Positions 1 to 64,000 of a stretch of 64,000 nucleotides of DNA are shown here, piece by piece; position 1 is the first letter of the stretch, and every line of letters begins with the position of its first letter. Under the pieces are notes generated by a model. It was not told the origin of the DNA. It was given only the letters and a program-made list of their open reading frames with translations, and searched no databases. Where the stretch lies: contig NZ_BJMV01000002.1 in assembly GCF_006539345.1 (NCBI RefSeq), positions 186,001 to 250,000 on the forward strand, given 5' to 3'. Made by a program: the position numbers and the translations under genes. The stretch comes from Acetobacter peroxydans. Its GTDB lineage: Bacteria > Pseudomonadota > Alphaproteobacteria > Acetobacterales > Acetobacteraceae.

Positions 1-41
1 AGGGTGCATCTTTCTCTTTGGAAAGAAGGCTGATTTTCATC

Positions 42-389
42 ATGGAAATGCACTGCCCACGCTGCTCGTCCGAACATCCTTATGAGGATGGAGGGCTGTG
101 GGTCTGCCCCGAATGTGGGCACGAATGGAGCGCGCACGCGCCCGCCGAACAGGCAGCGGAGGATGAACAGTCCGTTGTCAGGGACGCCAATGGCACCGTT
201 CTGGCGGACGGCGACAGCGTGACGGTCATCAAGGATCTCAAGATCAAGGGGGCGTCGCAGGTTATCAAGGGCGGCACCAAGGTGCGCGGCATCCGTCTGG
301 TGGATGGCGGTGGCGGCCACAATATCGCCTGCCGGATTGCGGGCCTGGGCGATATGAACCTGAAGTCCGAGTTCGTTAAGAAAGCCTGA
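42..389 (+). CDS. yjdM: PhnA/YjdM-family zinc-ribbon protein
   Basis: Small protein of about 115 residues. A four-cysteine zinc ribbon lies at the N-terminus (CPRC followed by CPEC). The conserved C-terminal domain has [19 protein letters not shown] and the terminal KSEFVKKA, the pattern I remember for E. coli PhnA/YjdM. Despite the old name the family is not a proven phosphonatase, and its role is unknown. I chose the ATG at 42, which places CPRC next to the start as in relatives. An upstream TTG at 18 is in frame but less likely. A perfect 10-bp hairpin follows the stop, between this gene and convergent gshA. Family confidence is high; function is unknown. Confidence 0.85.
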
Positions 390-400
390 AAGCAAACCTG

Positions 401-425
401 TCCATGCGGGGGCCTCCCGCATGGA
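401..425. terminator. Perfect hairpin between convergent yjdM and gshA
   Basis: TCCATGCGGG pairs perfectly with CCCGCATGGA around a five-base loop, in the gap between two convergent stop codons. It lacks a strong T-run on either side, so it is either a weak bidirectional terminator or an RNA 3'-end stabiliser. Confidence 0.5.
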
Positions 426-463
426 TAGTCACAGAAGCACTCGGCTTATGCCGGGGCAGAGGG

Positions 464-1894
464 TCAGATTTCGCTTTCGAGGAAAATGCGGCTCGTATCG
501 CCCTGCCATGCGCCGTAATAGCGCTCCAGCCAGTGCTCGGCCTGAGTCGGGGCGCCAGCGACCAGAGCCGTCAGGGGCGCGAGGTAAATCCACTCAGTCG
601 CCTGGCTTTCCTCATCCACGATATCGCGGCTTTGCAGGCCGTCCATGGCGATAGCGAGCATCTGGGCGGCCAGGTCGCGCACGGTGCCTTCGCCCCAGGG
701 TGTGTCCAGTCCCATCATGGGCACGAGGTTGCGCAGTTTTACATAATCTTCCCACGGGGCGGCGCGCACCAGTTCCCACGCGGCTTCAAGCGCGGCATCA
801 TCATAGAGCAGGCCGGTCCACAGGGCGGAAAGGGCCTGCATCATTTCGGGCGAGCCAGCGTCGGCACCGCGCATTTCAAGGAACTGCTTGAGACGCACAT
901 CGGGGAAGGCGGTTGTCAGATGGTCTTCAAAGTCCCCAATGGTGGGGGTGAAGCCTTCCAGCCCGTCCTGTCGGTCGCCATTGAGCCACGCACGGAACGA
1001 ACGCCCCGCCACATCGTGCATCTTGCCATCGCGCATGATGAAATACATCGGCACGTCCAGCATCCATTCCACATAGCGTTCGAAGCCGAAATCCGGTTCA
1101 AACACGCAGGCGGGCATTCCGGAGCGGGCATTGTCGGTATCTGTCCAGGCCTGTGCGCGGTTGGACAGGAAGTTGTTCGGCTTGCCTTCCTTGAAGGGCG
1201 AATTGGCAAACAGCGCCGTGGCGACGGGCTGCAACGCCATGGACACGCGCATCTTGCGGATCATGTCCTGTTCGGAGCCGAAGTCGAGATTAACCTGAAC
1301 CGTGCAGGTGCGCTGCATCATGTCCAGCCCCATGCTGCCGACCTTTGGCATATATTCGCGCATGATCGCATAGCGCGACTTGGGCATCCACGGCATTTCA
1401 GCGCGGGTGGCGGTAGGGTGGAAGCCAAGGGGCGAGAAGCCAAGGCCGAGCTTGCGCGCCAGCGGGCGCGTGCTGTCCAGATGGGCGCGCAGTTCCCGCG
1501 CGGTCTCATGCAGGGTGCGCAGCGGCGCGCCTGACAGTTCGAACTGCCCTGCGGGCTCAAGCGAAATAGCGGCCCCGGCCAGTTCTCCCCGGCCTTTCAG
1601 CCCGATGATGTGCGATCCGTCCAGAACCGAAGTCCAGTCATCGGGTTCGGATTTCTGCAGCGCCTTAAGCAGCGCCTCAATGCCTTCGGGCGCGTAGGGC
1701 GGCGTGGCGTAAGCGGGCAGGCCCGGATAGGGAGAAGCCGCGCTGCCCGCCGTCTCCGGGCGGACAAAGCCGAATTTCTCGTGTTCGGTGCCGATACGCC
1801 ACGCCTCACGCGGCTTGCAGCCCTGTGCGAGCAGTTCGGCCAGTGTACTGACTGAGCGGATGGGGGTTTCGTCTGCCGCGCCGGGGTTGGACAT
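464..1894 (-). CDS. gshA: Glutamate-cysteine ligase (plant/alphaproteobacterial type)
   Basis: Catalyses the first step of glutathione synthesis, ATP-dependent gamma-glutamylcysteine formation, in the cytosol. The 476-residue length and motifs such as RIGTEHEKFGF near residue 33, the QFELSGAP region and MMQRTCTVQVNLDF match the plant-like GCS2 class of alphaproteobacteria rather than the E. coli type. The gene lies 69 bases downstream of rsmE on the same strand, an arrangement common in alphaproteobacteria, so the two may be co-transcribed. The second pathway gene, gshB, is in the same window at about 37.5 kb but not linked. An ORF of 376 residues on the opposite strand is a shadow. Confidence 0.95.
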   Translation of the reverse strand: MSNPGAADETPIRSVSTLAELLAQGCKPREAWRIGTEHEKFGFVRPETAGSAASPYPGLPAYATPPYAPEGIEALLKALQKSEPDDWTSVLDGSHIIGLKGRGELAGAAISLEPAGQFELSGAPLRTLHETARELRAHLDSTRPLARKLGLGFSPLGFHPTATRAEMPWMPKSRYAIMREYMPKVGSMGLDMMQRTCTVQVNLDFGSEQDMIRKMRVSMALQPVATALFANSPFKEGKPNNFLSNRAQAWTDTDNARSGMPACVFEPDFGFERYVEWMLDVPMYFIMRDGKMHDVAGRSFRAWLNGDRQDGLEGFTPTIGDFEDHLTTAFPDVRLKQFLEMRGADAGSPEMMQALSALWTGLLYDDAALEAAWELVRAAPWEDYVKLRNLVPMMGLDTPWGEGTVRDLAAQMLAIAMDGLQSRDIVDEESQATEWIYLAPLTALVAGAPTQAEHWLERYYGAWQGDTSRIFLESEI

Positions 1895-1963
1895 GAGAGT
1901 TCCCTAAAATTACCTGCATAAGAAAAAGCCCCGCAGCAGGACGTGCAAGGCATGAATGGCACG

Positions 1964-2719
1964 TTATTGTGACAAAACGGTTCCTGAACGCAAGCCACTC
2001 CCCATGAGGGCCAGCCCGGCGGCAACGGCCGTATCGGCCCGCAACACCAGTGAGCCGAGCGAAACAGGGGCTACAAAGCTGCGTTTTGCCAGCATCTGGC
2101 ATTCGGCTTCGCTCCAGCCGCCTTCAGGGCCGATCAGCAGGCCATCGGCCTCGCGTGCGTCAGCCAGAGTGCGGGCGGATGTGGCGGTCATGCGCTCCAT
2201 GGCGGCAAACAGCGTGTGTTCGGCAGGCCATGCCCCAATGAATGTGGCGAGGGGGGAGGGGGCACAAACCTCGGGAATATCCAGCCGTTCACACTGCTCG
2301 GCGGCTTCGGTGGCAATGGCGTGCAGCCGTTCCAGATTGACCCGGTGGCTGTTGGTGCGCTCGGTGATGAGCGGCAGGAAGCGCGTAACACCCAGTTCCG
2401 TGCCCATGCGCAGCACCAGATCGGTCGCGTCGCGCTTGAGTAGCGCAAAGGCCAGCGTGAGCGCGGGCTGCGTGCTGGCAGGGCGTAAGGGGCGCTCAAG
2501 GCGGAAGTGCCCCTTGTCCTTGCGGATATCGGCAATGCTGGCCAGCCATTCTCCCGCCTGTGCGTTGAACAGGCGTACCGTGTCTCCGGCGGTGCGGCGC
2601 AGAACCGTGCCCAGATAGCGCGCCTGTTCGGCGGGCATCGGGCACAGCGCCTCCTGTCCGCCGGGCGGCAGTATTTCAGGGGGTGCGTAAAGACGCGGAA
2701 GCTGCGTAAAGCCGGTCAT
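1964..2719 (-). CDS. rsmE: 16S rRNA (uracil-1498-N3)-methyltransferase
   Basis: SPOUT-class RNA methyltransferase that methylates N3 of U1498 in the small-subunit decoding region using S-adenosylmethionine. The protein is 251 residues, usual for the family. The N-terminal PUA-like part runs from PRLYAPP through the HYLGTVLR-type segment (here RYLGTVLRR). The C-terminal knot contains LLIGPEGGWSEAE and LGSLVLRADTAVAAGLAL, which form the cofactor site in relatives. The ATG at 2719 is divergent from ubiA, with 83 bases between them that must hold both promoters. gshA follows on the same strand. Confidence 0.95.
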   Translation of the reverse strand: MTGFTQLPRLYAPPEILPPGGQEALCPMPAEQARYLGTVLRRTAGDTVRLFNAQAGEWLASIADIRKDKGHFRLERPLRPASTQPALTLAFALLKRDATDLVLRMGTELGVTRFLPLITERTNSHRVNLERLHAIATEAAEQCERLDIPEVCAPSPLATFIGAWPAEHTLFAAMERMTATSARTLADAREADGLLIGPEGGWSEAECQMLAKRSFVAPVSLGSLVLRADTAVAAGLALMGSGLRSGTVLSQ

Positions 2720-2802
2720 GATCCGGATGCTTATGGCATGACGGCTCTTTATGGCATAGAGGGGCGAGTACTTACACGTTAGCCGAAAGGGGCTTTCATG
2801 CC

Positions 2803-3726
2803 ATGTCAGCCATGAGCCAGCATACCGATATCAGGGCCACGGGGTGGGTTTCGCGTCTGCCGCAGGGTGTGCGCCCCTATGCCCTGCTGGCGCGGCTGGA
2901 CAGGCCCATCGGTACATGGCTGCTGTGGCTGCCAGGCATATGGGGTATTCTGCTGCCCCAGAATGCGGACCTTGCCCCTCTGCAACGGCTTCGGCTGATC
3001 GTTCTGTTTGGAATCGGCAGTCTGGTCATGCGGGCGGCGGGTTGCGTGGTCAATGACATGTGGGACCGCGATATTGACCGTCAGGTGAGCCGCACGGCGG
3101 GGCGGCCGCTGGCCTGTGGCGCGCTGGGCATGAAGCAGGCGGTGGCTTTTCTGGCGTTCCTGCTGCTGGCCGGGCTGGCGGTTCTGGTGCAGCTCAACCC
3201 GCTTAGCTGGGCGCTGGGCGTGTCTTCGCTCGCGCTGGTTGCCTTTTATCCTCTGGCCAAGCGCCTGACATGGTGGCCTCAGCTTGTCATGGGTTTCACC
3301 TTCGGGTTTGGCGCGCCCCTGGGCTATGCGGCGGCGGCGGGGTCTCTCTCCTGGGCGCAGGCGGCTCTGTATGGCGCTACCATTCTGTGGCAGCTCGGTT
3401 TTGATACAATCTACGGTTTTCAGGACATGGAGGATGACGCGCGTATTGGCGTCAAGTCCACCTCGCGGCTGATGGCCGGGCACGCACGCAGCTTTATCGC
3501 TGCCTGTTACGCGGGCATGGTGCTGCTGCTGGGGGTGGCGGCCTGTCTGGCCGGGCTGGGGGGGCTGTTCTGGCCGGCGCTGGCGCTGCCTGTCTGCCTG
3601 CTGGGGTATCAGGCCCTGCGCGTTAACCCGGCAGACCCGGCCTTGTGTCTGCGTCAGTTCCGTGCGAACCGGGAAATTGGTCTGGCGGTGGCGCTCGCCC
3701 TGCTGGCGGGGCTATGGCATGTGTAA
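2803..3726 (+). CDS. ubiA: 4-hydroxybenzoate polyprenyltransferase
   Basis: Integral membrane prenyltransferase that attaches the polyprenyl tail to 4-hydroxybenzoate in ubiquinone synthesis. The first Asp-rich motif is NDMWDRDID (about residue 85) and the second region is DTIYGFQDMEDD (about residue 200), both for Mg-diphosphate binding. The 307 residues contain eight or nine hydrophobic segments, as expected. AAAGGGG 10 bases upstream supports the ATG at 2803; a second ATG three codons later is possible. Ubiquinone is the electron acceptor for the periplasmic dehydrogenases of acetic acid bacteria. lolA follows closely and may be co-transcribed. Confidence 0.95.
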   Translation: MSAMSQHTDIRATGWVSRLPQGVRPYALLARLDRPIGTWLLWLPGIWGILLPQNADLAPLQRLRLIVLFGIGSLVMRAAGCVVNDMWDRDIDRQVSRTAGRPLACGALGMKQAVAFLAFLLLAGLAVLVQLNPLSWALGVSSLALVAFYPLAKRLTWWPQLVMGFTFGFGAPLGYAAAAGSLSWAQAALYGATILWQLGFDTIYGFQDMEDDARIGVKSTSRLMAGHARSFIAACYAGMVLLLGVAACLAGLGGLFWPALALPVCLLGYQALRVNPADPALCLRQFRANREIGLAVALALLAGLWHV

Positions 3727-3778
3727 GTCTCGCTTGCCGGAACGAGTATCAGGACAGACGGTTAAGGACGTGAACCGC

Positions 3779-4513
3779 GTGGACAACATCTTTCTTTTTT
3801 GCGTCCGCAACCCCGCCTTGGCTGTGGTGCGTCGGCTCCCGCTGCTGCCGGTGGCGCTGTGCGCCATTCTGGCCCTTGGCGGTGGTCAGGCGCTGGCGGC
3901 GGGTGCTGATGACGGCATTGCGGTCTCAAGCGTGGACAGTCCCGCTATGGCGACACCAACCGGCCCGGCCAGTGTTGTGCTGTCACCGCAGGACAGGGCG
4001 CTGTTGGACAAGATCGAGCAGGAACTCAACCGGCAGAGCACTTTTCAGGCCCGTATTCGTCAGGTCGACGCCGCAGGCAAGATCGAAACCGGCACGGTGT
4101 GGATGAAGCGGCCGGGGCGGATGCGTCTGGTCTATGATCCGCCTTCGCCGCTGCTGCTGGTGGCGGCTGAGGGTAAGGTTGTCTTTCGTGACAACCAGCT
4201 TGATCAGACGACGGTTATTCCCATTGACCGCACGCCGCTGGGCCTGCTGCTGCGTGCCCATATCAGCCTGACGGATGATGTCACGGTTACGGATTTTATC
4301 CGTGACAGCGGGCTGGTGCAGGTCACGCTGGTGCGGACATCCGCCCCCGGCGATGGCAGCCTGACGCTTGTTTTCCGTGAAAAGCCGCTGGCTCTCGTGG
4401 CATGGAGCGTGACCGACGCGCAGGCTCGCCAGACCCGCGTGACCCTTTCGGATATCCATGCGGGGGTAAAGCTCGCGGATAGTCTGTTTGTGCTGCCGCA
4501 GGCGCAGGACTGA
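3779..4513 (+). CDS. lolA: Outer-membrane lipoprotein carrier protein LolA
   Basis: Periplasmic chaperone that carries lipoproteins from LolCDE to the outer membrane. An N-terminal signal sequence (arginine pair, then a hydrophobic run ending ALAAG) precedes a linker. The LolA fold follows, with SFQARIRQVDAAGKIETG-like and GRMRLVYDPPSP motifs typical of alphaproteobacterial LolA. The start is uncertain. I prefer GTG at 3779, ten bases after AAGGA, which puts the signal peptide at the N-terminus; earlier in-frame codons overlap the end of ubiA. A GC-rich hairpin (GGCGGGG/CCCCGCC, 4526-4551) follows the stop. Confidence 0.85.
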   Translation: MDNIFLFCVRNPALAVVRRLPLLPVALCAILALGGGQALAAGADDGIAVSSVDSPAMATPTGPASVVLSPQDRALLDKIEQELNRQSTFQARIRQVDAAGKIETGTVWMKRPGRMRLVYDPPSPLLLVAAEGKVVFRDNQLDQTTVIPIDRTPLGLLLRAHISLTDDVTVTDFIRDSGLVQVTLVRTSAPGDGSLTLVFREKPLALVAWSVTDAQARQTRVTLSDIHAGVKLADSLFVLPQAQD

Positions 4514-4525
4514 GCGCGCGTAAAA

Positions 4526-4551
4526 GGCGGGGGGTACTGGAAAACCCCGCC
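4526..4551 (+). terminator. Hairpin downstream of lolA
   Basis: GGCGGGG at 4526-4532 pairs with CCCCGCC at 4545-4551 across a 12-base loop. No T-run follows, so termination here is only a possibility. Confidence 0.35.
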
Positions 4552-4640
4552 GTGCGTTGCGATATAAAAACAGGCTCCATGCGGTTTTAGCCAGCATGGA
4601 TAGGCCCGGACTTAACTTAGAGGTAGCAGGATCTTCAGCC

Positions 4641-6011
4641 ATGGCGGCACGGCGCGATACCCCTCTGGCGGGAGACGACCTTTTTGGCTCTGAAGCCCCG
4701 CCACCGGAAAAAAACACAGGGGGCGCCGAGCCTTCCGCCTCAACCCTGACACAGCCGCTGGCCGACAGGTTACGCCCTGCCACGCTGGCGGACGTGGTGG
4801 GCCAGGGGCATCTGCTTGGGCCGGATGGGGCGCTCAGCCGTATGCTGGAGCGCGGCTCGCTGGCCAGCCTGATCCTGTGGGGCGGGCCGGGTGTGGGTAA
4901 AACCACCATTGCGCGGCTGCTGGCCCGTGCGGCAGGGCTGACTTTCGTGCAGCTTTCTGCCGTGTTTTCGGGCGTGGCTGATCTGAAAAAAGCGTTCGAG
5001 ACCGCACGTAAGCGAGCCGAGGCCGGAGGGGCCACGCTTTTGTTCGTGGATGAAATCCACCGCTTCAATCGCGCCCAGCAGGATGGTTTTCTGCCTGTGG
5101 TGGAAGACGGTACGGTGGTGCTGGTCGGGGCGACGACGGAAAATCCCTCCTTCGCCCTCAATTCCGCGTTGCTGTCGCGCTGTCAGGTCATGGTGCTGAA
5201 CCGGCTGGATGACGCGGCCATGGAGGCGCTGCTGGCCCGCGCCGAGCAGGCGGAAAATGTGCTGCTGCCCCTGACGGAAGATGCCCGCGCCACCCTGCGC
5301 GCCATGGCGGATGGTGATGGCCGCTACCTGCTGAATATGGTGGAGCAGATTCTGAGCCTGAAGGACGGCGCCGTGCTGGACTCCAAGGCTCTGGCCAGAC
5401 TGCTCGCACGCCGCGCCATTCTGTATGATCGTGACCGCGAGGAACATTACAACCTCATTTCCGCGCTGCATAAGTCCCTGCGTGGTTCAGACCCTGATGC
5501 GGCGCTGTACTGGTTTGCCCGTATGCTCGAAGGCGGGGAAGACCCGCGCTATCTGGCGCGCAGGCTGACGCGCTTCGCCACCGAGGATGTGGGCATGGCC
5601 GACCCCCATGCTTTGCCGCTGGCGGTTTCCGCGTGGGAGACATACGAGCGTCTGGGGTCGCCGGAGGGTGAGCTGGCGCTGGCGCAGCTTGTGGTGCATC
5701 TGGCAACCGCCCCCAAATCCAATGCCGCTTACAAGGCGTATAACGCCGCGCGCCGCGCCGCGCGGGCAACGGGCAGCCTGATGCCCCCCGCTCATATTCT
5801 GAACGCGCCCACGCGGCTGATGCAGGATATTGGCTACGGCAAGGGGTATGAATACGACCACGATAGCGAAGAAGGCTTTTCAGGTCAGGATTATTTCCCG
5901 CAGGGTATGCGGCGGCAGACCTTCTATACCCCTACCGGGCGGGGGTATGAACGCGATGTCCGCCACCGGCTTGAAACATGGTCGCGCTTGCGCGAACGGC
6001 GCCAGTCGTGA
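4641..6011 (+). CDS. rarA: Replication-associated recombination protein A (AAA+ ATPase)
   Basis: RarA/MgsA (Mgs1/WRNIP1 family) acts at stalled replication forks and resembles clamp-loader ATPases. Walker A GGPGVGKTT starts near residue 81, Walker B FVDEIHRF has Asp near 137, and sensor 1 GATTENPSF follows. The C-terminal half has the family signatures GGEDPRYLARRL, RFATEDVGMADP and GYEYDHDSEEGFSGQDYFP. I chose the ATG at 4641 with AGGA nine bases upstream, giving 456 residues. An in-frame ATG at 4596 would only add residues unlike the family. rluC begins 10 bases after the stop. Confidence 0.93.
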   Translation: MAARRDTPLAGDDLFGSEAPPPEKNTGGAEPSASTLTQPLADRLRPATLADVVGQGHLLGPDGALSRMLERGSLASLILWGGPGVGKTTIARLLARAAGLTFVQLSAVFSGVADLKKAFETARKRAEAGGATLLFVDEIHRFNRAQQDGFLPVVEDGTVVLVGATTENPSFALNSALLSRCQVMVLNRLDDAAMEALLARAEQAENVLLPLTEDARATLRAMADGDGRYLLNMVEQILSLKDGAVLDSKALARLLARRAILYDRDREEHYNLISALHKSLRGSDPDAALYWFARMLEGGEDPRYLARRLTRFATEDVGMADPHALPLAVSAWETYERLGSPEGELALAQLVVHLATAPKSNAAYKAYNAARRAARATGSLMPPAHILNAPTRLMQDIGYGKGYEYDHDSEEGFSGQDYFPQGMRRQTFYTPTGRGYERDVRHRLETWSRLRERRQS

Positions 6012-6021
6012 ATATCGCAGC

Positions 6022-7002
6022 ATGAGCGTTGTCACTTTGAGCGTAACGGAAGATGAGGCCGGTATCCGCCTTGACCGTTATTTCCGCCGTCATTACCCGC
6101 ACCTGACACAGGGCGGGTTACAGAAACTGTGCCGCACCGGGCAGATCCGGGTGGATGGCCGCCGGGTCGAGGCGTCTACCCGGCTTGAGGCCGGGCAGGC
6201 CGTGCGTGTGCCCCCTATTCCGGTGGCGGCCAAGCCCGCGCGCGATGTGCCGCGCCCGCTTGATGAGCGTCTGGTGCGTGAAATCCGGGGCATGGTCATC
6301 TATCAGGACGCGCAGGTTATCGTGCTGAACAAGCCAGCGGGGCTGGCGGTGCAGGGCGGGCCGGGCATTACAAAACATGTCGATATGATGCTCGACGGCC
6401 TGCGTGATGGGGACGACCCACGCCCGCGCCTTGTGCACCGGATTGACCGCGATACCTCGGGCCTGCTCCTGCTGGCGCGCACGCCTGGCGTTGCGGCGCG
6501 GCTGGCGGCGTCTTTCCGTGGGCGTGATGTGCATAAGGTCTATTGGGCCGTGGTTGTAGGCAGACCAGACCCGCAGGCGGGTGAAATTGACCAGCCACTG
6601 GCGCGCCTTGGTGTGGGGCCGGGGGCGATTACCGTTGCCGCCGACCGTACGGACAAGGATGCCCAGTCAGCCCGCTCGGCCTATCAGGTTCTGGATTCGG
6701 CAGGGCGCAGGTTCTCCTGGCTGGAGCTTTCCCCCCTGACCGGACGCACCCATCAGTTGCGCGTGCATTGCGAGTCACTCGGCACGCCTATTCTGGGTGA
6801 TCCCAAATATGGTGGGGCCGCGGCCCATCCCTCCGGCTTTACCGACCAGCTTCACCTGCACGCGCGGATGCTCGACATTCCGCATCCGGCAGGAGGTAGG
6901 CTGATTGTCACGGCGGAACTGCCCGCCCACATGCGCGGCACGTTCCGCGATCTGGGCTTTACGGCGGGCAACACACCCGCGCCCGTGCGGCGGGGCGGCT
7001 GA
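6022..7002 (+). CDS. rluC: Large-subunit pseudouridine synthase, RluC/RluD family
   Basis: Isomerises specific uridines in 23S rRNA. The S4 RNA-binding domain comes first (EAGIRLDRYFRRHYP through GQIRVDGRRVEA). The catalytic domain contains RLVHRIDRDTSGLLLLA, where the Asp after HRI is the nucleophile, and the PLTGRTHQLRVH motif. At 326 residues it matches RluC; RluC, RluD and related specificities cannot be separated by eye. The ATG at 6022 lies just after the rarA stop; in-frame codons upstream overlap rarA in another frame. In alphaproteobacteria rluC is often near the ATP12 gene, as here. Confidence 0.9.
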   Translation: MSVVTLSVTEDEAGIRLDRYFRRHYPHLTQGGLQKLCRTGQIRVDGRRVEASTRLEAGQAVRVPPIPVAAKPARDVPRPLDERLVREIRGMVIYQDAQVIVLNKPAGLAVQGGPGITKHVDMMLDGLRDGDDPRPRLVHRIDRDTSGLLLLARTPGVAARLAASFRGRDVHKVYWAVVVGRPDPQAGEIDQPLARLGVGPGAITVAADRTDKDAQSARSAYQVLDSAGRRFSWLELSPLTGRTHQLRVHCESLGTPILGDPKYGGAAAHPSGFTDQLHLHARMLDIPHPAGGRLIVTAELPAHMRGTFRDLGFTAGNTPAPVRRGG

Positions 7003-7035
7003 GGGTAGTAGAATACCAGCAACGGAGGGGCACTG

Positions 7036-9216
7036 ATGGGTCTGAAACGGAAAATCGGCCTGTTGGCCGGGGCTGCTGCGTTGCTGGTGGGTGGCGGCAG
7101 CATTATATCCGCCACGCAGGACGCGGACTGGTTGCGTGTCCGGCTGGTCAATGCCGTGCAGGCCAAGACCGGCCGTAGCCTCCATATTGGTGCCCTCCAT
7201 GTCTGGATATTGCCCTATCCGTGGGTGGAAGCGCGGGACGTAACGCTTTCAGGCGCGGACGGTCTGGGTGAGAATGTTCTGAGCATCGGGCAGGTGCGCG
7301 CGCGCCTGTCGCTGCTGCCGCTGTTTTCACACAAGGTGATTTTCCGTTCTGTCAGCCTCGTGCAGCCCCGTATCCGGTTGCATCACGTGCCTAATGGCGA
7401 GACGGACAGGCAGGTGCAGGCCATAACGCAGGATCAGTCAAACGCGGCGGACGACACGACCGGCGCGGAGCCGGGGCAACTGCACTGGAATATCGGCCTG
7501 GCGGACTGCACGCTGACACAGGCTTATATCAGTTGGGAGGATACGCAGGCCCATCGTTCCGGCGCGGTCACTCTCAGCCGTGCGCGCCTGACCGGGCTGG
7601 ATGGCGCGATGACCGACTGGCACGTGGAAGGCGAAAAAGGGCGCGGCCGTTTCGTGCTGACCGGACAGACCGGCCCGCTGCTTTCCGCAGGTAGTGTGCC
7701 GCTGCCTCTGGCCTTGCGGGTCGCTCTGAAGGTGGATGGGCGTGATGCGGGCATGGCGCATCTGGATGGGGCCTTGTCCTGGGTTCAGCCGTCTTCCGTC
7801 GGGGTGGGTGACGGCGGCTGGAGCTACCGCCTGACCGCAGGTGGCTCTGTGGCGCAGCTTGCTGACCTGAACGTGTTTTTCCCCCATGCGGCTCTGCCTG
7901 CGGGGCAGAATGTCTCGGTCGATCTGGCGGTGGATGGAAAGGGCAATCAGCCCGCTTTCCAACGCCTGCACGCCCGCATTGGCGCGCTTGATCTCGGGCG
8001 CTGGCTGAAGGGGGCGGCTGTCACGAGCCTGAGCGTGGATGCAAACAGCCCGGCGGACCCGGTGGCCCTGCATCTGGTGGGTCAGGTCGGTGGTCAGCCG
8101 GTTTCCGTTGCGGGCTCGGCGGGCGTTCTGGGTGGCTGGAGCGCGCGCCCGCAGGATCTGCCGGTCGATCTGGCGCTTGAGCAGGGGGCGGCCCGTCTGC
8201 ATGTCCGCGGTGTGGCCGGTGTCGCGCATTCGGCTCTGGATATGCAGGGTGAGTTGGAGGAACTGGCTCCCGATGTCGCCCTGCCTGCTCTGCAGGGGGT
8301 GCGGGTCAACGCGCATGTGGATGCCCCAGATACACTTGGGCTCCTGAAAGCGCGGGGTGTGGGGCAAGTTCTGGCGGGCCTGTCCGGCGTGGGCGATGTC
8401 AGTGCCAGCGCTCTGACATGGCAGGGCGCTGGCTGGAGCGGTGTGGTCGCCCATGTTGTCGTGCAGGCCGGGCAGTTGAGCCTTGCGCCGCTGACGGCTC
8501 AGGGGAATGGTGTCGCCCAGTCGGTGCGGGTGGATATGGCCCCAACGACGGACGGGCCGCGCTTTGCGGTGCAGGCCAGCCCGATCATGCTGCCGCTTCC
8601 CGTAGTGCAGACATGGTTGGGTCTACCGCAGGACATGCGGGGCAATCTGCTGGTGGTAGGGGCCGTATCAGGGCAGGGGCAGGATGCCGCGACACGGCGG
8701 CAGACATTGTCGGGCCACCTTGGGGTTTCTGTGGTAGATGGCGGTGTCAGTGCAACACTGATCAAGGCGCTGCTGGGGCCACAGGCGCCACGGCTGAAGG
8801 GCTGGATGCCGGTGCGCTGTTTCGGTGCGCATATGCAGTTTGGTGACGACGTTGCGCATATCGACCGGCTGGGACTGCAAAGCGAGTTTGTCCAGTTGGA
8901 CGGGAGTGGCAGCGTTGCCATGGGTTCGGGCCGCCTTGATCTGCATCTATCACCCCGCATCCAGCTTGGTGGCGCGTCGGCTGCGTCAAATGTGCGGGTA
9001 GGTGGAACGATATCGGCCCCGCTTCCCGCGCTGGATACGGATAAGAGCGGGCGCTATGGTGTGACCATAGGGGGGGATGACAGCGGCGTGGATTCTTGTC
9101 CGGCCCTGCTGTCCGCCGCGCGGGAAGGGGGGGCCGGCCCCGCAGCCCCCGCGAGAAAAAGCGGTAAGGGAGAAAAGATCATGAACCTTCTGCAGGGTCT
9201 GGGGCTGTTCCGATGA
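7036..9216 (+). CDS. AsmA-family inner-membrane anchored protein
   Basis: A 726-residue protein with one N-terminal membrane anchor (KIGLLAGAAALLVGGGSII) followed by a long, beta-rich periplasmic region. The opening (short anchor, then LVNAVQAKTGRSLHIGALHVWILPYPWVEARDV) matches the AsmA N-terminal domain, and the C-terminal third has the AsmA-C pattern (LSGHLGVSVVDGGV, VAHIDRLGLQSEFVQLDGSGSVAMGSGRLDL). AsmA-like proteins are thought to move phospholipids to, or maintain, the outer membrane. GGAGGGG lies just before the ATG. The stop overlaps the atp12 start by four bases (ATGA), so the two are translationally coupled. Confidence 0.8.
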   Translation: MGLKRKIGLLAGAAALLVGGGSIISATQDADWLRVRLVNAVQAKTGRSLHIGALHVWILPYPWVEARDVTLSGADGLGENVLSIGQVRARLSLLPLFSHKVIFRSVSLVQPRIRLHHVPNGETDRQVQAITQDQSNAADDTTGAEPGQLHWNIGLADCTLTQAYISWEDTQAHRSGAVTLSRARLTGLDGAMTDWHVEGEKGRGRFVLTGQTGPLLSAGSVPLPLALRVALKVDGRDAGMAHLDGALSWVQPSSVGVGDGGWSYRLTAGGSVAQLADLNVFFPHAALPAGQNVSVDLAVDGKGNQPAFQRLHARIGALDLGRWLKGAAVTSLSVDANSPADPVALHLVGQVGGQPVSVAGSAGVLGGWSARPQDLPVDLALEQGAARLHVRGVAGVAHSALDMQGELEELAPDVALPALQGVRVNAHVDAPDTLGLLKARGVGQVLAGLSGVGDVSASALTWQGAGWSGVVAHVVVQAGQLSLAPLTAQGNGVAQSVRVDMAPTTDGPRFAVQASPIMLPLPVVQTWLGLPQDMRGNLLVVGAVSGQGQDAATRRQTLSGHLGVSVVDGGVSATLIKALLGPQAPRLKGWMPVRCFGAHMQFGDDVAHIDRLGLQSEFVQLDGSGSVAMGSGRLDLHLSPRIQLGGASAASNVRVGGTISAPLPALDTDKSGRYGVTIGGDDSGVDSCPALLSAAREGGAGPAAPARKSGKGEKIMNLLQGLGLFR

Positions 9217-9950
9217 GCGCGCCACAGCAGTCATCTGCGCGCAAGCGTTTCTGGAAACAGGTGGATGTCGCGCAGGAAGGCGATGGTTATGCCGTGCGGC
9301 TTGATGGCCGGGGTGTCAGGCTGCCAGGCAGGATGCCCCTGTGCGTGCCATCGCGCGCCTTGGCGGAGGCGCTGGCGGCGGAATGGCGTGCGGCCGGGCA
9401 AACGGCGGATGGTAGTTTCACCCCGGCGGAACTGCCGTTGACCGGTATTGCCGGGTCCATGCTGGAACGGATTCCCGGCGCGCGTGAAGGCGTGCGCGCC
9501 AGCCTGCTGGCTTACGCGGGCAGCGATCTGCTGTGTTATCGTGATGGCGCCAACCGTGCGCTGGCCGACCGGCAGCGTGCGGAGTGGGATCCCTGGCTGG
9601 ACTGGCTGGAAAGGGAAACAGGCGCACGGCTCGCGGTGACGCAGGGTGTTATGCCCGTGCCACAGTCGGAGGAAGCCGTGGAGGCCCTGCGCGTTGTTCT
9701 GGCGGCCTGTTCGGATGCGGAACTGGCGGTGCTGGGCGTTGCGGCTCCGGCGCTGGGTAGTCTTGTGCTGGGGCTGGCTCTGCTGCGTGAGGCAGCGCCC
9801 CCGGCGGTGCTGGCGGCCTGCGCCACGCTGGACGAGCGTGCCCAGATGGCCGTGTGGGGAGAAGACCCCGAGGTGACAGACCGTATGGCCGCCATGCAGG
9901 ACGAGGTGGAGCACGCGGCGCGCTTTCTGGCTCTGATCCGTCAGGGTTGA
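9213..9950 (+). CDS. ATP12-family F1-ATPase assembly chaperone
   Basis: Homologue of mitochondrial Atp12, which binds free F1 alpha subunit during ATP synthase assembly; alphaproteobacteria are the bacterial group that carries it. Signatures are KRFWKQVDV, YAVRLDGRGVRLP, LAEALAAEWRAAG, PLTGIAGSMLERI, SDLLCYR and the RQRAEWDPWLDWLER segment. Its 245 residues are typical. It overlaps the AsmA-like gene by four bases and is the last gene before the ffh promoter. A bacterial role in F1 assembly is inferred from the mitochondrial protein. Confidence 0.88.
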   Translation: MSAPQQSSARKRFWKQVDVAQEGDGYAVRLDGRGVRLPGRMPLCVPSRALAEALAAEWRAAGQTADGSFTPAELPLTGIAGSMLERIPGAREGVRASLLAYAGSDLLCYRDGANRALADRQRAEWDPWLDWLERETGARLAVTQGVMPVPQSEEAVEALRVVLAACSDAELAVLGVAAPALGSLVLGLALLREAAPPAVLAACATLDERAQMAVWGEDPEVTDRMAAMQDEVEHAARFLALIRQG

Positions 9951-9988
9951 AAGGCGGCAGGGCGCTGTTGCGCTCCGCCCGCAAATAT

Positions 9989-10017
9989 CTTGACAGGGGG
10001 GAGGTGATCGCCTAACC
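9989..10017 (+). promoter_or_regulatory. Predicted sigma-70 promoter for ffh
   Basis: CTTGAC at 9989-9994, a 17-base spacer, then CTAACC at 10012-10017. This is a close match to the alphaproteobacterial housekeeping consensus. Transcription would start near 10024, leaving a leader of about 65 bases before the ffh GTG. Confidence 0.6.
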
Positions 10018-10090
10018 CCGTCTCACACAAAGAACCGCCACCCCGCGAGTGTTCGCGCAGTGGCGCGTTTTGTTATGGGGTATCGTACTG

Positions 10091-11491
10091 GTGTTCGAAG
10101 CACTTTCAGGCAGGCTTTCCGGGGTTTTTGACGGGCTCGCAAAACGTGGCGCGCTGTCCGAAGCCGATGTGATGGAGGCAATGCGCGAAGTCCGTCTGGC
10201 TATGCTGGATGCGGACGTGGCGCTGCCTGTGGTGAAGGACTTCGTCAACAAGGTGCGCGAGCGCGCCGTCGGGCAAGAGGTGCTGGACAGCATTTCTCCC
10301 GGTCAGGCTGTTGCCAAGATCGTTAACGATGCCCTGATTGATGCTCTGGGTGGCGCGGGTGCCGTGCCGCTCAATCTGAGCGCGGTGCCGCCGGTGCCGG
10401 TGCTGATGGTCGGTCTGCAGGGTTCGGGTAAAACCACCACTTCTGGTAAGCTGGCGCTGCGTCTGCGTGAGCGCGACCGTAAGAAAGTGCTGCTGGCCTC
10501 GCTCGATACGCAGCGCCCGGCCGCGCAGTTGCAGCTTGCCCAGCTTGCAACGCAGGCGGGCGTGGTCTCCCTGCCGATTGTCGCAGGGCAGACACCTGTA
10601 GAGATCGCCCGCCGCGCCATGGAAACTGGCCGGCGCGAAGGATACGATGTCGTCATTCTGGATACGGCGGGCCGCCTGTCCATTGACGAAGCGCTGATGG
10701 ACGAAGTCCGCCAGATCCGTGATGTGGTGAACCCGGCGGAAACCCTGCTGGTGGTGGACGCCATGACCGGGCAGGACGCGGTGAATACCGCCAAGTCCTT
10801 CAACGAGGCAGTGGGCGTCAGCGGCGTTGTCATGACCCGTATGGATGGCGATGCCCGTGGCGGTGCAGCCCTCTCCATGAAGGCCATCACCGGCGCGCCC
10901 ATCAAGCTGACCGGCTCGGGCGAAAAGCTGGATGCGCTGGAGGAATTCCACCCCGAGCGCGTCGCGGGCCGTATTCTGGGCCTGGGCGATATTGCCGGGC
11001 TGGTTGAAAAGGCCGCTGATACCCTCGACCACGAGGAAGGTGAGCGCCTCGCCAAGCGGATGATGGCTGGCAAGTTCGATCTGGATGACTACGCCTCCCA
11101 GATCCGCCAGATCAACAAGCTGGGCTCCATTTCCGGCATTCTGGGTATGCTGCCGGGCATGGGCAAGATCAAGGAAGCTATTGGGGACAAGGATCTCGAT
11201 CAGTCCATCCTCAAGCGGCACCTTGCGATTATTTCTTCCATGACCAAGGGGGAGCGCCGTGCGCCCTCCATCATCAAGGCATCGCGCAAGAAGCGTATTG
11301 CCGCCGGGTCAGGGACAACGGTTCAGGATGTCAACAAGCTGCTCAAGCAGTTTGATATGATGTCCTCCATGATGAAGCGCTTCAATAAACTGGGTGTGAA
11401 AGGTCTCATGCGCCAGGGAATGTCCGCGCTCATGCCTAAGGGAATGGGCGGAGGCCCGCCGGGTGGACCCGGTATGCCTCCCTTCCGCTGA
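10091..11491 (+). CDS. ffh: Signal recognition particle protein Ffh
   Basis: GTPase of the bacterial SRP, which targets membrane-protein ribosomes to FtsY. The NG domain has GLQGSGKTTTSGKLA (about residue 106), DTAGR, and TRMDGDARGGAA. The M domain ends with a Met-rich tail (MMSSMMKRFNKLG, LMRQGMSALMPKGMGG) that binds 4.5S RNA and signal peptides. I chose GTG at 10091, which gives the family N-terminus (VFEALSGRLSGVFDGL) with GGGG ten bases upstream. An in-frame GTG at 10049 would add 14 atypical residues. It heads the block with rpsP, rimM, trmD and rplS. Confidence 0.95.
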   Translation: MFEALSGRLSGVFDGLAKRGALSEADVMEAMREVRLAMLDADVALPVVKDFVNKVRERAVGQEVLDSISPGQAVAKIVNDALIDALGGAGAVPLNLSAVPPVPVLMVGLQGSGKTTTSGKLALRLRERDRKKVLLASLDTQRPAAQLQLAQLATQAGVVSLPIVAGQTPVEIARRAMETGRREGYDVVILDTAGRLSIDEALMDEVRQIRDVVNPAETLLVVDAMTGQDAVNTAKSFNEAVGVSGVVMTRMDGDARGGAALSMKAITGAPIKLTGSGEKLDALEEFHPERVAGRILGLGDIAGLVEKAADTLDHEEGERLAKRMMAGKFDLDDYASQIRQINKLGSISGILGMLPGMGKIKEAIGDKDLDQSILKRHLAIISSMTKGERRAPSIIKASRKKRIAAGSGTTVQDVNKLLKQFDMMSSMMKRFNKLGVKGLMRQGMSALMPKGMGGGPPGGPGMPPFR

Positions 11492-11553
11492 TGCGGCCTG
11501 TTTCTGTCGGTTAAGTTTTCGGGTTTTTGTTTTTGGGTCTGGAGTAAGTCCGA

Positions 11554-11904
11554 ATGAGTCTTAAAATTCGTCTCGCCCGTGCGGGTGCAAAGAAGCGCCC
11601 TTACTATCACATCGTTGTGGCTGACAGCCGCAGCCCGCGCGATGGCCGTTTCATTGAAAAGGTTGGGGCCTATAACCCCATGCTGCCGTCCGATCACGCC
11701 GAGCGCGTGCGTCTGGTTGGCGAGCGCATCACGCACTGGCTCTCTCAGGGCGCACAGCCGACCGACCGTGTCGCCCGCTTCTTGGGTAACGCCGGTCTGG
11801 CCGAAAAGCCTGCTTTCCGTGAGCAGCCCAAGCAGTCCGCTCCCAAGAAGCGTGCTCAGGAACGTGCCGCTGCTGCCGCTAAAGCGGCCGAAGCCGCCGC
11901 CTGA
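11554..11904 (+). CDS. rpsP: 30S ribosomal protein S16
   Basis: Small-subunit protein with the family opening [21 protein letters not shown], then [15 protein letters not shown] and the [12 protein letters not shown] segment. The 116 residues end in an Ala/Lys-rich tail, common in alphaproteobacteria. It is second in the ffh-rpsP-rimM-trmD-rplS block, matching the order known from many bacteria. The ATG at 11554 follows GGAGTAAGTCCG. Confidence 0.97.
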
Positions 11905-11921
11905 AGCTCATCTGAACCGCC

Positions 11922-12464
11922 ATGTCACCTGATCTCATCCTGATCGGTATCGTGGGGAAACCGCATGGAGTGCGTGGCCTTGTGCGCGTGCGCTCCTATG
12001 CGGAAGATCCCGCGTCGCTTGAACAGTATGAGACGCTGCTTGATGCGCAGGGCCGTCGCTGGTCTCTGCGCTGGCGCGGCGGTGATGGCGTTGCGGAACT
12101 GATGGACGCGCAGGGTCGGCCTCTGGCTGACCGCACGCAGGCGCAGGCTATGGTGAACATGCGGCTTTACGTGCCGCGTGAGGCTCTGCCCGAGCCGGAG
12201 GAAGAGGAATTCTACCATGCCGACCTGATCGGTATGGAAGCATTCGAAAACGGTGTTTCTCTGGGGCGGGTGGCGCTCGTGCATGATTACGGCGCCGGAG
12301 CCAGTCTTGAACTGGCGGGCGGTGTGCTTGTGCCCTTTACCAAGGCCTGTGTGCCTCAGGTCGATCTGAAGCAGCGCACGCTGAGCGTTGTCCGCCCGAC
12401 TGATGTCGCGGGGGAGGAAGGCCGGGGTGTGGGGCGTCCGGTTCAGGCCGGGGTATCGGCATGA
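11922..12464 (+). CDS. rimM: 16S rRNA processing protein RimM
   Basis: Assembly factor that binds S19 and helps mature the 30S head. The RimM barrel domain begins [23 protein letters not shown] and is followed by the PRC-barrel domain ([28 protein letters not shown]). It is 180 residues, normal in size. The stop overlaps the trmD start by four bases (ATGA at 12461), so coupling is expected. Confidence 0.95.
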
Positions 12465-13213
12465 CATGGCGCGCCACGGTGCTGACGCTGTTCCCGGAAA
12501 TGTTTCCGGGGCCTCTGGGGCTCTCCCTTGCCGGGCGGGCGCTGGAGGCGGGGTTGTGGTCGTGCCGAACCGAAGATCTGCGCCAGCATGGGCTGGGGCG
12601 GCATCGGGCGGTGGACGACACGCCGTTTGGCGGTGGCGCAGGCATGGTTATTCGGCCGGATGTTGCTGATGCCGCCATCAAGGCGGCGGATGTGCCGGCG
12701 GATGTGCCGGTGGTCTATCTGACGCCACGCGGCAGGCCACTGACCCAACAGACCGTGCGCCGTTATGCGCAGGGGCCGGGGGTCATGCTGCTGTGCGGAC
12801 GGTTTGAAGGGGTGGACGAGCGCGTGCTGCAGGCGCGTGGCGTTGAGGAGGTTTCCATCGGGGATTATGTTCTCTCCGGTGGGGAAACCGCGGCGCTGGT
12901 TCTGCTGGATGCGTGCGTGCGCCTGCTGCCCGGCGTGATGGGGAGCGAGGAAAGCGGCGTGGAGGAAAGTTTTTCCGAAGGGCTGCTGGAATATCCGCAC
13001 TACACGCGTCCCGCCATGTGGGAAGGGCGTGCCGTGCCGGAAATCCTGCTTTCGGGTAACCATGCCGCCATTGCGGCCTGGCGGCGTGGGCAGGCGGAAG
13101 AGACAACGCGGGAAAGAAGGCCGGATCTGTGGTCCGCCTGGCTGGCCCGTAAGGAAACAAACAGGGCTGTAGCTGTGGGCGGGACCGCACAGACAGGCCA
13201 GTTAGGGGTTTGA
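12461..13213 (+). CDS. trmD: tRNA (guanine-37-N1)-methyltransferase
   Basis: SPOUT methyltransferase that makes m1G37 in tRNAs with a G at position 36, preventing +1 frameshifts. Motifs are [39 protein letters not shown] and the knot region [12 protein letters not shown] with [14 protein letters not shown] small in-frame tandem duplication (two copies of a 12-base unit at 12686-12709, encoding ADVPADVP) sits in the loop before the YLTPRG strand. The window also encodes tRNA-Pro(GGG), a substrate type for this enzyme. rplS follows 14 bases after the stop. Confidence 0.96.
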
Positions 13214-13227
13214 GGAAGGATACCGAG

Positions 13228-13611
13228 ATGAATATCATTCAGCAGTACGAAGCTGCGGAAATCGCGCGGCTGACAGCGGAACGCCCTGTTCCGGAATTCG
13301 AAGCAGGTGACACTGTGCGCGTGTCCGTGCAGGTCAAGGAAGGTGAACGCTCGCGTCTGCAGGCGTTCGAAGGCGTTGTGATTGCCCGTTCCAACAAGGG
13401 CCTGAACAGCAACTTCACCGTGCGCAAGATTTCCAATGGTGAAGGCGTGGAGCGTGTTTTCCCGCTCTATGCTCCGACCCTGGCCGAAATCAAGGTCGTG
13501 CGCCGCGGTAAGGTTCGTCGCGCGAAGCTGTACTATCTGCGTGGCCGTAGCGGCAAGTCTGCCCGTATTGCCGAGCGCCCGCGTGAAGTGGCTGCTCCGG
13601 TCGCCGGTTGA
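13228..13611 (+). CDS. rplS: 50S ribosomal protein L19
   Basis: Large-subunit protein at the 30S interface. The sequence shows [45 protein letters not shown] and [33 protein letters not shown], all diagnostic. I start at the ATG at 13228, seven bases after GAGGAAGGA; an in-frame codon at 13210 overlaps the trmD stop. The gene closes the ffh block and is followed by two hairpins, the second with a T-run. Confidence 0.97.
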
Positions 13612-13630
13612 TCCGGTAACGGGCTGAACA

Positions 13631-13658
13631 GTCATGGTAGCCGCAGGGCTGCCATGAC
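13631..13658 (+). other. Strong 12-bp hairpin after rplS, no T-run
   Basis: GTCATGGTAGCC pairs with GGCTGCCATGAC (one G-U) around a four-base loop, 20 bases after the rplS stop. No T-run follows. It may protect the mRNA 3' end or act with the next hairpin in termination. Confidence 0.5.
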
Positions 13659-13691
13659 TCGCGCGCGAACAGGCCGCTTGCGGCCTGCTGG

Positions 13692-13722
13692 CCCGGTTGG
13701 CGCAAAAGGCTGGCCGGGTTTT
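13692..13722 (+). terminator. Rho-independent terminator of the ffh-rplS block
   Basis: CCCGGTTGGC pairs with GCTGGCCGGG (10 bp with three G-U pairs) around a seven-base loop, and TTTT follows at once. Confidence 0.6.
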
Positions 13723-13739
13723 CGTGTGCATACGGGTAT

Positions 13740-13753
13740 CACAGGTACCTGTG
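13740..13753. promoter_or_regulatory. Perfect 14-bp palindrome upstream of leuC
   Basis: CACAGGTACCTGTG is a perfect inverted repeat with no loop, 114 bases upstream of the leuC ATG and just after the rplS terminator. It is a candidate operator for a dimeric regulator of the leucine operon. No binding protein is identified. Confidence 0.4.
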
Positions 13754-13867
13754 TAAACGGGGACTTGCACAGGGGCTTTCTGGCCTCTGTCGCTTATCTA
13801 TGAAGCATACCGCCCTGCCGTTTTGACTCGCGGCATGGACAGGGCTGGATAAAATAAGGAGGTGGCC

Positions 13868-15271
13868 ATGGCGCCGCGCACGTTGTTCGACAAGATCTGG
13901 GATGATCATGTCGTGGAAACTCTGCCCGATGGCACCTCCATTCTTTATATAGACCGTCACCTTGTGCACGAGGTCACCAGCCCTCAGGCGTTCGAGGGGC
14001 TGCGTCTGGCTGGCCGACGGCTGCGCCATCCTGAGCGGACGATTGCCGTGGTGGACCATAATGTCCCCACCTCTGACCGTACCCAGCCGATCGAGGAGCC
14101 GGAAAGCCGCAACCAGATTGAAACGCTGGAGCGGAACGTGAAGGAATTCGGGGTTCCGTATTTCCCGCTTCTGTCGGCCAATCAGGGTATCGTGCATGTG
14201 GTCGGGCCTGAGCAGGGCATCTCCCTGCCGGGCATGACCATCGTGTGTGGCGACTCCCATACCTCGACCCACGGCGCCATGGGCTCTCTGGCGTTTGGTA
14301 TCGGCACGTCCGAGGTCGAGCACGTCATGGCCACGCAGACCATTCTGCAAAAGCCCGCCAAGAATATGCGCGTGACCGTGGAGGGTGTGCCGGGCCATGG
14401 CGTTTCCGCCAAGGACATCATGCTGGCCATCATCGGGCGTATCGGCACGGCGGGCGGCACGGGGCACGTGATTGAATTCGCGGGCTCAGCCATACGCGGG
14501 CTGGATATGGCTGGCCGTATGACGCTGTGTAACATGTCGATCGAGGCCGGTGCGCGGGCAGGACTGGTGGCTCCCGACGAGACGACATTTGAATATGTGC
14601 GCGGTCGTCCCTTTGCCCCCAAGGGTGAGGATTTCGATCGTGCTGTTGCGTACTGGAAAACGCTGGCCACCGACGAGGGCGCGCATTTCGATAAGGAAGT
14701 GACCCTGCGGGCGGAAGACATCAGCCCCACCCTGACATGGGGCACCAGCCCCGAGACGGTTCTGCCCATCAGCGGCACGGTGCCGGACCCGGCGCAGGAG
14801 CCCGATGAAGCCCGCCGCGCTCAGATGCAGCGTATGCTGGATTACATGGGGCTGGAGGCTGGTCAGGCCATTGCGGGTACGCCGGTTGATGTTGTCTTTA
14901 TCGGCTCCTGCACGAACAGCCGGATTGAAGACCTGCGGGCTGCTGCCCGTGTGGCCGAGGGCCGTAAGGTGGCGCAGGGCGTGCGCGCCATGATCGTGCC
15001 CGGCTCGGGCAACGTGAAGCGTCAGGCCGAGGAAGAAGGTCTGGACAAGGTCTTTCTTGATGCGGGCTTTGAATGGCGTGAGGCCGGGTGCTCGATGTGC
15101 TTGGGCATGAACCCGGATCGTCTGACACCGGGGCAGCGCTGTGCTTCCACGTCCAACCGTAATTTCGAAGGACGGCAGGGGCCGGGTGGGCGTACCCACC
15201 TGCTTTCACCCGCCATGGCCGCGGCTGCTGCGGTTACGGGATGTCTGACGGATGTGAGGGAACTGGTCTGA
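13868..15271 (+). CDS. leuC: 3-isopropylmalate dehydratase, large subunit
   Basis: Aconitase-family subunit that, with LeuD, isomerises 2- to 3-isopropylmalate in leucine synthesis. The 4Fe-4S ligands are the Cys in FIGSCTNSR and the two in [21 protein letters not shown] and the [16 protein letters not shown] opening are also typical. The ATG at 13868 follows TAAGGAGG with good spacing; a GTG two codons earlier is inside that site. The 467 residues match the family. The stop overlaps the leuD ATG by one base (TGATG), so the subunits are coupled. Confidence 0.97.
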
Positions 15272-15894
15272 TGGAAAAATTCACCACACTGTCCGCTATT
15301 GCCGCCGCTCTGCCGGAAGCAAATATTGATACGGACAAGATCATTCCCGCGCGTTTCCTCAAGACCACGCAGCGCACGGGCCTTGGCCGCCACGCCTTTG
15401 ACGCCATGCGCTACCGTGAGGACGGTTCGGAAAATCCAGATTTCGTTCTGAACCGCGAGCCCTGGCGCAAGGCGGAAATCCTGATCACGTTTGATAACCT
15501 TGGTTGTGGTTCTTCACGCGAACATGCGCCCTGGGCGCTGTTGGATTTCGGCATACGCTGCGTCATTGCGCCGTCCTTTGCCGATATCTTTTTCAACAAC
15601 TGCTTCAAGAACGGCATTCTGCCCATCAGCCTGCCGCGTGAGGTATGTGAACGCCTCATGGATGATGCTTCCATGGGTGAAAACGCCCGCTTGACGGTCG
15701 ATCTGGCCAGGCAGGTGGTGATCCGTCCCGATGGGGAGGAGGTGTCGTTTGATATTGATCCTTTCCGCAAGCATCTGCTGCTTGAAGGGCTGGATGATAT
15801 CGGCCAGACCCTCCAGCACGAGCAGGGTATCACCCGGTATGAAAATCGCGAGCATCAGGAAAAATCCTGGATGCCCTCCATTCATATCGACTGA
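15271..15894 (+). CDS. leuD: 3-isopropylmalate dehydratase, small subunit
   Basis: The swivel-domain partner of LeuC. The 207 residues include [16 protein letters not shown] near the start, [15 protein letters not shown] (substrate loop) and [19 protein letters not shown]. The start is the ATG at 15271, which shares a base with the leuC stop. leuB follows 24 bases downstream. The order leuC-leuD-leuB suggests one operon; leuA is not in this window. Confidence 0.97.
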
Positions 15895-15918
15895 TTTTTT
15901 CTTTTTTCGGAGCGCGTC

Positions 15919-17040
15919 ATGAGCGAGCAGAAGACCCCCATTAAACTTCTTGTCCTGCCGGGCGATGGTGTCGGCCCGGAGATCATGCAGGAAGCGAGCC
16001 GGGTTCTTGCATGGCTGGAGAAGAACCGCGATGTCACGTTTGACCTGACCTATGATCTGGTAGGCGGTGCATCTCTGGCCGAATACGGCGTGCCGATCCG
16101 TGATGAGGTGATCGAGAAAGCCTGGGCGTCGGATGCGGTGCTGTTCGGCTCTGTCGGTGATCCGAAATGGGCGCATGTCGGCTTTGACAAGCGGCCTGAA
16201 ATTGCCATTCTCAAGCTGCGTCAGGAACTCGGCCTGTTTGCCAATCTGCGTCCGGCCAAGGTGTTCGATGCGCTGGTGGATGCCAGCACGCTGCGGCCTG
16301 AAGTGGTGCGCGGTCTTGATATCATGATCGTGCGTGAAACCGTGGGAGGCATCTACTTTGGCGAACCGCGGGGGATCGAGACTCTGGCGGACGGCACCCG
16401 TCGCGGCATCAACACCGAAGTCTACACCACGGGCGAGATCGAACGTGTGGCGCGCGTAGCGTTTGATCTGGCGCGCAAGCGCTCGAACCGGGTCTGCTCG
16501 GTCGAAAAGTGCAACGTCATGGAAAGCGGCCTTCTGTGGAAGGAAGTCGTGACCGATGTGCATGATCGCGCCTTCAAGGATGTGGAACTGAGCCACATGC
16601 TGGCGGATAACTGCGCCATGCAGCTTGTCCGTAACCCGCGCCAGTTTGACGTGCTGGTGACAGGCAACCTGTTTGGCGATCTGCTGTCTGATCTGGCTTC
16701 CATGCTGACAGGTAGCCTGGGCATGTTGCCCTCCGCCACGCTGGGCGCGGTGCAGGAAAATGGCAAGCGCCCGGCCCTGTACGAGCCCATTCACGGCAGC
16801 GCGCCCGATATTGCCGGGCAGGGCGTTGCCAACCCGATCGCGCAGATTTTGTCTCTGGCGATGCTGCTGCGTTATTCGCTGGACATGCAGGCGGAAGCGG
16901 ACCTGATCGAACAGGCCGTTGCCAATGTGCTGGCCAGCGGCCTGCGTACGGCAGATATTATGTCTGAAGGTATGGCCCGTGTCGGTACCGCCGTGATGGG
17001 CGAGGCCATCGTGCGTGAGATGGACAAGCTGCAGAAGTAA
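15919..17040 (+). CDS. leuB: 3-isopropylmalate dehydrogenase
   Basis: NAD- and metal-dependent oxidative decarboxylase giving 2-oxoisocaproate, the last pathway step before transamination. It shows VLPGDGVGPEIM at the N-terminus, the substrate loop LRQELGLFANLRP, the metal-site region DVLVTGNLFGDLLSDLASM and the NAD motif EPIHGSAPDIAG. It is 373 residues, usual length. A strong terminator with TTTTTT follows at 17090-17123. Confidence 0.97.
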   Translation: MSEQKTPIKLLVLPGDGVGPEIMQEASRVLAWLEKNRDVTFDLTYDLVGGASLAEYGVPIRDEVIEKAWASDAVLFGSVGDPKWAHVGFDKRPEIAILKLRQELGLFANLRPAKVFDALVDASTLRPEVVRGLDIMIVRETVGGIYFGEPRGIETLADGTRRGINTEVYTTGEIERVARVAFDLARKRSNRVCSVEKCNVMESGLLWKEVVTDVHDRAFKDVELSHMLADNCAMQLVRNPRQFDVLVTGNLFGDLLSDLASMLTGSLGMLPSATLGAVQENGKRPALYEPIHGSAPDIAGQGVANPIAQILSLAMLLRYSLDMQAEADLIEQAVANVLASGLRTADIMSEGMARVGTAVMGEAIVREMDKLQK

Positions 17041-17089
17041 AAAGGTCTGTCTGCTTCCTCTATTTCGGGGGAGGCAGGAGGGTTTTAGG

Positions 17090-17123
17090 AAAAAGGGGCA
17101 CCCATCGCGGGTGCCCCTTTTTT
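17090..17123 (+). terminator. Intrinsic terminator of leuCDB
   Basis: GGGGCACCC and GGGTGCCCC pair across a five-base loop, with an A-run before and six T after. It can work in both directions between convergent leuB and rpsU. Confidence 0.9.
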
Positions 17124-17163
17124 CATGCGCCGGGGGCTCTGAGATAAGGGCAGATAAAAGGCC

Positions 17164-17195
17164 AAAAAAAAGGCCGATCCGTTTAAGGATCGACC
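17164..17195 (-). terminator. Intrinsic terminator of rpsU
   Basis: Read on the minus strand, GGTCGATCC pairs with GGATCGGCC (one G-U) around a six-base loop, and eight T follow. It lies 27 bases past the rpsU stop. Confidence 0.88.
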
Positions 17196-17222
17196 TCTTT
17201 CCGTCCTGAAGGGGCAGAAGGC

Positions 17223-17426
17223 TTAGAAGCCTTCGCGTTCCAGGCGCTTGCGTTCCATCTTGCGGGCGCGACGCACGGCTTCCGCACCTTCACGCGCTTT
17301 GCGCTCAGACGGCTTTTCGTAATGCCGACGGAGTTTCATTTCACGGAAAATGCCTTCGCGCTGCATTTTTTTCTTGAGCGCTTTGAGAGCCTGATCGACA
17401 TTGTTGTCACGGACTAGAACGTGCAC
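17223..17426 (-). CDS. rpsU: 30S ribosomal protein S21
   Basis: Basic 67-residue protein with the S21 sequence [20 protein letters not shown] and [21 protein letters not shown]. The start is a GTG. It is transcribed away from def and the COQ9-family gene, an arrangement conserved enough in alphaproteobacteria that the COQ9 family was once named for being divergent from rpsU. It ends at its own T-rich terminator. Confidence 0.97.
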
Positions 17427-17650
17427 TTGGTCACTAACCCCTGTTCAGAAAAATCCGGTCGCCCGGCTTTTTGGAAGCCAAATTGGAATAGGCACCGCCT
17501 CGCCACGAGGACGAACCGATTCCCCTGTTGGCGGCTTCTATAACACTGTTTGAATGGAAGATACAATTTGTTCTTGCGTTTCCGAGACGCACGGAAACGT
17601 GTTTCAAGCAAAAAAAATGCCGCGTGACACATGAAGGAACAATAAAAACG

Positions 17651-18175
17651 ATGGCAGTTCTTGCGATAGCCCGCATGGGCCACCCTGTTTTGCTGGCTAA
17701 AGCGCAGGCGGTTGAGGATGTGCACGATCCGGAAATCCGCCGTCTGATTGCCGATATGCAGGAAACGCTGGAGCAGAGCGGCGGTGTAGGGCTGGCGGCG
17801 CCACAGGTGCATGTTTCGCGCAGGCTCTTTCTGTATTCTGTTCCACAGACACGGAGCGAAGGCCCGGACGATCCGGCCTTGCCTGTGCAGGTGATCATCA
17901 ACCCCGAGCTTGAACCGTACGGAGAGGAAACACAGCTCCGTATGGAAGGCTGCCTGTCACTGCCGGGATTGCGGGGCGAGGTGCCGCGCTACAGGGCGGT
18001 GCGCTATCGCGGGCTGGATGAAAACGGGCAGGTTGTCGAAGGCGTGGCGACCGGGTTTCGGGCGCATGTCATGCAGCATGAAATGGATCATCTGGAGGGA
18101 ATCCTCTATCCCATGCGGATGACGGATCTGAGCCGGATGGGCTTTGACGCTGAAATGGCGCGTTATGGGGAATAA
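17651..18175 (+). CDS. def: Peptide deformylase
   Basis: Metalloenzyme that removes the formyl group from nascent proteins. All three motifs are present: GVGLAAPQ near residue 45, EGCLSLPG with the metal Cys at 101, and HEMDH at residues 143-147. The length of 174 is normal. I start at the ATG at 17651, with AAGGA 12 bases upstream; earlier in-frame codons extend into the rpsU promoter region. The COQ9-family gene starts three bases after the stop. Bacteria often have a second def copy; none is in this window. Confidence 0.95.
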   Translation: MAVLAIARMGHPVLLAKAQAVEDVHDPEIRRLIADMQETLEQSGGVGLAAPQVHVSRRLFLYSVPQTRSEGPDDPALPVQVIINPELEPYGEETQLRMEGCLSLPGLRGEVPRYRAVRYRGLDENGQVVEGVATGFRAHVMQHEMDHLEGILYPMRMTDLSRMGFDAEMARYGE

Positions 18176-18178
18176 AGG

Positions 18179-18850
18179 ATGAGCATACGGTCAGCAAACC
18201 TGAAGCAGGCTGTCTCGCTGGCAGCCATGGCGCTGGCGACAGGAATGATGCCTCAGCCCATGTTCCGGGACCCCGAGCGTGATGCCGCCCTGCGTGCTCT
18301 GGCGGCTGTGGCGGGCCAGCGGGGCTGGGCCCTGTCCGTTCTGCGGGATGTGGCGGGTGAGGAAGCGGAGCTACTGTTCCCTGGAGGCGAGATCGAACTG
18401 GTGGAAGCCTGGTCTGACCTGTGTGATCGGGACATGCTGGCTCTCATGCAGGATACGTCCGAGCCGCGGCTGAGCCTGCGTGTGCGCGAGGCGTTGCTGC
18501 TCCGTCTGCCGATGAATGATGCAACGCGCCGGGCGGCGGCCCGGGGTGTTTCGGCACAGCTTGTAGGAGGCGGGCAGGCTGCATTCCGTCGCGGGTGGAT
18601 GCGTACGGTCAATGCTATCTGGATGGCAGCGCGTGATGAATCATCGGGTGCAACCTATCTGACCAAGCGCCTGACATTGGCGCAGGTTTATGCAGCGACT
18701 TTCCTGTACTGGCTGGCGGGTGCACCGGACGAGGCGGCTCTTGCCGCATTCGTGGACAGGCGGCTGGCTTGTGTGCGGCGTCTGGGGCAGGCGTGGGGGC
18801 AGATTGCAGGGCGGGTGATGGGGCTTGTCCGGCCGCAGGCGGCGGGTTAG
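18179..18850 (+). CDS. COQ9-family (rpsU-divergent) ubiquinone biosynthesis protein
   Basis: The 223-residue protein has the COQ9 C-terminal signature TKRLTLAQVYAATFLYWLAG and the preceding helix-rich TetR-like region (ALRALAAVAGQRGW, LRDVAGEEAELLFPGG). Mitochondrial COQ9 binds lipids and presents quinone intermediates to COQ7. Alphaproteobacterial members are assumed to act in ubiquinone synthesis, but the bacterial role is inferred. It lies three bases after def and is adjacent to divergent rpsU, the known context of this family. Confidence 0.82.
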   Translation: MSIRSANLKQAVSLAAMALATGMMPQPMFRDPERDAALRALAAVAGQRGWALSVLRDVAGEEAELLFPGGEIELVEAWSDLCDRDMLALMQDTSEPRLSLRVREALLLRLPMNDATRRAAARGVSAQLVGGGQAAFRRGWMRTVNAIWMAARDESSGATYLTKRLTLAQVYAATFLYWLAGAPDEAALAAFVDRRLACVRRLGQAWGQIAGRVMGLVRPQAAG

Positions 18851-18865
18851 GGCGGTCTAGCGCTC

Positions 18866-19393
18866 ATGGCTGCTCTGACTTCGCGTGCCGCAGCAGGAGC
18901 GGACCTGCTGTTCCTGCGCGACGAGCGGTTGCGCTTTGCGCAGGCGCTCATGTTTCTGGCACAGCGGGACATGGCGGAAGCCGTGGCGCCTATGTTGGAG
19001 GAAGACGGGCTAGGGCCGGCACAGTATCGTGTCATGCAGGTTCTGGCCTTCAGTCCCGGCATCCCCGTAAGCAGGTTGCAGGACATTTTGGGCGTAACAA
19101 AGCAAAGTCTGGGTCGAACCCTGCACGAACTGGAAGAGCGCCAGTATCTCGAGATCCGGCGGGGCCGGGAAGACAGGCGGTTGCGGCTGCTGTTTCTGAC
19201 GACAGCCGGGCAGGATGCGGAGGCTCGGCTGTTTGCCGTGGTGCGACAGAGATTGATGGCGGCGTATCGGGAAGCGGGGGGGGCGGCGGTGGAAGGATTC
19301 GGGCGGGTCATGCGTGGCATGTTGTCCGAGCACAGCCGGAGCGTTCTGGTGGATGAAGGCAGCATAGACGCCGGGCGCCCGCATGGCGCTTAA
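18866..19393 (+). CDS. MarR-family transcriptional regulator (PetP-like)
   Basis: Winged-helix dimeric regulator of 175 residues. The MarR core is visible: QYRVMQVLAFSPGIPVSRLQDILGVTKQSLGRTLHELEERQYLE (helix-turn-helix), then the wing with GREDRRLRLLFLTTAGQ. An OmpR-type response regulator and a sensor kinase follow directly. A MarR gene before a response regulator recalls the petP-petR pair of Rhodobacter, which is linked to cytochrome bc1 gene expression there. Whether that function applies here is inference. No pet genes are in the window. Confidence 0.82.
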   Translation: MAALTSRAAAGADLLFLRDERLRFAQALMFLAQRDMAEAVAPMLEEDGLGPAQYRVMQVLAFSPGIPVSRLQDILGVTKQSLGRTLHELEERQYLEIRRGREDRRLRLLFLTTAGQDAEARLFAVVRQRLMAAYREAGGAAVEGFGRVMRGMLSEHSRSVLVDEGSIDAGRPHGA

Positions 19394-19412
19394 GGCGACA
19401 GGAGTACAGCCG

Positions 19413-20114
19413 TTGGAAGAAGAACCCGTATCGCATGTTCTGGTGGTGGACGATGACCCGAGGCTGCGACGCCTGCTGCACCGTTACCTGTTTGAAAATG
19501 GCTTCCGTATCAGTGTCGCAGCACATGCTGCGGAAGCACGGCAGACCCTCAACGGGATTCAGCCGGATGCCATCGTGCTGGATGTGAATATGCCCGGACA
19601 GGACGGGCTGGATTTTACCCGAAGCCTGCGGGCCGAAGGAATGGACATGCCCATTATCCTGCTGACGGCCCGTGGTGAGCCGGAAGATCGGATCACCGGG
19701 CTGGAAGCAGGCGCGGACGATTATCTAGGTAAACCGTTTGAACCGCGTGAATTACTGCTGAGACTTAAGGCGCATCTGCGGCGGCACCAGCCTGCGCCAG
19801 CACCGGGGACGCCACGGATTATCCGTCTGGGGGACAAGGAGTTTGACCTGGAGCGCCTGCTGCTACAGGGGCCGGACGGGAATATCCACCTGACCGGGGG
19901 CGAGGCGGCTTTGCTGGCCGTGCTCTCACGCAGGCCGGGTGAGGTCTTTACGCGTGAAGAAATCGCTACTGCGCTGGATATGCTCGAAATAGGTGAGCGC
20001 GCGGTGGATGTGCAGGTTACCCGTTTGCGCCGGTGTATTGAAACAGACCCGAGGGAGCCCCGCTTTTTGCAGACTGTCAGAGGGCGCGGTTACGTCCTGA
20101 AGCCGGGCCTGTAG
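19413..20114 (+). CDS. OmpR/PhoB-family response regulator (PetR-like)
   Basis: The receiver domain has the acidic cluster DDD near residue 13, the phosphoacceptor Asp at about 57 (IVLDVNMPGQDG), LTARG, and Lys about 107 in YLGKPFEPREL. The C-terminal winged helix ends with VDVQVTRLRRCIETDPREPRFLQTVRGRGYVL. I prefer the TTG at 19413 because AGGAG lies eight bases upstream and the N-terminus then matches relatives. The ATG at 19383 would overlap the marR gene by 11 bases and lacks a Shine-Dalgarno sequence. The cognate kinase follows six bases after the stop. Confidence 0.88.
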   Translation: MEEEPVSHVLVVDDDPRLRRLLHRYLFENGFRISVAAHAAEARQTLNGIQPDAIVLDVNMPGQDGLDFTRSLRAEGMDMPIILLTARGEPEDRITGLEAGADDYLGKPFEPRELLLRLKAHLRRHQPAPAPGTPRIIRLGDKEFDLERLLLQGPDGNIHLTGGEAALLAVLSRRPGEVFTREEIATALDMLEIGERAVDVQVTRLRRCIETDPREPRFLQTVRGRGYVLKPGL

Positions 20115-20120
20115 ATACGG

Positions 20121-21503
20121 ATGAGCAGGGGGGCGAAATTCTGGCGAGTGCTGGTGGAGCAGGTAAGCCGTAGGGCGGAGAAAATCGTGCGGCGTTTTCT
20201 GCCCCGCTCATTTTTGGGCCGGTCGTTGCTGATCGTGCTGTTTCCGCTGCTGGCCACGCAGGGCATCGCGCTTGAACTGTTTTACGGTAATTTTCTCAAG
20301 GTCGTCTCCCGTCGTCTGACAGATAGCGTGGCCTCGGAAGTGGTCTTGTCGCTTAATGCGCTGGAGCGGCTCAAAAACCCGCAGGACAAGGCCTGGTTTG
20401 TCTCGCAGGCGTGGTCACACCTACATCTGCGTGAGCAGTGGCAACCGGGCATGAAGCTGGACCACTTCGGTTCTACCCACGTTCTGGGGCCGATGGATGA
20501 TGATCTGGTGCGCGATCTGGGCTCTGCCATAGCCTATCCGTTTTATATTTCCTGGAATCGTGACCCGCGCAAGGTTCGCATTTTTATACAGTTGCCGGAT
20601 GGCGTCCTGATAGTGGATGCCCCCCGCAAACGGCTGGACATGGGGCAGATCTGGCTGTTTGTGGCCTGGACGGTGGGCAGCACGCTGCTGCTGTTCATGC
20701 TCGCCAGCCTGTTCATGAGCCGGCAGGTCAGGGCTATCCGCATGTTGGGTCATGCGGCGGAACAGTTCGGGCTGGGGCGGGATGTGGGGCTGATACGCCC
20801 TACAGGCGCGCAGGAGGTCCGCAAGGCTGCTGTAGCGTTTAATCGGATGCAGGCACGCATCCACCGCTTTGTCGCGCAAAGGACGCGGGTTCTGGCCGGG
20901 GTGTCGCACGACCTGCGCACCCCTCTGACCCGTCTGCGGCTTTCGCTTGTCATGTTGCCGCAGTCCGGCGTCGTGCGGGCCGAAGATCTCCGGCAGGACA
21001 TCGACGACATGGTAGGCGACGTGGTGGAGATGGAAAACCTGATCGGCACCTACCTTGCCTTCGTGCGGGGCGAGGGGATGGAAAAGATCGAGGAGGTGTC
21101 TCTGCGGCCGTTCCTGAAGGAAATTGTGGCGGCTGCGGCGCGGGCAGGCGGGCGCGAGGTCAGGCTGGAGGTTTCGCCAGGACTTGTGGTGCCCATGCGG
21201 CCTGATGCCATGCGCCGGACCCTGACCAATCTCATCGACAATGCCAGCCGTCATGGTGCGTGCGTGAGCCTGATAGTCAGGGTGACACCGGACAAGGTGA
21301 TGTTTCTGGTGGATGACAATGGGCCGGGGATCGAACCTGACCGGCGCGAACGTGTGCTGACGGCTTTTGAAAGCAGTCAGGTCAACGGCACGGGGCTTGG
21401 GCTGACCATTTCACGCGATATCGTGCGCGCTCATGGGGGGGAACTGACGCTGGAGGACTCGCCTCAGGGTGGGCTGCGCGTCAGGATTACCCTGCCGCGC
21501 TAG
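20121..21503 (+). CDS. EnvZ-like sensor histidine kinase
   Basis: Inner-membrane kinase of 460 residues. TM1 (SLLIVLFPLLATQGIALELF) and TM2 (WLFVAWTVGSTLLLFMLASLFM) flank a periplasmic sensor of about 140 residues. A HAMP segment follows, then the dimerisation helix VSHDLRTPLTRLRL with the phosphorylated His at about 263, and the ATPase domain with NLIDNASRHG, VDDNGPGI and GTGLGLTIS. It is the likely partner of the preceding response regulator. The signal is unknown; EnvZ itself responds to osmolarity. Confidence 0.92.
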   Translation: MSRGAKFWRVLVEQVSRRAEKIVRRFLPRSFLGRSLLIVLFPLLATQGIALELFYGNFLKVVSRRLTDSVASEVVLSLNALERLKNPQDKAWFVSQAWSHLHLREQWQPGMKLDHFGSTHVLGPMDDDLVRDLGSAIAYPFYISWNRDPRKVRIFIQLPDGVLIVDAPRKRLDMGQIWLFVAWTVGSTLLLFMLASLFMSRQVRAIRMLGHAAEQFGLGRDVGLIRPTGAQEVRKAAVAFNRMQARIHRFVAQRTRVLAGVSHDLRTPLTRLRLSLVMLPQSGVVRAEDLRQDIDDMVGDVVEMENLIGTYLAFVRGEGMEKIEEVSLRPFLKEIVAAAARAGGREVRLEVSPGLVVPMRPDAMRRTLTNLIDNASRHGACVSLIVRVTPDKVMFLVDDNGPGIEPDRRERVLTAFESSQVNGTGLGLTISRDIVRAHGGELTLEDSPQGGLRVRITLPR

Positions 21504-21507
21504 GCAA

Positions 21508-22065
21508 TCAGAGGGAGTTGCCCGAGCCAAAGTGGCCGGGGCCCTGATTGTTATAGCCGCCCATCATGCCGCCAGCCGAGCCGGAACCCATCATGTTCTG
21601 CATGGGATTGTAGCGGCCGACATTGCCCAGAATCTGTTGCAGGATGTTGACCTTGGTGCCGGGCGTCGGGGTGATTTTGGAAACCATGGCCACATGGATG
21701 GCGTCCTTGCGGTCAAGGGCGCGCACGCTTTGCAACGTGCCGGACGGCGTGAATTTGAGAACCACAACATCCTGTTTGATAACAGCCGGATAATCCATCG
21801 GCACCAGGTGGGTGGTCATGGAAATGTAAATCCAGGTGTTGTCGTCAAAGGCCCCTTTGGTGGTGGGGGTGCCCATCAGGTCGAGCGCATCGGCGCGGCT
21901 GCTGGAACCGGGAATGAGCTGGTTGTAGTCATCCGCCTCGACCAGTGACCCGCGCGGGATAGGCGTTGGAGAAAAAACCGCGCAGCCGGAAAGGGCCAGT
22001 ACCGCCGCAAGGGCTGTGCAGGCGCCGTGCAGGCGCGTCATCCGGTTGCGGCGTGGCAGTGTCAT
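21508..22065 (-). CDS. bamE: BamE/SmpA/OmlA-domain outer-membrane lipoprotein
   Basis: Lipoprotein with a signal sequence ending in the lipobox LSGC, so Cys becomes the lipidated N-terminus. The BamE-like core has LIPGSSSRADALDLMGTPTTKGAFDDNTWIYIS and VVVLKFTPSGTLQSV. BamE is a small subunit of the beta-barrel assembly machine. The Gly/Met/Asn-rich tail is longer than in E. coli BamE. I start at the ATG at 22065, just before the charged signal-peptide start; upstream in-frame sequence overlaps the yceD promoter region. It is divergent from the yceD-rpmF-plsX-fabH cluster, a common alphaproteobacterial layout. Confidence 0.87.
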   Translation of the reverse strand: MTLPRRNRMTRLHGACTALAAVLALSGCAVFSPTPIPRGSLVEADDYNQLIPGSSSRADALDLMGTPTTKGAFDDNTWIYISMTTHLVPMDYPAVIKQDVVVLKFTPSGTLQSVRALDRKDAIHVAMVSKITPTPGTKVNILQQILGNVGRYNPMQNMMGSGSAGGMMGGYNNQGPGHFGSGNSL

Positions 22066-22335
22066 GACGTTCAGGCTTCCCTGCGTTTTTGTCCCCTGTG
22101 GTATCAGGCCATTAGATGCAGGCTTGATCCAGCGGGGCTCATCTTCTGTTCGGATGCCCCAACCATGGCGGTGCGTCAATTCCTCAATGGCTATTTGTGG
22201 CGTATTTCCGCCTTGGGGCAAGGCATTACTCCCCTGTTGCGGGGGGATATGATAAGGTGGCCCGTGTGCCATGGCGCGGGCGTGGCCCGCAGGCACGCGA
22301 CTTCAAGAGCCATTGTGCCACCTGTGGAGGTTTCC

Positions 22336-22890
22336 ATGAAAGACAGGCCTGAATTTTCTCGCCCTCTGGCTGTGCGCCGAATCGGTGCAAACGGCACGGA
22401 AATCACGGTGGAGGCGACAGAGGCGGAGTGTCGCGCCGTGGCTGCACGTCTCAGGCTGCCGCAGATTGATATGCTGCGCTGCCGTTACCACCTGCGCGAA
22501 CAGGGGCGGGGTGTGGTGGAGGCGCAGGGCGCTCTGGCGGCACGCTTCATGCAGACCTGCGTTGTCAGTCTTGAAAGTTTTGAGGATATGATTGCGGGCT
22601 CTTTTGTGGTTCGTTTCGTCCCGGCCGAGCATTTTGTGGAGTCTGATCTGCCGGATATGGATGCGGTGGATGAAATTCCCTATGAGGGCCAGGATATCGA
22701 TCTGGGAGAGGCCGTGGTCGAGCAGTTCGCGCTGGAGCTGGACCCGTATCCCCACGCGCCGGATATTGATCTGCCGCCCGGCCTTGTTATGGATGAGGAC
22801 AGCGCGGAAGACCCCTTGGTGCGCGATGAGGGTGCGCAGCGGCCCCATCCTTTCGCGGCGCTGTCGCGCTGGAACGGGGGAAAAGCCTGA
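22336..22890 (+). CDS. yceD: YceD-family (DUF177) protein
   Basis: A 184-residue acidic protein of the YceD family, which in many bacteria precedes rpmF and is implicated in 23S rRNA maturation. Recognisable are FSRPLAVRRIG, QGALAARFMQTCVVSLESFEDMI, FVVRFVPAE and the acidic EIPYEGQDIDLGEAVVEQFALELDPYP stretch. The ATG at 22336 follows GGAGG by five bases. rpmF lies downstream but has its own predicted promoter. Confidence 0.85.
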   Translation: MKDRPEFSRPLAVRRIGANGTEITVEATEAECRAVAARLRLPQIDMLRCRYHLREQGRGVVEAQGALAARFMQTCVVSLESFEDMIAGSFVVRFVPAEHFVESDLPDMDAVDEIPYEGQDIDLGEAVVEQFALELDPYPHAPDIDLPPGLVMDEDSAEDPLVRDEGAQRPHPFAALSRWNGGKA

Positions 22891-22928
22891 GGGGGCGTAA
22901 AGAAGACGGGGGTTTTCTTTTTGCATTA

Positions 22929-22957
22929 CTTGCGAAAAAGCCCTCCGTCTGCTAGAG
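22929..22957 (+). promoter_or_regulatory. Predicted sigma-70 promoter for rpmF
   Basis: CTTGCG at 22929-22934, a 17-base spacer, then CTAGAG at 22952-22957. It fits the alphaproteobacterial consensus well. Transcription would start about 100 bases before rpmF. Confidence 0.55.
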
Positions 22958-23062
22958 GCCCCGGCTCAGTCTGGTGATGAACCGAATGGTGTTGTCTGGT
23001 AGGGCGCAGGAACGCGAGCCGGGCATTTATTAACTTGTCTTTGCAGGAAGGGGCTCAGGCTC

Positions 23063-23266
23063 ATGGCTGTACCCAAAAGAAAAACTTCGCCTTCTCGTCG
23101 TGGTATGCGTCGCAGCCACGAAGCACTCCGCGTCGAGGCTTTCGCTGAATGCTCGAACTGCGGTGAGCTGAAGCGCCCACACCACGTCTGCAGCCATTGC
23201 GGCCATTACGATGGGCGTGAAGTGGTTGCCGCCGGTAAGGCGCTGAAGGTAGCCGTACGCGCCTGA
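23063..23266 (+). CDS. rpmF: 50S ribosomal protein L32
   Basis: Basic 67-residue protein starting [21 protein letters not shown] with a zinc ribbon (CSNC and CSHC), so it is the zinc-binding form. Its place between yceD and plsX is the classic bacterial order, linking ribosome and phospholipid synthesis. Confidence 0.97.
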
Positions 23267-23347
23267 TTTTTTCAGGCGGGTATTGAGCGTGCGCTCAGGC
23301 GTGCGGATACGGGAGCAAGGTATCTGCGGCATGGCAGAGAAGCAGGC

Positions 23348-24454
23348 ATGAACAAGACCGAGATTCCAGACAGTTTTCCTTCCGATCCCTCAGGGGCGTT
23401 CAGCCTTGCGGTGGATGGAATGGGAGGCGATGGGGCTCCCGAGGTCGTTGTTGCCGGGCTTGCCATTGCCGCGGAACGTCACCGTGATCTGCGTGTGCTG
23501 CTGATCGGGGACGAGGCCAGACTGCAACCGCTTCTGGCCAAGTATCCGCGTGCGGCGGCGGTTTGCACCGTGTGGCATACCGATGTGTCCATCCCTATGG
23601 ACATGAAGCCCACGCAGGCCCTGCGGCAGCGGCAGTCTTCCATGCGTCTGGCCATGGATGCCGTGGCCAGTGGGCGGGCTCAGGGTGTGGTCTCCGCTGG
23701 TAATAGCGGGGCCATGCTGGCCTTGGCCAAGATTGTGATCAAAACCCTGCCGGGGATTTCCCGTCCCGCCATGGCGGCTATCAGCCCGACCGTGAAGGGC
23801 GATGTGGTCATGCTGGACCTGGGTGCCAATGTCGTATGCGACTGGCGCAATCTGGTCGAGTTCGCGGTTATGGGCGAAGCCTTTGCCAAGGCGGTGCTGG
23901 GCCTTCCGGCCCCGACAATCGGCCTGCTCAATATCGGCTCTGAAGAACTCAAGGGCGACGAAAAGCTGCGCGTCGCGGCGGAAATGCTGCGCGAAAGCCC
24001 GCTGGCTGCCCAGTTCCATGGCTTTGTGGAAGGCCATGATATTACTGCTGGAACGACCGATGTGGTCGTGACCGACGGCTTTACCGGCAATGTGGCGCTT
24101 AAAACGGGAGAAGGTGTGCTGAAAATGGCCACCACCCTGCTGCGTCGCGTGTTCCAGAGCAGTGTGCTGGCAAAAATCGGCTATCTGCTCGTCCGGCCCG
24201 GTCTGGAACGGATGAAGGAATGGCTGGACCCCCGGCGTTACAATGGTGCCGTGTTTGTTGGCCTCAATGGCGTGGTGGTCAAATCCCATGGCGGTACCGA
24301 CGCTGAAGGGTTTGCTGCAGCGGTTGACGTGGCCATGGACATGGTTACGCACGGTTTCAATGATAGCATCCGTGAGCGTCTCAGCCATATGGGGGCGCTG
24401 CTTTCCCGGCAGAAGGTGGCCGAAGAACGCGAGGTTGCGGTTCCGGTTTCCTGA
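23348..24454 (+). CDS. plsX: Phosphate acyltransferase PlsX
   Basis: Converts acyl-ACP to acyl-phosphate for the PlsY step of phospholipid synthesis; a peripheral membrane enzyme. It shows LAVDGMGGDGAPEVVVAGL at the N-terminus, GVVSAGNSGAMLALAK, LDLGANVVC, LLNIGSEELKG and VVTDGFTGNVALKTGEG. It is 368 residues, slightly long because of 15 extra N-terminal residues and a C-terminal tail. fabH follows 81 bases downstream. Confidence 0.96.
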   Translation: MNKTEIPDSFPSDPSGAFSLAVDGMGGDGAPEVVVAGLAIAAERHRDLRVLLIGDEARLQPLLAKYPRAAAVCTVWHTDVSIPMDMKPTQALRQRQSSMRLAMDAVASGRAQGVVSAGNSGAMLALAKIVIKTLPGISRPAMAAISPTVKGDVVMLDLGANVVCDWRNLVEFAVMGEAFAKAVLGLPAPTIGLLNIGSEELKGDEKLRVAAEMLRESPLAAQFHGFVEGHDITAGTTDVVVTDGFTGNVALKTGEGVLKMATTLLRRVFQSSVLAKIGYLLVRPGLERMKEWLDPRRYNGAVFVGLNGVVVKSHGGTDAEGFAAAVDVAMDMVTHGFNDSIRERLSHMGALLSRQKVAEEREVAVPVS

Positions 24455-24535
24455 GCAGACACATAGACATGAACTGGCCGGTCGTGGTGAGCAGCGTGTA
24501 TGTCCGTTGCGGCGGCGGATAATGAAAGAATGGCG

Positions 24536-25501
24536 ATGACGAAGCACGCGCTTCTGATCGGGTCTGGCAGCTGCCTGCCAGACAGGGTTGTGACCAATGA
24601 CGAACTGGCGGTCCGGCTGGATACCTCGGATGAGTGGATCAGAACCCGCACCGGCATTACCCGTCGCCATATGGCCGGACCGGATGATACAGCCGCCAGC
24701 ATGGCCGCGCGCGCTGCTCAGGCCGCCCTTGATTACGCCGGGTTGGTTGCCGACGATATCGACGCTATTTTTCTGGCTACCGCGACGCCGGATCAGGCTT
24801 TCCCCGCGACCGCTGTGCGCGTTCAGGCCCTGCTGGGTATGACGCGGGGCTTCGGTTTCGATATTTCCGCAGCCTGTTCGGGGTTTATTTTTGCGTTGGC
24901 TACGGCTGATGCCTATATCCGCTCTGGCATGATCCGCAAGGCGCTGGTTATTGGCAGCGAGGTTTATTCCCGCATTCTGGACTGGTCTGACCGCGGTACC
25001 TGCGTGCTGTTCGGCGATGGCGCGGGCGCTGTGGTTCTCTCCGCGTCCGATGAGGACGACGGGCGGGGCCTTCTTGCCACCCACCTGCATTCCGACGGCA
25101 CGCTGGGCGATCTGCTCTATGTCGATGGCGCCGTCGGGCAGCCTGACAAAACGGGCCATCTGGTCATGAGCGGGCGGGATGTGTTCCGCCATGCCGTCTC
25201 CAAGCTCTCTTCCGCTGTTGATGAGGCGCTGGCGGCACGGGGGCTGGCCTATGCCGATGTGGACTGGCTGGTGCCGCATCAGGCCAATATCCGTATTATC
25301 GAAGGGGTGGGCAAGAAGCTGGGTCTGCCTCCCGAGCGGGTGGTCGTAACGGTTGACCGGCACGCCAATACATCGGCTGCTTCTATCCCGCTGGCGCTGG
25401 ATGAGGCCGTGCGCGATGGGCGTATCCGCAAGGGCGATCTGGTGCTCCTTGAGGCGCTCGGCGGCGGTCTGACATGGGGTTCCGCATTGGTACGGATGTA
25501 A
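24536..25501 (+). CDS. fabH: 3-oxoacyl-ACP synthase III
   Basis: Condenses acetyl-CoA with malonyl-ACP to start fatty acid synthesis. The catalytic triad is visible: Cys about 114 in SAACSGF, His about 248 in PHQANIRI, Asn about 278 in HANTSAAS. Also present are TSDEWIRTRTGI and the C-terminal LEALGGGLTWGSALVRM. I chose the ATG at 24536; the ATG at 24530 is two codons earlier and equally possible. It belongs to the plsX-fabH-ihfA cluster. Confidence 0.96.
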   Translation: MTKHALLIGSGSCLPDRVVTNDELAVRLDTSDEWIRTRTGITRRHMAGPDDTAASMAARAAQAALDYAGLVADDIDAIFLATATPDQAFPATAVRVQALLGMTRGFGFDISAACSGFIFALATADAYIRSGMIRKALVIGSEVYSRILDWSDRGTCVLFGDGAGAVVLSASDEDDGRGLLATHLHSDGTLGDLLYVDGAVGQPDKTGHLVMSGRDVFRHAVSKLSSAVDEALAARGLAYADVDWLVPHQANIRIIEGVGKKLGLPPERVVVTVDRHANTSAASIPLALDEAVRDGRIRKGDLVLLEALGGGLTWGSALVRM

Positions 25502-25590
25502 CCAGCGGGCCTTTCCCCAGTTTCTTATAAAAATGCGCCTGTTGTGCGAATGAATTGACGCGCCCTGCGAGCATGGTTACGCTCCGATTC

Positions 25591-25911
25591 ATGGAAACTG
25601 TGACGCGTGCATCCTTGATAGAGCAGGTCTACCAGCAGGTAGGTCTGTCTCGCAAAGAGTCGTCTGTGCTCCTGGAAGATGTCCTGGAGACAGTCATGGA
25701 AGCGCTTGAACGCGGTGAAAGCGTCAAGATCAGTGGATTTGGCACCTTTGCCGTTCGCAAGAAAGGCAGACGAGCAGGGCGGAACCCGAAAACGGGTGAG
25801 GAAGTTCCGATCATGCCACGCTCCGTGCTGGTCTTCCGATCCAGTCAGCTTCTGAAAGCTGAAGTCAATCATGAATCGCCAGAAGGGTATGAGGGCAATG
25901 ATGATGACTGA
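25591..25911 (+). CDS. ihfA: Integration host factor subunit alpha
   Basis: DNA-bending HU/IHF-fold protein of about 106 residues. It has [64 protein letters not shown] and [14 protein letters not shown], with the Pro that intercalates into bent DNA. Position after fabH and before a MerR regulator is the standard alphaproteobacterial ihfA context. The start is not certain; 25591 gives the usual N-terminus. The partner gene ihfB is 5 kb away in this window. Confidence 0.93.
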
Positions 25912-26488
25912 TTCTCCGGAAGGCAGAGGCCCCGAGCAGGAGAACATTGATCTGTTTGAGGCGCAGTTTTCCGAGGAAGAGGACAGGGGATTGGACGGGC
26001 TGGAAAAAGCACCGCAGGCTTTCAGAACCATTAGCGAAGTTGCAGATGAACTACATGTACCCCAGCACACGCTGAGGCTGTGGGAATCGCAGTTCCAGCA
26101 GGTGCGACCGGTCAAAAGGGCTGGCGGCCGCCGTTACTACCGTCAGGAGGATATCGCACTCCTGCGTCATATTGCAGACCTTCTGTACACGCAGGGCTAT
26201 ACGGTTAAAGGTGTGCAGCGGCTGCTGGATAGCGGCATGGTCGCGCCCATGCCTAACCGGGTGGTGATGGATGATACCCAGCCGGAACTGGCGGATGTGG
26301 TCGAGTCCTTTCAGGTGTCAGAGCCTGCGGCGCTGGTAGCGGTTGTCGCTACTGAAGAGGCTGTCGTTGCCTGCGCCCCGGAACCTGTGGTGTCCGTGGC
26401 GCCGCAGGCCCCTGATCTGCACCTGCGGGCCGAACTGGAAGGTATTCTGGTGGAGTTGCTGGCTATTCGCCAGAAACTTGTTGTTTAA
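25904..26488 (+). CDS. MerR-family transcriptional regulator
   Basis: The N-terminal acidic region is followed by a MerR DNA-binding domain: [51 protein letters not shown], then the dimerisation-like helix [13 protein letters not shown]. The C-terminal half is Val/Ala/Pro-rich without a recognisable ligand domain. It overlaps the end of ihfA. ATGs at 25871, 25898, 25901 and 25904 are in frame; I chose 25904, eight bases after GAGGG. The gene follows ihfA in many alphaproteobacteria; its targets are not known to me. Confidence 0.82.
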
Positions 26489-26489
26489 G

Positions 26490-26528
26490 CAAAAAAACTA
26501 TCCCGCACGGTCTTGTGCCCTGCGGGAT
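26490..26528 (-). terminator. Minus-strand terminator beyond tRNA-Pro
   Basis: On the minus strand ATCCCGCA pairs with TGCGGGAT around a 13-base loop, then AG and seven T. This would stop transcripts from the minus-strand permease gene only after they pass antisense to tRNA-Pro. On the plus strand the hairpin lacks T's. Confidence 0.55.
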
Positions 26529-26556
26529 CGCCTGCTAAACACCACTCCACACTTAA

Positions 26557-26630
26557 CGGGCAGTAGCGCAGTCTGGTAGCGCATCAGTCTGGGGGACTGG
26601 GGGTCGTGGGTTCGAATCCCGCCTGCCCGA
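26557..26630 (+). tRNA. tRNA-Pro (anticodon GGG)
   Basis: A 74-base cloverleaf: acceptor CGGGCAG pairs with CTGCCCG, D-stem GCGC/GCGC, anticodon stem TCAGT/ACTGG with loop CTGGGGG, and T-arm GTGGG-TTCGAAT-CCCGC. The anticodon GGG is at 26591-26593 and reads CCC and CCU. The discriminator is A; the CCA end is not encoded. G36 and G37 make it a substrate for TrmD. The convergent permease gene ends 38 bases downstream. Confidence 0.97.
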
Positions 26631-26668
26631 TATTTTTCCGAAAAGTTGGTATGGCGAGGTTGCTCCTT

Positions 26669-27787
26669 TTAGGGAGCGGCCTCGCTATTGCCGTATGTCC
26701 AGCGCCGCCATAGCAGGTTGAGTGCGGCCATAATGGCCGGGCCGATGAACAGGCCAATCAGGCCCCATGTTTCGGCACCTCCCAGAATACCCAGCAGTAC
26801 CCACAGGAAGGGTAGTTTTGTGGTGCCGCCGATCAGGGCAGGGCGCACGAAATGATCTGCGATGAAGATGACCGTCGCACCCAGTGCGAAAATGATAATG
26901 CTGGCGATAGAGGCGCCTTGCGCCAGAATCAGCAGGGAAACCAGTCCGACGGCCACCAGTGCACAGAACGGAATCATGGCTGCTACAGCGGTAATGACAC
27001 CGAAAAGAGCCGGGTGGGGGGCACCTGCGATCATATAAGCAGCGCCGAGAATAATACCCTCGCCGATGCCAACCAGCACCAGTCCCTGCACGGTGCCGTG
27101 AACCGAGGCGACAATCTGTCGGCCGATGGTTTCTCCTCGCTTGCCAAAGGCACGACAGGAGGCAACACGGCATTGCCGGATGACGGATGGGCCATCCTTA
27201 TAAAGGAAAAACAGCGTCAGGATGGAAAAGCAGAAAAGCGTGCCGCGATGGGCGATCTGCGCACCGAGCGCCTTGGTTATGGCCACGCCACGGCTGTCGA
27301 GTGCGCCGAGCATACCTGAAACATTCCTCGGGTCAGTCAGGTGGCTCTCCCACCATCGCGTGATGGTCGCCTGACCGAAGGGCAGGTGGCTGAGTACATC
27401 CGGCACGGGTACACCGTGGGCGCGGGCATTATCAACCCAGCGCAGCGCGCTCTGGGCTTCTCCTATGGCTTGAAGTGTCAGTAGGGTTAGGGGAATGACA
27501 AAGATCAGCGCCATGACGGCCGTAAACAGAGCGGGCAGCAGTGTTCCACCGGCCGCATCGGGCCAGGCCCTGCAGGCGCGGGTATAAAGCGGCCATGTGG
27601 CTATGGCGAAAACACAGCCCCATGCCAGCGCGGGCAGGAAGCCATGCACGGTATAAAGCGCCATGCCCCCGATAAAGGCAGCCAGAGTTCCCCGTGCGAG
27701 TTCCTGCCCCCGTCTTGAACGCTGGCTGGCTTTCGGTCCCAGACAACGGGTTTCGGGGGCTCGATATTGGGCTGGAGGGGCAGGCAT
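26669..27787 (-). CDS. AI-2E/PerM-family membrane transporter
   Basis: A 372-residue protein with about eight membrane segments and the AI-2E family layout: paired N-terminal helices, a soluble middle part (SALRWVDNARAHGVPVPDVLSHLPF), then LFFLYKDG, a VHGTVQGLVLVGIGEGIILGAAY segment, and the C-terminal GLIGLFIGPAIMAALNLLWRRW, the usual family ending. Transport substrates vary in this family (autoinducer 2, sodium/proton exchange, others), so none is assigned. It is divergent from murJ with 201 bases between. Confidence 0.85.
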   Translation of the reverse strand: MPAPPAQYRAPETRCLGPKASQRSRRGQELARGTLAAFIGGMALYTVHGFLPALAWGCVFAIATWPLYTRACRAWPDAAGGTLLPALFTAVMALIFVIPLTLLTLQAIGEAQSALRWVDNARAHGVPVPDVLSHLPFGQATITRWWESHLTDPRNVSGMLGALDSRGVAITKALGAQIAHRGTLFCFSILTLFFLYKDGPSVIRQCRVASCRAFGKRGETIGRQIVASVHGTVQGLVLVGIGEGIILGAAYMIAGAPHPALFGVITAVAAMIPFCALVAVGLVSLLILAQGASIASIIIFALGATVIFIADHFVRPALIGGTTKLPFLWVLLGILGGAETWGLIGLFIGPAIMAALNLLWRRWTYGNSEAAP

Positions 27788-27988
27788 GTGTGTGTATTCT
27801 TTCCAGGCTTCCGGGGCGAATGGCAGGCCATGGAGCCTGCCGCCTTTGACAGCAGATAATAGAGCGAGGTAAGCGGCGTGCCTATGCCGTATCTGTTAAG
27901 ACTGTTCATGAGTCGCACAGCCGGTATGCTGTGACAGGCAGGGCCGCAAGGGCTGCTGCTATAGCCTTGACGGATCGCGCGGGACATC

Positions 27989-29548
27989 ATGCTGAGAAAT
28001 TTTCTGACAGTTGGCGGCTGGACCATGCTCAGCCGTGTTCTTGGGCTTGTGCGCGATCAGCTTCTGGCCGCGTTCATGGGGGCCGGCGCCTTGCAGGATG
28101 CCTATCAGGTGGCCTGTCGCCTGCCAAACATGTTCCGCCGATTGTTTGGGGAAGGGGCCTTCAACGCGGCTTTTGTGCCGTTGTTTTCGTCCGTTCTGGT
28201 GACAGAGGGGGCGGATGAGGCCCGGCATTTCGCGCGGCGTACGCTGGGGGGCATGCTGGCCTGGCTGGTATTTCTGTGCGTGCTGGGGGAGTGCTTCATG
28301 CCTGCCGTGCTGCGGGCCATTGCACCGGGCTTTCTGCAAAGTGGCGAGCGTTATGCGCTCGCCGTCACCCTGAGCCGGATTACCTTTCCCTATCTGGTTA
28401 TGATCTGTGCCGCAGCTCTTCTTGCGGGGGTGCTGAACGGGTTGCATCGCTTCGGCATGGCGTCCGCCGCGTATCTGGCCTTCAATATTGTTGGTATTGC
28501 CGCCATTCTGGGTGCTGCGTGTTTCAGCGCCAATGTGGCGATTGTTGCCGCGTGGGGTGTGACGCTGTCTGGGGTTGTCCAACTGGGCCTGCTGATGTGG
28601 GCTTGTGAAAAGGCCAATTTTGGGCTTGTGCCGCTCTGGCCACGCCTGACACCCCGCATCAGGGTGCTGTTGAGGCGGATGGTACCGGGGCTGGTTGGGA
28701 GCGGGGTTGGGCAGATCAACCTGACGATCGACACCATCATCGGCACGCTACTGCCTGCGGGCAGTGTTTCGCTCATGTATTTCGCGGATCGTATCAACCA
28801 GTTGCCGCTAGGCGTACTGGGGTCGGCCGCAGGCACGACCCTGCTGCCCGTGCTGACCCGGCATCTAGCCGCGGGAGATCACGAAGGGGCGCACACGGCC
28901 CAAAATCGTTCGATTGAATACGTGCTGCTGCTCACCCTGCCCGCCGTGGCGGGTATTCTGGTGCTGGCCGATCCTATCATGGTGGTTCTGTTCGGCCATG
29001 GTTCGTTTACGGAGCATGATGCCCTGCTGTCGGCGCAGTCGCTTCGCGCTTATGCTATCGGCCTGCCAGCTTTTGTGCTGGTTAAGGTGCTGTCTCCAGC
29101 ATTTTTCGCACGTGGGGACACCCGCACACCGGTCATCATCGGCATTGCCATTCTGGTGGCCAATCTGCTGCTGAACCTTGCCTTCATGAAGCCTCTGGCC
29201 CATGTCGGGCCGCCTTTGGCCAGCAGTCTGGCGGCGGGGCTCAACGTTGCGAGTCTGGCGGTCATACTCCGTGTTCGCGCGGTCCTATATGTGCCGCGTC
29301 TGCTGCTGGTGCGTATGGGACTGGTCTGCCTTGCCGCGTTGGGCATGGCGTGCGGCGTTGGTGCGGCTATGTGGGAAATGCCATTCCCCGCCCATATCCT
29401 GCCGCGCCTGTTCTGGCTGGGGCTGATGGTCTCAGGTGGAAGTGTACTATACGTTGTTCTGTTGTGCCTGACAGGGATCATGGACTTTCGGCAGTTCGTA
29501 TCCATACTCGGGCGCTTGAAGCGTGGTGGACGTAATAAAGGGGCTTGA
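27989..29548 (+). CDS. murJ: Lipid II flippase MurJ
   Basis: MOP-superfamily flippase that moves lipid II across the inner membrane for peptidoglycan synthesis. The 519 residues have about 14 membrane segments. Typical parts are SRVLGLVRDQLLAAFMGAG, DAYQVACRLPNMFRRLFGEGAFNAAFVPLF at the N-terminus, and ADRINQLPLGVLGSAAGTTLLPVLTRH in the middle. The stop is six bases before the udgX start, suggesting co-transcription. Confidence 0.95.
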   Translation: MLRNFLTVGGWTMLSRVLGLVRDQLLAAFMGAGALQDAYQVACRLPNMFRRLFGEGAFNAAFVPLFSSVLVTEGADEARHFARRTLGGMLAWLVFLCVLGECFMPAVLRAIAPGFLQSGERYALAVTLSRITFPYLVMICAAALLAGVLNGLHRFGMASAAYLAFNIVGIAAILGAACFSANVAIVAAWGVTLSGVVQLGLLMWACEKANFGLVPLWPRLTPRIRVLLRRMVPGLVGSGVGQINLTIDTIIGTLLPAGSVSLMYFADRINQLPLGVLGSAAGTTLLPVLTRHLAAGDHEGAHTAQNRSIEYVLLLTLPAVAGILVLADPIMVVLFGHGSFTEHDALLSAQSLRAYAIGLPAFVLVKVLSPAFFARGDTRTPVIIGIAILVANLLLNLAFMKPLAHVGPPLASSLAAGLNVASLAVILRVRAVLYVPRLLLVRMGLVCLAALGMACGVGAAMWEMPFPAHILPRLFWLGLMVSGGSVLYVVLLCLTGIMDFRQFVSILGRLKRGGRNKGA

Positions 29549-29553
29549 GCGCA

Positions 29554-30822
29554 GTGGCAGAGGTCTTTCTCGCGCATCAGGTTGACTTTCAGGGGTGGCG
29601 CCACGCGGTACGGTGGCATGTTGCGCATGAGACCCCGCCCGAAATGCTGCAGTGGAGGGTGGCTGCTTTTGGTGAAACCATACCTGCGCAGGACGATTAC
29701 ACGACGGCATTGCCCGCTTCCGGGCCGCGCGTTACGCTTTCGCGCGCCTTGCTGGGCACGCTGGAAGCCGCCATTCAGGCGCGGGATGAAAGCCGTTTTG
29801 CTCTTGGCTACAGGGTTCTCTACCGTTTGGCCCGGAACGAGTTGAGCATAAGCGACCGAGATGACCCGGATCTTATGGCGCTGCATGGGCTGGCTGACAG
29901 CGTAAGGCGGGAGACACAGGCATTCCGGCAACGGTTTTCCGCCTTTACGGAGGATCATGCCTCAGCCTGCCTGCATGATAGGCCAACTCATTATATTCTG
30001 GAGGCCAATGCGGCTTTCTGTCAGGCGCGCAATCCCCGTGTGTGGGAGATATGCACGCCATACAGACGGGCTTTGTGGAATGGTCAGCGACTTTTTTTCG
30101 GACCGGGAGAGGACGATGCGGCCCATGTGTCGGCTGCTACCTGGCAGCCGGCCGGACAGGGCTGCTGGCAAGGATACCCACAAACCCTCTTGCTGCCCGG
30201 ACTGAGTGATATCCAGCAGGCGGACAATCTTGCCGCCCTTGGCGCACTGGCCATGGACTGTCGGGCCTGCCCATCGTGGGAAAATGCGACGCGCGCAGTG
30301 TTTGGCAGTGGTCAGGGCTTGTTCCGCCTGATGCTGGTAGGGGAGCAGCCGGGTGATCAGGAAGATCTGGCGGGGATACCGTTTGTGGGGCCTGCGGGGC
30401 AGGTGCTGGACAGGGCTCTGGCGGAGGTGGGATTTGTTCGCGAACAGATTTATATAACCAATGCAGTCAAGCATTTTGGTTTTACATGGCGCAATGGCAG
30501 GCGACTGCATAAGAAGCCCGATGAGATAGCCATCACCGCCTGTCACGTTTGGCTGGAGGCGGAACGGCGGGTTCTGAACCCCGCGCTGGTTGTCATGCTG
30601 GGGGCTACGGCAGCCCGGAGCGTGCTGAAGCGGCCAGTTACAATTTCGCGTGAAAGATCAAAGATCATCCCGTTGGATGACACAACAGACGGTCTGGTAA
30701 CAGTACATCCGTCCTATCTGCTTCGTCTGCCTGACGATTCCACGCGGCAGAGAGAATACGAAAACTTTGTCGCTGACCTGAAGCTCGCCCGCGATTACCT
30801 GCACGACAAAAGGCTTTTATAG
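29554..30822 (+). CDS. udgX: UdgX-type uracil-DNA binding protein with N-terminal DUF4130-like domain
   Basis: Two-part protein of about 422 residues. Residues 1-210 resemble the DNA-metabolism domain that is often fused to or encoded beside UdgX (DFQGWRHAVRWHVAHETPPEMLQWR). The C-terminal part is a family 4-like uracil-DNA glycosylase: GEQPGDQED at 263-271, GPAGQVLDRALAEVG, NAVKHF, the R-loop RRLHKKP at 316-322, and HPSYLLR near 385. In Mycobacterium UdgX the His of the R-loop bonds covalently to the DNA sugar after uracil removal; the equivalent here is His319. Cys residues upstream (CRACPSW) match the Fe-S ligands. I chose GTG 29554, ten bases after GGGG; a TTG at 29545 overlaps the murJ stop. 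The usual radical-SAM partner is not adjacent. Confidence 0.88.
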   Translation: MAEVFLAHQVDFQGWRHAVRWHVAHETPPEMLQWRVAAFGETIPAQDDYTTALPASGPRVTLSRALLGTLEAAIQARDESRFALGYRVLYRLARNELSISDRDDPDLMALHGLADSVRRETQAFRQRFSAFTEDHASACLHDRPTHYILEANAAFCQARNPRVWEICTPYRRALWNGQRLFFGPGEDDAAHVSAATWQPAGQGCWQGYPQTLLLPGLSDIQQADNLAALGALAMDCRACPSWENATRAVFGSGQGLFRLMLVGEQPGDQEDLAGIPFVGPAGQVLDRALAEVGFVREQIYITNAVKHFGFTWRNGRRLHKKPDEIAITACHVWLEAERRVLNPALVVMLGATAARSVLKRPVTISRERSKIIPLDDTTDGLVTVHPSYLLRLPDDSTRQREYENFVADLKLARDYLHDKRLL

Positions 30823-30832
30823 GTATGGTGTC

Positions 30833-31126
30833 TTATCCTTTTTTGTGCGGACTGTTCAGGCGCTGATGCAGTTCTTTGCCGGTTTTGAAGAACGGCACAT
30901 ATTTGCGGCTGACTTGTACCTGCTCCCCTGTTTTGGGGTTGCGGCCTAGCCGGGGGTCACGTTCCTTGACTGAAAAAGCCCCGAACCCCCGCAGTTCCAC
31001 ACGCTGGCCGTTGGCGAGACTGCGGGCAATGCCACCAAAAACAGTGTTGACGAGACGCGTCGCCTCTCTGACTTGCAGGTGAGGATGCTTCTGCAAAAGA
31101 ATAGCGATAAGTTCAGATCTGGTCAT
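30833..31126 (-). CDS. ihfB: Integration host factor subunit beta
   Basis: HU/IHF-fold protein of 97 residues: [50 protein letters not shown], then [48 protein letters not shown] and the [13 protein letters not shown] ending are IHF-beta rather than HU features. The start is the ATG at 31126; an upstream in-frame start is improbable. It is convergent with udgX (10 bases between stops). Confidence 0.92.
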
Positions 31127-31219
31127 GGTAGTGCATTTCCATCTGATCATATGGCCAGATAGCAGGGCCACTCTTTTTCAACACTCCTGCGTATAGGGTT
31201 CTTGCGTCAAGACATAAAT

Positions 31220-31258
31220 AAAGCCCGGTGGAGCAGGATAGATGCTCCACCGGGCTTT
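31220..31258 (-). terminator. Intrinsic terminator of mucR
   Basis: AAAGCCCGGTGGAGC and its complement pair perfectly over 15 bp around a nine-base loop, followed on the minus strand by a T/A-rich tract (TTTATTTATG). It lies just past the mucR stop. Confidence 0.85.
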
Positions 31259-31283
31259 AGACCTCGTTGATCCGAGGCGAGCC

Positions 31284-31754
31284 TTATGCGTTGGCAGGTG
31301 CGCTTTTCTTGGAGCGACGGCCGCGGCCACCAACTTCATCTTCATCACCAGCAGCGTGAATCTTGCGGCCAAGGCCAATTTCACGTGCCAGAGTGGAGCG
31401 CCGTTCGGCATAGTTGGGAGCGACCATCGGGTAGTCGGCGGGCAGACCCCAGCGTTCGCGGTACTGCTCCGGTGTCATATTATAGGCGCTCTGGAGATGG
31501 CGTTTGAGCATTTTCAGCTTCTTGCCGTCTTCAAGGCACACGATGTAGTCAGGGAAAACCGAACGCTTGACCGGTACAGCAGGCTGGAGCTTTTCCGGCT
31601 CGCTCTGCGGCAGTTCAGCGGTTTTCAGTGCCTGATAGACGTCCTTAATCAGGACGGGAATGGCGGTGGCTTCCACCTGGTTGTTGGAAACATATGCCGC
31701 CACAATCTCTGATACAAGTTCTAGAACGGGGGAGTAGTCTGCAGTGTCTGTCAT
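31284..31754 (-). CDS. mucR: MucR/Ros-family transcriptional regulator
   Basis: A 156-residue regulator. It has the N-terminal helical oligomerisation region (LVSEIVAAYVSNNQ), then the Ros-type finger VCLEDGKKLKMLKRHLQSAYNMTPEQYRERWGLP, and a basic tail (GRGRRSKKSAP). The MucR family binds A+T-rich DNA and regulates exopolysaccharide, motility and cell cycle in rhizobia and relatives. Here Cys73, Asp76 and His86 correspond to three zinc ligands, but the fourth position is Ala90/Tyr91 instead of His. The upstream 250 bases are strongly A+T-rich, fitting possible autoregulation. Confidence 0.88.
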   Translation of the reverse strand: MTDTADYSPVLELVSEIVAAYVSNNQVEATAIPVLIKDVYQALKTAELPQSEPEKLQPAVPVKRSVFPDYIVCLEDGKKLKMLKRHLQSAYNMTPEQYRERWGLPADYPMVAPNYAERRSTLAREIGLGRKIHAAGDEDEVGGRGRRSKKSAPANA

Positions 31755-32077
31755 GGCTGGCCCAATGGAAATAAGGATTTAATAGCTCAAATATAGAGAA
31801 TGATTTCTTGTTTGTGAATAGAGAAGATGTAAATTTTTTGATTTTTTACCCCGCTTTTCTTTGCATCCTCATTGTTTGAGGCAATAGAGCCGCGGGGACA
31901 GTAGAATTTCGGCAATAAGCAGGTTCTGAAATTTAAAGAACTGGTATGGAAAGTGCGTTATTCATACGGATTATTGTGCAAGCTTGGGCATGGCCTGTGC
32001 TTCATGCAAAAGGGCAGAACGATTCGCCTTGGAATGGTGCGAAACATTCTGCCCTTTGTCTGTGCGCTCAACGGCTT
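31755..32077. other. A+T-rich intergenic region between mucR and lysR
   Basis: About 320 bases without a credible gene. The half next to mucR is unusually A+T-rich for this genome, with AT tracts and CTCTATAT-like sequence on the minus strand that could be the mucR promoter and MucR sites. The half next to lysR holds the lysR terminator at 32008-32057. Confidence 0.6.
32008..32057 (-). terminator. Intrinsic terminator of lysR
   Basis: AAAGGGCAGAA at 32009-32019 pairs perfectly with TTCTGCCCTTT at 32047-32057; the loop contains a smaller TTCGC/GCGAA stem. On the minus strand TTTTGC follows. Confidence 0.75.
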
Positions 32078-32965
32078 TTAACGGATACCGAGTTCGCTCA
32101 TGAGGAAGTCACGGAATACGGACACGCGCTTGGAGCTACGCAGTTCTTCCGGATAGACAAAATAGGCATCAACGGTCGGGCTGGTGACATCCGGCAGGAT
32201 CTGCACCAGATCGGGGAATTCCGCTGCGGCATAGGTGGGAATGGAACCAATGCCCAGCCCGCCAGCAATGGCGTAAGCCATGGCCGCCATGCTGTTGACC
32301 TCCAGCCGGGCATTGTGCTGCCCGGTATGCCCCATGTTCTGGAGCGCCTGAGCCAGCCAGTTTACATGTGTGACAGGGGGGTGATGCTCCCCGAACAGAA
32401 CCAGATGATGGTTTTTTACTTCATCAAGGGTCTGCGGTGTGCCGTGTTTTTCCAGATAGAGCGGGGCCGCGAAAATGGGGAGATGAAAATCCGCCAGATG
32501 TCGCTGGATCAGATCCGGCTGCCGCGGCGCGTGCATCCGTACTGCAACGTCGGCCTCACGCATACCCAAATCCAGATCGTTATCTTCCAGAATGAGGCAG
32601 ATATCGATTTCCGGGTTGGCCTGCATGAACTTATGCAGACGCGGCATGAGCCAGCAGTTGCCAAAACCGGTTGTGGTGGTGACGCGCAGTCGCCCTGCTG
32701 CTTTTTCCTTGCTTTCGGTCAGCAGGGTTTGTGTCATTTCCAGTTTGGAAAATACTTCTCTTACCGTCTTGTGCAGGGTCTCACCCTGCTCAGTCAGGAT
32801 AAGTCCTCTGGCATGACGGTGGAAAAGAGGAACCTGAAGAACGTCTTCGAGCGCGGAAATCTGCCGGGATACAGCGGACTGGCTCAGGTTGAGAACGTCT
32901 CCCGCGTGGGTAAAGGAACCGGCTTCTGCCACAGCATGGAAAACCCTGAGTTTATCCCAGTCCAC
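32078..32965 (-). CDS. LysR-family transcriptional regulator
   Basis: A 295-residue LysR protein. The N-terminal helix-turn-helix is DKLRVFHAVAEAGSFTHAGDVLNLSQSAVSRQISALEDVLQVPLFHR; the C-terminal substrate-binding domain includes LRVTTTTGFGNCWLMPRL and AYAIAGGLGIGSIPTYAA. The start is GTG at 32965, six bases after AGGAGG. It lies downstream of trxB on the same strand, an association I recall from other alphaproteobacteria. The inducer is unknown. A dyad at 33001-33022 is a candidate autoregulatory site. Confidence 0.9.
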   Translation of the reverse strand: MDWDKLRVFHAVAEAGSFTHAGDVLNLSQSAVSRQISALEDVLQVPLFHRHARGLILTEQGETLHKTVREVFSKLEMTQTLLTESKEKAAGRLRVTTTTGFGNCWLMPRLHKFMQANPEIDICLILEDNDLDLGMREADVAVRMHAPRQPDLIQRHLADFHLPIFAAPLYLEKHGTPQTLDEVKNHHLVLFGEHHPPVTHVNWLAQALQNMGHTGQHNARLEVNSMAAMAYAIAGGLGIGSIPTYAAAEFPDLVQILPDVTSPTVDAYFVYPEELRSSKRVSVFRDFLMSELGIR

Positions 32966-33000
32966 GCACGCCTCCTGCTAAATATTGAATGATACTCATG

Positions 33001-33022
33001 TAAAGCATGAAATTATGCTTTA
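33001..33022. promoter_or_regulatory. Dyad TAAAGCAT-N6-ATGCTTTA upstream of lysR
   Basis: A perfect 8-bp inverted repeat with a six-base centre, 36 bases before the lysR GTG. Its symmetry and A+T content fit a LysR-type binding site. Confidence 0.4.
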
Positions 33023-33049
33023 TGGTTTATACCTACGTGCAGTAATTGT

Positions 33050-33074
33050 CCCCCATGGTCAAGAGACCATGGAG
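33050..33074 (-). terminator. Hairpin after trxB
   Basis: CCATGGTC at 33053-33060 and GACCATGG at 33065-33072 pair around AAGA, just past the trxB stop. There is no T-run, so it may only weakly end trxB transcripts before lysR. Confidence 0.4.
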
Positions 33075-33083
33075 GAGTAATCA

Positions 33084-34031
33084 TTAATTTAGACCTGCAA
33101 GGAAACGCTCTGCATCCAGTGCTGCCATGCAGCCTGTGCCGGCAGCCGTAACGGCCTGACGGTAGATTTTGTCCTGCACGTCGCCCGCCGCGAAGACTCC
33201 ATCGACCGATGTGCGGGTGCCTCCCGCTGTTGTCACGACGTAGCCTTCGGAATCCAGTTCGAGCTGGCCTTTGAAGATATCGGTGGTAGGGGAATGGCCG
33301 ATGGCGATGAACACGCCGTCCGTTGGCAGAATGGTCTGCGTATTGTCCTGCGTGTTGCGCAGGGCGACCGCGTTGACGGTCGGCGGCGTGCCTTCAGCCA
33401 GAATATCCTCGATCACGCTGTTCCATATGACGCTGACCTTGGGGTTGGCAAACAGCCGATCCTGCAGGATTTTTTCGGCCCGCAGCGTGTCGCGGCGATG
33501 GATCAGGGTGACATGATCGGCATGGTGGGTGAGGTAGAGGGCTTCTTCCACGGCAGTATTACCGCCGCCCACAACCACAACCTTGCGGCCCCGATAGAAA
33601 AAGCCATCGCATGTGGCACATGCAGAAACGCCAGCGCCCTGAAGACGTTTTTCATTTGGCAGACCCAGCCAGCGCGCCTGCGCACCGGTTGCGACAATAA
33701 CCGAACGCGCGAGATAGACCGTGCCGGAATCGCCCACCAGCCTGAAAGGTGAACCCCCGTCCAGTTTTACTTCCGTGATGATGTCGTATTCGATACGCGC
33801 GCCCACATTCAGCGCCTGCTGGGCCATCTGTTCCATCAGCCAGGGGCCCTGAATGGCCTCGGCAAAGCCGGGGTAGTTTTCCACTTCGGTGGTAATGGTG
33901 AGTTGTCCACCGGGCTGCAGCCCCGCCACCAGTACGGGAGAAAGATTGGCGCGCGCGGCATAAATTGCGGCCGTATAGCCAGCGGGGCCAGCGCCGATGA
34001 CAAGCAGGTCGGTCGTGATTGTTTCGGTCAT
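33084..34031 (-). CDS. trxB: Thioredoxin reductase
   Basis: NADPH-dependent flavoenzyme that reduces thioredoxin. FAD motif [19 protein letters not shown] lies near the N-terminus. The redox pair CATC is at residues 138-141 (VSACATCDG), the NADPH motif is [17 protein letters not shown], and the FAD motif is [24 protein letters not shown]. It is 315 residues from the ATG at 34031; a TTG at 34064 would add 11 residues. It is divergent from lrp. Confidence 0.96.
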
Positions 34032-34260
34032 GGTTATTGCATCATCCCCCGCGGGTAAGGCCAAGCCCGGCTGTGCCGCTGTTGTCGGCGCGTTCCGGGC
34101 GATATGGGCCCAGATATGACCGCACGGCCACGGGAGAGCAAGGGGGTGCCGCTGTGCAAGGATGCGGTTTGCCGAGGGCGGGCGAGCGTGTCATATACGG
34201 TGCCAGTTGCCGGTACGGCGTGCTCTGCAGGGATTTTTGTCCTGCAAGGGGGATCGGAGT

Positions 34261-34752
34261 TTGAAGGTGGTGGATCTGGACGCAGTTGACCTCCGCATCG
34301 TGGCAGAGTTGCAGGACGATGGGCGTATCACCAATGTCGAACTGGCCCGGCGTGTGGGCATATCGGCCCCTCCCTGCCTGCGCCGGGTCCGGCGTCTGGA
34401 GGATGACGGCGTGGTGCGTGGCTACCATGCCGACCCTGACGCTGCGGCCCTTGGCTGGCCCATCACGTTTTTTGCGCTGATCGGTCTGGAAAGTCAGAAA
34501 GAAACAGTCCTGTCTGCCTTCGAGGACTATCTCGCCCAGTGGCCTGAAGTGCGGGAGTGCCACATGATCCGTGGCGGTGGCGACTTTCTCGTGCGTCTGA
34601 TCGCGCGCGACGCCGCGCACGAAAACCTGCTGACCCGACAGCTCACCGAGGCCGCCCACGTCATACGGGTGCAGACTTTGCAGACGATCCGCACAAGTCT
34701 GGAACGGTGGGGCGTGCCTTTGAAGAATGAGAACGAGGGACAGCCTGAATGA
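34261..34752 (+). CDS. Lrp/AsnC-family transcriptional regulator
   Basis: A 163-residue feast/famine regulator. The helix-turn-helix is DLRIVAELQDDGRITNVELARRVGISAPPCLRRVRRLEDDGVVRGY; the RAM effector domain follows, with ECHMIRGGGDFLVRLIARD. I chose TTG at 34261, seven bases after AAGGGGGAT, because it gives the usual N-terminus; ATG 34162 would add 33 unrelated residues. The stop overlaps the next glycosyltransferase by four bases, an odd coupling of regulator and membrane enzyme. Divergent trxB is its other neighbour. Confidence 0.88.
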   Translation: MKVVDLDAVDLRIVAELQDDGRITNVELARRVGISAPPCLRRVRRLEDDGVVRGYHADPDAAALGWPITFFALIGLESQKETVLSAFEDYLAQWPEVRECHMIRGGGDFLVRLIARDAAHENLLTRQLTEAAHVIRVQTLQTIRTSLERWGVPLKNENEGQPE

Positions 34753-35918
34753 ACGTCCGTGTGAGTGAGGGCAAGGCGGTGTCTCAGGGCGTGGGGGAGT
34801 ATGAGAAGCTCGGAGCCGGAACGGCGAACGGGCAGGGCGGGCCGGATGTCAGCATCATTGTGCCCTGTTATAATGAAAGCGCGAATGTCCGGCCGCTGGT
34901 GGAGATGCTGCGCAAGGTTCTGGACGGACGGCGCTGGGAAGTCATTTTTGTCGATGACAATTCTCCCGATGGCACAAGCGATGTTGTGCGGGCTCTTGCG
35001 CAGGAAGATAGCCGTGTGCGCGGTCTGTGCCGCATAGGGCGGCGCGGCCTGTCCTCCGCCGTGATCGAGGGCGCGCTGTCTTCCTCCGCACAGGTTGTGG
35101 CGGTCATGGATGGTGACTTGCAGCATGATGAAAGCCGCCTCCCCGCGCTGATTGATGCGGTGGCTGGAGGCGGGTGCGATCTGGCGGTCGGTAGCCGACA
35201 TGTGGAAGGTGGCAGCAATCAGGGGCTGGCCAACGCCTGGCGGCACGCTTTGTCGGATGGCGGCATATGGCTTGCACAACGGTTCATGCCGGTCCGGCTG
35301 ACCGACCCGATGAGCGGTTTTTTTGCCATCAGGCAGGATAGGTTCCGGCAGATTGCGCCTTTTCTGGCGGCGACTGGTTTCAAGATCCTGCTTGATCTGG
35401 TTCTGTCTTCTCCTACTCCCTTGAAAGTGCAGGAAATTCCATGCGGTTTCAGGGCGCGTGTGGCAGGAGAGAGCAAGCTGGACGTAGTGGTTATGCTCCA
35501 GTTCGGTGCCTTGCTGGTGGACAAGCTGTGCCACGGGCTGGTGCCGCTACGCTTTATTGCGTTTTGCGGCGTGGGTTTCGCGGGGGTGCTGACCAATCTG
35601 GTCATCATGCGGCTGGCCTTGCTCGCAGGGGCGGATTTCTCGCTCGCGCAGGGCGTGGGTACTGTTGTGGCGATGATCGTCAATTTCTTTCTTGATAATA
35701 CTGTCACTTATCGGGACAGGCGGCTTAAGGGCGCGCGTGCAGCCCGTGGGTTGCTGTTGTTCGTGCTGGTTTGCTCGGTGGGTGCCGTTGCCAATATCGG
35801 CATTGCCCGGCTTCTGTACGATCAGGGGCATATGATTACGGAAGCCAGTGTGGCAGGTGCGATCATGGCGGCTGTGTGGAACTACGCCATGTCTTCTACG
35901 ATCGTCTGGAGGCCGTAA
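34749..35918 (+). CDS. DPM1-like GT2 glycosyltransferase fused to GtrA-type membrane domain
   Basis: Residues about 35-260 are a polyprenyl-phosphate sugar transferase of the dolichol-phosphate-mannose synthase type: VSIIVPCYNESANV, FVDDNSPDGTSD, the metal motif MDGDLQHD, and GSRHVEGGS. Residues about 265-389 form a GtrA-like four-helix membrane domain (RFIAFCGVGFAGVLTNLVIMRL, NFFLDNTVTYRDRR). It would load a sugar on undecaprenyl phosphate and help present it to the periplasm. The next gene, an ArnT/PMT-type transferase, is a natural user of such a lipid-linked sugar. Confidence 0.88.
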   Translation: MNVRVSEGKAVSQGVGEYEKLGAGTANGQGGPDVSIIVPCYNESANVRPLVEMLRKVLDGRRWEVIFVDDNSPDGTSDVVRALAQEDSRVRGLCRIGRRGLSSAVIEGALSSSAQVVAVMDGDLQHDESRLPALIDAVAGGGCDLAVGSRHVEGGSNQGLANAWRHALSDGGIWLAQRFMPVRLTDPMSGFFAIRQDRFRQIAPFLAATGFKILLDLVLSSPTPLKVQEIPCGFRARVAGESKLDVVVMLQFGALLVDKLCHGLVPLRFIAFCGVGFAGVLTNLVIMRLALLAGADFSLAQGVGTVVAMIVNFFLDNTVTYRDRRLKGARAARGLLLFVLVCSVGAVANIGIARLLYDQGHMITEASVAGAIMAAVWNYAMSSTIVWRP

Positions 35919-35940
35919 CAGGTTGCGTGCGGGGAAGCGC

Positions 35941-37422
35941 ATGGCGCGCTATGGCTGGCTGGCTGCGCTTGCGGCTATGGCGGTTGTCACGCTCTTTCGA
36001 CTGGTTGTGGCGGCCTGGGTGCCGCTCACACCTGACGAAGCCTATTACAGGCTCTGGGCCTTAGCCCCCGCAGCCGGGTATTTCGATCACCCGCCTATGG
36101 TGGCATTGTGGATCAGGCTCGGCATGTTGGTGGCGGGCGACACGCCGCTGGGCCTGCGCATGATGGGGCCGCTTTCAGCCGCGTTCGGCACCCTGCTGCT
36201 GGCCCATGCGGGGGCGCTGTGGCTCCGCCAGCCTGATGGCCGACCTGACTGGCGCGTTGGCGCGAGGGTAGCCCTGCTGCTGAATGCCACGCTGGCAATC
36301 GGGCTTGGCGTCATTATCATGACGCCCGACACCGCCCTGATTTTTTTTGTTACCCTGATGCTGTGGAGCTTGAGCTGGCTGTGCGCCGGTGGGCCTGTCT
36401 GGCTGTGGCTGGTCGTGGGGCTGGCGGCCGGGCTTGGGTGTGACAGCAAATACTCCATGCTTCTTCCTGTTGGCGGGATGGGGCTGTGGCTGTTTGGCAG
36501 TCGGGCAGGACGGCTCTGGCTGCGCAAGCCGTGGCCCTGGCTGGCAGGCTGTGTGAGTTTGCTGTGCGTCATGCCGGTTGTTCTGTGGAACGCGCATCAT
36601 GCCTGGGGCGGTTTCGTGCGGCAGGGGGGGCGTCTGCTGGACTGGCAGCCCGCTCGCGCGCTGGTTTTCCTGTCCGAGTTGCTCGGAGGGCAGGTGGGGC
36701 TTGCCTCTGGTCTGGTGTTTGTCCTGTTTGTGGGGGGATGCGTCAGGCTGTGGCGTAAGCGCGACGGTTTTTCGGCCCTGCTGCTCTGCACGATCTTGTG
36801 TCCGCTGGCGGTGTTTTTGCAGCACGCGCTTGGCGCACGTGTTCAGGCCAACTGGCCCGTGGTGGTGTATCCCGCCTGCACGTTGGCGGCGGGTCTGTGG
36901 CGCCCCCGTTGGTGGAAAAGTGCTGTCTGGCTGGGGGGGATCATGACCCTCGTCATTATGGGGCAGGCGGCTTTCGCCCCTCTGCCTTTGCCTGTCAGGG
37001 TGGATGTCACGCTGCGGCAGATGGGAGGGTGGAGTGAACTGGCCCATGCGGTGCAGGCGCGTGCGGCGGAAGGGTATTCAGGCCAGGCGCCTGTTCTGAT
37101 GACAGAAAATTATGGCCTGGCGGGTGAACTGGCGTTTTATGCGCAGAATACGCAGGTTGTGGCGGTTGAGCCGCGCTGGGCCCTGTTTGATATTCCGCGT
37201 CCTGCCTGTGGCCAGCAGGGGGAACTACTGCGGCCGGTTCAGGATAAAGAGGCGCCAGACCCGCATGTGTTCGAGGTTCTGGGGCCAGCTAGTGCTCCGG
37301 TGGCGCGCGCGCGCCGGGGAATGATTGCGGAATGGTATGTCATGTTGCCCGTACGCCTGCGCTGCCAGCCGGGTGAGGTTGTTGTGGGCAACGCAGCCAG
37401 TCTGCCCGTCCGCCGCTCATGA
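35941..37422 (+). CDS. ArnT/PMT-like membrane glycosyltransferase (GT-C fold)
   Basis: A polytopic protein of about 493 residues with the GT83/GT39 opening. After the first helix comes WVPLTPDEAYYRLWALAPAAGYFDHPPMVALWIRLG, in which the Asp-Glu after Pro and the DHPP motif are diagnostic. About ten further membrane segments and a periplasmic C-terminal part (LMTENYGLAGELAFYAQN) follow. It would transfer a sugar from a polyprenyl-phosphate donor, probably made by the preceding gene, to a periplasmic acceptor such as lipid A or a protein. The start may be ATG 35941 or TTG 35923, the latter ten bases after GGAGG. Confidence 0.82.
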   Translation: MARYGWLAALAAMAVVTLFRLVVAAWVPLTPDEAYYRLWALAPAAGYFDHPPMVALWIRLGMLVAGDTPLGLRMMGPLSAAFGTLLLAHAGALWLRQPDGRPDWRVGARVALLLNATLAIGLGVIIMTPDTALIFFVTLMLWSLSWLCAGGPVWLWLVVGLAAGLGCDSKYSMLLPVGGMGLWLFGSRAGRLWLRKPWPWLAGCVSLLCVMPVVLWNAHHAWGGFVRQGGRLLDWQPARALVFLSELLGGQVGLASGLVFVLFVGGCVRLWRKRDGFSALLLCTILCPLAVFLQHALGARVQANWPVVVYPACTLAAGLWRPRWWKSAVWLGGIMTLVIMGQAAFAPLPLPVRVDVTLRQMGGWSELAHAVQARAAEGYSGQAPVLMTENYGLAGELAFYAQNTQVVAVEPRWALFDIPRPACGQQGELLRPVQDKEAPDPHVFEVLGPASAPVARARRGMIAEWYVMLPVRLRCQPGEVVVGNAASLPVRRS

Positions 37423-37539
37423 CGCCGGTTTGGGTGGCGGGCATGGGTGCAGGGGCCGGGTGCGTTTGCGTGTTGATGGTAAAACGGGCAGAATGTTGCC
37501 AGATTTCGCGGCATCAGAAGAAACGGGAAGTGTAAGGAT

Positions 37540-38535
37540 ATGGGCTCGCAGAGGCTTGTAGCGGTTCAGATGGACCCGCTGGAGCATATCAATATCGAGG
37601 GCGATTCCACATTCGCCCTGATGCTGGAGGCTCAGGCACGGGGCCATTCCCTGTTTGTTTACGAGGTGGGCAGTCTGGCATTGGGTGAGGGCGTGCCGCA
37701 GGCAGGGCAGCACAGGCCTGCACGCGTCAGCGCGCTCATGCGGCCTGTTTCCGTCCGGCGCGAAAAAGGTAACCATGCGACCTTTGGTGAGGCGGCGCGG
37801 CGCTCTCTGTCGGAAATGGATGTGGTGCTGATGCGTCAGGATCCACCGTTCGACATGGCCTATATTACCGCTACCCATATGCTTGACCACGTGCATGGCA
37901 TAGGGCCGGATCATGCACTGGTGGTCAATGACCCGCGCTGGGTGCGGGACTGCCCGGAAAAAATTCTGGTCACGCATTTTCCCGACCTGATGCCTCCGAC
38001 ACTGGTGACATGGGACGTGGCGGAAATTCGCGCCTTCCGGGCGAAGTGGCGCGATATCATTGTCAAACCGTTGTTCGGCAATGGCGGCAGCGGCGTGTTC
38101 CGTATCCGTGAGGATGACGGGAACCTCAACGCCCTGCTGGAAATGCACTTTGCCCGCTCGCGTGAACCGCTGATGATCCAGCGTTACGAACCCGCCGTTA
38201 CGGCCGGAGACAAGCGCATCATTCTGGTGGATGGTGAGCCCATTGGCGCGATCAACCGCGTTCCTTCGGGTGATGATCATCGCTCCAACATGCATGTGGG
38301 CGGTGTGGCGCGTCAGGTCGGGCTGACAGAGCGTGATCAGGAAATCTGCCGGGCTATCGGGCCGTTTCTCAAGGAACATGGCCTGATTTTTGTAGGCATT
38401 GATGTGATCGGCCAGTATCTGACCGAAATCAACGTGACGTCTCCTACCGGTTTACAGGAACTTGAACGTTTTGATGGTGTGAATGGTGCCGGGCTCGTAT
38501 GGGATGCCATCGAGGCGCGCCTCGACGACCGCTGA
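37540..38535 (+). CDS. gshB: Glutathione synthetase
   Basis: ATP-grasp enzyme that adds glycine to gamma-glutamylcysteine. It shows [30 protein letters not shown] at the start, [22 protein letters not shown]-grasp residues in [16 protein letters not shown], and [19 protein letters not shown]-type metal/phosphate binding (here GIDVIG). It is 331 residues, slightly longer than E. coli GshB. It completes the pathway begun by gshA at the start of the window. Confidence 0.96.
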
Positions 38536-38720
38536 AGTGGTATATGGTGAATGTTTTGCACGCTCTGCGGGCAAAGTATTTGGCGGAATGTCGAAAACCG
38601 GCGATAGTCCGGCACAGGAATGATACAAAGGCCCACGCCTTGAGCCGGTAAACACGGTGCGGGCAGCAGGGCGGGCGCAGGCCAGAGGCCGCGAACCGCA
38701 ACGGGGAAGGAAGAGGCAGA

Positions 38721-39458
38721 GTGGCTCTTGAAGAAATAGTGGCGAACAGGCAGGCAGGGGAAATGCACGACATGCTGAACGGGTATCCTTCTGATGGGGA
38801 AGGCGCGCCCGTTCCTCCTCCTTCGCGTTCGGCGCTTGATGCGGAAGCGGTCAAGCTTGCCTACCGTCGCTGGGCCAATGTTTACGATCTGGCATTTGGG
38901 GGAATTTCCCGCTTTGGCCGCCTGCGCGCGGTCGAGGCCGTAAACGGTCTGCCCGGCACGGATGTGCTGGAAGTCGGGGTTGGTACCGGGCTCGCCCTGC
39001 CGCATTACAATGCGGACAAGGTCATTACTGGTATTGACCTTTCAACTGACATGTTGGCCAAGGCGCGTGAACGCGTGCAACGCGACAAGTTGGCCACCGT
39101 GCATGATCTGCTGGAGATGGATGCCGAGGCCACGCGGTTTGCGGATAATTCCTTCGATATTGCCGTGGCCATGTTCGTGGCCTCCGTTGTGCCGCATCCG
39201 CGCAAGCTACTATGTGAACTCAAAAGAGTTGTCCGCCCCGGCGGGTATATTCTGTTCGTAAACCATTTCCTTGCGCCGGGCGGTGTGCGCGGCGCGGTTG
39301 AGCACGCTATGGCGCGTGCCTCGCGCTCTCTTGGCTGGCACCCTGATTTCGCGATGGAATCGCTGCTCCCGCCCAACGATCTGGCGCGGGCCTATATCCA
39401 GCCTGTGCCACCCATGGGGCTGTTTACGCTCGTAACGCTTGAAAACCTGCCGGACTGA
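38721..39458 (+). CDS. pmtA: PmtA-like phosphatidylethanolamine N-methyltransferase
   Basis: SAM-dependent methyltransferase of 245 residues. AVKLAYRRWANVYDLAFGGISRFGR near residue 45 is the PmtA/UbiE-like opening; the SAM motif is LEVGVGTGLALPHY and later VVRPGGYILFVNHFL. The Rhodobacter-type PmtA makes phosphatidylcholine from phosphatidylethanolamine. GTG 38721 has a good AAGAGG before it, but ATG 38763 is also possible and would remove a poorly conserved N-terminus. A related quinone methyltransferase cannot be excluded by eye. Confidence 0.72.
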   Translation: MALEEIVANRQAGEMHDMLNGYPSDGEGAPVPPPSRSALDAEAVKLAYRRWANVYDLAFGGISRFGRLRAVEAVNGLPGTDVLEVGVGTGLALPHYNADKVITGIDLSTDMLAKARERVQRDKLATVHDLLEMDAEATRFADNSFDIAVAMFVASVVPHPRKLLCELKRVVRPGGYILFVNHFLAPGGVRGAVEHAMARASRSLGWHPDFAMESLLPPNDLARAYIQPVPPMGLFTLVTLENLPD

Positions 39459-39550
39459 TGAGCCGGTGGGCGCTGCACACAGCTCTGCTGTTCCGGTGGA
39501 TGCCTCTGTGCGTCTGCGGCGCGGCAGGGGCGTGGTGTGAGCAGGGCTGA
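39458..39550 (+). CDS. Possible 30-residue signal-peptide-like ORF
   Basis: An ATG overlaps the pmtA stop (TGATG) and opens a 30-codon frame. The peptide has a basic start, a hydrophobic run and GAAGA before WCEQG, so it looks like a bare secretion signal. I do not recognise it. It sits where ctaC would precede subunit I in an intact cta cluster and could be a remnant or chance. Confidence 0.2.
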   Translation: MSRWALHTALLFRWMPLCVCGAAGAWCEQG

Positions 39551-39669
39551 ATGGCTCGTTCTGTGCGGCTGAACACGCTAGAAAGACCCGGACTAAAGGT
39601 TTCCTGTGTTTGGAACCGCAACGCGCTGAACGTGCCATGCGCGTATGAAATGATGGAAACAGGAAGATC

Positions 39670-40986
39670 ATGACCGTTATCCACGCTCAGAACCCACTTG
39701 CGGCCCTTTCCGGTAAAGGCCGTTCTCTTTTGGGTGTGGAGGCCGGGCTTGGTGCCGCGTGGCTGGCTCTGGCGGTTATCGCGGCTCTGGTCGGGGGCGG
39801 AGTGTCCGTTTTCGCAGGGATGGGGTCTTTGGCCTCTGGTTCTGTCTGGGCTGGGCTTGAGCAGGCGCATCCTGCGCTGATGCTGCTTTATGTGGTTGTG
39901 CCTGCCATGGTATGCGGATTCGGCACCTTGTGGCTGCCCGGTGCTTTGCACCGTGGCGGAATGCTGGCCAACGCCGTGAATTTGTCTGCTCTGGGGTTGG
40001 TTACGGCCGGTATGGTGTTGACCGTTGGCGCGGCCCTGTCGGGTTCTGGCGCGCATGGCGGGGGCGCGACTGCGGCCATGCTGCTGTGGTGCGCCGGGAC
40101 AGTGCTGGCCTGCATGGCGCTTCTGGTTACGATTTTTGACAGCCGGGCGGATAGCGTCGAGCGGCGGGCGTTCTCGCCTTTCGTGTGGGGAGAAATGCTC
40201 TCAGCCTCGGTGCTGCTGTTGGCGGTTCCGGTTTTTGCGGCGCATCTGGTGCGGCAGGGGCTGGCGTCGGTCGGCGTGCTGTCGGTCTCGACAGTCGTGG
40301 GCGCGGAATCCTTCGCCGGGCCGATTGGTCTGGTTGTGCTGTTGGCCGGCTTCGGTATCGTTTTTGAAATGAGCGCCCATATTGGCAGCTTTTCAGAAAA
40401 GCCTGTCGCTCTTGTTATGGCCGCCACGGCAGGCACCGGGCTGGTTACCTGGGCTAAGGCCGATCTGGCTTCGGGCGCTGAGCAGGCCACGGCCTTGCGG
40501 ATAGGGGCGGCTCTGCTCGCGGTCTGCACATTTTCGGCTGTCAGTCTCGCAGGGCTGTGGCTGGCGGGCACATGGCGCAGCCGCGTGTCGCCCCGCGTGC
40601 CGCTGCTGTGGGGTATGGGTTTTCTGGTTGTCGTGTCTGTGGGATGGGTTGCCCAGCTTATGCACGGCGCGGGCCTGCACTCCGCCCTGCAACTTGGCGC
40701 GCTGTATGCTGTCTGCGGTGGTTTTTACCTGTGGCGCGGGCAGACTGGTGGGTTCTGGTACCCCCAGCGTCTGGCGCGGCTACAATTTGTGCTGACAGCG
40801 GTGGCGACGGTTCTCGTGTTCGTGCCCGGCCAGCAGGCGTTGGGCAGCGCGCTGTTCGGGCTGTCGGCTCTGTGCTTCATTCTGGCGGTTGGGCTGGGCT
40901 TGCGCTATGGCGCGCTCGAGCAGACGGGTAAGGTCGCGATGGCTCCCGTTCGGTCTGGCCGTATGGGCAGGGGAGAGGGCGCATGA
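39670..40986 (+). CDS. Degenerate heme-copper oxidase subunit I (CtaD-like) without copper site
   Basis: A 438-residue protein with about 12 hydrophobic segments. AHPALMLLYVVVPAMVCGFG (66-85) aligns with the CtaD segment AHGILMMFFVVIPALFGGFG as I remember it for Paracoccus. GFGIVFEMSAHIGSFSEKP, PLLWGMGFLVVVSVG and LGALYAVCGGFYLWRG also align with subunit I. His67 matches the heme a ligand His94 and His337 matches His413. The CuB ligands and cross-linked Tyr are replaced (Gly217, Leu221, Lys263, Ala264), as is the heme a3 ligand (Gly335). It therefore cannot reduce oxygen by the known mechanism, but could hold one low-spin heme. It is intact, not frameshifted. ctaB overlaps its end by four bases. 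Confidence 0.75.
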   Translation: MTVIHAQNPLAALSGKGRSLLGVEAGLGAAWLALAVIAALVGGGVSVFAGMGSLASGSVWAGLEQAHPALMLLYVVVPAMVCGFGTLWLPGALHRGGMLANAVNLSALGLVTAGMVLTVGAALSGSGAHGGGATAAMLLWCAGTVLACMALLVTIFDSRADSVERRAFSPFVWGEMLSASVLLLAVPVFAAHLVRQGLASVGVLSVSTVVGAESFAGPIGLVVLLAGFGIVFEMSAHIGSFSEKPVALVMAATAGTGLVTWAKADLASGAEQATALRIGAALLAVCTFSAVSLAGLWLAGTWRSRVSPRVPLLWGMGFLVVVSVGWVAQLMHGAGLHSALQLGALYAVCGGFYLWRGQTGGFWYPQRLARLQFVLTAVATVLVFVPGQQALGSALFGLSALCFILAVGLGLRYGALEQTGKVAMAPVRSGRMGRGEGA

Positions 40987-41948
40987 GCGAGGCGGCTCTG
41001 CCGGATACAGCAGCGCGGCGTATCCGCTTTGATACCGCGCGTGTTGGTACGCAGGCGCGTGACTGGCTGGCGCTGCTCAAGCCTCGTGTTATTTCCCTTG
41101 TGGTGTTTACCGGTGCCGCCGGGATGATCATGGCACCGGGGCACCTCAATCTTTTCGTGGCGGCCGTCAGTATTTTCTGCATCTGTCTGGCTTCAGGGGC
41201 CGCAGGGGCCATCAATATGTGGTTTGACCGCGATATTGACGCCGTGATGCAGCGCACCATTACCCGCCCTATTCCCGGCGGGCGTATTCCACAGGATGAG
41301 GCGCTGGCTTACGGTGTGGGGCTGTCCTGCCTGTCTGTCTGCCTGATGTGGATCGCGACCAACGCACTGGCGGCCGCCATTCTGGCGTTTTCGATCTTTT
41401 TCTATGCCGTTATCTACACCATGTGGCTCAAGCGCTCGACACCGCAGAACATCGTGATCGGCGGTGCCGCCGGGGCTTTCCCGCCGATGATCGGCTGGGC
41501 GGCGGCTACGGGTCATATGGCGGTCATGCCGGTGGTCATGTTCGGGATCGTGTTTTTCTGGACGCCACCACATTTCTGGTCGCTCTCGCTCTACGCCTGC
41601 AAGGACTACGGGCGGGCGGGTATTCCCATGCTGCCGGTTGTGCGGGGTGGGCGGCATACGCGCTGGCAGATTTTTGGTTATACGCTTGTGCTGCTGGCGG
41701 TTTCTCTGGTGCCGTCGGTGCTGGGGCTGAGCGGCTGGCTGTATACCGCTACCGCCCTTGTGCTGGGGCTGGGCTTTATCGGCTGCGCTGTGCGGGTTCT
41801 GCTGGAGCCTCAGGACGCGACCGGCGTCAGCCTCGTCGGCGATAAGGCGGCACGTGTTTCGTTCCGTTTTTCGTTGGCTTATCTTTTCTTCCTGTTCTGC
41901 GGCCTGCTGGCGGATCACGTCCTGCGGGGCTGGAACTGGATCGGGTGA
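40983..41948 (+). CDS. ctaB: Protoheme IX farnesyltransferase (heme O synthase)
   Basis: Membrane prenyltransferase that converts heme B to heme O. It has the Asp-rich motif NMWFDRDIDAVMQRTITRPIPGG, YTMWLKRSTPQNIVIGGAAGAFPPMIGW, and FFWTPPHFWSLSLY. It is 321 residues, with about nine membrane segments. In an intact cta cluster it serves the aa3 oxidase; here the partner oxidase is degenerate, so heme O for a bo3-type quinol oxidase encoded elsewhere is a likely use. It is coupled to the CtaD-like gene by an ATGA overlap. Confidence 0.95.
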   Translation: MSEAALPDTAARRIRFDTARVGTQARDWLALLKPRVISLVVFTGAAGMIMAPGHLNLFVAAVSIFCICLASGAAGAINMWFDRDIDAVMQRTITRPIPGGRIPQDEALAYGVGLSCLSVCLMWIATNALAAAILAFSIFFYAVIYTMWLKRSTPQNIVIGGAAGAFPPMIGWAAATGHMAVMPVVMFGIVFFWTPPHFWSLSLYACKDYGRAGIPMLPVVRGGRHTRWQIFGYTLVLLAVSLVPSVLGLSGWLYTATALVLGLGFIGCAVRVLLEPQDATGVSLVGDKAARVSFRFSLAYLFFLFCGLLADHVLRGWNWIG

Positions 41949-41959
41949 GGAACTCCATC

Positions 41960-42097
41960 ATGAGCGCAACCACCGTAAGTGTGCAGGTAGAACAGGCGGA
42001 AGCAAAGCGTAGGCAGACACAGCGTGTCAGAAGTATGCTTGCCTTCATGCTGGTTCTGGTCGGGATCATGTTTGGGCTAGGGCTGCTGCGGGCCTAG
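41960..42097 (+). CDS. Small single-span membrane protein downstream of ctaB (CoxF-like?)
   Basis: A 45-residue ORF starting 11 bases after the ctaB stop. A charged segment (EQAEAKRRQTQRVRS) precedes one membrane helix (MLAFMLVLVGIMFGLGLLRA). Alphaproteobacterial cta clusters often have a short CoxF-like peptide of this design, Arg-rich then one helix, right after ctaB, so I read it as a surviving member of that cluster. Neither ctaG nor ctaE follows; a strong terminator does. The family assignment is tentative. Confidence 0.55.
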   Translation: MSATTVSVQVEQAEAKRRQTQRVRSMLAFMLVLVGIMFGLGLLRA

Positions 42098-42182
42098 TCC
42101 TGAAGTCGATGCGGTGCGTTGGTCTTAGGATGTTGGTGCGCGCCTTCAGGCTCGCAAAGCTGAAATCAGCATAATCCACAAA

Positions 42183-42216
42183 AAAGGCCGGGGAGCGTTT
42201 ATGCTCCCCGGCCTTT
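42183..42216. terminator. Bidirectional intrinsic terminator
   Basis: AAAGGCCGGGGAGC pairs perfectly with GCTCCCCGGCCTTT (14 bp) around a six-base loop. A-runs lie on the left and T's on the right, between the convergent ctaB unit and the Tim44-domain gene. Confidence 0.9.
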
Positions 42217-42234
42217 CTTGTTTGGCTGAATGGC

Positions 42235-43188
42235 TCAGCGGGTTTGCTGTATGGCGGAAAGCAGCCAGCGGCCACCGCGTGCGGGGCGGACAAACGTCCA
42301 CAGTTCCGTAATGGTCACAGGTTCGGTCGAGCTTCCGTCAATCACCTGCCCCATGGCGTTTGTGGTGAGGTCGATCAGGCTGTAACGCATGGCCACCGTG
42401 GCGTAGTTCATCCCGTTTTCAGACCATGCTTCGGACACATCTCCCTGCAGGAAGCGCACGTCGGAAACGACATTGCGCGCGCCCTGACTGGCGAGAGCCG
42501 CAAGCTGCTCGTTGAAATAGGAGACCATCTCCGGCGTGGCCATCTGCTGCATGGCCGGAATGTTCTGCTGATTCCAGGCTGTCTGGATGTCCATCAGCGT
42601 CTGCTGGAACGCCTGATAATCAGCAGTTGTGATCTGCACCGGGGTGGATGGGGCCTGCTGCGTGCCAAAGGGCGGCGATACCGGACGCGACGGCCCTTGC
42701 ATCCCCATGCGGCTGCCCGCATTGCCAGCGCCGGAAAAGCGACGCACGAGCCACATGACCACCATCACGACCAGCCCGATCTGGAGCAGAAGCCCGATGA
42801 AGCTGAACAGGCCGCCTACACCCCCCATGAAACCGTGCCCCGAAAGCAGTCCGAACAGCCCGGCACCCAGAAACCCGCCGGCAAAGCCGGTCAGGAACGG
42901 GTGGCGGTTCTGATAGGGCATCATGCCCTGCCGGGCGAATGGCGCAGCCCCCATCGCACCATATCCGGGCGAGGAAGGAGCCACGCGCGGCGTAATGGAG
43001 CGCTCCATGGGCGCTGCTTCATAGGGGGATGTGTTGGTTCTGGGCGGCGCGCTCCATGTCCGGCTGCCTCGGCTTCCCATGGAGCCTCCGCTGCCTGCCC
43101 GTGCATCAGCATGGGAAGCAAGGGGGCCAATGGCAAGGCTCGCCGTCATAACCATGGCGAGTGCGGAGGAAAGAAAACGAACGCTCAC
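42235..43188 (-). CDS. Secreted or membrane-anchored Tim44-like domain protein
   Basis: A 317-residue protein. An N-terminal signal (FLSSALAMVMTASLAIGPLASHADA) is followed by a Ser/Pro/Gly-rich linker, a Gly-rich hydrophobic stretch with one membrane helix (GLLLQIGLVVMVVMWLVRRF), and a C-terminal Tim44-like domain of about 140 residues (YQAFQQTLMDIQTAWNQQNIPAMQQMATPEMVSYFNEQL, ITELWTFVRPARGGRWLLSAIQQ). This matches the bacterial Tim44 family of unknown function. It is the last gene of a minus-strand series after pmbA. Confidence 0.8.
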   Translation of the reverse strand: MSVRFLSSALAMVMTASLAIGPLASHADARAGSGGSMGSRGSRTWSAPPRTNTSPYEAAPMERSITPRVAPSSPGYGAMGAAPFARQGMMPYQNRHPFLTGFAGGFLGAGLFGLLSGHGFMGGVGGLFSFIGLLLQIGLVVMVVMWLVRRFSGAGNAGSRMGMQGPSRPVSPPFGTQQAPSTPVQITTADYQAFQQTLMDIQTAWNQQNIPAMQQMATPEMVSYFNEQLAALASQGARNVVSDVRFLQGDVSEAWSENGMNYATVAMRYSLIDLTTNAMGQVIDGSSTEPVTITELWTFVRPARGGRWLLSAIQQTR

Positions 43189-43216
43189 AGATCAGATACT
43201 CTCAGACAAAATAAGG

Positions 43217-44557
43217 TCAGGCCCCTGCGGTATTCAGGGTTTCCACCCTTAATGTGGGGGCGTCGGTGCCAAAACGGAAGGCCAGATCGTTCGCCAGTGT
43301 CATGGAAGCAAAGATTTCAAGCAGATTTCCGGCCAAAGTGAACTCGGCCACAGGCTCGGCTATCTGCCCGTCACGGATCATGAAGCCCGAGGCCCCCCGG
43401 CTGTAGTCACCGGTCAGCCCATTGATGGAAGATCCCATCATTTCCGTAATGTACAGGCCCTCTTTGATATCGGCCATCAGTTCGGCCGGGCTGAGAGTGC
43501 CGGGCTCGAAGAACAGGTTTGTCGCCCCCGGTGAGGGCGGGCCAGAGGTGCCGCGCCCCGCGCGTGCGTTGGTTTCAAGACCAAGCTGGCGGGCGCTACG
43601 GCTGTCCAGTAGCCAGGAAGACAGGACCCCATCGCGCACAAGGCCCAGCGGTGCCATCCGCAGACCTTCTCCATCGAAGGGGCGCGAGCGCAGGCCCTTG
43701 ATGCGGGTAGGGTCGTCAGTAATGCTGATCTCGCTGGAGAACAGGGCCTGCCCCATCTTGTCCTTCAGAAAGGACGTGCCGCGTGCAATGGCGGTGCCGT
43801 TAATGGCCCCGGCAAAGTGGTTCAGAAAGCTGCCCGCCACCCGGGGGTGGAAAACAACCGGGGTGCGCCCGGTGCGTGGGCGTGCGGGGTTCAGGCGGGC
43901 AACGGCTTTCTGGCCGGCATTACGCCCCAGTTCGGCGGCGTCGGTCAGGTCGCGCAGCCACAGCGTGCCATGGTGGTCGTAATCACGCTGCATTCCCTCG
44001 CCACTGCCTGCCAGCACGCAGACGGAGTTTGCGTGGCTGCTGCGGGCATACTGGCCGGAAAATCCGCCGGTGGTTGCAAAACTGACCTGCGTGCGCCCCC
44101 ATGATGCACTGGCCCCGGCGCTGTTCGTGACCCCTGTGATGGCCAGCGCCGCCTCTTCGCCCAGCCGGGCGCGTTCGAGCAGGGTGGCGGTGTCAGGTTC
44201 TGACGGGTCGTTAAGCTCCAGAGTGTTGTGGATGCAGGGGGTTGTCATGGCCTGTGGCGCCAGACCGGCATAGCGATCATCCGGCAGAACACGGGCCATG
44301 GCCATGGCCTGCGTCGCCAGTTGTTCGAAGCGCGCGGGCTCCACGGTGGACGTGGAGACAATGGCGCTCTTGCAGCCGATAAAGACCCTGAGCCCCATAT
44401 CCGTGGTTTCGGAGCGTTCCAGTTCCTCGGTTACGCCGTTGCGCACACCAGCGCCGACGGAAATGCTGCTGACATGCACCGCTTCAGCCGCATCGGCTCC
44501 CGCCTGTTTTGCATGGCTGAGCAGGTCGGAAAGCAGGGACAGGGTCTGGGCTGTCAT
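43217..44557 (-). CDS. pmbA: PmbA/TldD-family metalloprotease-like protein
   Basis: A 446-residue protein with PmbA features: the N-terminal ISVGAGVRNGVTEELERSETTDMGLRVFIG, the middle GRTPVVFHPRVAGSFLNHFAGAINGTAI, and the C-terminal GATNLFFEPG, GLYITEMMGSSINGLTGDYSRGASGFMIRDG. TldD/PmbA pairs act in microcin maturation and toxin handling in E. coli. tldD is not in the window. The start is the ATG at 44557, overlapping the M16 peptidase stop by four bases. Confidence 0.9.
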   Translation of the reverse strand: MTAQTLSLLSDLLSHAKQAGADAAEAVHVSSISVGAGVRNGVTEELERSETTDMGLRVFIGCKSAIVSTSTVEPARFEQLATQAMAMARVLPDDRYAGLAPQAMTTPCIHNTLELNDPSEPDTATLLERARLGEEAALAITGVTNSAGASASWGRTQVSFATTGGFSGQYARSSHANSVCVLAGSGEGMQRDYDHHGTLWLRDLTDAAELGRNAGQKAVARLNPARPRTGRTPVVFHPRVAGSFLNHFAGAINGTAIARGTSFLKDKMGQALFSSEISITDDPTRIKGLRSRPFDGEGLRMAPLGLVRDGVLSSWLLDSRSARQLGLETNARAGRGTSGPPSPGATNLFFEPGTLSPAELMADIKEGLYITEMMGSSINGLTGDYSRGASGFMIRDGQIAEPVAEFTLAGNLLEIFASMTLANDLAFRFGTDAPTLRVETLNTAGA

Positions 44558-45819
44558 GCTGCCAGATTCTCCGTAATGTTCTGGAGGGAGGGAACGTGGC
44601 CAATGGGGCCAAGGGCTGCCAGTGTGGGCGTCCCTGCGAAAATCCTTGCCGCTGCCGCACGGATATCGTCCGTGGTGACAGCTTCGATCCGGCTCACGGT
44701 TTCCTGCGTGGGGATGATGCGGCCAAAAATCTGGAGCTGCCGGGCAATCTGCTCGCACCGGCTGCCGGTGCTTTCCAGCGACATAAGCAGCGATGCCTTG
44801 AGCTGGGCACGGGCGCGGGCCAGTTCGTCATCCTGCACGTTAAGCTGCACCTTGCGCAGTTCTTCCAGTGTGACGGGAATTAGCTCCGCGCATTCCTTCT
44901 CGCCGGTGCCAGCGTAGATGCCGAACAGCCCGCCATCAAGGAACGGCGCGCTGAAGGAATAGACCGAGTAGACCAGCCCGCGTTTTTCCCGGATTTCCTG
45001 GAACAGCCGTGAAGACATGCCCCCGCCCAGCAGGGTGGAAAGCAGCATGGTGGCGTAGTAGTCCGCCCCTTTATACCCTGCGCAAGGGAAGCCCAGCAGC
45101 ACATGCGCCTGATCCAGCTCGCGGCTTTCGCGGAATTCACCGCCAAGGTAGCGCGAAGGGGGCATGGCGGGGCGGGTGGCGTTGGGCAGGTCTGCGAAAT
45201 GGCGCTGCACCTGTTCCAGCACGGCATCGTGTTCCAGATTGCCTGCCGCCGCGATCACCATGTTATCGGGCGTGTAGTGGGTGGCCATGTAGGACATGAG
45301 CGTCTCACGGCTCATGTTGCGGATCAGGTCTTCCGTGCCAAGCGTGGGGCGGCCCATCGGCTGGCCGGGAAAGGCCGTTTCCTGAAAATGGTCGAACACG
45401 ATATCGTCGGGCGTGTCATTGGCCTGACCGATTTCCTGCAGGATCACACCGCGTTCGCGTTCGAGTTCGGCGGTGTCGAAGGTGGAGTGGGTCAGGATAT
45501 CTCCGATAATGTCGATACCCAGATTGAGGTTCTCGCGCAGCAACTTGACGTAAAAGACTGTCTGCTCGCGGGCGGTATAGGCGTTGATATGGCCCCCGAC
45601 GTTTTCGATTTCCTCGGCAATGCGCAGGGCGGAGCGGCTGTGCGTGCCCTTAAAGGCCATATGCTCGAGAAAATGGGAGACACCGTTTTCCTCGGCGGTT
45701 TCATTGCGCGTGCCAGCGGAAACATACGCACCGAAAGAGACCGTTTCCACATGTTCCATGCGTTCAGTGATAACGGTCAGGCCTGAGGGAAGGCGGGTCT
45801 GTCTGATGGGGTCTGTCAT
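44554..45819 (-). CDS. M16-family zinc peptidase (processing-peptidase-like)
   Basis: A 421-residue pitrilysin/mitochondrial-processing-peptidase type enzyme. The inverted zinc motif HFLEH is at residues 49-53 and the distal Glu lies in the ELERERGVILQEI segment. Other hallmarks are GTRNETAEENGVSHF, GGHINAYTAREQTVFY, and LLGGGMSSRLFQEIREKRGLVYSVYSF, the glycine-rich substrate loop. It is the alphaproteobacterial relative of beta-MPP. It lies between thrC and pmbA; a terminator-like hairpin separates it from thrC. Confidence 0.93.
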   Translation of the reverse strand: MTDPIRQTRLPSGLTVITERMEHVETVSFGAYVSAGTRNETAEENGVSHFLEHMAFKGTHSRSALRIAEEIENVGGHINAYTAREQTVFYVKLLRENLNLGIDIIGDILTHSTFDTAELERERGVILQEIGQANDTPDDIVFDHFQETAFPGQPMGRPTLGTEDLIRNMSRETLMSYMATHYTPDNMVIAAAGNLEHDAVLEQVQRHFADLPNATRPAMPPSRYLGGEFRESRELDQAHVLLGFPCAGYKGADYYATMLLSTLLGGGMSSRLFQEIREKRGLVYSVYSFSAPFLDGGLFGIYAGTGEKECAELIPVTLEELRKVQLNVQDDELARARAQLKASLLMSLESTGSRCEQIARQLQIFGRIIPTQETVSRIEAVTTDDIRAAAARIFAGTPTLAALGPIGHVPSLQNITENLAA

Positions 45820-45830
45820 TCTCGTCCTGA

Positions 45831-45860
45831 AAAAAGGAAAGGCTGCCGGGCAGGCAGCCT
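45831..45860 (-). terminator. Terminator or attenuator between thrC and the M16 peptidase gene
   Basis: On the minus strand AGGCTGCC pairs with GGCAGCCT around five bases, and TTTCCTTTTTTTC follows. It sits 19 bases after the thrC stop and only 11 bases before the peptidase start codon. Confidence 0.7.
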
Positions 45861-45879
45861 GATGGGGTGGAGCAGCCTG

Positions 45880-47283
45880 TTAGTCGGTGCTGCCGCCAGC
45901 AAGGGCGGCACGCACAGCATCCTTGATGGCGTTTTGGGTCGCGGGTACCGTGCGGTAACGCTCGCGACGCTCGAACAGGTCGGCCATGTGCGGGGGCAAG
46001 GCCGGGAGGATGCCGGTTGCGGCCACCATGGCATCGGGGAATTTGGCCGGGTGAGCGGTAGCTTCCGCCACCATGGGAATGCCCGGCTGGCGGAACTGCC
46101 TGCCGGCTTCAATCCCGATCACGCTGTGCGGGTCGGCCAGATAGCCGGAGCGCAGGTGCACGGAGCGGATCGCGGCTTCCGTCTGGGCGTCGTCCAGCGC
46201 CAGGCCGGAGAACAGGTCACGCGCGCGCTCCCACGTTTCGGCCGGAATATCCATGTGCCCGCTGGCGCGGAACCCGGTCATGAGTTCGGCGCAGCGTTTT
46301 GCATCGCGGCCCAGCAGTTCGAACAGCAGCCGCTCGAAATTGGACGATACCTGAATGTCCATGGAGGGGGAGAGGCTCGGCACCACCCCTTTGATGGTCA
46401 TGTCATTGGCGTTGAGGAAGCGCGTCAGGATATCGTTACGGTTCGAGCCCACGCACAGGTGGCGGATGGGCAGGCCCATGCGGCGCGCGGCCCATGCGGC
46501 CAGAATATTGCCGAAGTTGCCAGTAGGCACGGCAAAGGAGACTTCACGCTCCGGCGCGCCAAGAGCGAGGGCCGCGTGCACGTAATAGGGAATCTGCGCG
46601 GCGATACGCGCCCAGTTGATGGAGTTAACGGCGGAAAGGTTCATTTCCCGGCGGAAGCTCATATCCGCGAACAGGGCTTTGACCAGATCCTGACAGTCGT
46701 CAAACGTGCCTTCCACCGCAAGGTTGGTCACGTTGGGCTCCAGCACGGTGGTCATCTGCCGGCGCTGCACCTCGGAGGTGCGGCCCTTGGGGTGCAGAAT
46801 GACAACGGACAGGCGCTCACGCCCGCGGCAGGCTTCGATCGCGGCCGAACCCGTATCGCCCGACGTGGCGGCAACAATGGTCACGCGCTCGTTGCGCTGG
46901 GTCAGCACATGTTCGAACAGGTGGCCCAGCACCTGCATGGCCATGTCCTTGAAAGCCAGCGTGGGGCCGTGGAACAGCTCCTGCACGAACAGGCCATCGT
47001 CAACCTGCGTGAGCGGCACCACGGCAGGGTGGCTGAACCCGGCATAGGCCCGCTCGCATAGGGTTTTGAGGGTTTCAAAGCTGATGTCGGGCGCGGCGAA
47101 GGGCGCCATGACACGCGCGGCCAGTTCAGGATAGGGCAGCCCGCGCAGCGCCCGCCAGTCGGAAAGGGAAAATTCCGGCCATGTCTCGGGCAGGTAAAGC
47201 CCGCCATCCTCGGCCAGGCCGGTGAGCAGCACATCGGAGAAGGAAAGGGCGGGGGCATTCCCGCGGGTCGAAATGTAACGCAT
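45880..47283 (-). CDS. thrC: Threonine synthase
   Basis: Pyridoxal-phosphate enzyme converting O-phosphohomoserine to threonine. MRYISTRG at the N-terminus and LLTGLAEDGGLYLPETWP mark the fungal/proteobacterial class. The PLP lysine is Lys112 in PTLAFKDMAMQ; the phosphate loop is AATSGDTGSAA. Also seen are NSINWARIAAQIPYYVHA and VPTGNFGNILAAW. It is 467 residues, as usual. It heads thrC-M16 peptidase-pmbA on the minus strand, with a terminator-like hairpin right after it. Confidence 0.96.
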   Translation of the reverse strand: MRYISTRGNAPALSFSDVLLTGLAEDGGLYLPETWPEFSLSDWRALRGLPYPELAARVMAPFAAPDISFETLKTLCERAYAGFSHPAVVPLTQVDDGLFVQELFHGPTLAFKDMAMQVLGHLFEHVLTQRNERVTIVAATSGDTGSAAIEACRGRERLSVVILHPKGRTSEVQRRQMTTVLEPNVTNLAVEGTFDDCQDLVKALFADMSFRREMNLSAVNSINWARIAAQIPYYVHAALALGAPEREVSFAVPTGNFGNILAAWAARRMGLPIRHLCVGSNRNDILTRFLNANDMTIKGVVPSLSPSMDIQVSSNFERLLFELLGRDAKRCAELMTGFRASGHMDIPAETWERARDLFSGLALDDAQTEAAIRSVHLRSGYLADPHSVIGIEAGRQFRQPGIPMVAEATAHPAKFPDAMVAATGILPALPPHMADLFERRERYRTVPATQNAIKDAVRAALAGGSTD

Positions 47284-47386
47284 GAACGACAGTATATCCT
47301 GAATGGCGTGTGCCGCGAAGTGGCCTTGTGGAACATTCGTCCCACCCGTTCCGGGGCAGGGTGGAAGCGGGACGAAGGGATGCGGG

Positions 47387-48565
47387 TTAGTGGGCGGGCG
47401 ACGTGGCGGGCAGCGTGAGCTGGTAGAGCGTGACCGGCCACTTCACGGAGGAGGCCCCGCCGAACGCACCGCTACGGTCCACCTGACTGGCCGTGACATA
47501 CAGATGCCCCTTGCCGTCCAGACCGGGGGTGGTGGGCCAGTGCAGGCGGTCGTCGGTTATCAGCCTGCGCGGGATACGCCCGGTCGTGTAGCTCTGTATG
47601 CTGCCGGTGGTGATGTCGGACCAGTACAGCGTGCCGTCCGAATCAATCACCAGTCCGCCGAGACTGGGCGTCTTGAACCACTGCGTGACGCTTTCTTCGA
47701 ACGCGGCGGGGGTAATGTGCGGGTCAGTGAAGATGGCGGTATCAATGCGCGAGAGATAGCCGCCCGGCGGTTGCACAACAATCCAGCTTCCATCGGGGCT
47801 GACCGCGATCATGCTGGCATCCACCGCCACCAGTCCGCCGCTCGGATGGTGCAGGGGGCCTTGTGGCGTCATGATGGGGCGGGTGGCCACCAGCGCGGGG
47901 TGGCGGTCCAGAAACCGGCGGCTGACGCCTGTTTGCAGGTCAACGACCAGAATGGCGCCGACACCGGAATCCGGCACGTAGGCGGTATGGCCATGCACCG
48001 CAACGCCAGAGAGAATACTACCCGGTTGCAAGGCATCGGCCTGAACGGGCACGCTGCGCACGACCGCGTTACGGGTGGGGTCGATCTCCAGCAGTCTGGG
48101 AGCCGCTTTGGCGGGCTGCTCACGCTGGGGCACGCCGCTGTCCAGAAGCCACAGGCTCCCCTCGGCTGTGCGTGTCAGACCCGCTGCCGCAACGATGTGC
48201 TGTGTGGGGGCGGCTGTGTCCGGGGCTGTGCTATCCTGTGCTGCGCCCCATAGCGCCGCTGGCCAGGGGGCTGTAGCGCCATCCGGCGTGCGGATGAAAA
48301 GTTGCGGCCCGGTATTACCCAGCCACGCCGGGGCTTCCAGCACCATGCGGCCATCCGGCAGCGGCAGCACGGCATCCCAGATATGGTCGGAAGACTGCAT
48401 AAAGGGCGTAAGCGCCTGTGGGCCTAATTCGGATTCCTTGGGCATGTGCAGCGCCCAGGCCTGTGGGCCGTTGGCAAGGCACGCCAGCACCATGGCAAGC
48501 GCACCCAGCCGCCGCGTTGCGGGACGGCGTGCGAAAAAATGGCGACGGGGGGTGATCTCAGGCAT
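47387..48565 (-). CDS. Major royal jelly/yellow-family secreted protein
   Basis: A 392-residue exported protein. An Arg-rich N-terminus and a hydrophobic stretch ending QAWALHMP form a signal peptide. The body is a beta-propeller-like series with SPDGSWIVVQPPGG, SLGGLVIDSDGTLYWSDITTGSIQSYT and RLHWPTTPGLDGKGHLYVTASQ, the pattern of bacterial royal-jelly-protein homologues, related in fold to SMP-30/gluconolactonase. Substrate is unknown. The start is the ATG at 48565, overlapping the M32 peptidase stop by eight bases. Confidence 0.7.
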   Translation of the reverse strand: MPEITPRRHFFARRPATRRLGALAMVLACLANGPQAWALHMPKESELGPQALTPFMQSSDHIWDAVLPLPDGRMVLEAPAWLGNTGPQLFIRTPDGATAPWPAALWGAAQDSTAPDTAAPTQHIVAAAGLTRTAEGSLWLLDSGVPQREQPAKAAPRLLEIDPTRNAVVRSVPVQADALQPGSILSGVAVHGHTAYVPDSGVGAILVVDLQTGVSRRFLDRHPALVATRPIMTPQGPLHHPSGGLVAVDASMIAVSPDGSWIVVQPPGGYLSRIDTAIFTDPHITPAAFEESVTQWFKTPSLGGLVIDSDGTLYWSDITTGSIQSYTTGRIPRRLITDDRLHWPTTPGLDGKGHLYVTASQVDRSGAFGGASSVKWPVTLYQLTLPATSPAH

Positions 48566-50078
48566 TGGGCGCACGATCCACGTAACGGGTGCGAAGATGG
48601 GCAAGATAGGCATCAGCTCCCAGCGGTGCGCCGGTGGCATCCTGCACGATCTGCCTGAGCGGCACGCTGCTGGCGCGGCCGTGCACATGTGTCCGCAGCC
48701 ACCCTAGCAGGAGGGTAAAATCACCTTGTCCAATGGCTGGCAGAATAGCGGGTTCCTGCGTGCAGGCCGCCTGACGGAGCTGGGCCGCTGTCATGGCGCC
48801 CAGCGCATAGCAGGGGAAGTAACCGAACAGCCCGGCGGGCCAGTGAATATCCTGAAGGCAGCCCTGCCGATCATCAGGCACGCGCAGGCCCAGCAGGGTG
48901 TGGATGCGCTCGTTGAAGGCAGCAGGGAGATCGGCCAGCGGCAGGTCCCCTGAAACCAGCGCTTTTTCCAATTCAAACCGCGCGAGAATGTGGGCCGGAT
49001 ACGTGACCTCATCGGCATCGACGCGGATAAAGCCCGGCGCCACATGGATAAGCTGGCGGTGCAGGGACTGCGCATCCCATCCTGCGGCGGTATCTGCAAC
49101 CCCGAATGCCTCGCGCAGGCGGGGGGCCAGCCAGCGGGTAAATGGCGCTGAGCGGCAGAACTGCATTTCCATGATAAGCGACTGGCTTTCATGCAGCGTC
49201 ATGCCGCCGGACTGCCCCACTGGCTGGGAAATCCACGCATCAGGCAGGCCCATTTCATACAGCGCATGTCCTGTTTCGTGCATGACGCCCATCATGGCGG
49301 GAATGAAATCATCCTCGCGGTAGCGGGTGGTCAGCCGCACGTCATGCGTTGCTCCGCCACAGAACGGGTGCAGGCTGACATCAAGCCGCCCGCGTGTAGT
49401 GTCAAACCCCATGCGCTGCATCAGTTCACGACCCAGCGCTTCCTGCCGAGGCAGGGAGAAGGGGCCTTGCGGGGTAACAGCAGGGGGTAGGGACGCCTGC
49501 GCTTCCAGTGCGGCGGCGGTCAGGGCGGGTAGCTCGGCCCGCAGGCGGGTGAACAGAGGGTCAATATCAGCCTGCCGTGTGCCGGGGTCGAAAGAATCGA
49601 GCAGGGCGTCATAAGGGCTGAGGCCGCAGGCCTCGCCCGTGGCGGTGGCGATGGCGCGTGTCAGGTTCAGTACTTCGGTCAGCGCGGGCAGCAGGGCCTT
49701 GAAGTCGCTGTTCTGGCGTGCATCGCGCCATGCGATTTCACACAGGGTGGTGGCCTGTGCGTGGGCCTCTACCAGGTCCTGCGGCAGGGCAGTGGCGCGC
49801 GTGTGCTGGCGGCGCATGGCCGTAAGGTTGGCGCGCTGCCAGTCCGTGCCGCTTGCAGCCGTTTCGGCCTGATCCAGCAGGTCGGCCATGATGGGGGCTG
49901 TCAGGATTTCGTGGCGTAGCCCTTCGAGCATGGCCAGATTTTCCGACCGGCGCTCTGCGGCGCCCGAGGGCATCATGACTTCCTTGTCCCACCCCAACAG
50001 TCCAATGGCGTCCTGCAGGGAGGCAATACGGGCGAAATGGCGCTCAAGCGCGAGATAGGCCGTGTTCATGCCGGACAT
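48558..50078 (-). CDS. M32-family metallocarboxypeptidase
   Basis: A 506-residue zinc carboxypeptidase of the Taq/Pfu type. The zinc site is HETGH (about 267-271) with the downstream Glu in MTLHESQSL. Also visible are RLDVSLHPFCGGATHDVRLTTRY and FNERIHTLLGLRVPDDRQGCLQDIHW, both family hallmarks. I chose the ATG at 50078, ten bases after GGAGG; the next ATG is three codons on. It is divergent from mutS and overlaps the downstream yellow-family gene. Confidence 0.93.
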   Translation of the reverse strand: MSGMNTAYLALERHFARIASLQDAIGLLGWDKEVMMPSGAAERRSENLAMLEGLRHEILTAPIMADLLDQAETAASGTDWQRANLTAMRRQHTRATALPQDLVEAHAQATTLCEIAWRDARQNSDFKALLPALTEVLNLTRAIATATGEACGLSPYDALLDSFDPGTRQADIDPLFTRLRAELPALTAAALEAQASLPPAVTPQGPFSLPRQEALGRELMQRMGFDTTRGRLDVSLHPFCGGATHDVRLTTRYREDDFIPAMMGVMHETGHALYEMGLPDAWISQPVGQSGGMTLHESQSLIMEMQFCRSAPFTRWLAPRLREAFGVADTAAGWDAQSLHRQLIHVAPGFIRVDADEVTYPAHILARFELEKALVSGDLPLADLPAAFNERIHTLLGLRVPDDRQGCLQDIHWPAGLFGYFPCYALGAMTAAQLRQAACTQEPAILPAIGQGDFTLLLGWLRTHVHGRASSVPLRQIVQDATGAPLGADAYLAHLRTRYVDRAPNA

Positions 50079-50270
50079 GGTACAGCATCCTCCGCCCGGA
50101 CGGAATGCACCACAGGGCGGAATTTTCCCGCCTGCACCGCGTTGCGGCAATGACCGTGCGGCATGGACGCGGCTGTGGCGCGGGCCGAGCGGTGCGCGGG
50201 TGGTGCATAATGCAGGGCTATGGGCAGCAAAGCCGGTTGCTCCGTGCAACGGCTCTTCTATGATGCGGGC

Positions 50271-52931
50271 ATGACACGACTTTCCTCCGAAGGGGCCACG
50301 CCCGCCATGGCGCAGTGGTTCACGCTCAAGGCCGAAAACCCCGAAGCCCTGCTGTTCTTCCGCATGGGTGATTTTTACGAACTATTTTTTGATGATGCGG
50401 TAACGGCTGCCTCGGCCCTCGATATTGCCCTGACAGCGCGTGGTACGCATGGGGGCGAACCCATTGCCATGTGCGGGGTTCCGGTGGCGGCGGCTCCGGC
50501 CTATCTGGCCCGGCTGATCCGGCGCGGCTTTCGTGTGGCGGTGGCGGAGCAGACCGAAGCACCCGTCAAGGGACGCCCCTCGAAAGGCCCGCTGGCGCGC
50601 GCTGTGGTGCGGCTGGTTACTCCCGGCACCCTGACAGAGGATGAACTGCTTGAGCCCGGTCGTTCGAATCTTCTGCTGGTGCTGGCCGGAGGGGGGGCGC
50701 GCGGACGCAAGGCAAAGGAAAGCGAAAAGCTGGGCGCTGCGTGGATTGATGTCTCCACAGGGGTGTTTGAAACGGCAAGCCTGAGCCCCGATGGGCTGCC
50801 AGCTCTGCTGGGGCGGCTGGATGCGGCGGAAATTCTTGCCCCGGCAGCCCTTGATCTGGCCGATTTCACCAGCCGTCGTGCGCCGGATGCGGCGGCGCCC
50901 TCGGTTGAGACTGCGCGGGAGCGTCTGGCGGCGGCTTTTGGCGTAGCCAGCATGGATGCGTTCGGCACATTTTCCGACGAGGAAAGCATCGCTGCGGCGA
51001 TGGCGGTTGACTATGTGCGGCGCACGCAGGCGGGACGTCTGCCGCGTCTGGCCCGCCCTGTCACGCAGAACGAAGGGGGAATTCTGGGCATAGACCCGGC
51101 CACCCGTGCGAGTCTCGATCTGCTGCGCGCGCGTGATGGCGGAACCGACCATACGCTGTTTGCCGCCATCAACCGCACGGCCAGCGCTGCGGGCGCGCGC
51201 CTGCTGGCGGAGTGGCTGGCCGCCCCGCTGACGCAGCCCGCCCGGATTGCCGCCAGACAGGCGGCGTGGGGCTGTCTGCGCGAACAGGCTGTTTGTCGGG
51301 AGGGGCTGCGTGCCGCCCTGAAAAAAGCGCCCGATATTGCCCGTGCACTGGGGCGGCTGTCTGTCGGGCGGGGGCTACCGCGCGACCTGGCCGCGATCCG
51401 CGATGGTATTCTGGCTGCGCGGGAGGCGGGGAGCGCGCTGCATGGAGCCGGGGGCCTGCCTCATGAACTGGCGCGGGTCGGTGCTTTTCTGGGTGTGGCC
51501 GGAGGGCTGGAAAAGCAGTTGCGACAAGCTCTGGCGGAAAGCCTGCCCGCCAGACTGGATGATGGTGGGGTGATCGCGCCGGGTTATGATGCGGAGCTGG
51601 ATGAGCACCGCGCCCTGCGTGATGATTCGCGGCGCCTGATTGCCGCCATGCAGGCGGACTATGCTGCCCGCTACGGTGTCACGACTCTCAAGATTCGCCA
51701 TCACGCGCAGCTCGGCTATGTCATGGAAGTGCCGGTGGCGGCCAGTGCGCGCCTTAAAGACCGGGCCGAGTTGGTGCTGCGGCAGGGCACGGCCAGCAAT
51801 GCGCGCTTCGTTACGGAGGAGCTGGCGAGCCTCAACACGCGCATAACGGAGGCGGCGGAGCAGGCTACCCGCCGTGAACGCGCGGTGTTTGGCGCGCTGG
51901 TGGAGGCTGTGCTGGCCGAGGCGGATCTGCCGCCGCTGGCGCAGGCGCTGGCGGAACTGGACGTGTTCCAGTCCTGCGCGACACTGGCGGCGGGTGGCGC
52001 CTGGTGCACCCCTAAAGTGACGGAAGATACGGAGTTTGCACTTGAAGGCTGCCGCCACCCGGTGGTGGAAGCCGCTCTGCCTGCCGGTACGCGCTTTACG
52101 CCCAATGACTGCCGCCTGCCGCCTGAACAGCGCGTCATGCTGCTGACAGGCCCTAACATGGCGGGCAAGTCCACCTTTTTGCGGCAGACGGCGCTGGCGG
52201 TCATTCTGGCGCAGGCGGGTTTTCCGGTCGCGGCGGAGCGGGCCTGCCTTGGGGTGGTGGATCAGCTTTTCTCGCGTGTGGGGGCGTCGGATGATCTGGC
52301 GCGCGGGCGCTCCACCTTTATGGTGGAAATGACGGAAACCGCCGCCATTCTCAATCAGGCCGGGCCGCGTTCACTGGTGGTGGTGGATGAGATCGGCCGG
52401 GGTACCGCAACGCTGGATGGGCTGGCTATCGCCTGGGGCGTGCTGGAGGCATTGCACTCAACCGTGCGGTGCCGGACCATTTTCGCAACGCATTTTCATG
52501 AACTGGCGCGGCTGGTCGATACGCTGCCGCGTCTGAGCCTGCACACCATGGGTGTGAGGGAGTGGCGGGGGCAGATCGTGTTCCTGCATGAAGTGCTGGC
52601 GGGCACCGCCAAAAAGAGCTGGGGCGTGCATGTGGCGCGGCTGGCCGGGGTGCCTGTTCCCGTGGTGGAGCGGGCTGCGCGGTTGCTCAAGGAACTGGAG
52701 CGTGCTGAAAATACAATACCTGAGCCACTTCCCCTTTTTGACACGCAGAAGACATTACCCCATCCGCCTGAAAATACGTTAAGAAAACGAATAATGGACA
52801 CCGACCCTGACAGCCTGACTCCGCGTGCAGCTCTGGAGCTTCTGTACGAACTGCGCCGCGAAGCCGAACGGATGCAGCCTCAGGCCATGGCCGGTCATGG
52901 ACAGTCCAGCCCTGAAACAGACAGTTTCTAG
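50271..52931 (+). CDS. mutS: DNA mismatch repair protein MutS
   Basis: Recognises mismatches and recruits MutL. The mismatch-reading motif FYELFF starts at residue 35 and GVPVAAAPAYLARLI follows. The ATPase domain has GPNMAGKST near 627-635, VVDEIGRGTATLDG near 705 and FATHFHELARL. It is 886 residues, near usual length, with the MutS1 C-terminal linker (PRAALELLYELRREAE). I started at the ATG at 50271; in-frame codons from 50220 would add 17 unrelated residues. glnD follows after 29 bases. Confidence 0.96.
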   Translation: MTRLSSEGATPAMAQWFTLKAENPEALLFFRMGDFYELFFDDAVTAASALDIALTARGTHGGEPIAMCGVPVAAAPAYLARLIRRGFRVAVAEQTEAPVKGRPSKGPLARAVVRLVTPGTLTEDELLEPGRSNLLLVLAGGGARGRKAKESEKLGAAWIDVSTGVFETASLSPDGLPALLGRLDAAEILAPAALDLADFTSRRAPDAAAPSVETARERLAAAFGVASMDAFGTFSDEESIAAAMAVDYVRRTQAGRLPRLARPVTQNEGGILGIDPATRASLDLLRARDGGTDHTLFAAINRTASAAGARLLAEWLAAPLTQPARIAARQAAWGCLREQAVCREGLRAALKKAPDIARALGRLSVGRGLPRDLAAIRDGILAAREAGSALHGAGGLPHELARVGAFLGVAGGLEKQLRQALAESLPARLDDGGVIAPGYDAELDEHRALRDDSRRLIAAMQADYAARYGVTTLKIRHHAQLGYVMEVPVAASARLKDRAELVLRQGTASNARFVTEELASLNTRITEAAEQATRRERAVFGALVEAVLAEADLPPLAQALAELDVFQSCATLAAGGAWCTPKVTEDTEFALEGCRHPVVEAALPAGTRFTPNDCRLPPEQRVMLLTGPNMAGKSTFLRQTALAVILAQAGFPVAAERACLGVVDQLFSRVGASDDLARGRSTFMVEMTETAAILNQAGPRSLVVVDEIGRGTATLDGLAIAWGVLEALHSTVRCRTIFATHFHELARLVDTLPRLSLHTMGVREWRGQIVFLHEVLAGTAKKSWGVHVARLAGVPVPVVERAARLLKELERAENTIPEPLPLFDTQKTLPHPPENTLRKRIMDTDPDSLTPRAALELLYELRREAERMQPQAMAGHGQSSPETDSF

Positions 52932-52960
52932 ACCCTTACAGGAACCGAACCCGAAGTCCG

Positions 52961-55921
52961 ATGTCCACTTCTTCCGCACACGCTGCCCCTGGGCAGCAGT
53001 CTGATATGGCCGTGCTGGCGGCCTTGACGCCAGAAGCCCTTGCCGCGTGCCTGACTCGTGAGCTCAGAGACGCCGCGCGTGAAGAAGCGGTCATTCCCGA
53101 GCGGGAAGAGGCCGTGGCGATTTTCCGTCGCTACCTTGGCCGCTATCAGGCCGATATACGTAACCGTTTCGAGCGGTATGAGATTAAGGGCGCTGCGGCG
53201 GCCAAAATGATTGCGGCCTTCACGGATGTCATGCTGCGCGCCATCGTGGACCTTGCCATGCGCGCGACCGAGATGGTGGAGCCGGACAACCTGGCCATGC
53301 CCATAGGGGGGCTCTCGGGCTTTTCCATGGCGGCTACCGGCGGCTACGGGCGCGGTCTGCTGGCGCCATTCAGCGATATCGATCTGCTGTTTCTGGTCGC
53401 GGACGATGCGGGTGAGCGGGTGCACCCGCTGATCGAATACATACTGTATTTTCTGTGGGACCTCGGGGTGAAGGTCGGGCACGCCACCCGTACGGTGAAT
53501 GAATGTATCACCGAGGCGGCGGCTGATACGACCGTGCGTACTGCGCTGCTCGATGCCCGCCTGCTGGCTGGGGATACGGCATTGTTCGCCATGTTCGAGG
53601 CCCGCTATATCCTTGCCTGCGTGGAAGCGGGCGTGGCTGGTTTTATTCAGGACAAGCGGCGCGAACGGCTGGAGCGGCACCGCCGCTTTGGCGACAGCCC
53701 GTATCTGGTCGAGCCCAATATCAAGGAAGGGCGTGGCGGCCTGCGTGACCTGCAAACCCTTTACTGGATGTGCCGCAACACTTTTGGCACCCGTCATGTC
53801 AAGGATCTGCTTGCTCCCGAATTCATCTGGATGGGCCTGCTGACAGAGCAGGAAGCCGCGCGCGCCCGTCGTTCATGGGACTTCCTGTGGACCGTGCGCC
53901 TGCACCTGCATTACGTGGCGGGCCGGGCGGAAGAGCGCCTGACGTTTGACACCCAGCCCGTGATCGGGGCGCGGATGGGCTATACCCGCCATGGCCGCCA
54001 GAATGGTGTCGAGCGGTTCATGCGGCACTACTTCCTGACTGCGCGTGAAGTCATGCGTCTGACCCATGTGCTGGAGCCCGCCGTACTGCGGCAGGCGCAG
54101 GGGCCGGTCGCCCATGCCGCCAAGCCTGATGAAGCCATGCGCGAGGCCGGGTTTACCCTGCTTGACGGGCAGATCCTGCCTGACCGCGGGGTGTCCTTCG
54201 ACCATGAGCCCATCAAGATGATGCAGATTCTGGACTGGGCGCGCCTGCGCCGCCGGGCGCTGCACCCTCTGGCCCGGCATGAACTGATCCGCTGGGAGCG
54301 CCGGGCTACGACCCTGCGTGACAACCCCGAGGCCGCGCGGATTTTTCTCGACCTCCTGTGTGGCGAAATTCCTGCTGAGGAGCAGCGGCCCCGCCGTCGC
54401 CTGCTGACATCCCCCCCGCCGTCTCCTGCGGCGGAAGAGACAGGTTATGCTGCCACCTATGGCAGTCATCCGCCCTCAGGCCATTCACACTGGCTGCATA
54501 TTCTTAACGAAACCGGCATTTTTGGGCGTCTGATCCCTGACTGGGCGCGTATCGTCGGGCAGATGCAGTTTGATACCTACCATGTCTTTACGGTGGATGA
54601 GCACACCATCGAGGCCGTGCGGATCATGGATGAGGTCGTGTCCGGGCGGATGGCGGATGAGATTCCCATCGCCTACGAACTGGTCAAGGGGCTGAATTCG
54701 CGCCGGGCGCTGTACATGGCTGTGCTGCTGCATGATGTGGCCAAGGGGCGTGGCGGCGACCATTCGGAAATCGGGGCGGAAATCGCGGCCGATCTCTGCC
54801 CGCGTCTTGGCATGTCAGGCGAAGAAACAGAGACGGTCTCGTGGCTGGTTCTCCACCATCTCCTGCTTAGCCATACGGCCTTCCAGCGGGATATAGACGA
54901 CCCCAAGACCATTCTGGATGTGGCCGACATCGTGCAGTCGCCCGAGCGCCTGCGTCTGCTCCTGCTGCTGACGATCGTGGACATGCGTGCGGTCAGCAAC
55001 AAGGTCTGGAACGCCTGGAAGGCCACCCTGCTGCGTGAGTTGTATGTGCGCGTGGCTGAAGTGCTGGCCGGCGGGCTCTCCACGACCGAGCGCGACGTGC
55101 GCGTGCGTCACGCCAAGGATATCGCGGCGGAAGCGCTGACCGAAGACGGTCTGTCCCGTCAGGAGATCGACCGCTTTCTGGGGCTGGGCTACGCGGGCTA
55201 CTGGCTGTCGTTTGATTACGAGACGCACCGCCGTCATGCTCGTCTGGTGCGCGATGCCGATGCAGTCGATGCCCCGCTGACCGTCGACGTTCTGCCTCTG
55301 CCTGAGCGCGGGGTGACGGAAGTGACAGTCTACACTGTAGACGTGCCCGGCCTGTTTTCCAAAATCGCCGGGGCGCTGGCGCTGGCCGGGGCCTCAATTG
55401 TCGATGCGCGTATTCACACCATGACGCATGGTATGGCGCTCGATACGTTCTGGATTCAGGATACCTCCGGGCGCGCCTATGAGGAGGCGCACCGTCTGGC
55501 GCGTCTGTCAGCCCTGATTCATCAGGGTCTGAGCGGCGAGCTGGATATCGAGGCAGAAATTGCCCGCGCAGGCTTTGGCCATATGCCGCTGCGTATGCGC
55601 GCCATTCATGTGCCGCCGCGTGTGGTGGTCGATAACGGCGCGTCCAATACCTACACGGTTATTGAGATTAATGGTCGTGACCGGCCCGGCCTGTTGCATG
55701 ACGTGACTGAGGCCATGAACAAGGAAAGCCTGCAGATCGCCTCGGCTCATATCACCACCTATGGGGTGCGGGCGGTGGACGTGTTCTATGTCAAGGATCT
55801 GTTTGGCCTCAAGATCACCGACAAGAAGCGTCTTGAGGAAATCCGCGAGCGCCTGCTCGCCGGGCTGAAGGAAGCCGAGGCCGAAGCCTCGGCGCAGGCG
55901 GCCGCGCGGTATTCCGCCTGA
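52961..55921 (+). CDS. glnD: Bifunctional uridylyltransferase/uridylyl-removing enzyme GlnD
   Basis: Nitrogen sensor that uridylylates PII when glutamine is low and removes UMP when it is high. The nucleotidyltransferase motif is ATGGYGRGLLAPFSDIDLLFL (about 124-144). The HD hydrolase motif is LLHDVAKGRGGDHSE near 587, and two ACT domains (about 786 and 896; VPGLFSKIAGAL and RPGLLHDVTEAM) sense glutamine. It is 986 residues, longer than E. coli's 890 but like other alphaproteobacteria. PII genes are not in the window. The stop is three bases from the convergent Nudix gene. Confidence 0.96.
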   Translation: MSTSSAHAAPGQQSDMAVLAALTPEALAACLTRELRDAAREEAVIPEREEAVAIFRRYLGRYQADIRNRFERYEIKGAAAAKMIAAFTDVMLRAIVDLAMRATEMVEPDNLAMPIGGLSGFSMAATGGYGRGLLAPFSDIDLLFLVADDAGERVHPLIEYILYFLWDLGVKVGHATRTVNECITEAAADTTVRTALLDARLLAGDTALFAMFEARYILACVEAGVAGFIQDKRRERLERHRRFGDSPYLVEPNIKEGRGGLRDLQTLYWMCRNTFGTRHVKDLLAPEFIWMGLLTEQEAARARRSWDFLWTVRLHLHYVAGRAEERLTFDTQPVIGARMGYTRHGRQNGVERFMRHYFLTAREVMRLTHVLEPAVLRQAQGPVAHAAKPDEAMREAGFTLLDGQILPDRGVSFDHEPIKMMQILDWARLRRRALHPLARHELIRWERRATTLRDNPEAARIFLDLLCGEIPAEEQRPRRRLLTSPPPSPAAEETGYAATYGSHPPSGHSHWLHILNETGIFGRLIPDWARIVGQMQFDTYHVFTVDEHTIEAVRIMDEVVSGRMADEIPIAYELVKGLNSRRALYMAVLLHDVAKGRGGDHSEIGAEIAADLCPRLGMSGEETETVSWLVLHHLLLSHTAFQRDIDDPKTILDVADIVQSPERLRLLLLLTIVDMRAVSNKVWNAWKATLLRELYVRVAEVLAGGLSTTERDVRVRHAKDIAAEALTEDGLSRQEIDRFLGLGYAGYWLSFDYETHRRHARLVRDADAVDAPLTVDVLPLPERGVTEVTVYTVDVPGLFSKIAGALALAGASIVDARIHTMTHGMALDTFWIQDTSGRAYEEAHRLARLSALIHQGLSGELDIEAEIARAGFGHMPLRMRAIHVPPRVVVDNGASNTYTVIEINGRDRPGLLHDVTEAMNKESLQIASAHITTYGVRAVDVFYVKDLFGLKITDKKRLEEIRERLLAGLKEAEAEASAQAAARYSA

Positions 55922-55924
55922 TTT

Positions 55925-56800
55925 TCAGGCGTCAGTCCGCGCCGCGTGGCCCGGACTGACGGTGGACAGACCATAGGTTAGCCCGGCGCGGAGCAGGCTG
56001 CCTTCGGCGCTGGCTGGGTCAATCAGCCCGTGCCGCAGGAACAGGTCGATCAGCACAAGATTGACGTTGAACTTGAAGTCATCGGTGTCACGTACGATGC
56101 GGAAGGCTTCCTCAAGCGGCATGAGCGTAAAGGATTCGACCTCGCCATCGGCGGCGATGGGCGTGAAATCGGCCGGCAGATACAGATCGTAGCAGTAGAG
56201 CACGTCACGCCGCAGCCCCTCGGGGCGATCCAGCGCGTAAACGATCCGGGCTGTTCTCTCCGCGCTGGCGATCAGGGCAGGGGCTATGCTGGCCTCTTCA
56301 GCCGCTTCCTTGGCCAGAGCTTCGTCCGGGGTGTGCCCCGCCGGAATGCCCCCCGCGACCAGATGGTCGAGCTTGGCGGGGTCCAGCCGTTTATTGGCGG
56401 CCCGTCGGCCCGTCCACAGATGCAGGCCAGAGGCCGTGCGTACCAGACCGTTCATGTGCACGCCTGCGGCGACGAGGCCAAAGAGCGGCAGCGCGCCGCG
56501 GTCTATGCGGGCAATGGCAGGGTGGTCCACGTCGGTGGCCACATCAAACAGTTCGTGGTGGGAAGTATAGAAGCCTTCGGTGGCAAGCTGTTCACCAAGC
56601 CCTTCGAGCGCGGCGGGATCAGGCAGGTTGAAGCCATCCGCCTCGGAACCAAGACCCGCCTGTGTCAGGCGGTCGAACAGGACAGGGGTGATCCACCCGG
56701 CCTGAGCGCCTGCAAGGCTGAAGGGAGCGCGCGTGGCGGCTGGGTTTGCGGCGTTGCACTGCTGTAGATGTCTTAAAAACGGGGAGGGATTGGGAAGCAT
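55925..56800 (-). CDS. Nudix hydrolase with N-terminal DUF4743-like domain
   Basis: A 291-residue protein. The N-terminal half (GWITPVLFDRL, GLHLWTGRRAANKRLDPAKLDHLVAGG) matches the DUF4743/Tnr3-type Nudix proteins, some of which hydrolyse damaged thiamine diphosphates in yeast and plants. The Nudix box is altered: GGIPAGHTPDEALAKEAAEEA has His where the first Glu should be and Lys for Arg, while the EE metal pair remains. The same loss occurs in this subfamily as I remember it. The substrate is not assigned. It is convergent with glnD. Confidence 0.82.
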   Translation of the reverse strand: MLPNPSPFLRHLQQCNAANPAATRAPFSLAGAQAGWITPVLFDRLTQAGLGSEADGFNLPDPAALEGLGEQLATEGFYTSHHELFDVATDVDHPAIARIDRGALPLFGLVAAGVHMNGLVRTASGLHLWTGRRAANKRLDPAKLDHLVAGGIPAGHTPDEALAKEAAEEASIAPALIASAERTARIVYALDRPEGLRRDVLYCYDLYLPADFTPIAADGEVESFTLMPLEEAFRIVRDTDDFKFNVNLVLIDLFLRHGLIDPASAEGSLLRAGLTYGLSTVSPGHAARTDA

Positions 56801-56963
56801 GAAAAATCCTGTTGTCCCGCATGGTGGCCGGGTGTGGCGGAAAGGCAGGCTGGTGCGCCGTGGCGGCGTACAGGGTGCTGAAAAAACCAGTTATCCGGCG
56901 TAGCGGTCCATGTGGCAAGGTTTGAGGGCTTGCAAAAAAGCGCGGGCATGTCACATCCACAGA

Positions 56964-58781
56964 ATGTCTCGTTCGCGTCGTGCGGTGTCCGGGCCGCTTC
57001 AGAAACCCGTCTCCCTAACCTATGCTCGTCTTCTGCCCTATCTGTGGCCCAGGGGGGATCTGGCCCTGCGGGGGCGGGTCGTGCTTGTGCTGCTTGTCAT
57101 GCTGGCAGGCGAGCTGGTTACGCTCAGTGTGCCACTGGTTTACAGCCGGGTGGTGGATCGCTTCGTGCATCCTGCCAGTCTGGCCATGGCTCCGGCGGCA
57201 CTGATTATTGGCTATGGCCTTGTCAGGCTCCTGTCCGCCGCCCTGACCAACCTGCGGGACGCCCTGTTCGCGCCTGTGCGCTTTCGTGTGGCGCGGCAGG
57301 CGGCCTATCGCAGCTTCCAGCACATGCACGCTCTTTCGCTACGGTTCCATCTGGACCGGCGGACAGGCGCTGTCACCCGTGCCATAGAGCGCGGGACGGA
57401 GGCCGTGGAAACGCTGCTGCGTATGCTCATGTCCATCTCGCCAACCATTTTGCAGTCAGCGCTGGTGCTGGCGGTGATCGGGCATCTGTTCAGCGGGTGG
57501 TACGTGGTGCTGGTGGCGGCCATGATTGCCACCTACATCCTGTTTACGGTGCGCTTTACAACATGGCGTCTGGGCGTGCGCCGCAAGATGAACGAAACCA
57601 ACAGCGAAGCGACCGGTAAGGCGCTGGACAGCCTGCTGAATTACGAGACCGTCAAATATTTCGGTAACGAGCTGCACGAGGCCCGGCGCTATGACAGCGC
57701 ACAGGCACGGTATGAGAAAGCGGCGCTGACAACACAATATTCTCTGGGTCTGCTCAACTTCGGGCAGGCGGCGATCGTGGCCATTTCGCTTGCCGCCATC
57801 ATGCTGCTGGGCGGGCGGGATGTACAGGCGGGGCAGATATCAGTGGGTGAGTTCGTCATGCTCAACACCTATCTGCTCCAGCTTTACGGCCCACTGAATT
57901 TCCTGGGGTCTGTCTATTCGGGCATCCGCACGGCGCTGGTTGATCTGGAGCACATGATGGGGCTGGTGGACGAAAGCATCGAGGTGGCCGACCCTGCGCA
58001 CCCGCTCCCTATCGCCACGCGTCTGGCTGACGCCGGTCCGGCGGAGGTCGAATTCCGGAATGTACACTTCAGTTATCGCCCCGAGCGCGAAATCCTGCAT
58101 GGGGTCAGTTTTGTTGCTGCACCTGGTAGCAAGGTGGCCATTGTGGGCACCACCGGGGCGGGCAAGTCCACCATCAGCAGGCTGCTGTTTCGCTTTTATG
58201 ATGTCTCATCGGGCAGTGTACGCCTTGATGGCCACGACGTGCGGGACTACCGGCAGGCTGACCTGCGGGCCGCCATAGGCGTGGTGCCGCAGGATACGGT
58301 GCTGTTCAATGATACCATAGGCTACAACATCGCCTACGGGCGGCTGGGAGCCACGCAGGAGGAGGTCGAACAGGCGGCGCGGCTGGCGCAGATCCATGAC
58401 TTCATCCTCTCTCTGCCTGAAGGCTACGCCACGCAGGTGGGCGAGCGCGGGCTGAAGCTGTCCGGTGGGGAAAAGCAGCGCGTCGCCATTGCCCGGACGA
58501 TTTTGAAAGACCCACGCGTTCTTGTGCTTGACGAGGCCACAAGTGCGTTGGACACACATACCGAGCAGGAAATTCAGGCTGCCCTGAAAACCGTCTCAGC
58601 CCGACGCACCACGCTTGTGATCGCTCACCGCCTGTCCACCATCGTGGATGCGGATGAAATTCTGGTCATGGAGCACGGGCAGGTGGTGGAGCGGGGCACA
58701 CACGAGGCGCTACTGGCTGCTCAGGGGCGCTATGCGGGTATGTGGGCCGCTCAGGGTGGTGAAGCCGCCACTGAAGGCTGA
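56964..58781 (+). CDS. Atm1/HMT1-type ABC transporter
   Basis: Half-transporter of about 605 residues. The membrane domain (about six helices) contains NETNSEATGKALDSLLNYETVKYFGNE, the Atm1-type signature, and the ATPase has GTTGAGKST (about 394), LSGGEKQRVAIARTIL (about 498), VLDEATSALD and the HRLSTI switch. The family exports glutathione-linked sulfur or metal conjugates, and the organism makes glutathione (gshA, gshB). I chose the ATG at 56964; 56910 is also in frame. It is divergent from the Nudix gene. Confidence 0.9.
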   Translation: MSRSRRAVSGPLQKPVSLTYARLLPYLWPRGDLALRGRVVLVLLVMLAGELVTLSVPLVYSRVVDRFVHPASLAMAPAALIIGYGLVRLLSAALTNLRDALFAPVRFRVARQAAYRSFQHMHALSLRFHLDRRTGAVTRAIERGTEAVETLLRMLMSISPTILQSALVLAVIGHLFSGWYVVLVAAMIATYILFTVRFTTWRLGVRRKMNETNSEATGKALDSLLNYETVKYFGNELHEARRYDSAQARYEKAALTTQYSLGLLNFGQAAIVAISLAAIMLLGGRDVQAGQISVGEFVMLNTYLLQLYGPLNFLGSVYSGIRTALVDLEHMMGLVDESIEVADPAHPLPIATRLADAGPAEVEFRNVHFSYRPEREILHGVSFVAAPGSKVAIVGTTGAGKSTISRLLFRFYDVSSGSVRLDGHDVRDYRQADLRAAIGVVPQDTVLFNDTIGYNIAYGRLGATQEEVEQAARLAQIHDFILSLPEGYATQVGERGLKLSGGEKQRVAIARTILKDPRVLVLDEATSALDTHTEQEIQAALKTVSARRTTLVIAHRLSTIVDADEILVMEHGQVVERGTHEALLAAQGRYAGMWAAQGGEAATEG

Positions 58782-58790
58782 AAGTAGAAA

Positions 58791-58811
58791 CCCGCCCCGA
58801 ATCCGGGCGGG
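58791..58811 (+). other. GC-rich hairpin before the small unknown gene
   Basis: CCCGCCC at 58791-58797 pairs with GGGCGGG at 58805-58811, ending four bases before the AAGGAG ribosome site of the next gene. No T-run follows, so it is more likely structural than a terminator. Confidence 0.4.
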
Positions 58812-58828
58812 CGCAAGGAGTGAAAAAC

Positions 58829-59125
58829 ATGGCTGATACTTCATCGCAGGACACGGCAGCGCCTCCCCGTCAGGCGGATGTTCCGGAAGATCTGGCGCGC
58901 TGTGCTATGGTGATTGAACACGCCATCGACCATCTGCGGCAGGAAAAATATCCGCCGCTGGCCGTGGCTTCGGCTCTGCTGGGTGGTGCGCTGGGGGTTC
59001 TGGCCCGCAGCGTGGACAGCGATACCATCCTGCGTATTCTCGACTCTGCGGCGAGCAGCGTGCGCTCAGGGGATGTTCATGCTTCCGTAAAGGCGGAAGA
59101 TGGCCAGGAAAGCGAGAAAGCCTGA
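58829..59125 (+). CDS. Hypothetical protein, 98 residues
   Basis: I do not recognise this protein. It has a Thr/Ala/Pro-rich N-terminus, a helical segment DLARCAMVIEHAIDHLRQEKYPPLAVASALLGGALGVLARSVDSDTILRIL, and an acidic tail. The middle could be an amphipathic four-helix-type fold or a weak membrane association; no signal peptide is seen. The ATG at 58829 follows AAGGAG by eight bases, strong evidence that it is translated. It lies 47 bases after the ABC transporter. Confidence 0.72.
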   Translation: MADTSSQDTAAPPRQADVPEDLARCAMVIEHAIDHLRQEKYPPLAVASALLGGALGVLARSVDSDTILRILDSAASSVRSGDVHASVKAEDGQESEKA

Positions 59126-59133
59126 GGTAAACC

Positions 59134-59163
59134 CTTGACTGGAGGCGACGGCTAAGTCATAAG
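59134..59163 (+). promoter_or_regulatory. Predicted promoter for rpmB
   Basis: CTTGAC at 59134-59139, an 18-base spacer and CATAAG at 59158-59163. The -35 is ideal and the -10 moderate. Transcription would begin about 75 bases before rpmB. Confidence 0.45.
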
Positions 59164-59243
59164 CCGCGCCAATCCCGAATGTGGTTGCCGGGTTCTGTCT
59201 CGGCCCTCTGTTCCTATTATTTTGTTAAAACAAGGATGAGACA

Positions 59244-59549
59244 ATGTCCCGTCGTTGCCAGATCACCGGCAAGGGCGTGCTGACCGGAAACAACGTCAGT
59301 CATGCCAACAACAAGAGCCGCCGCCGTTTCCTGCCTAACCTGCAGGATGCGTCCCTTATGTCCGAAACGCTCGGTTCTTCCGTGCGTATGCGCGTGACGG
59401 CACGTGGCCTGCGTACCATCGAGCACAACGGCGGGCTTGACGCCTTCCTGCTGGGTACGGCCAACCGCAAGCTCCCGACCGAAGCACTGGTGATCAAGCG
59501 CCGTCTGCAGCGCGCCCAGGCCAAGAAGCAGGCTGCTGCCAGCGTCTGA
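59244..59549 (+). CDS. rpmB: 50S ribosomal protein L28
   Basis: A 101-residue basic protein with [55 protein letters not shown] and a long Ala/Lys/Arg tail as usual in alphaproteobacteria. fusA begins 226 bases downstream after a structured leader. rpmG, often adjacent elsewhere, is not here. Confidence 0.96.
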
Positions 59550-59726
59550 TTTCGAGGGTTTTGCCGTGTTCGGGCCGGGCTGCGTCCCTGAGTGGGGTGC
59601 GTCCGGCCCGTGCGGTTCAGGTATCTGGTGTCATGCCAGGTGTTTTCATGTTTCTCGGCCGGTGTCCGTCAGCCGGAATGCCTGAAGGCTAGGCCTAGGG
59701 CGATATCCGCGGTGTTCGGCGGCCAC

Positions 59727-59753
59727 AGGCGCGAAGGGCTTCCCGTCGCGCCT
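59727..59753 (+). promoter_or_regulatory. Strong hairpin in the fusA 5' leader
   Basis: AGGCGCGA pairs perfectly with TCGCGCCT, with an inner GGG/CCC stem and a small loop, 12 bases before the GGAGG of fusA. CGCCTGTTTTC follows, so it could act as a weak attenuator or a translational control element. Confidence 0.45.
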
Positions 59754-59775
59754 CGCCTGTTTTCTGGAGGTTTTC

Positions 59776-61863
59776 GTGTCCGCCACAACCGATCTGTCCA
59801 AGATCCGCAATATCGGCATTACCGCGCATATCGACGCCGGTAAGACCACCACGACCGAGCGCATTCTGTATTACACCGGCGTGTCCCATAAAATCGGTGA
59901 AGTGCACGAAGGCAACACCACCACGGACTACATGGCCCAGGAACGTGAGCGTGGGATTACCATCACCTCCGCCGCCGTGACTTGTGACTGGAACGATCAC
60001 CGCATCAACATCATCGACACGCCCGGACACATCGACTTCAACATCGAAGTGAACCGCTCCCTGCGCGTGCTCGATGGCGCCGTGTTCATCATCGAAGGCG
60101 TTGCGGGCGTGCAGCCCCAGTCCGAAACCAACTGGCGTCTGGCTGACCGCTACAACGTGCCGCGCATCATCTTCATCAACAAGCTGGATCGTACCGGCGC
60201 CGATTTCTATCGCGCGTTCGACACGCTGAAGGAAAAGCTCGACATCGTAGCGATTCCGCTGCAGCTCCCCATCGGCGCTGAAGACCAGTTCCTGGGCGTT
60301 GTCGATCTGGTCGAGATGAAGGCCATCGTCTGGGAAGGCGGCGAACTGGGCGCGAAGTTCCACGATGAGGAAATTCCGGCCGACCTGAAGGAAAAGGCAG
60401 CCGAAGCCCGCCAGAACCTGCTCGACACCGCTCTGGCGGTCGACGAAAAGGCGATGGAAGAATACTTCGAGAACGGCGATGTCTCCATCGAGACGCTCAA
60501 GCGCTGCATCAAGAAGGGTGCCATCTCCGGCGAATTCCGTCCCGTTCTGTGCGGCACGGCCTTCAAGAACAAGGGTGTGCAGCCCCTGCTCGACGCCATC
60601 ATCGACTACCTGCCCGCGCCGAACGACGTGGCTGGCATCCGTTGCGCTCCGCCTGAAGGCGAAGAGGCGGACGAAAACAACCAGCCGATCATTCCGGTCG
60701 ATCCCGATGGTAAGTTCGCCGGTCTGGCGTTCAAGATCATCAACGACAAATACGGCACCCTGACCTTCGTGCGCGTCTATCGTGGCGTGCTCAAGACCGG
60801 CGACACGGTTCTGAATACCACGAAGGGTCACAAGGAACGTATCGGCCGTATCTACCAGATGCACGCCGACAAGCGCGAAGAACTGAGCGAAGTACATGCG
60901 GGTGACATCGCAGCGTTCGTGGGCCTGAAGGACACCCAGACGGGTGACACGCTGGCCGACGGTGCAGACCCGGTTGTGCTGGAACGTATGTCCTTCCCTG
61001 TGCCGGTGATCGACATCTCCGTTGAGCCGAAGACCAAGGACGCGGTCGAGAAAATGACCCTCGCCCTGCAGAAGCTGGCGGGTGAAGACCCCTCTCTGCA
61101 GCTCAAGACCGACCAGGAAACGGGTCAGATCATCCTGTCCGGCATGGGCGAGCTGCATCTGGACATCATCATTGACCGTCTGCGTCGTGAATACGGCGTG
61201 GAAGCCAATGTGGGTGCGCCGCAGGTTGCTTACCGCGAAACCATCTCGCAGGCTCATACCGAAACCTACACCCATAAGAAGCAGTCCGGTGGGTCGGGTC
61301 AGTTCGCTGAAGTCAAGATCGAGTTCCAGCCGCTTGAGCGTAACGACGGTATCCAGTTCGAGAACAAGGTTGTCGGCGGTACGGTGCCGAAGGAATACAT
61401 CCCGGCGGTGGAAAAGGGCATTCGCGTCCAGTCTTCCACGGGTGTTCTGGCTGGCTTCCCGACCGTGGACTTCAAGTTCACGCTGCTCGACGGTAAGTAC
61501 CATGACGTTGACTCGTCCGCTCTGGCGTTCGAAATCGCTGCCAAGGCCTGCTTCCGTGAAGGCATGAAGAAGGCCGGTCCGGTCATTCTCGAACCGATCA
61601 TGGATGTGGAAATCACCACGCCGAATGATCACGTGGGTGACGTGGTGGGCGACCTGAACCGTCGTCGTGGCATGATCCAGAACCAGGAAACCGCTGGTTC
61701 GACCGTTATGGTGCGCGCCTTCGTGCCGCTGAAGGAAATGTTCGGCTACATTTCCCAGCTGCGCTCCATGACCAAGGGTCGTGCATCCTTCACGATGCAG
61801 TTCCATCACTACGACCCCGTGCCGCGCAACGTGGCCGACGAAATCATGGCTCAGTCCCGCTGA
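59776..61863 (+). CDS. fusA: Elongation factor G
   Basis: Translational GTPase that drives ribosomal translocation. G1 is AHIDAGKTT (17-25), the switch region contains [13 protein letters not shown]3 is DTPGH, G4 is INKLD. Domain IV and V motifs ([40 protein letters not shown]) are intact and the length is 695. Start is GTG at 59776 with GGAGG five bases upstream. Codon use looks strongly optimised, as for a major protein. It stands alone between rpmB and an FkbM gene, not beside rpsL, rpsG and tuf as in the usual str operon. Confidence 0.95.
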
Positions 61864-61891
61864 TTTTACGGTCTTTTAGCTGGCCGGATAT

Positions 61892-61930
61892 AAGGGCCGC
61901 TCCCGAAAGGGGGCGGCCTTTCTGTTTTTA
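61892..61930 (+). terminator. Intrinsic terminator of fusA
   Basis: AAGGGCCGCTCCC pairs with GGGGGCGGCCTT (two G-U pairs) around GAAA, then TTCTGTTTTT. It is 28 bases past the stop. Confidence 0.88.
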
Positions 61931-62008
61931 AGGACTTGGTGGGGTATATTTTTTGCACTATGAGTGAATATCTGCCGTGATTTATGAAAACTTTTTTAAG
62001 GTGCTAAA

Positions 62009-63076
62009 GTGTCCACGAAATTACCTCATAATTTTGACGGGTTTTATAATGTAGTTCTTGGGATGAGTTTGAATTCTTTGAAATTCAACAACTTTTCAGA
62101 TAATTTTGATGCTGAACGATTTAATTTTGATGGGCAGGATCGTTCCAGAGACTTCGATCTGAATGCCAGAATGTTTTTCTTCTCCTGGTTTTTCGCGCGA
62201 CGGGAGAAACTTTTCGAGGCGTATTCCAGCCTTTCCAGTGAACAATCCAAGCTTCTGTATATCTGCCTGATTGTCTACAGGCTTGCCGGGCATCTGGCGT
62301 TTAAAATCCCGGTCGATTTTCTTTCGCGCCAAAAAGAGCTTGAAGCGTTTCGTAACGCGGAAAAGTTCACGGAAAGTCAGTATCCGGTTACGGGTATGTT
62401 TGGAAAACTCCAGCATTTTGACTTCGAGTTTGAGGGGCATCGTTACGTAGCAGATTGCCTTGGGCTTGAGGCGTGCCTGCATCGCCGACAGTATTTTTAC
62501 GAAGTTGGTGATGTCCGGGTTATGCCGGAACCCGGTGATGTCGTTATTGATGGCGGCGCCTGCACAGGGGATACGGCGCTTGTGTTCTCCAATGCGGTTG
62601 GTCCTGCGGGGAAGGTTTATTCCTTCGATCCAGTGAAAGACCATATTGATATTCTGCGTTATAATATCGCTCAATTTCCGTATCAGAACGTCGTCGCAAT
62701 GCCCTATGGTCTTTCAGACCACGAGGTGGATGCGCCCTTGATTGTTACGGATCACTACGCGCCGGGCTTTTCTGTCGAGGCCAAGCCTGTTCCGCTCACC
62801 TCGCTGGACAGTCTTGTCGAACGTGGTCAAATTGACAGGGTTGATTATATCAAACTCGATGTTGAAGGCGCAGAATTGGAAACATTGAAAGGTGCGGCGC
62901 AGAGCATTCGCAAGTTCCGTCCTAAAATGGCAATTTCCCTCTATCACAAGCCGGACGATATTTTTTCATTGCTGCTATATGTGAAAGGGCATTTTGATTT
63001 CTATAAATTTTATATTGGGCACTACACGATTCATCAGGAAGAGACGGTTCTGTATTGTGCCCCGGTCAGCCGCTGA
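62009..63076 (+). CDS. FkbM-family methyltransferase
   Basis: A 355-residue protein. The N-terminal 160 residues are Phe/Asp/Asn-rich and unrecognised. The C-terminal SAM-binding domain is of FkbM type: VIDGGACTGDTALVFSNAVG, VYSFDPVKDHIDILRYNI, SLDSLVERGQIDRVDYIKLDVEGAELETLKGA, and KPDDIFSLLLYVK. Members O-methylate sugars or antibiotics; the acceptor here is unknown. The GTG at 62009 follows AAGG by seven bases. The gene and its upstream region are clearly richer in A+T than neighbours and have many TTT, AAT and GAT codons, so horizontal transfer is likely. It is a single-gene unit between two terminators. Confidence 0.85.
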   Translation: MSTKLPHNFDGFYNVVLGMSLNSLKFNNFSDNFDAERFNFDGQDRSRDFDLNARMFFFSWFFARREKLFEAYSSLSSEQSKLLYICLIVYRLAGHLAFKIPVDFLSRQKELEAFRNAEKFTESQYPVTGMFGKLQHFDFEFEGHRYVADCLGLEACLHRRQYFYEVGDVRVMPEPGDVVIDGGACTGDTALVFSNAVGPAGKVYSFDPVKDHIDILRYNIAQFPYQNVVAMPYGLSDHEVDAPLIVTDHYAPGFSVEAKPVPLTSLDSLVERGQIDRVDYIKLDVEGAELETLKGAAQSIRKFRPKMAISLYHKPDDIFSLLLYVKGHFDFYKFYIGHYTIHQEETVLYCAPVSR

Positions 63077-63101
63077 TCCATTTCAGGGCAGGTTGAAAAA
63101 G

Positions 63102-63135
63102 AAAGGGCCACGCCGGGTAACGGCGTGGCCCTTTT
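63102..63135. terminator. Bidirectional intrinsic terminator
   Basis: AAAGGGCCACGCCG pairs perfectly with CGGCGTGGCCCTTT (14 bp) around five bases. T's follow on the plus strand and A's precede, serving both convergent genes. Confidence 0.9.
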
Positions 63136-63156
63136 GTATGAGACAGGTGGAAAGGG

Positions 63157-64000
63157 TCAGCCAAACGCGCCGATATCGTGCATGACCGCAATACTGATTT
63201 CCCGGACGAGTTCGAAAATCTCCTGCATCGGAGCGAAGATATCACGATGCTCACGAACGTAGATTCCTTCCTCCCTGGGGCCGCGAGGCTCAAAGAAATC
63301 AAGGTCGGACGGGCCGGAACCTGTGGGGAAGATATCGCGCATGTTCTTGAGCACTGTAGGGATGTCCAGGCACAGGATCTGCTGCATCATCGCGTCATGG
63401 CTGAAACCACCACGTGGCATGAAGAACGGAATGCGGCAGGCCAGTAGCCATATGCGTTCGATCAGCATGATGCGGATGGCATGAAGCAGCCGGATGCGTG
63501 GCTCGGTGCGGGGGGCGTGCTGCCAGGCTTCACGCAGGGCCAGATGGTCTGCCTGAATGCGACGGAACAGGGTTTGGAGTTCGGCTGACAGGTTGAGTTT
63601 TTCCAGATCCCGCATGATGGTCAGGAAGAAGCCGCGCCGCTTGCTGTCCTGCTCCTCGGTGGCTCGGTCGAGCCAGAAGCCGGGGTCAAGCAGGCAGACA
63701 ACGCTTTTCAGCACTTTGTCATCCGAACAGGCCAGCGCGTGCCGGGCAAAATCGAGCGCACGATGAAAGCGCGGGCTGGATGTGTTGAGGGTTTCAAAGG
63801 TTTCGGGGTGCCGCCGTGCAGCCGCCCCGAGGCCTTGTAGCGTGTTGGCGCACCAGCCAAGCTGCTGGAGAATGGCGTTGTTGAGAATGGCCCGGAGCTG
63901 GCTGGGGTGGGTAATGCGCGTGCGCGTGGCGGACTCGCTGCTCTGCCGTGCCGGTGGGCGTGAACCCGAGCGGTCGATCAGGGAAGGGCCAAAAGCTCCG
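63157..64000 (-). CDS. Partial unrecognised protein (3' end only, runs off the window)
   Basis: An open frame runs from the TGA at 63157-63159 back to the last base of the window, about 280 residues, with no convincing start inside; the first GTG at 63714 is internal to a continuous frame. The visible part is soluble and helical: LRAILNNAILQQLGWCANTLQGLG, then RIRLLHAIRIMLIERIWLLACRIPFF, and SDLDFFEPRGPREEGIYVREHRDIFAPMQEIFELVREISIAVMHD at the end. I do not recognise the family. Being long, it may be a large enzyme's C-terminal region. Confidence 0.7.
   Translation of the reverse strand, partial: GAFGPSLIDRSGSRPPARQSSESATRTRITHPSQLRAILNNAILQQLGWCANTLQGLGAAARRHPETFETLNTSSPRFHRALDFARHALACSDDKVLKSVVCLLDPGFWLDRATEEQDSKRRGFFLTIMRDLEKLNLSAELQTLFRRIQADHLALREAWQHAPRTEPRIRLLHAIRIMLIERIWLLACRIPFFMPRGGFSHDAMMQQILCLDIPTVLKNMRDIFPTGSGPSDLDFFEPRGPREEGIYVREHRDIFAPMQEIFELVREISIAVMHDIGAFG

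Follow-up and report, generated by a model that had tools for sequence, protein, structure and literature searches.

The window, by which we mean the whole stretch of 64,000 nucleotides of Acetobacter peroxydans DNA that was analysed, carries directly before the heme O synthase gene ctaB a gene whose product resembles subunit I of cytochrome c oxidase (CtaD) and has lost the oxygen site of that enzyme. The locus raises the question of what such a protein, labelled CtaD* here (ORF 39670-40986, forward strand), still does, and whether it still carries a cofactor. The features on which the answer draws are the following, with positions counted in the window.

37540 to 38535, forward strand: gshB, glutathione synthase, a conserved upstream neighbour
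38721 to 39458, forward strand: SAM methyltransferase; best NCBIfam match PmtA, 150.7 bits, below the cut-off of 390
39670 to 40986, forward strand: ctaD*, catalytically dead descendant of CtaD (subunit I), 438 aa, 12 predicted TM helices
39868 to 39870, forward strand: codon of His67, equivalent to Paracoccus His94, low-spin heme ligand in helix II; His in 69/69 CtaD* sequences
40678 to 40680, forward strand: codon of His337, equivalent to Paracoccus His413, low-spin heme ligand in helix X; His in 69/69 CtaD* sequences
40983 to 41948, forward strand: ctaB, heme O synthase; TIGR01473 at 319.3 bits, above cut-off; its start overlaps the ctaD* stop by four bases
41960 to 42097, forward strand: 45-aa single-TM protein, counterpart of the small protein encoded downstream of ctaB in canonical cta operons (alignment A2)
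42235 to 43188, reverse strand: Tim44-domain protein, a conserved downstream neighbour

The frame of ctaD* is uninterrupted from ATG to TGA, and the four bases shared with ctaB consist of this TGA and the ctaB ATG at 40983. CtaD* matched the Pfam family COX1 (PF00115) over residues 28-388 with 43.1 bits against a curated cut-off of 34.8, and all 22 members of alignment A1 matched this family at E <= 0.001. Subunit I chains in the PDB were matched with E values down to 5e-15. The cut-offs of the equivalog models were missed, with 50.1 against 670.75 bits for CtaD (TIGR02891) and 22.2 against 1020.35 bits for CyoB. AlphaFold2, run on 22 Acetobacter sequences, predicted 12 long helices (mean pLDDT 73.8, pTM 0.76), and the 50 Foldseek matches listed were all to entries that contain an oxidase or NOR (TM 0.58-0.76 by query length). 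In a structural alignment with Rhodobacter subunit I (3omi_C), 391 residues were superposed at 3.1 A with a Z score of 33.5, and residues 23-419 of CtaD* aligned to subunit I. The original prediction, made from the DNA letters, had described a protein resembling CtaD over most of its length, with an intact frame coupled to ctaB, and had named a structural match to subunit I as a test; the fold, the open frame and the overlap with ctaB all agree with it. The nearest named loci are those of A. suratthaniensis (84% identity) and A. papayae (85%; best segment in both cases). The window genome also has a heme A synthase match and a second, strong subunit I gene (G000:C4, 488.5 bits, 667-codon frame), which from its score and length is taken as CyoB. 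This subunit I of the bo3 oxidase has the same fold as CtaD* and uses the heme O made by CtaB; unlike CtaD*, it is a separate full-length gene. CyoB has the same low-spin His pair.

To follow the ligands, we aligned 69 distinct CtaD* sequences with 24 canonical CtaD sequences. Identical sequences, pieces shorter than 300 aa, among them the frameshifted copy of G029/L055, and the partial canonical L118 were left out before counting. Paracoccus residue numbers are used as labels, assigned by motif to a canonical CtaD sequence. Compared with canonical CtaD, the window protein has Gly217 in place of His276, Leu221 in place of Tyr280, and Lys263 and Ala264 in place of His325 and His326, while His411 falls at Gly335, next to a deletion. 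It therefore has none of the heme a3/CuB ligands His276, His325, His326 and His411, nor Tyr280. The two low-spin ligands His94 and His413 correspond to His67 and His337, which lie 270 residues apart. These replacements and equivalences are as originally proposed, and the conservation of both His among orthologues, which had been set as a test, turned out to be complete (69/69).

Across the family, the oxygen site is lost throughout. Among the 69 CtaD*, His276 is found in none, His325 in 15, His326 in two and His411 in one, and no sequence has the complete set of four a3/CuB ligands. Tyr280 and Lys354 are likewise found in 0/69 and Glu278 in 14/69. The binuclear site of high-spin heme and metal B, by which the heme-copper oxidoreductase superfamily is defined, is thus missing from CtaD*. 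The 24 canonical CtaDs share 223 invariant columns, of which just four remain invariant in the 69 CtaD*, namely His67, Trp173, Trp261 and His337; the chance that both low-spin ligands fall among the four is about 2e-4. There are 13 canonical-invariant His columns, of which all 69 CtaD* keep the two low-spin ligands and no others. As a control for alignment bias, every CtaD* row was aligned singly to a profile of canonical sequences only. The His94 position was then His in 69/69 rows, and the His413 position was His in 59 and unaligned in 10, with no other residue in any row.

Because the axial His pair stands among four never-changed positions of a fast-diverging protein, we predict with high confidence that CtaD* binds heme through His67 and His337. 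Retained heme binding would be by far the simplest explanation of the invariant pair, and very probably the right one. The invariance of Trp173 and Trp261 shows that residues other than ligands can be equally conserved. The surroundings of the heme have changed. Arg54, the residue that contacts the formyl group of heme a, remains in 4/69 CtaD*, and the loop with Arg473/474, presumably the propionate-binding arginines, is deleted in most members, so that the heme would be held differently. The segment between helices XI and XII is shortened in 67/69 CtaD*, and that between IX and X in most. Relative to subunit I of the A1-type aa3 oxidase, CtaD* has in common the fold, the 12 helices, the low-spin His and the ancestral place before ctaB; it differs in having no heme a3/CuB ligands, no Tyr280 or Lys354 and only occasionally Glu278, in periplasmic loops that are shortened in most members, and in a locus without subunits II and III.

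The rate of change of CtaD* was then compared with that of its neighbours. Summed over the CtaD* tree, there are about 57 changes per site. By parsimony, the median column changes 19 times, and no change at all is seen in just four of 425 columns, those of the two His and the two Trp. Median pairwise identity is 27% (63 sequences). Nevertheless, in all 69 distinct sequences the frame stays open for 407 codons or more, counted from stop to stop. Pairwise dN/dS of CtaD* ranged from 0.048 to 0.240 with a median of 0.117 (14 pairs; 18 were tried, four of which gave no CtaD* value). Among the neighbours, the median was 0.045 (ctaB), 0.059 (upstream methyltransferase) and 0.044 (gshB). By these values, CtaD* evolves faster than its neighbours, yet under clear constraint. 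Random decay is ruled out by dN/dS together with the unchanged columns; the earlier suggestion of a new role instead of decay fits the purifying selection and the two invariant His in so divergent a family. In Acetobacter papayae JCM 25143 (G029; L055/L047), CtaD* lies in three pieces in three frames, reflecting either decay or an error of the draft genome.

Gene order shows that CtaD* descends from ctaD in place. At the canonical locus L116 the order is methyltransferase-ctaC-ctaD-ctaB-ctaG-ctaE-surf1, and the shorter canonical loci L083, L088 and L092 have the same order from the methyltransferase to ctaG; the remaining canonical loci gave no methyltransferase match within the stretch fetched. 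The methyltransferase gene, which is found ahead of ctaC-ctaD in some canonical relatives, thus serves as a marker of the ancestral locus. Genomes with CtaD* have the order gshB-methyltransferase-CtaD*-ctaB, with a small ORF next and, in stretches long enough to show them, Tim44, PmbA, M16 and thrC genes on the opposite strand. In 69/69 loci ctaB lies downstream of CtaD* on the same strand, within about 100 bases and often overlapping, which supports the link to CtaB that had been proposed. The genes ctaC, ctaG, ctaE and surf1 were found in none of the 27 CtaD* loci of at least 7 kb. Cox11 (PF04442) had no match in the 65 genomes that carry CtaD*, and it was also unmatched in G128 and G199, both with canonical CtaD, so that its loss is not particular to the carriers. 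At the loci of these two genomes (L120/L121), canonical CtaD stands with ctaC and ctaB in a genome without a Cox11 match.

In the protein tree, the 69 CtaD* are split from the 24 canonical sequences at one branch (SH-aLRT 100). The carriers form one group in the ctaB tree (SH-aLRT 80), which is joined first by G061 (86) and next by the canonical G128/G199 (95). Both trees carry long-branch warnings. Several independent degenerations are disfavoured by the single branch of the protein tree and the grouping of carriers in the ctaB tree, and the simplest and likely reading, within the limits set by the long branches, is that CtaD* arose once and was later lost in some genomes. The CtaD* of G131 (L079/L111), with a frame of 526 codons from stop to stop, has lost the oxygen site and kept Arg54 and nearly the full length; it is possibly an intermediate stage. 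At L105 (G073), the ctaB matches between 7571 and 9497 cover about 1.9 kb where 0.9 kb is usual, due to duplication, fusion or merged hits.

With a loose heuristic, a small TM ORF was found after ctaB in 67/68 CtaD* loci and 12/15 canonical loci. The first ORF given by this heuristic in L080/L081 is unlike the other small proteins, and none was found in G061, G113, G137, L039, L041, L094 and L102, the last being a carrier. The 45-aa protein of the window could not be placed firmly in any Pfam or NCBIfam family. Coa3 (PF09813), a mitochondrial Cox1 assembly factor, was matched at E <= 1 by 7/28 relatives of the small protein, the best at 3.2e-5, and had no match among the other 21, which include the window's own copy. 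The relation to Coa3 is thus weak, and the single-TM protein that many alphaproteobacterial cta operons encode downstream of ctaB may be a bacterial Coa3.

We also asked with which respiratory genes CtaD* occurs. The comparison covers 74 genomes that were chosen, not drawn at random, and 38 of which share one genus label; 65 are carriers (G029 with its frameshifted copy among them) and nine are non-carriers. Matches were present in 129 genomes, and sequence was taken from 47; most of the others look canonical by frame lengths and match ends. Oxidases are called bo3-type when they give a strong PF00115 match, as assigned by score and length. CtaD* is present in 65 of the 67 chosen genomes that have both ctaB and a bo3-type PF00115 protein, and in none of the seven others. 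These seven (G011, G015, G089, G094, G126, G130 and G176) have neither ctaB above cut-off nor any strong PF00115 match; in three of them the only PF00115 matches score 139-145 bits and are taken as NOR, and G094, which is 82% complete and carries Cox11, may not belong to the group. The other two non-carriers, G061 and G113, keep ctaB and a bo3-type oxidase without CtaD*, which means that CtaB can do without CtaD*. In both (L153 and L156, respectively), ctaB comes right after the methyltransferase gene, with neither CtaD* nor a detectable small protein.

Heme A synthase had no match in 17/65 carriers, and cytochrome c1 was unmatched in 9/65 carriers and matched in 6/9 non-carriers; one carrier, G208, has neither match. 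CtaD* thus follows heme O synthesis and a bo3-type oxidase, and follows neither bc1 nor heme A. Heme A is ruled out as an obligatory cofactor in the 17 carriers that gave no match to its synthase, where the heme must be b or o. Of the original prediction that the low-spin heme a ligands are kept, the part concerning the two His stands, while the heme itself may be of another type than a. A tie of CtaD* to the bc1 complex is ruled out by the co-occurrence data, and the quinol or electron-transfer role that had been proposed is disfavoured in so far as it depends on such a tie. Six genomes (G092, G106, G116, G161, G177 and G195) had no match to the window protein, yet contain divergent copies of 412-448 aa (stop to stop) that lie before ctaB and keep both His; PF00115 also missed those in G092, G177 and G116. 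The association with ctaB may reflect no more than common inheritance in one operon and joint loss where genomes were reduced.

This gene has been described before. A 2014 study by Matsutani reportedly found that ctaA and ctaB of A. pasteurianus work and that the function of ctaD is lost, in a partial ctaBD cluster. From its place beside ctaB, the ctaD of this cluster, published as the 'deranged COX1-like protein' of Acetobacter, is the same gene as CtaD*. In the passage concerned, the protein is said to lack all conserved cofactor-binding residues (PMC10715153); this 'all' is contradicted by our alignment, in which two ligands are kept in 69/69 CtaD*. Passages elsewhere place ctaD (APT_01775) beside ctaB (APT_01774) in A. 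pasteurianus (PMC5158111), call APA386B_609 an 'incomplete cytochrome c oxidase' (PMC3751514) and state that aa3 is absent in acetic acid bacteria (PMC4007555). Against the present reading, a table note counts A. pasteurianus as having cytochrome c oxidase, citing Matsutani 2014 (PMC4596401). In none of these passages are the kept His mentioned. The main text of a paper on a knockout collection (PMC8602642) mentions neither ctaD, ctaB, heme nor cytochromes, and a literature search with narrow terms found no paper on an oxidase-fold protein with only the low-spin heme.

Taken together, we tentatively favour CtaD* as a bis-His heme b or heme o membrane protein that aids CtaB and the heme handling of the bo3 oxidase. 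In this model, ctaD* is the vertical descendant of ctaD in an ancestral ctaCDBGE operon, as the gene order shows. The lineage would first have lost cytochrome c oxidase, with subunits II and III, SURF1 and CtaG/Cox11, after which decay would have affected the oxygen site as well as the loops that cover the hemes on the periplasmic side. A 12-helix membrane protein would have been kept with one heme between His67 and His337, of type b or o and perhaps a in some species. Together with the translationally coupled CtaB and the small Coa3-like protein, it would hold or pass heme for the bo3/ba3 quinol oxidase. We infer this handling role less firmly than heme binding, and we do so because of the fixed coupling to ctaB, the presence of CtaD*, within the chosen genomes, only with heme O synthesis and a bo3-type oxidase, and the retention of the small gene. 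More speculatively, and with rather less confidence, a single conversion near the root of the acetic acid bacteria may have made subunit I a one-heme membrane cytochrome that acts with CtaB and the Coa3-like protein as a heme chaperone for the replacement oxidase.

The main alternative is electron transfer without bc1, in which quinol or a periplasmic cytochrome would reduce the bis-His heme, the electrons would go on to another membrane partner, and CtaD* would have no dedicated part in heme supply. The heme site that has survived the loss of the oxygen site is exactly the low-spin one, whose heme passes electrons on to the oxygen site in the intact enzyme; shortening of the IX-X and XI-XII loops could moreover expose the heme to the periplasm. 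However, CtaD* does not track bc1 (c1 is unmatched in 9/65 carriers and matched in 6/9 non-carriers), subunit II is gone from the locus, and the linkage is to ctaB, with no partner among the identified neighbours. We regard electron transfer as unlikely. A sensor or regulator of respiration, responding through its heme to redox, O2 or NO and acting via CtaB or the small protein, would also explain a conserved bis-His site without a catalytic site. It is very improbable, as no output domain is seen in a protein whose residues 23-419 align to subunit I, and no regulator is found among the identified conserved neighbours.

According to the published view, as given in the passage on the deranged COX1-like protein, CtaD* would have no cofactor and would be a purely structural stabiliser of CtaB (PMC10715153). 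Adjacency to ctaB in 69/69 speaks for this view, as do ctaB and ctaA of A. pasteurianus, which are reportedly functional. A purely structural role is not expected, however, to single out two of 13 canonical-invariant His columns; with both low-spin His invariant, cofactor ligands are present, and ctaB is kept alone in G061 and G113. This view is, like electron transfer, improbable without being negligible. Finally, CtaD* might be a decaying pseudogene whose frame is kept merely to carry ribosomes to ctaB. Fast evolution (median pairwise identity 27%, 63 sequences) and the frameshifts in one genome (G029/L055, a draft in which errors are possible) point in this direction, but dN/dS of 0.05-0.24, frames of at least 407 codons open in 69 distinct sequences and four unchanged columns including both ligands contradict it, and we consider it next to impossible.

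The low-spin heme pair appears as the part of the oxidase core that is kept by selection once catalysis goes. The data contradict the picture, given in one published passage, of a gene devoid of cofactor ligands. The name 'cytochrome c oxidase subunit' for the CtaD* of vinegar bacteria is misleading as to function. How heme is inserted into subunit I is described as an open question in the relevant passage of PMC9145763, and a subunit I derivative fixed beside heme O synthase makes a part of this question testable in easily grown bacteria. A gene that has been regarded as a dead relic is thus probably a working heme protein, which likely helps the adjacent heme-making enzyme.
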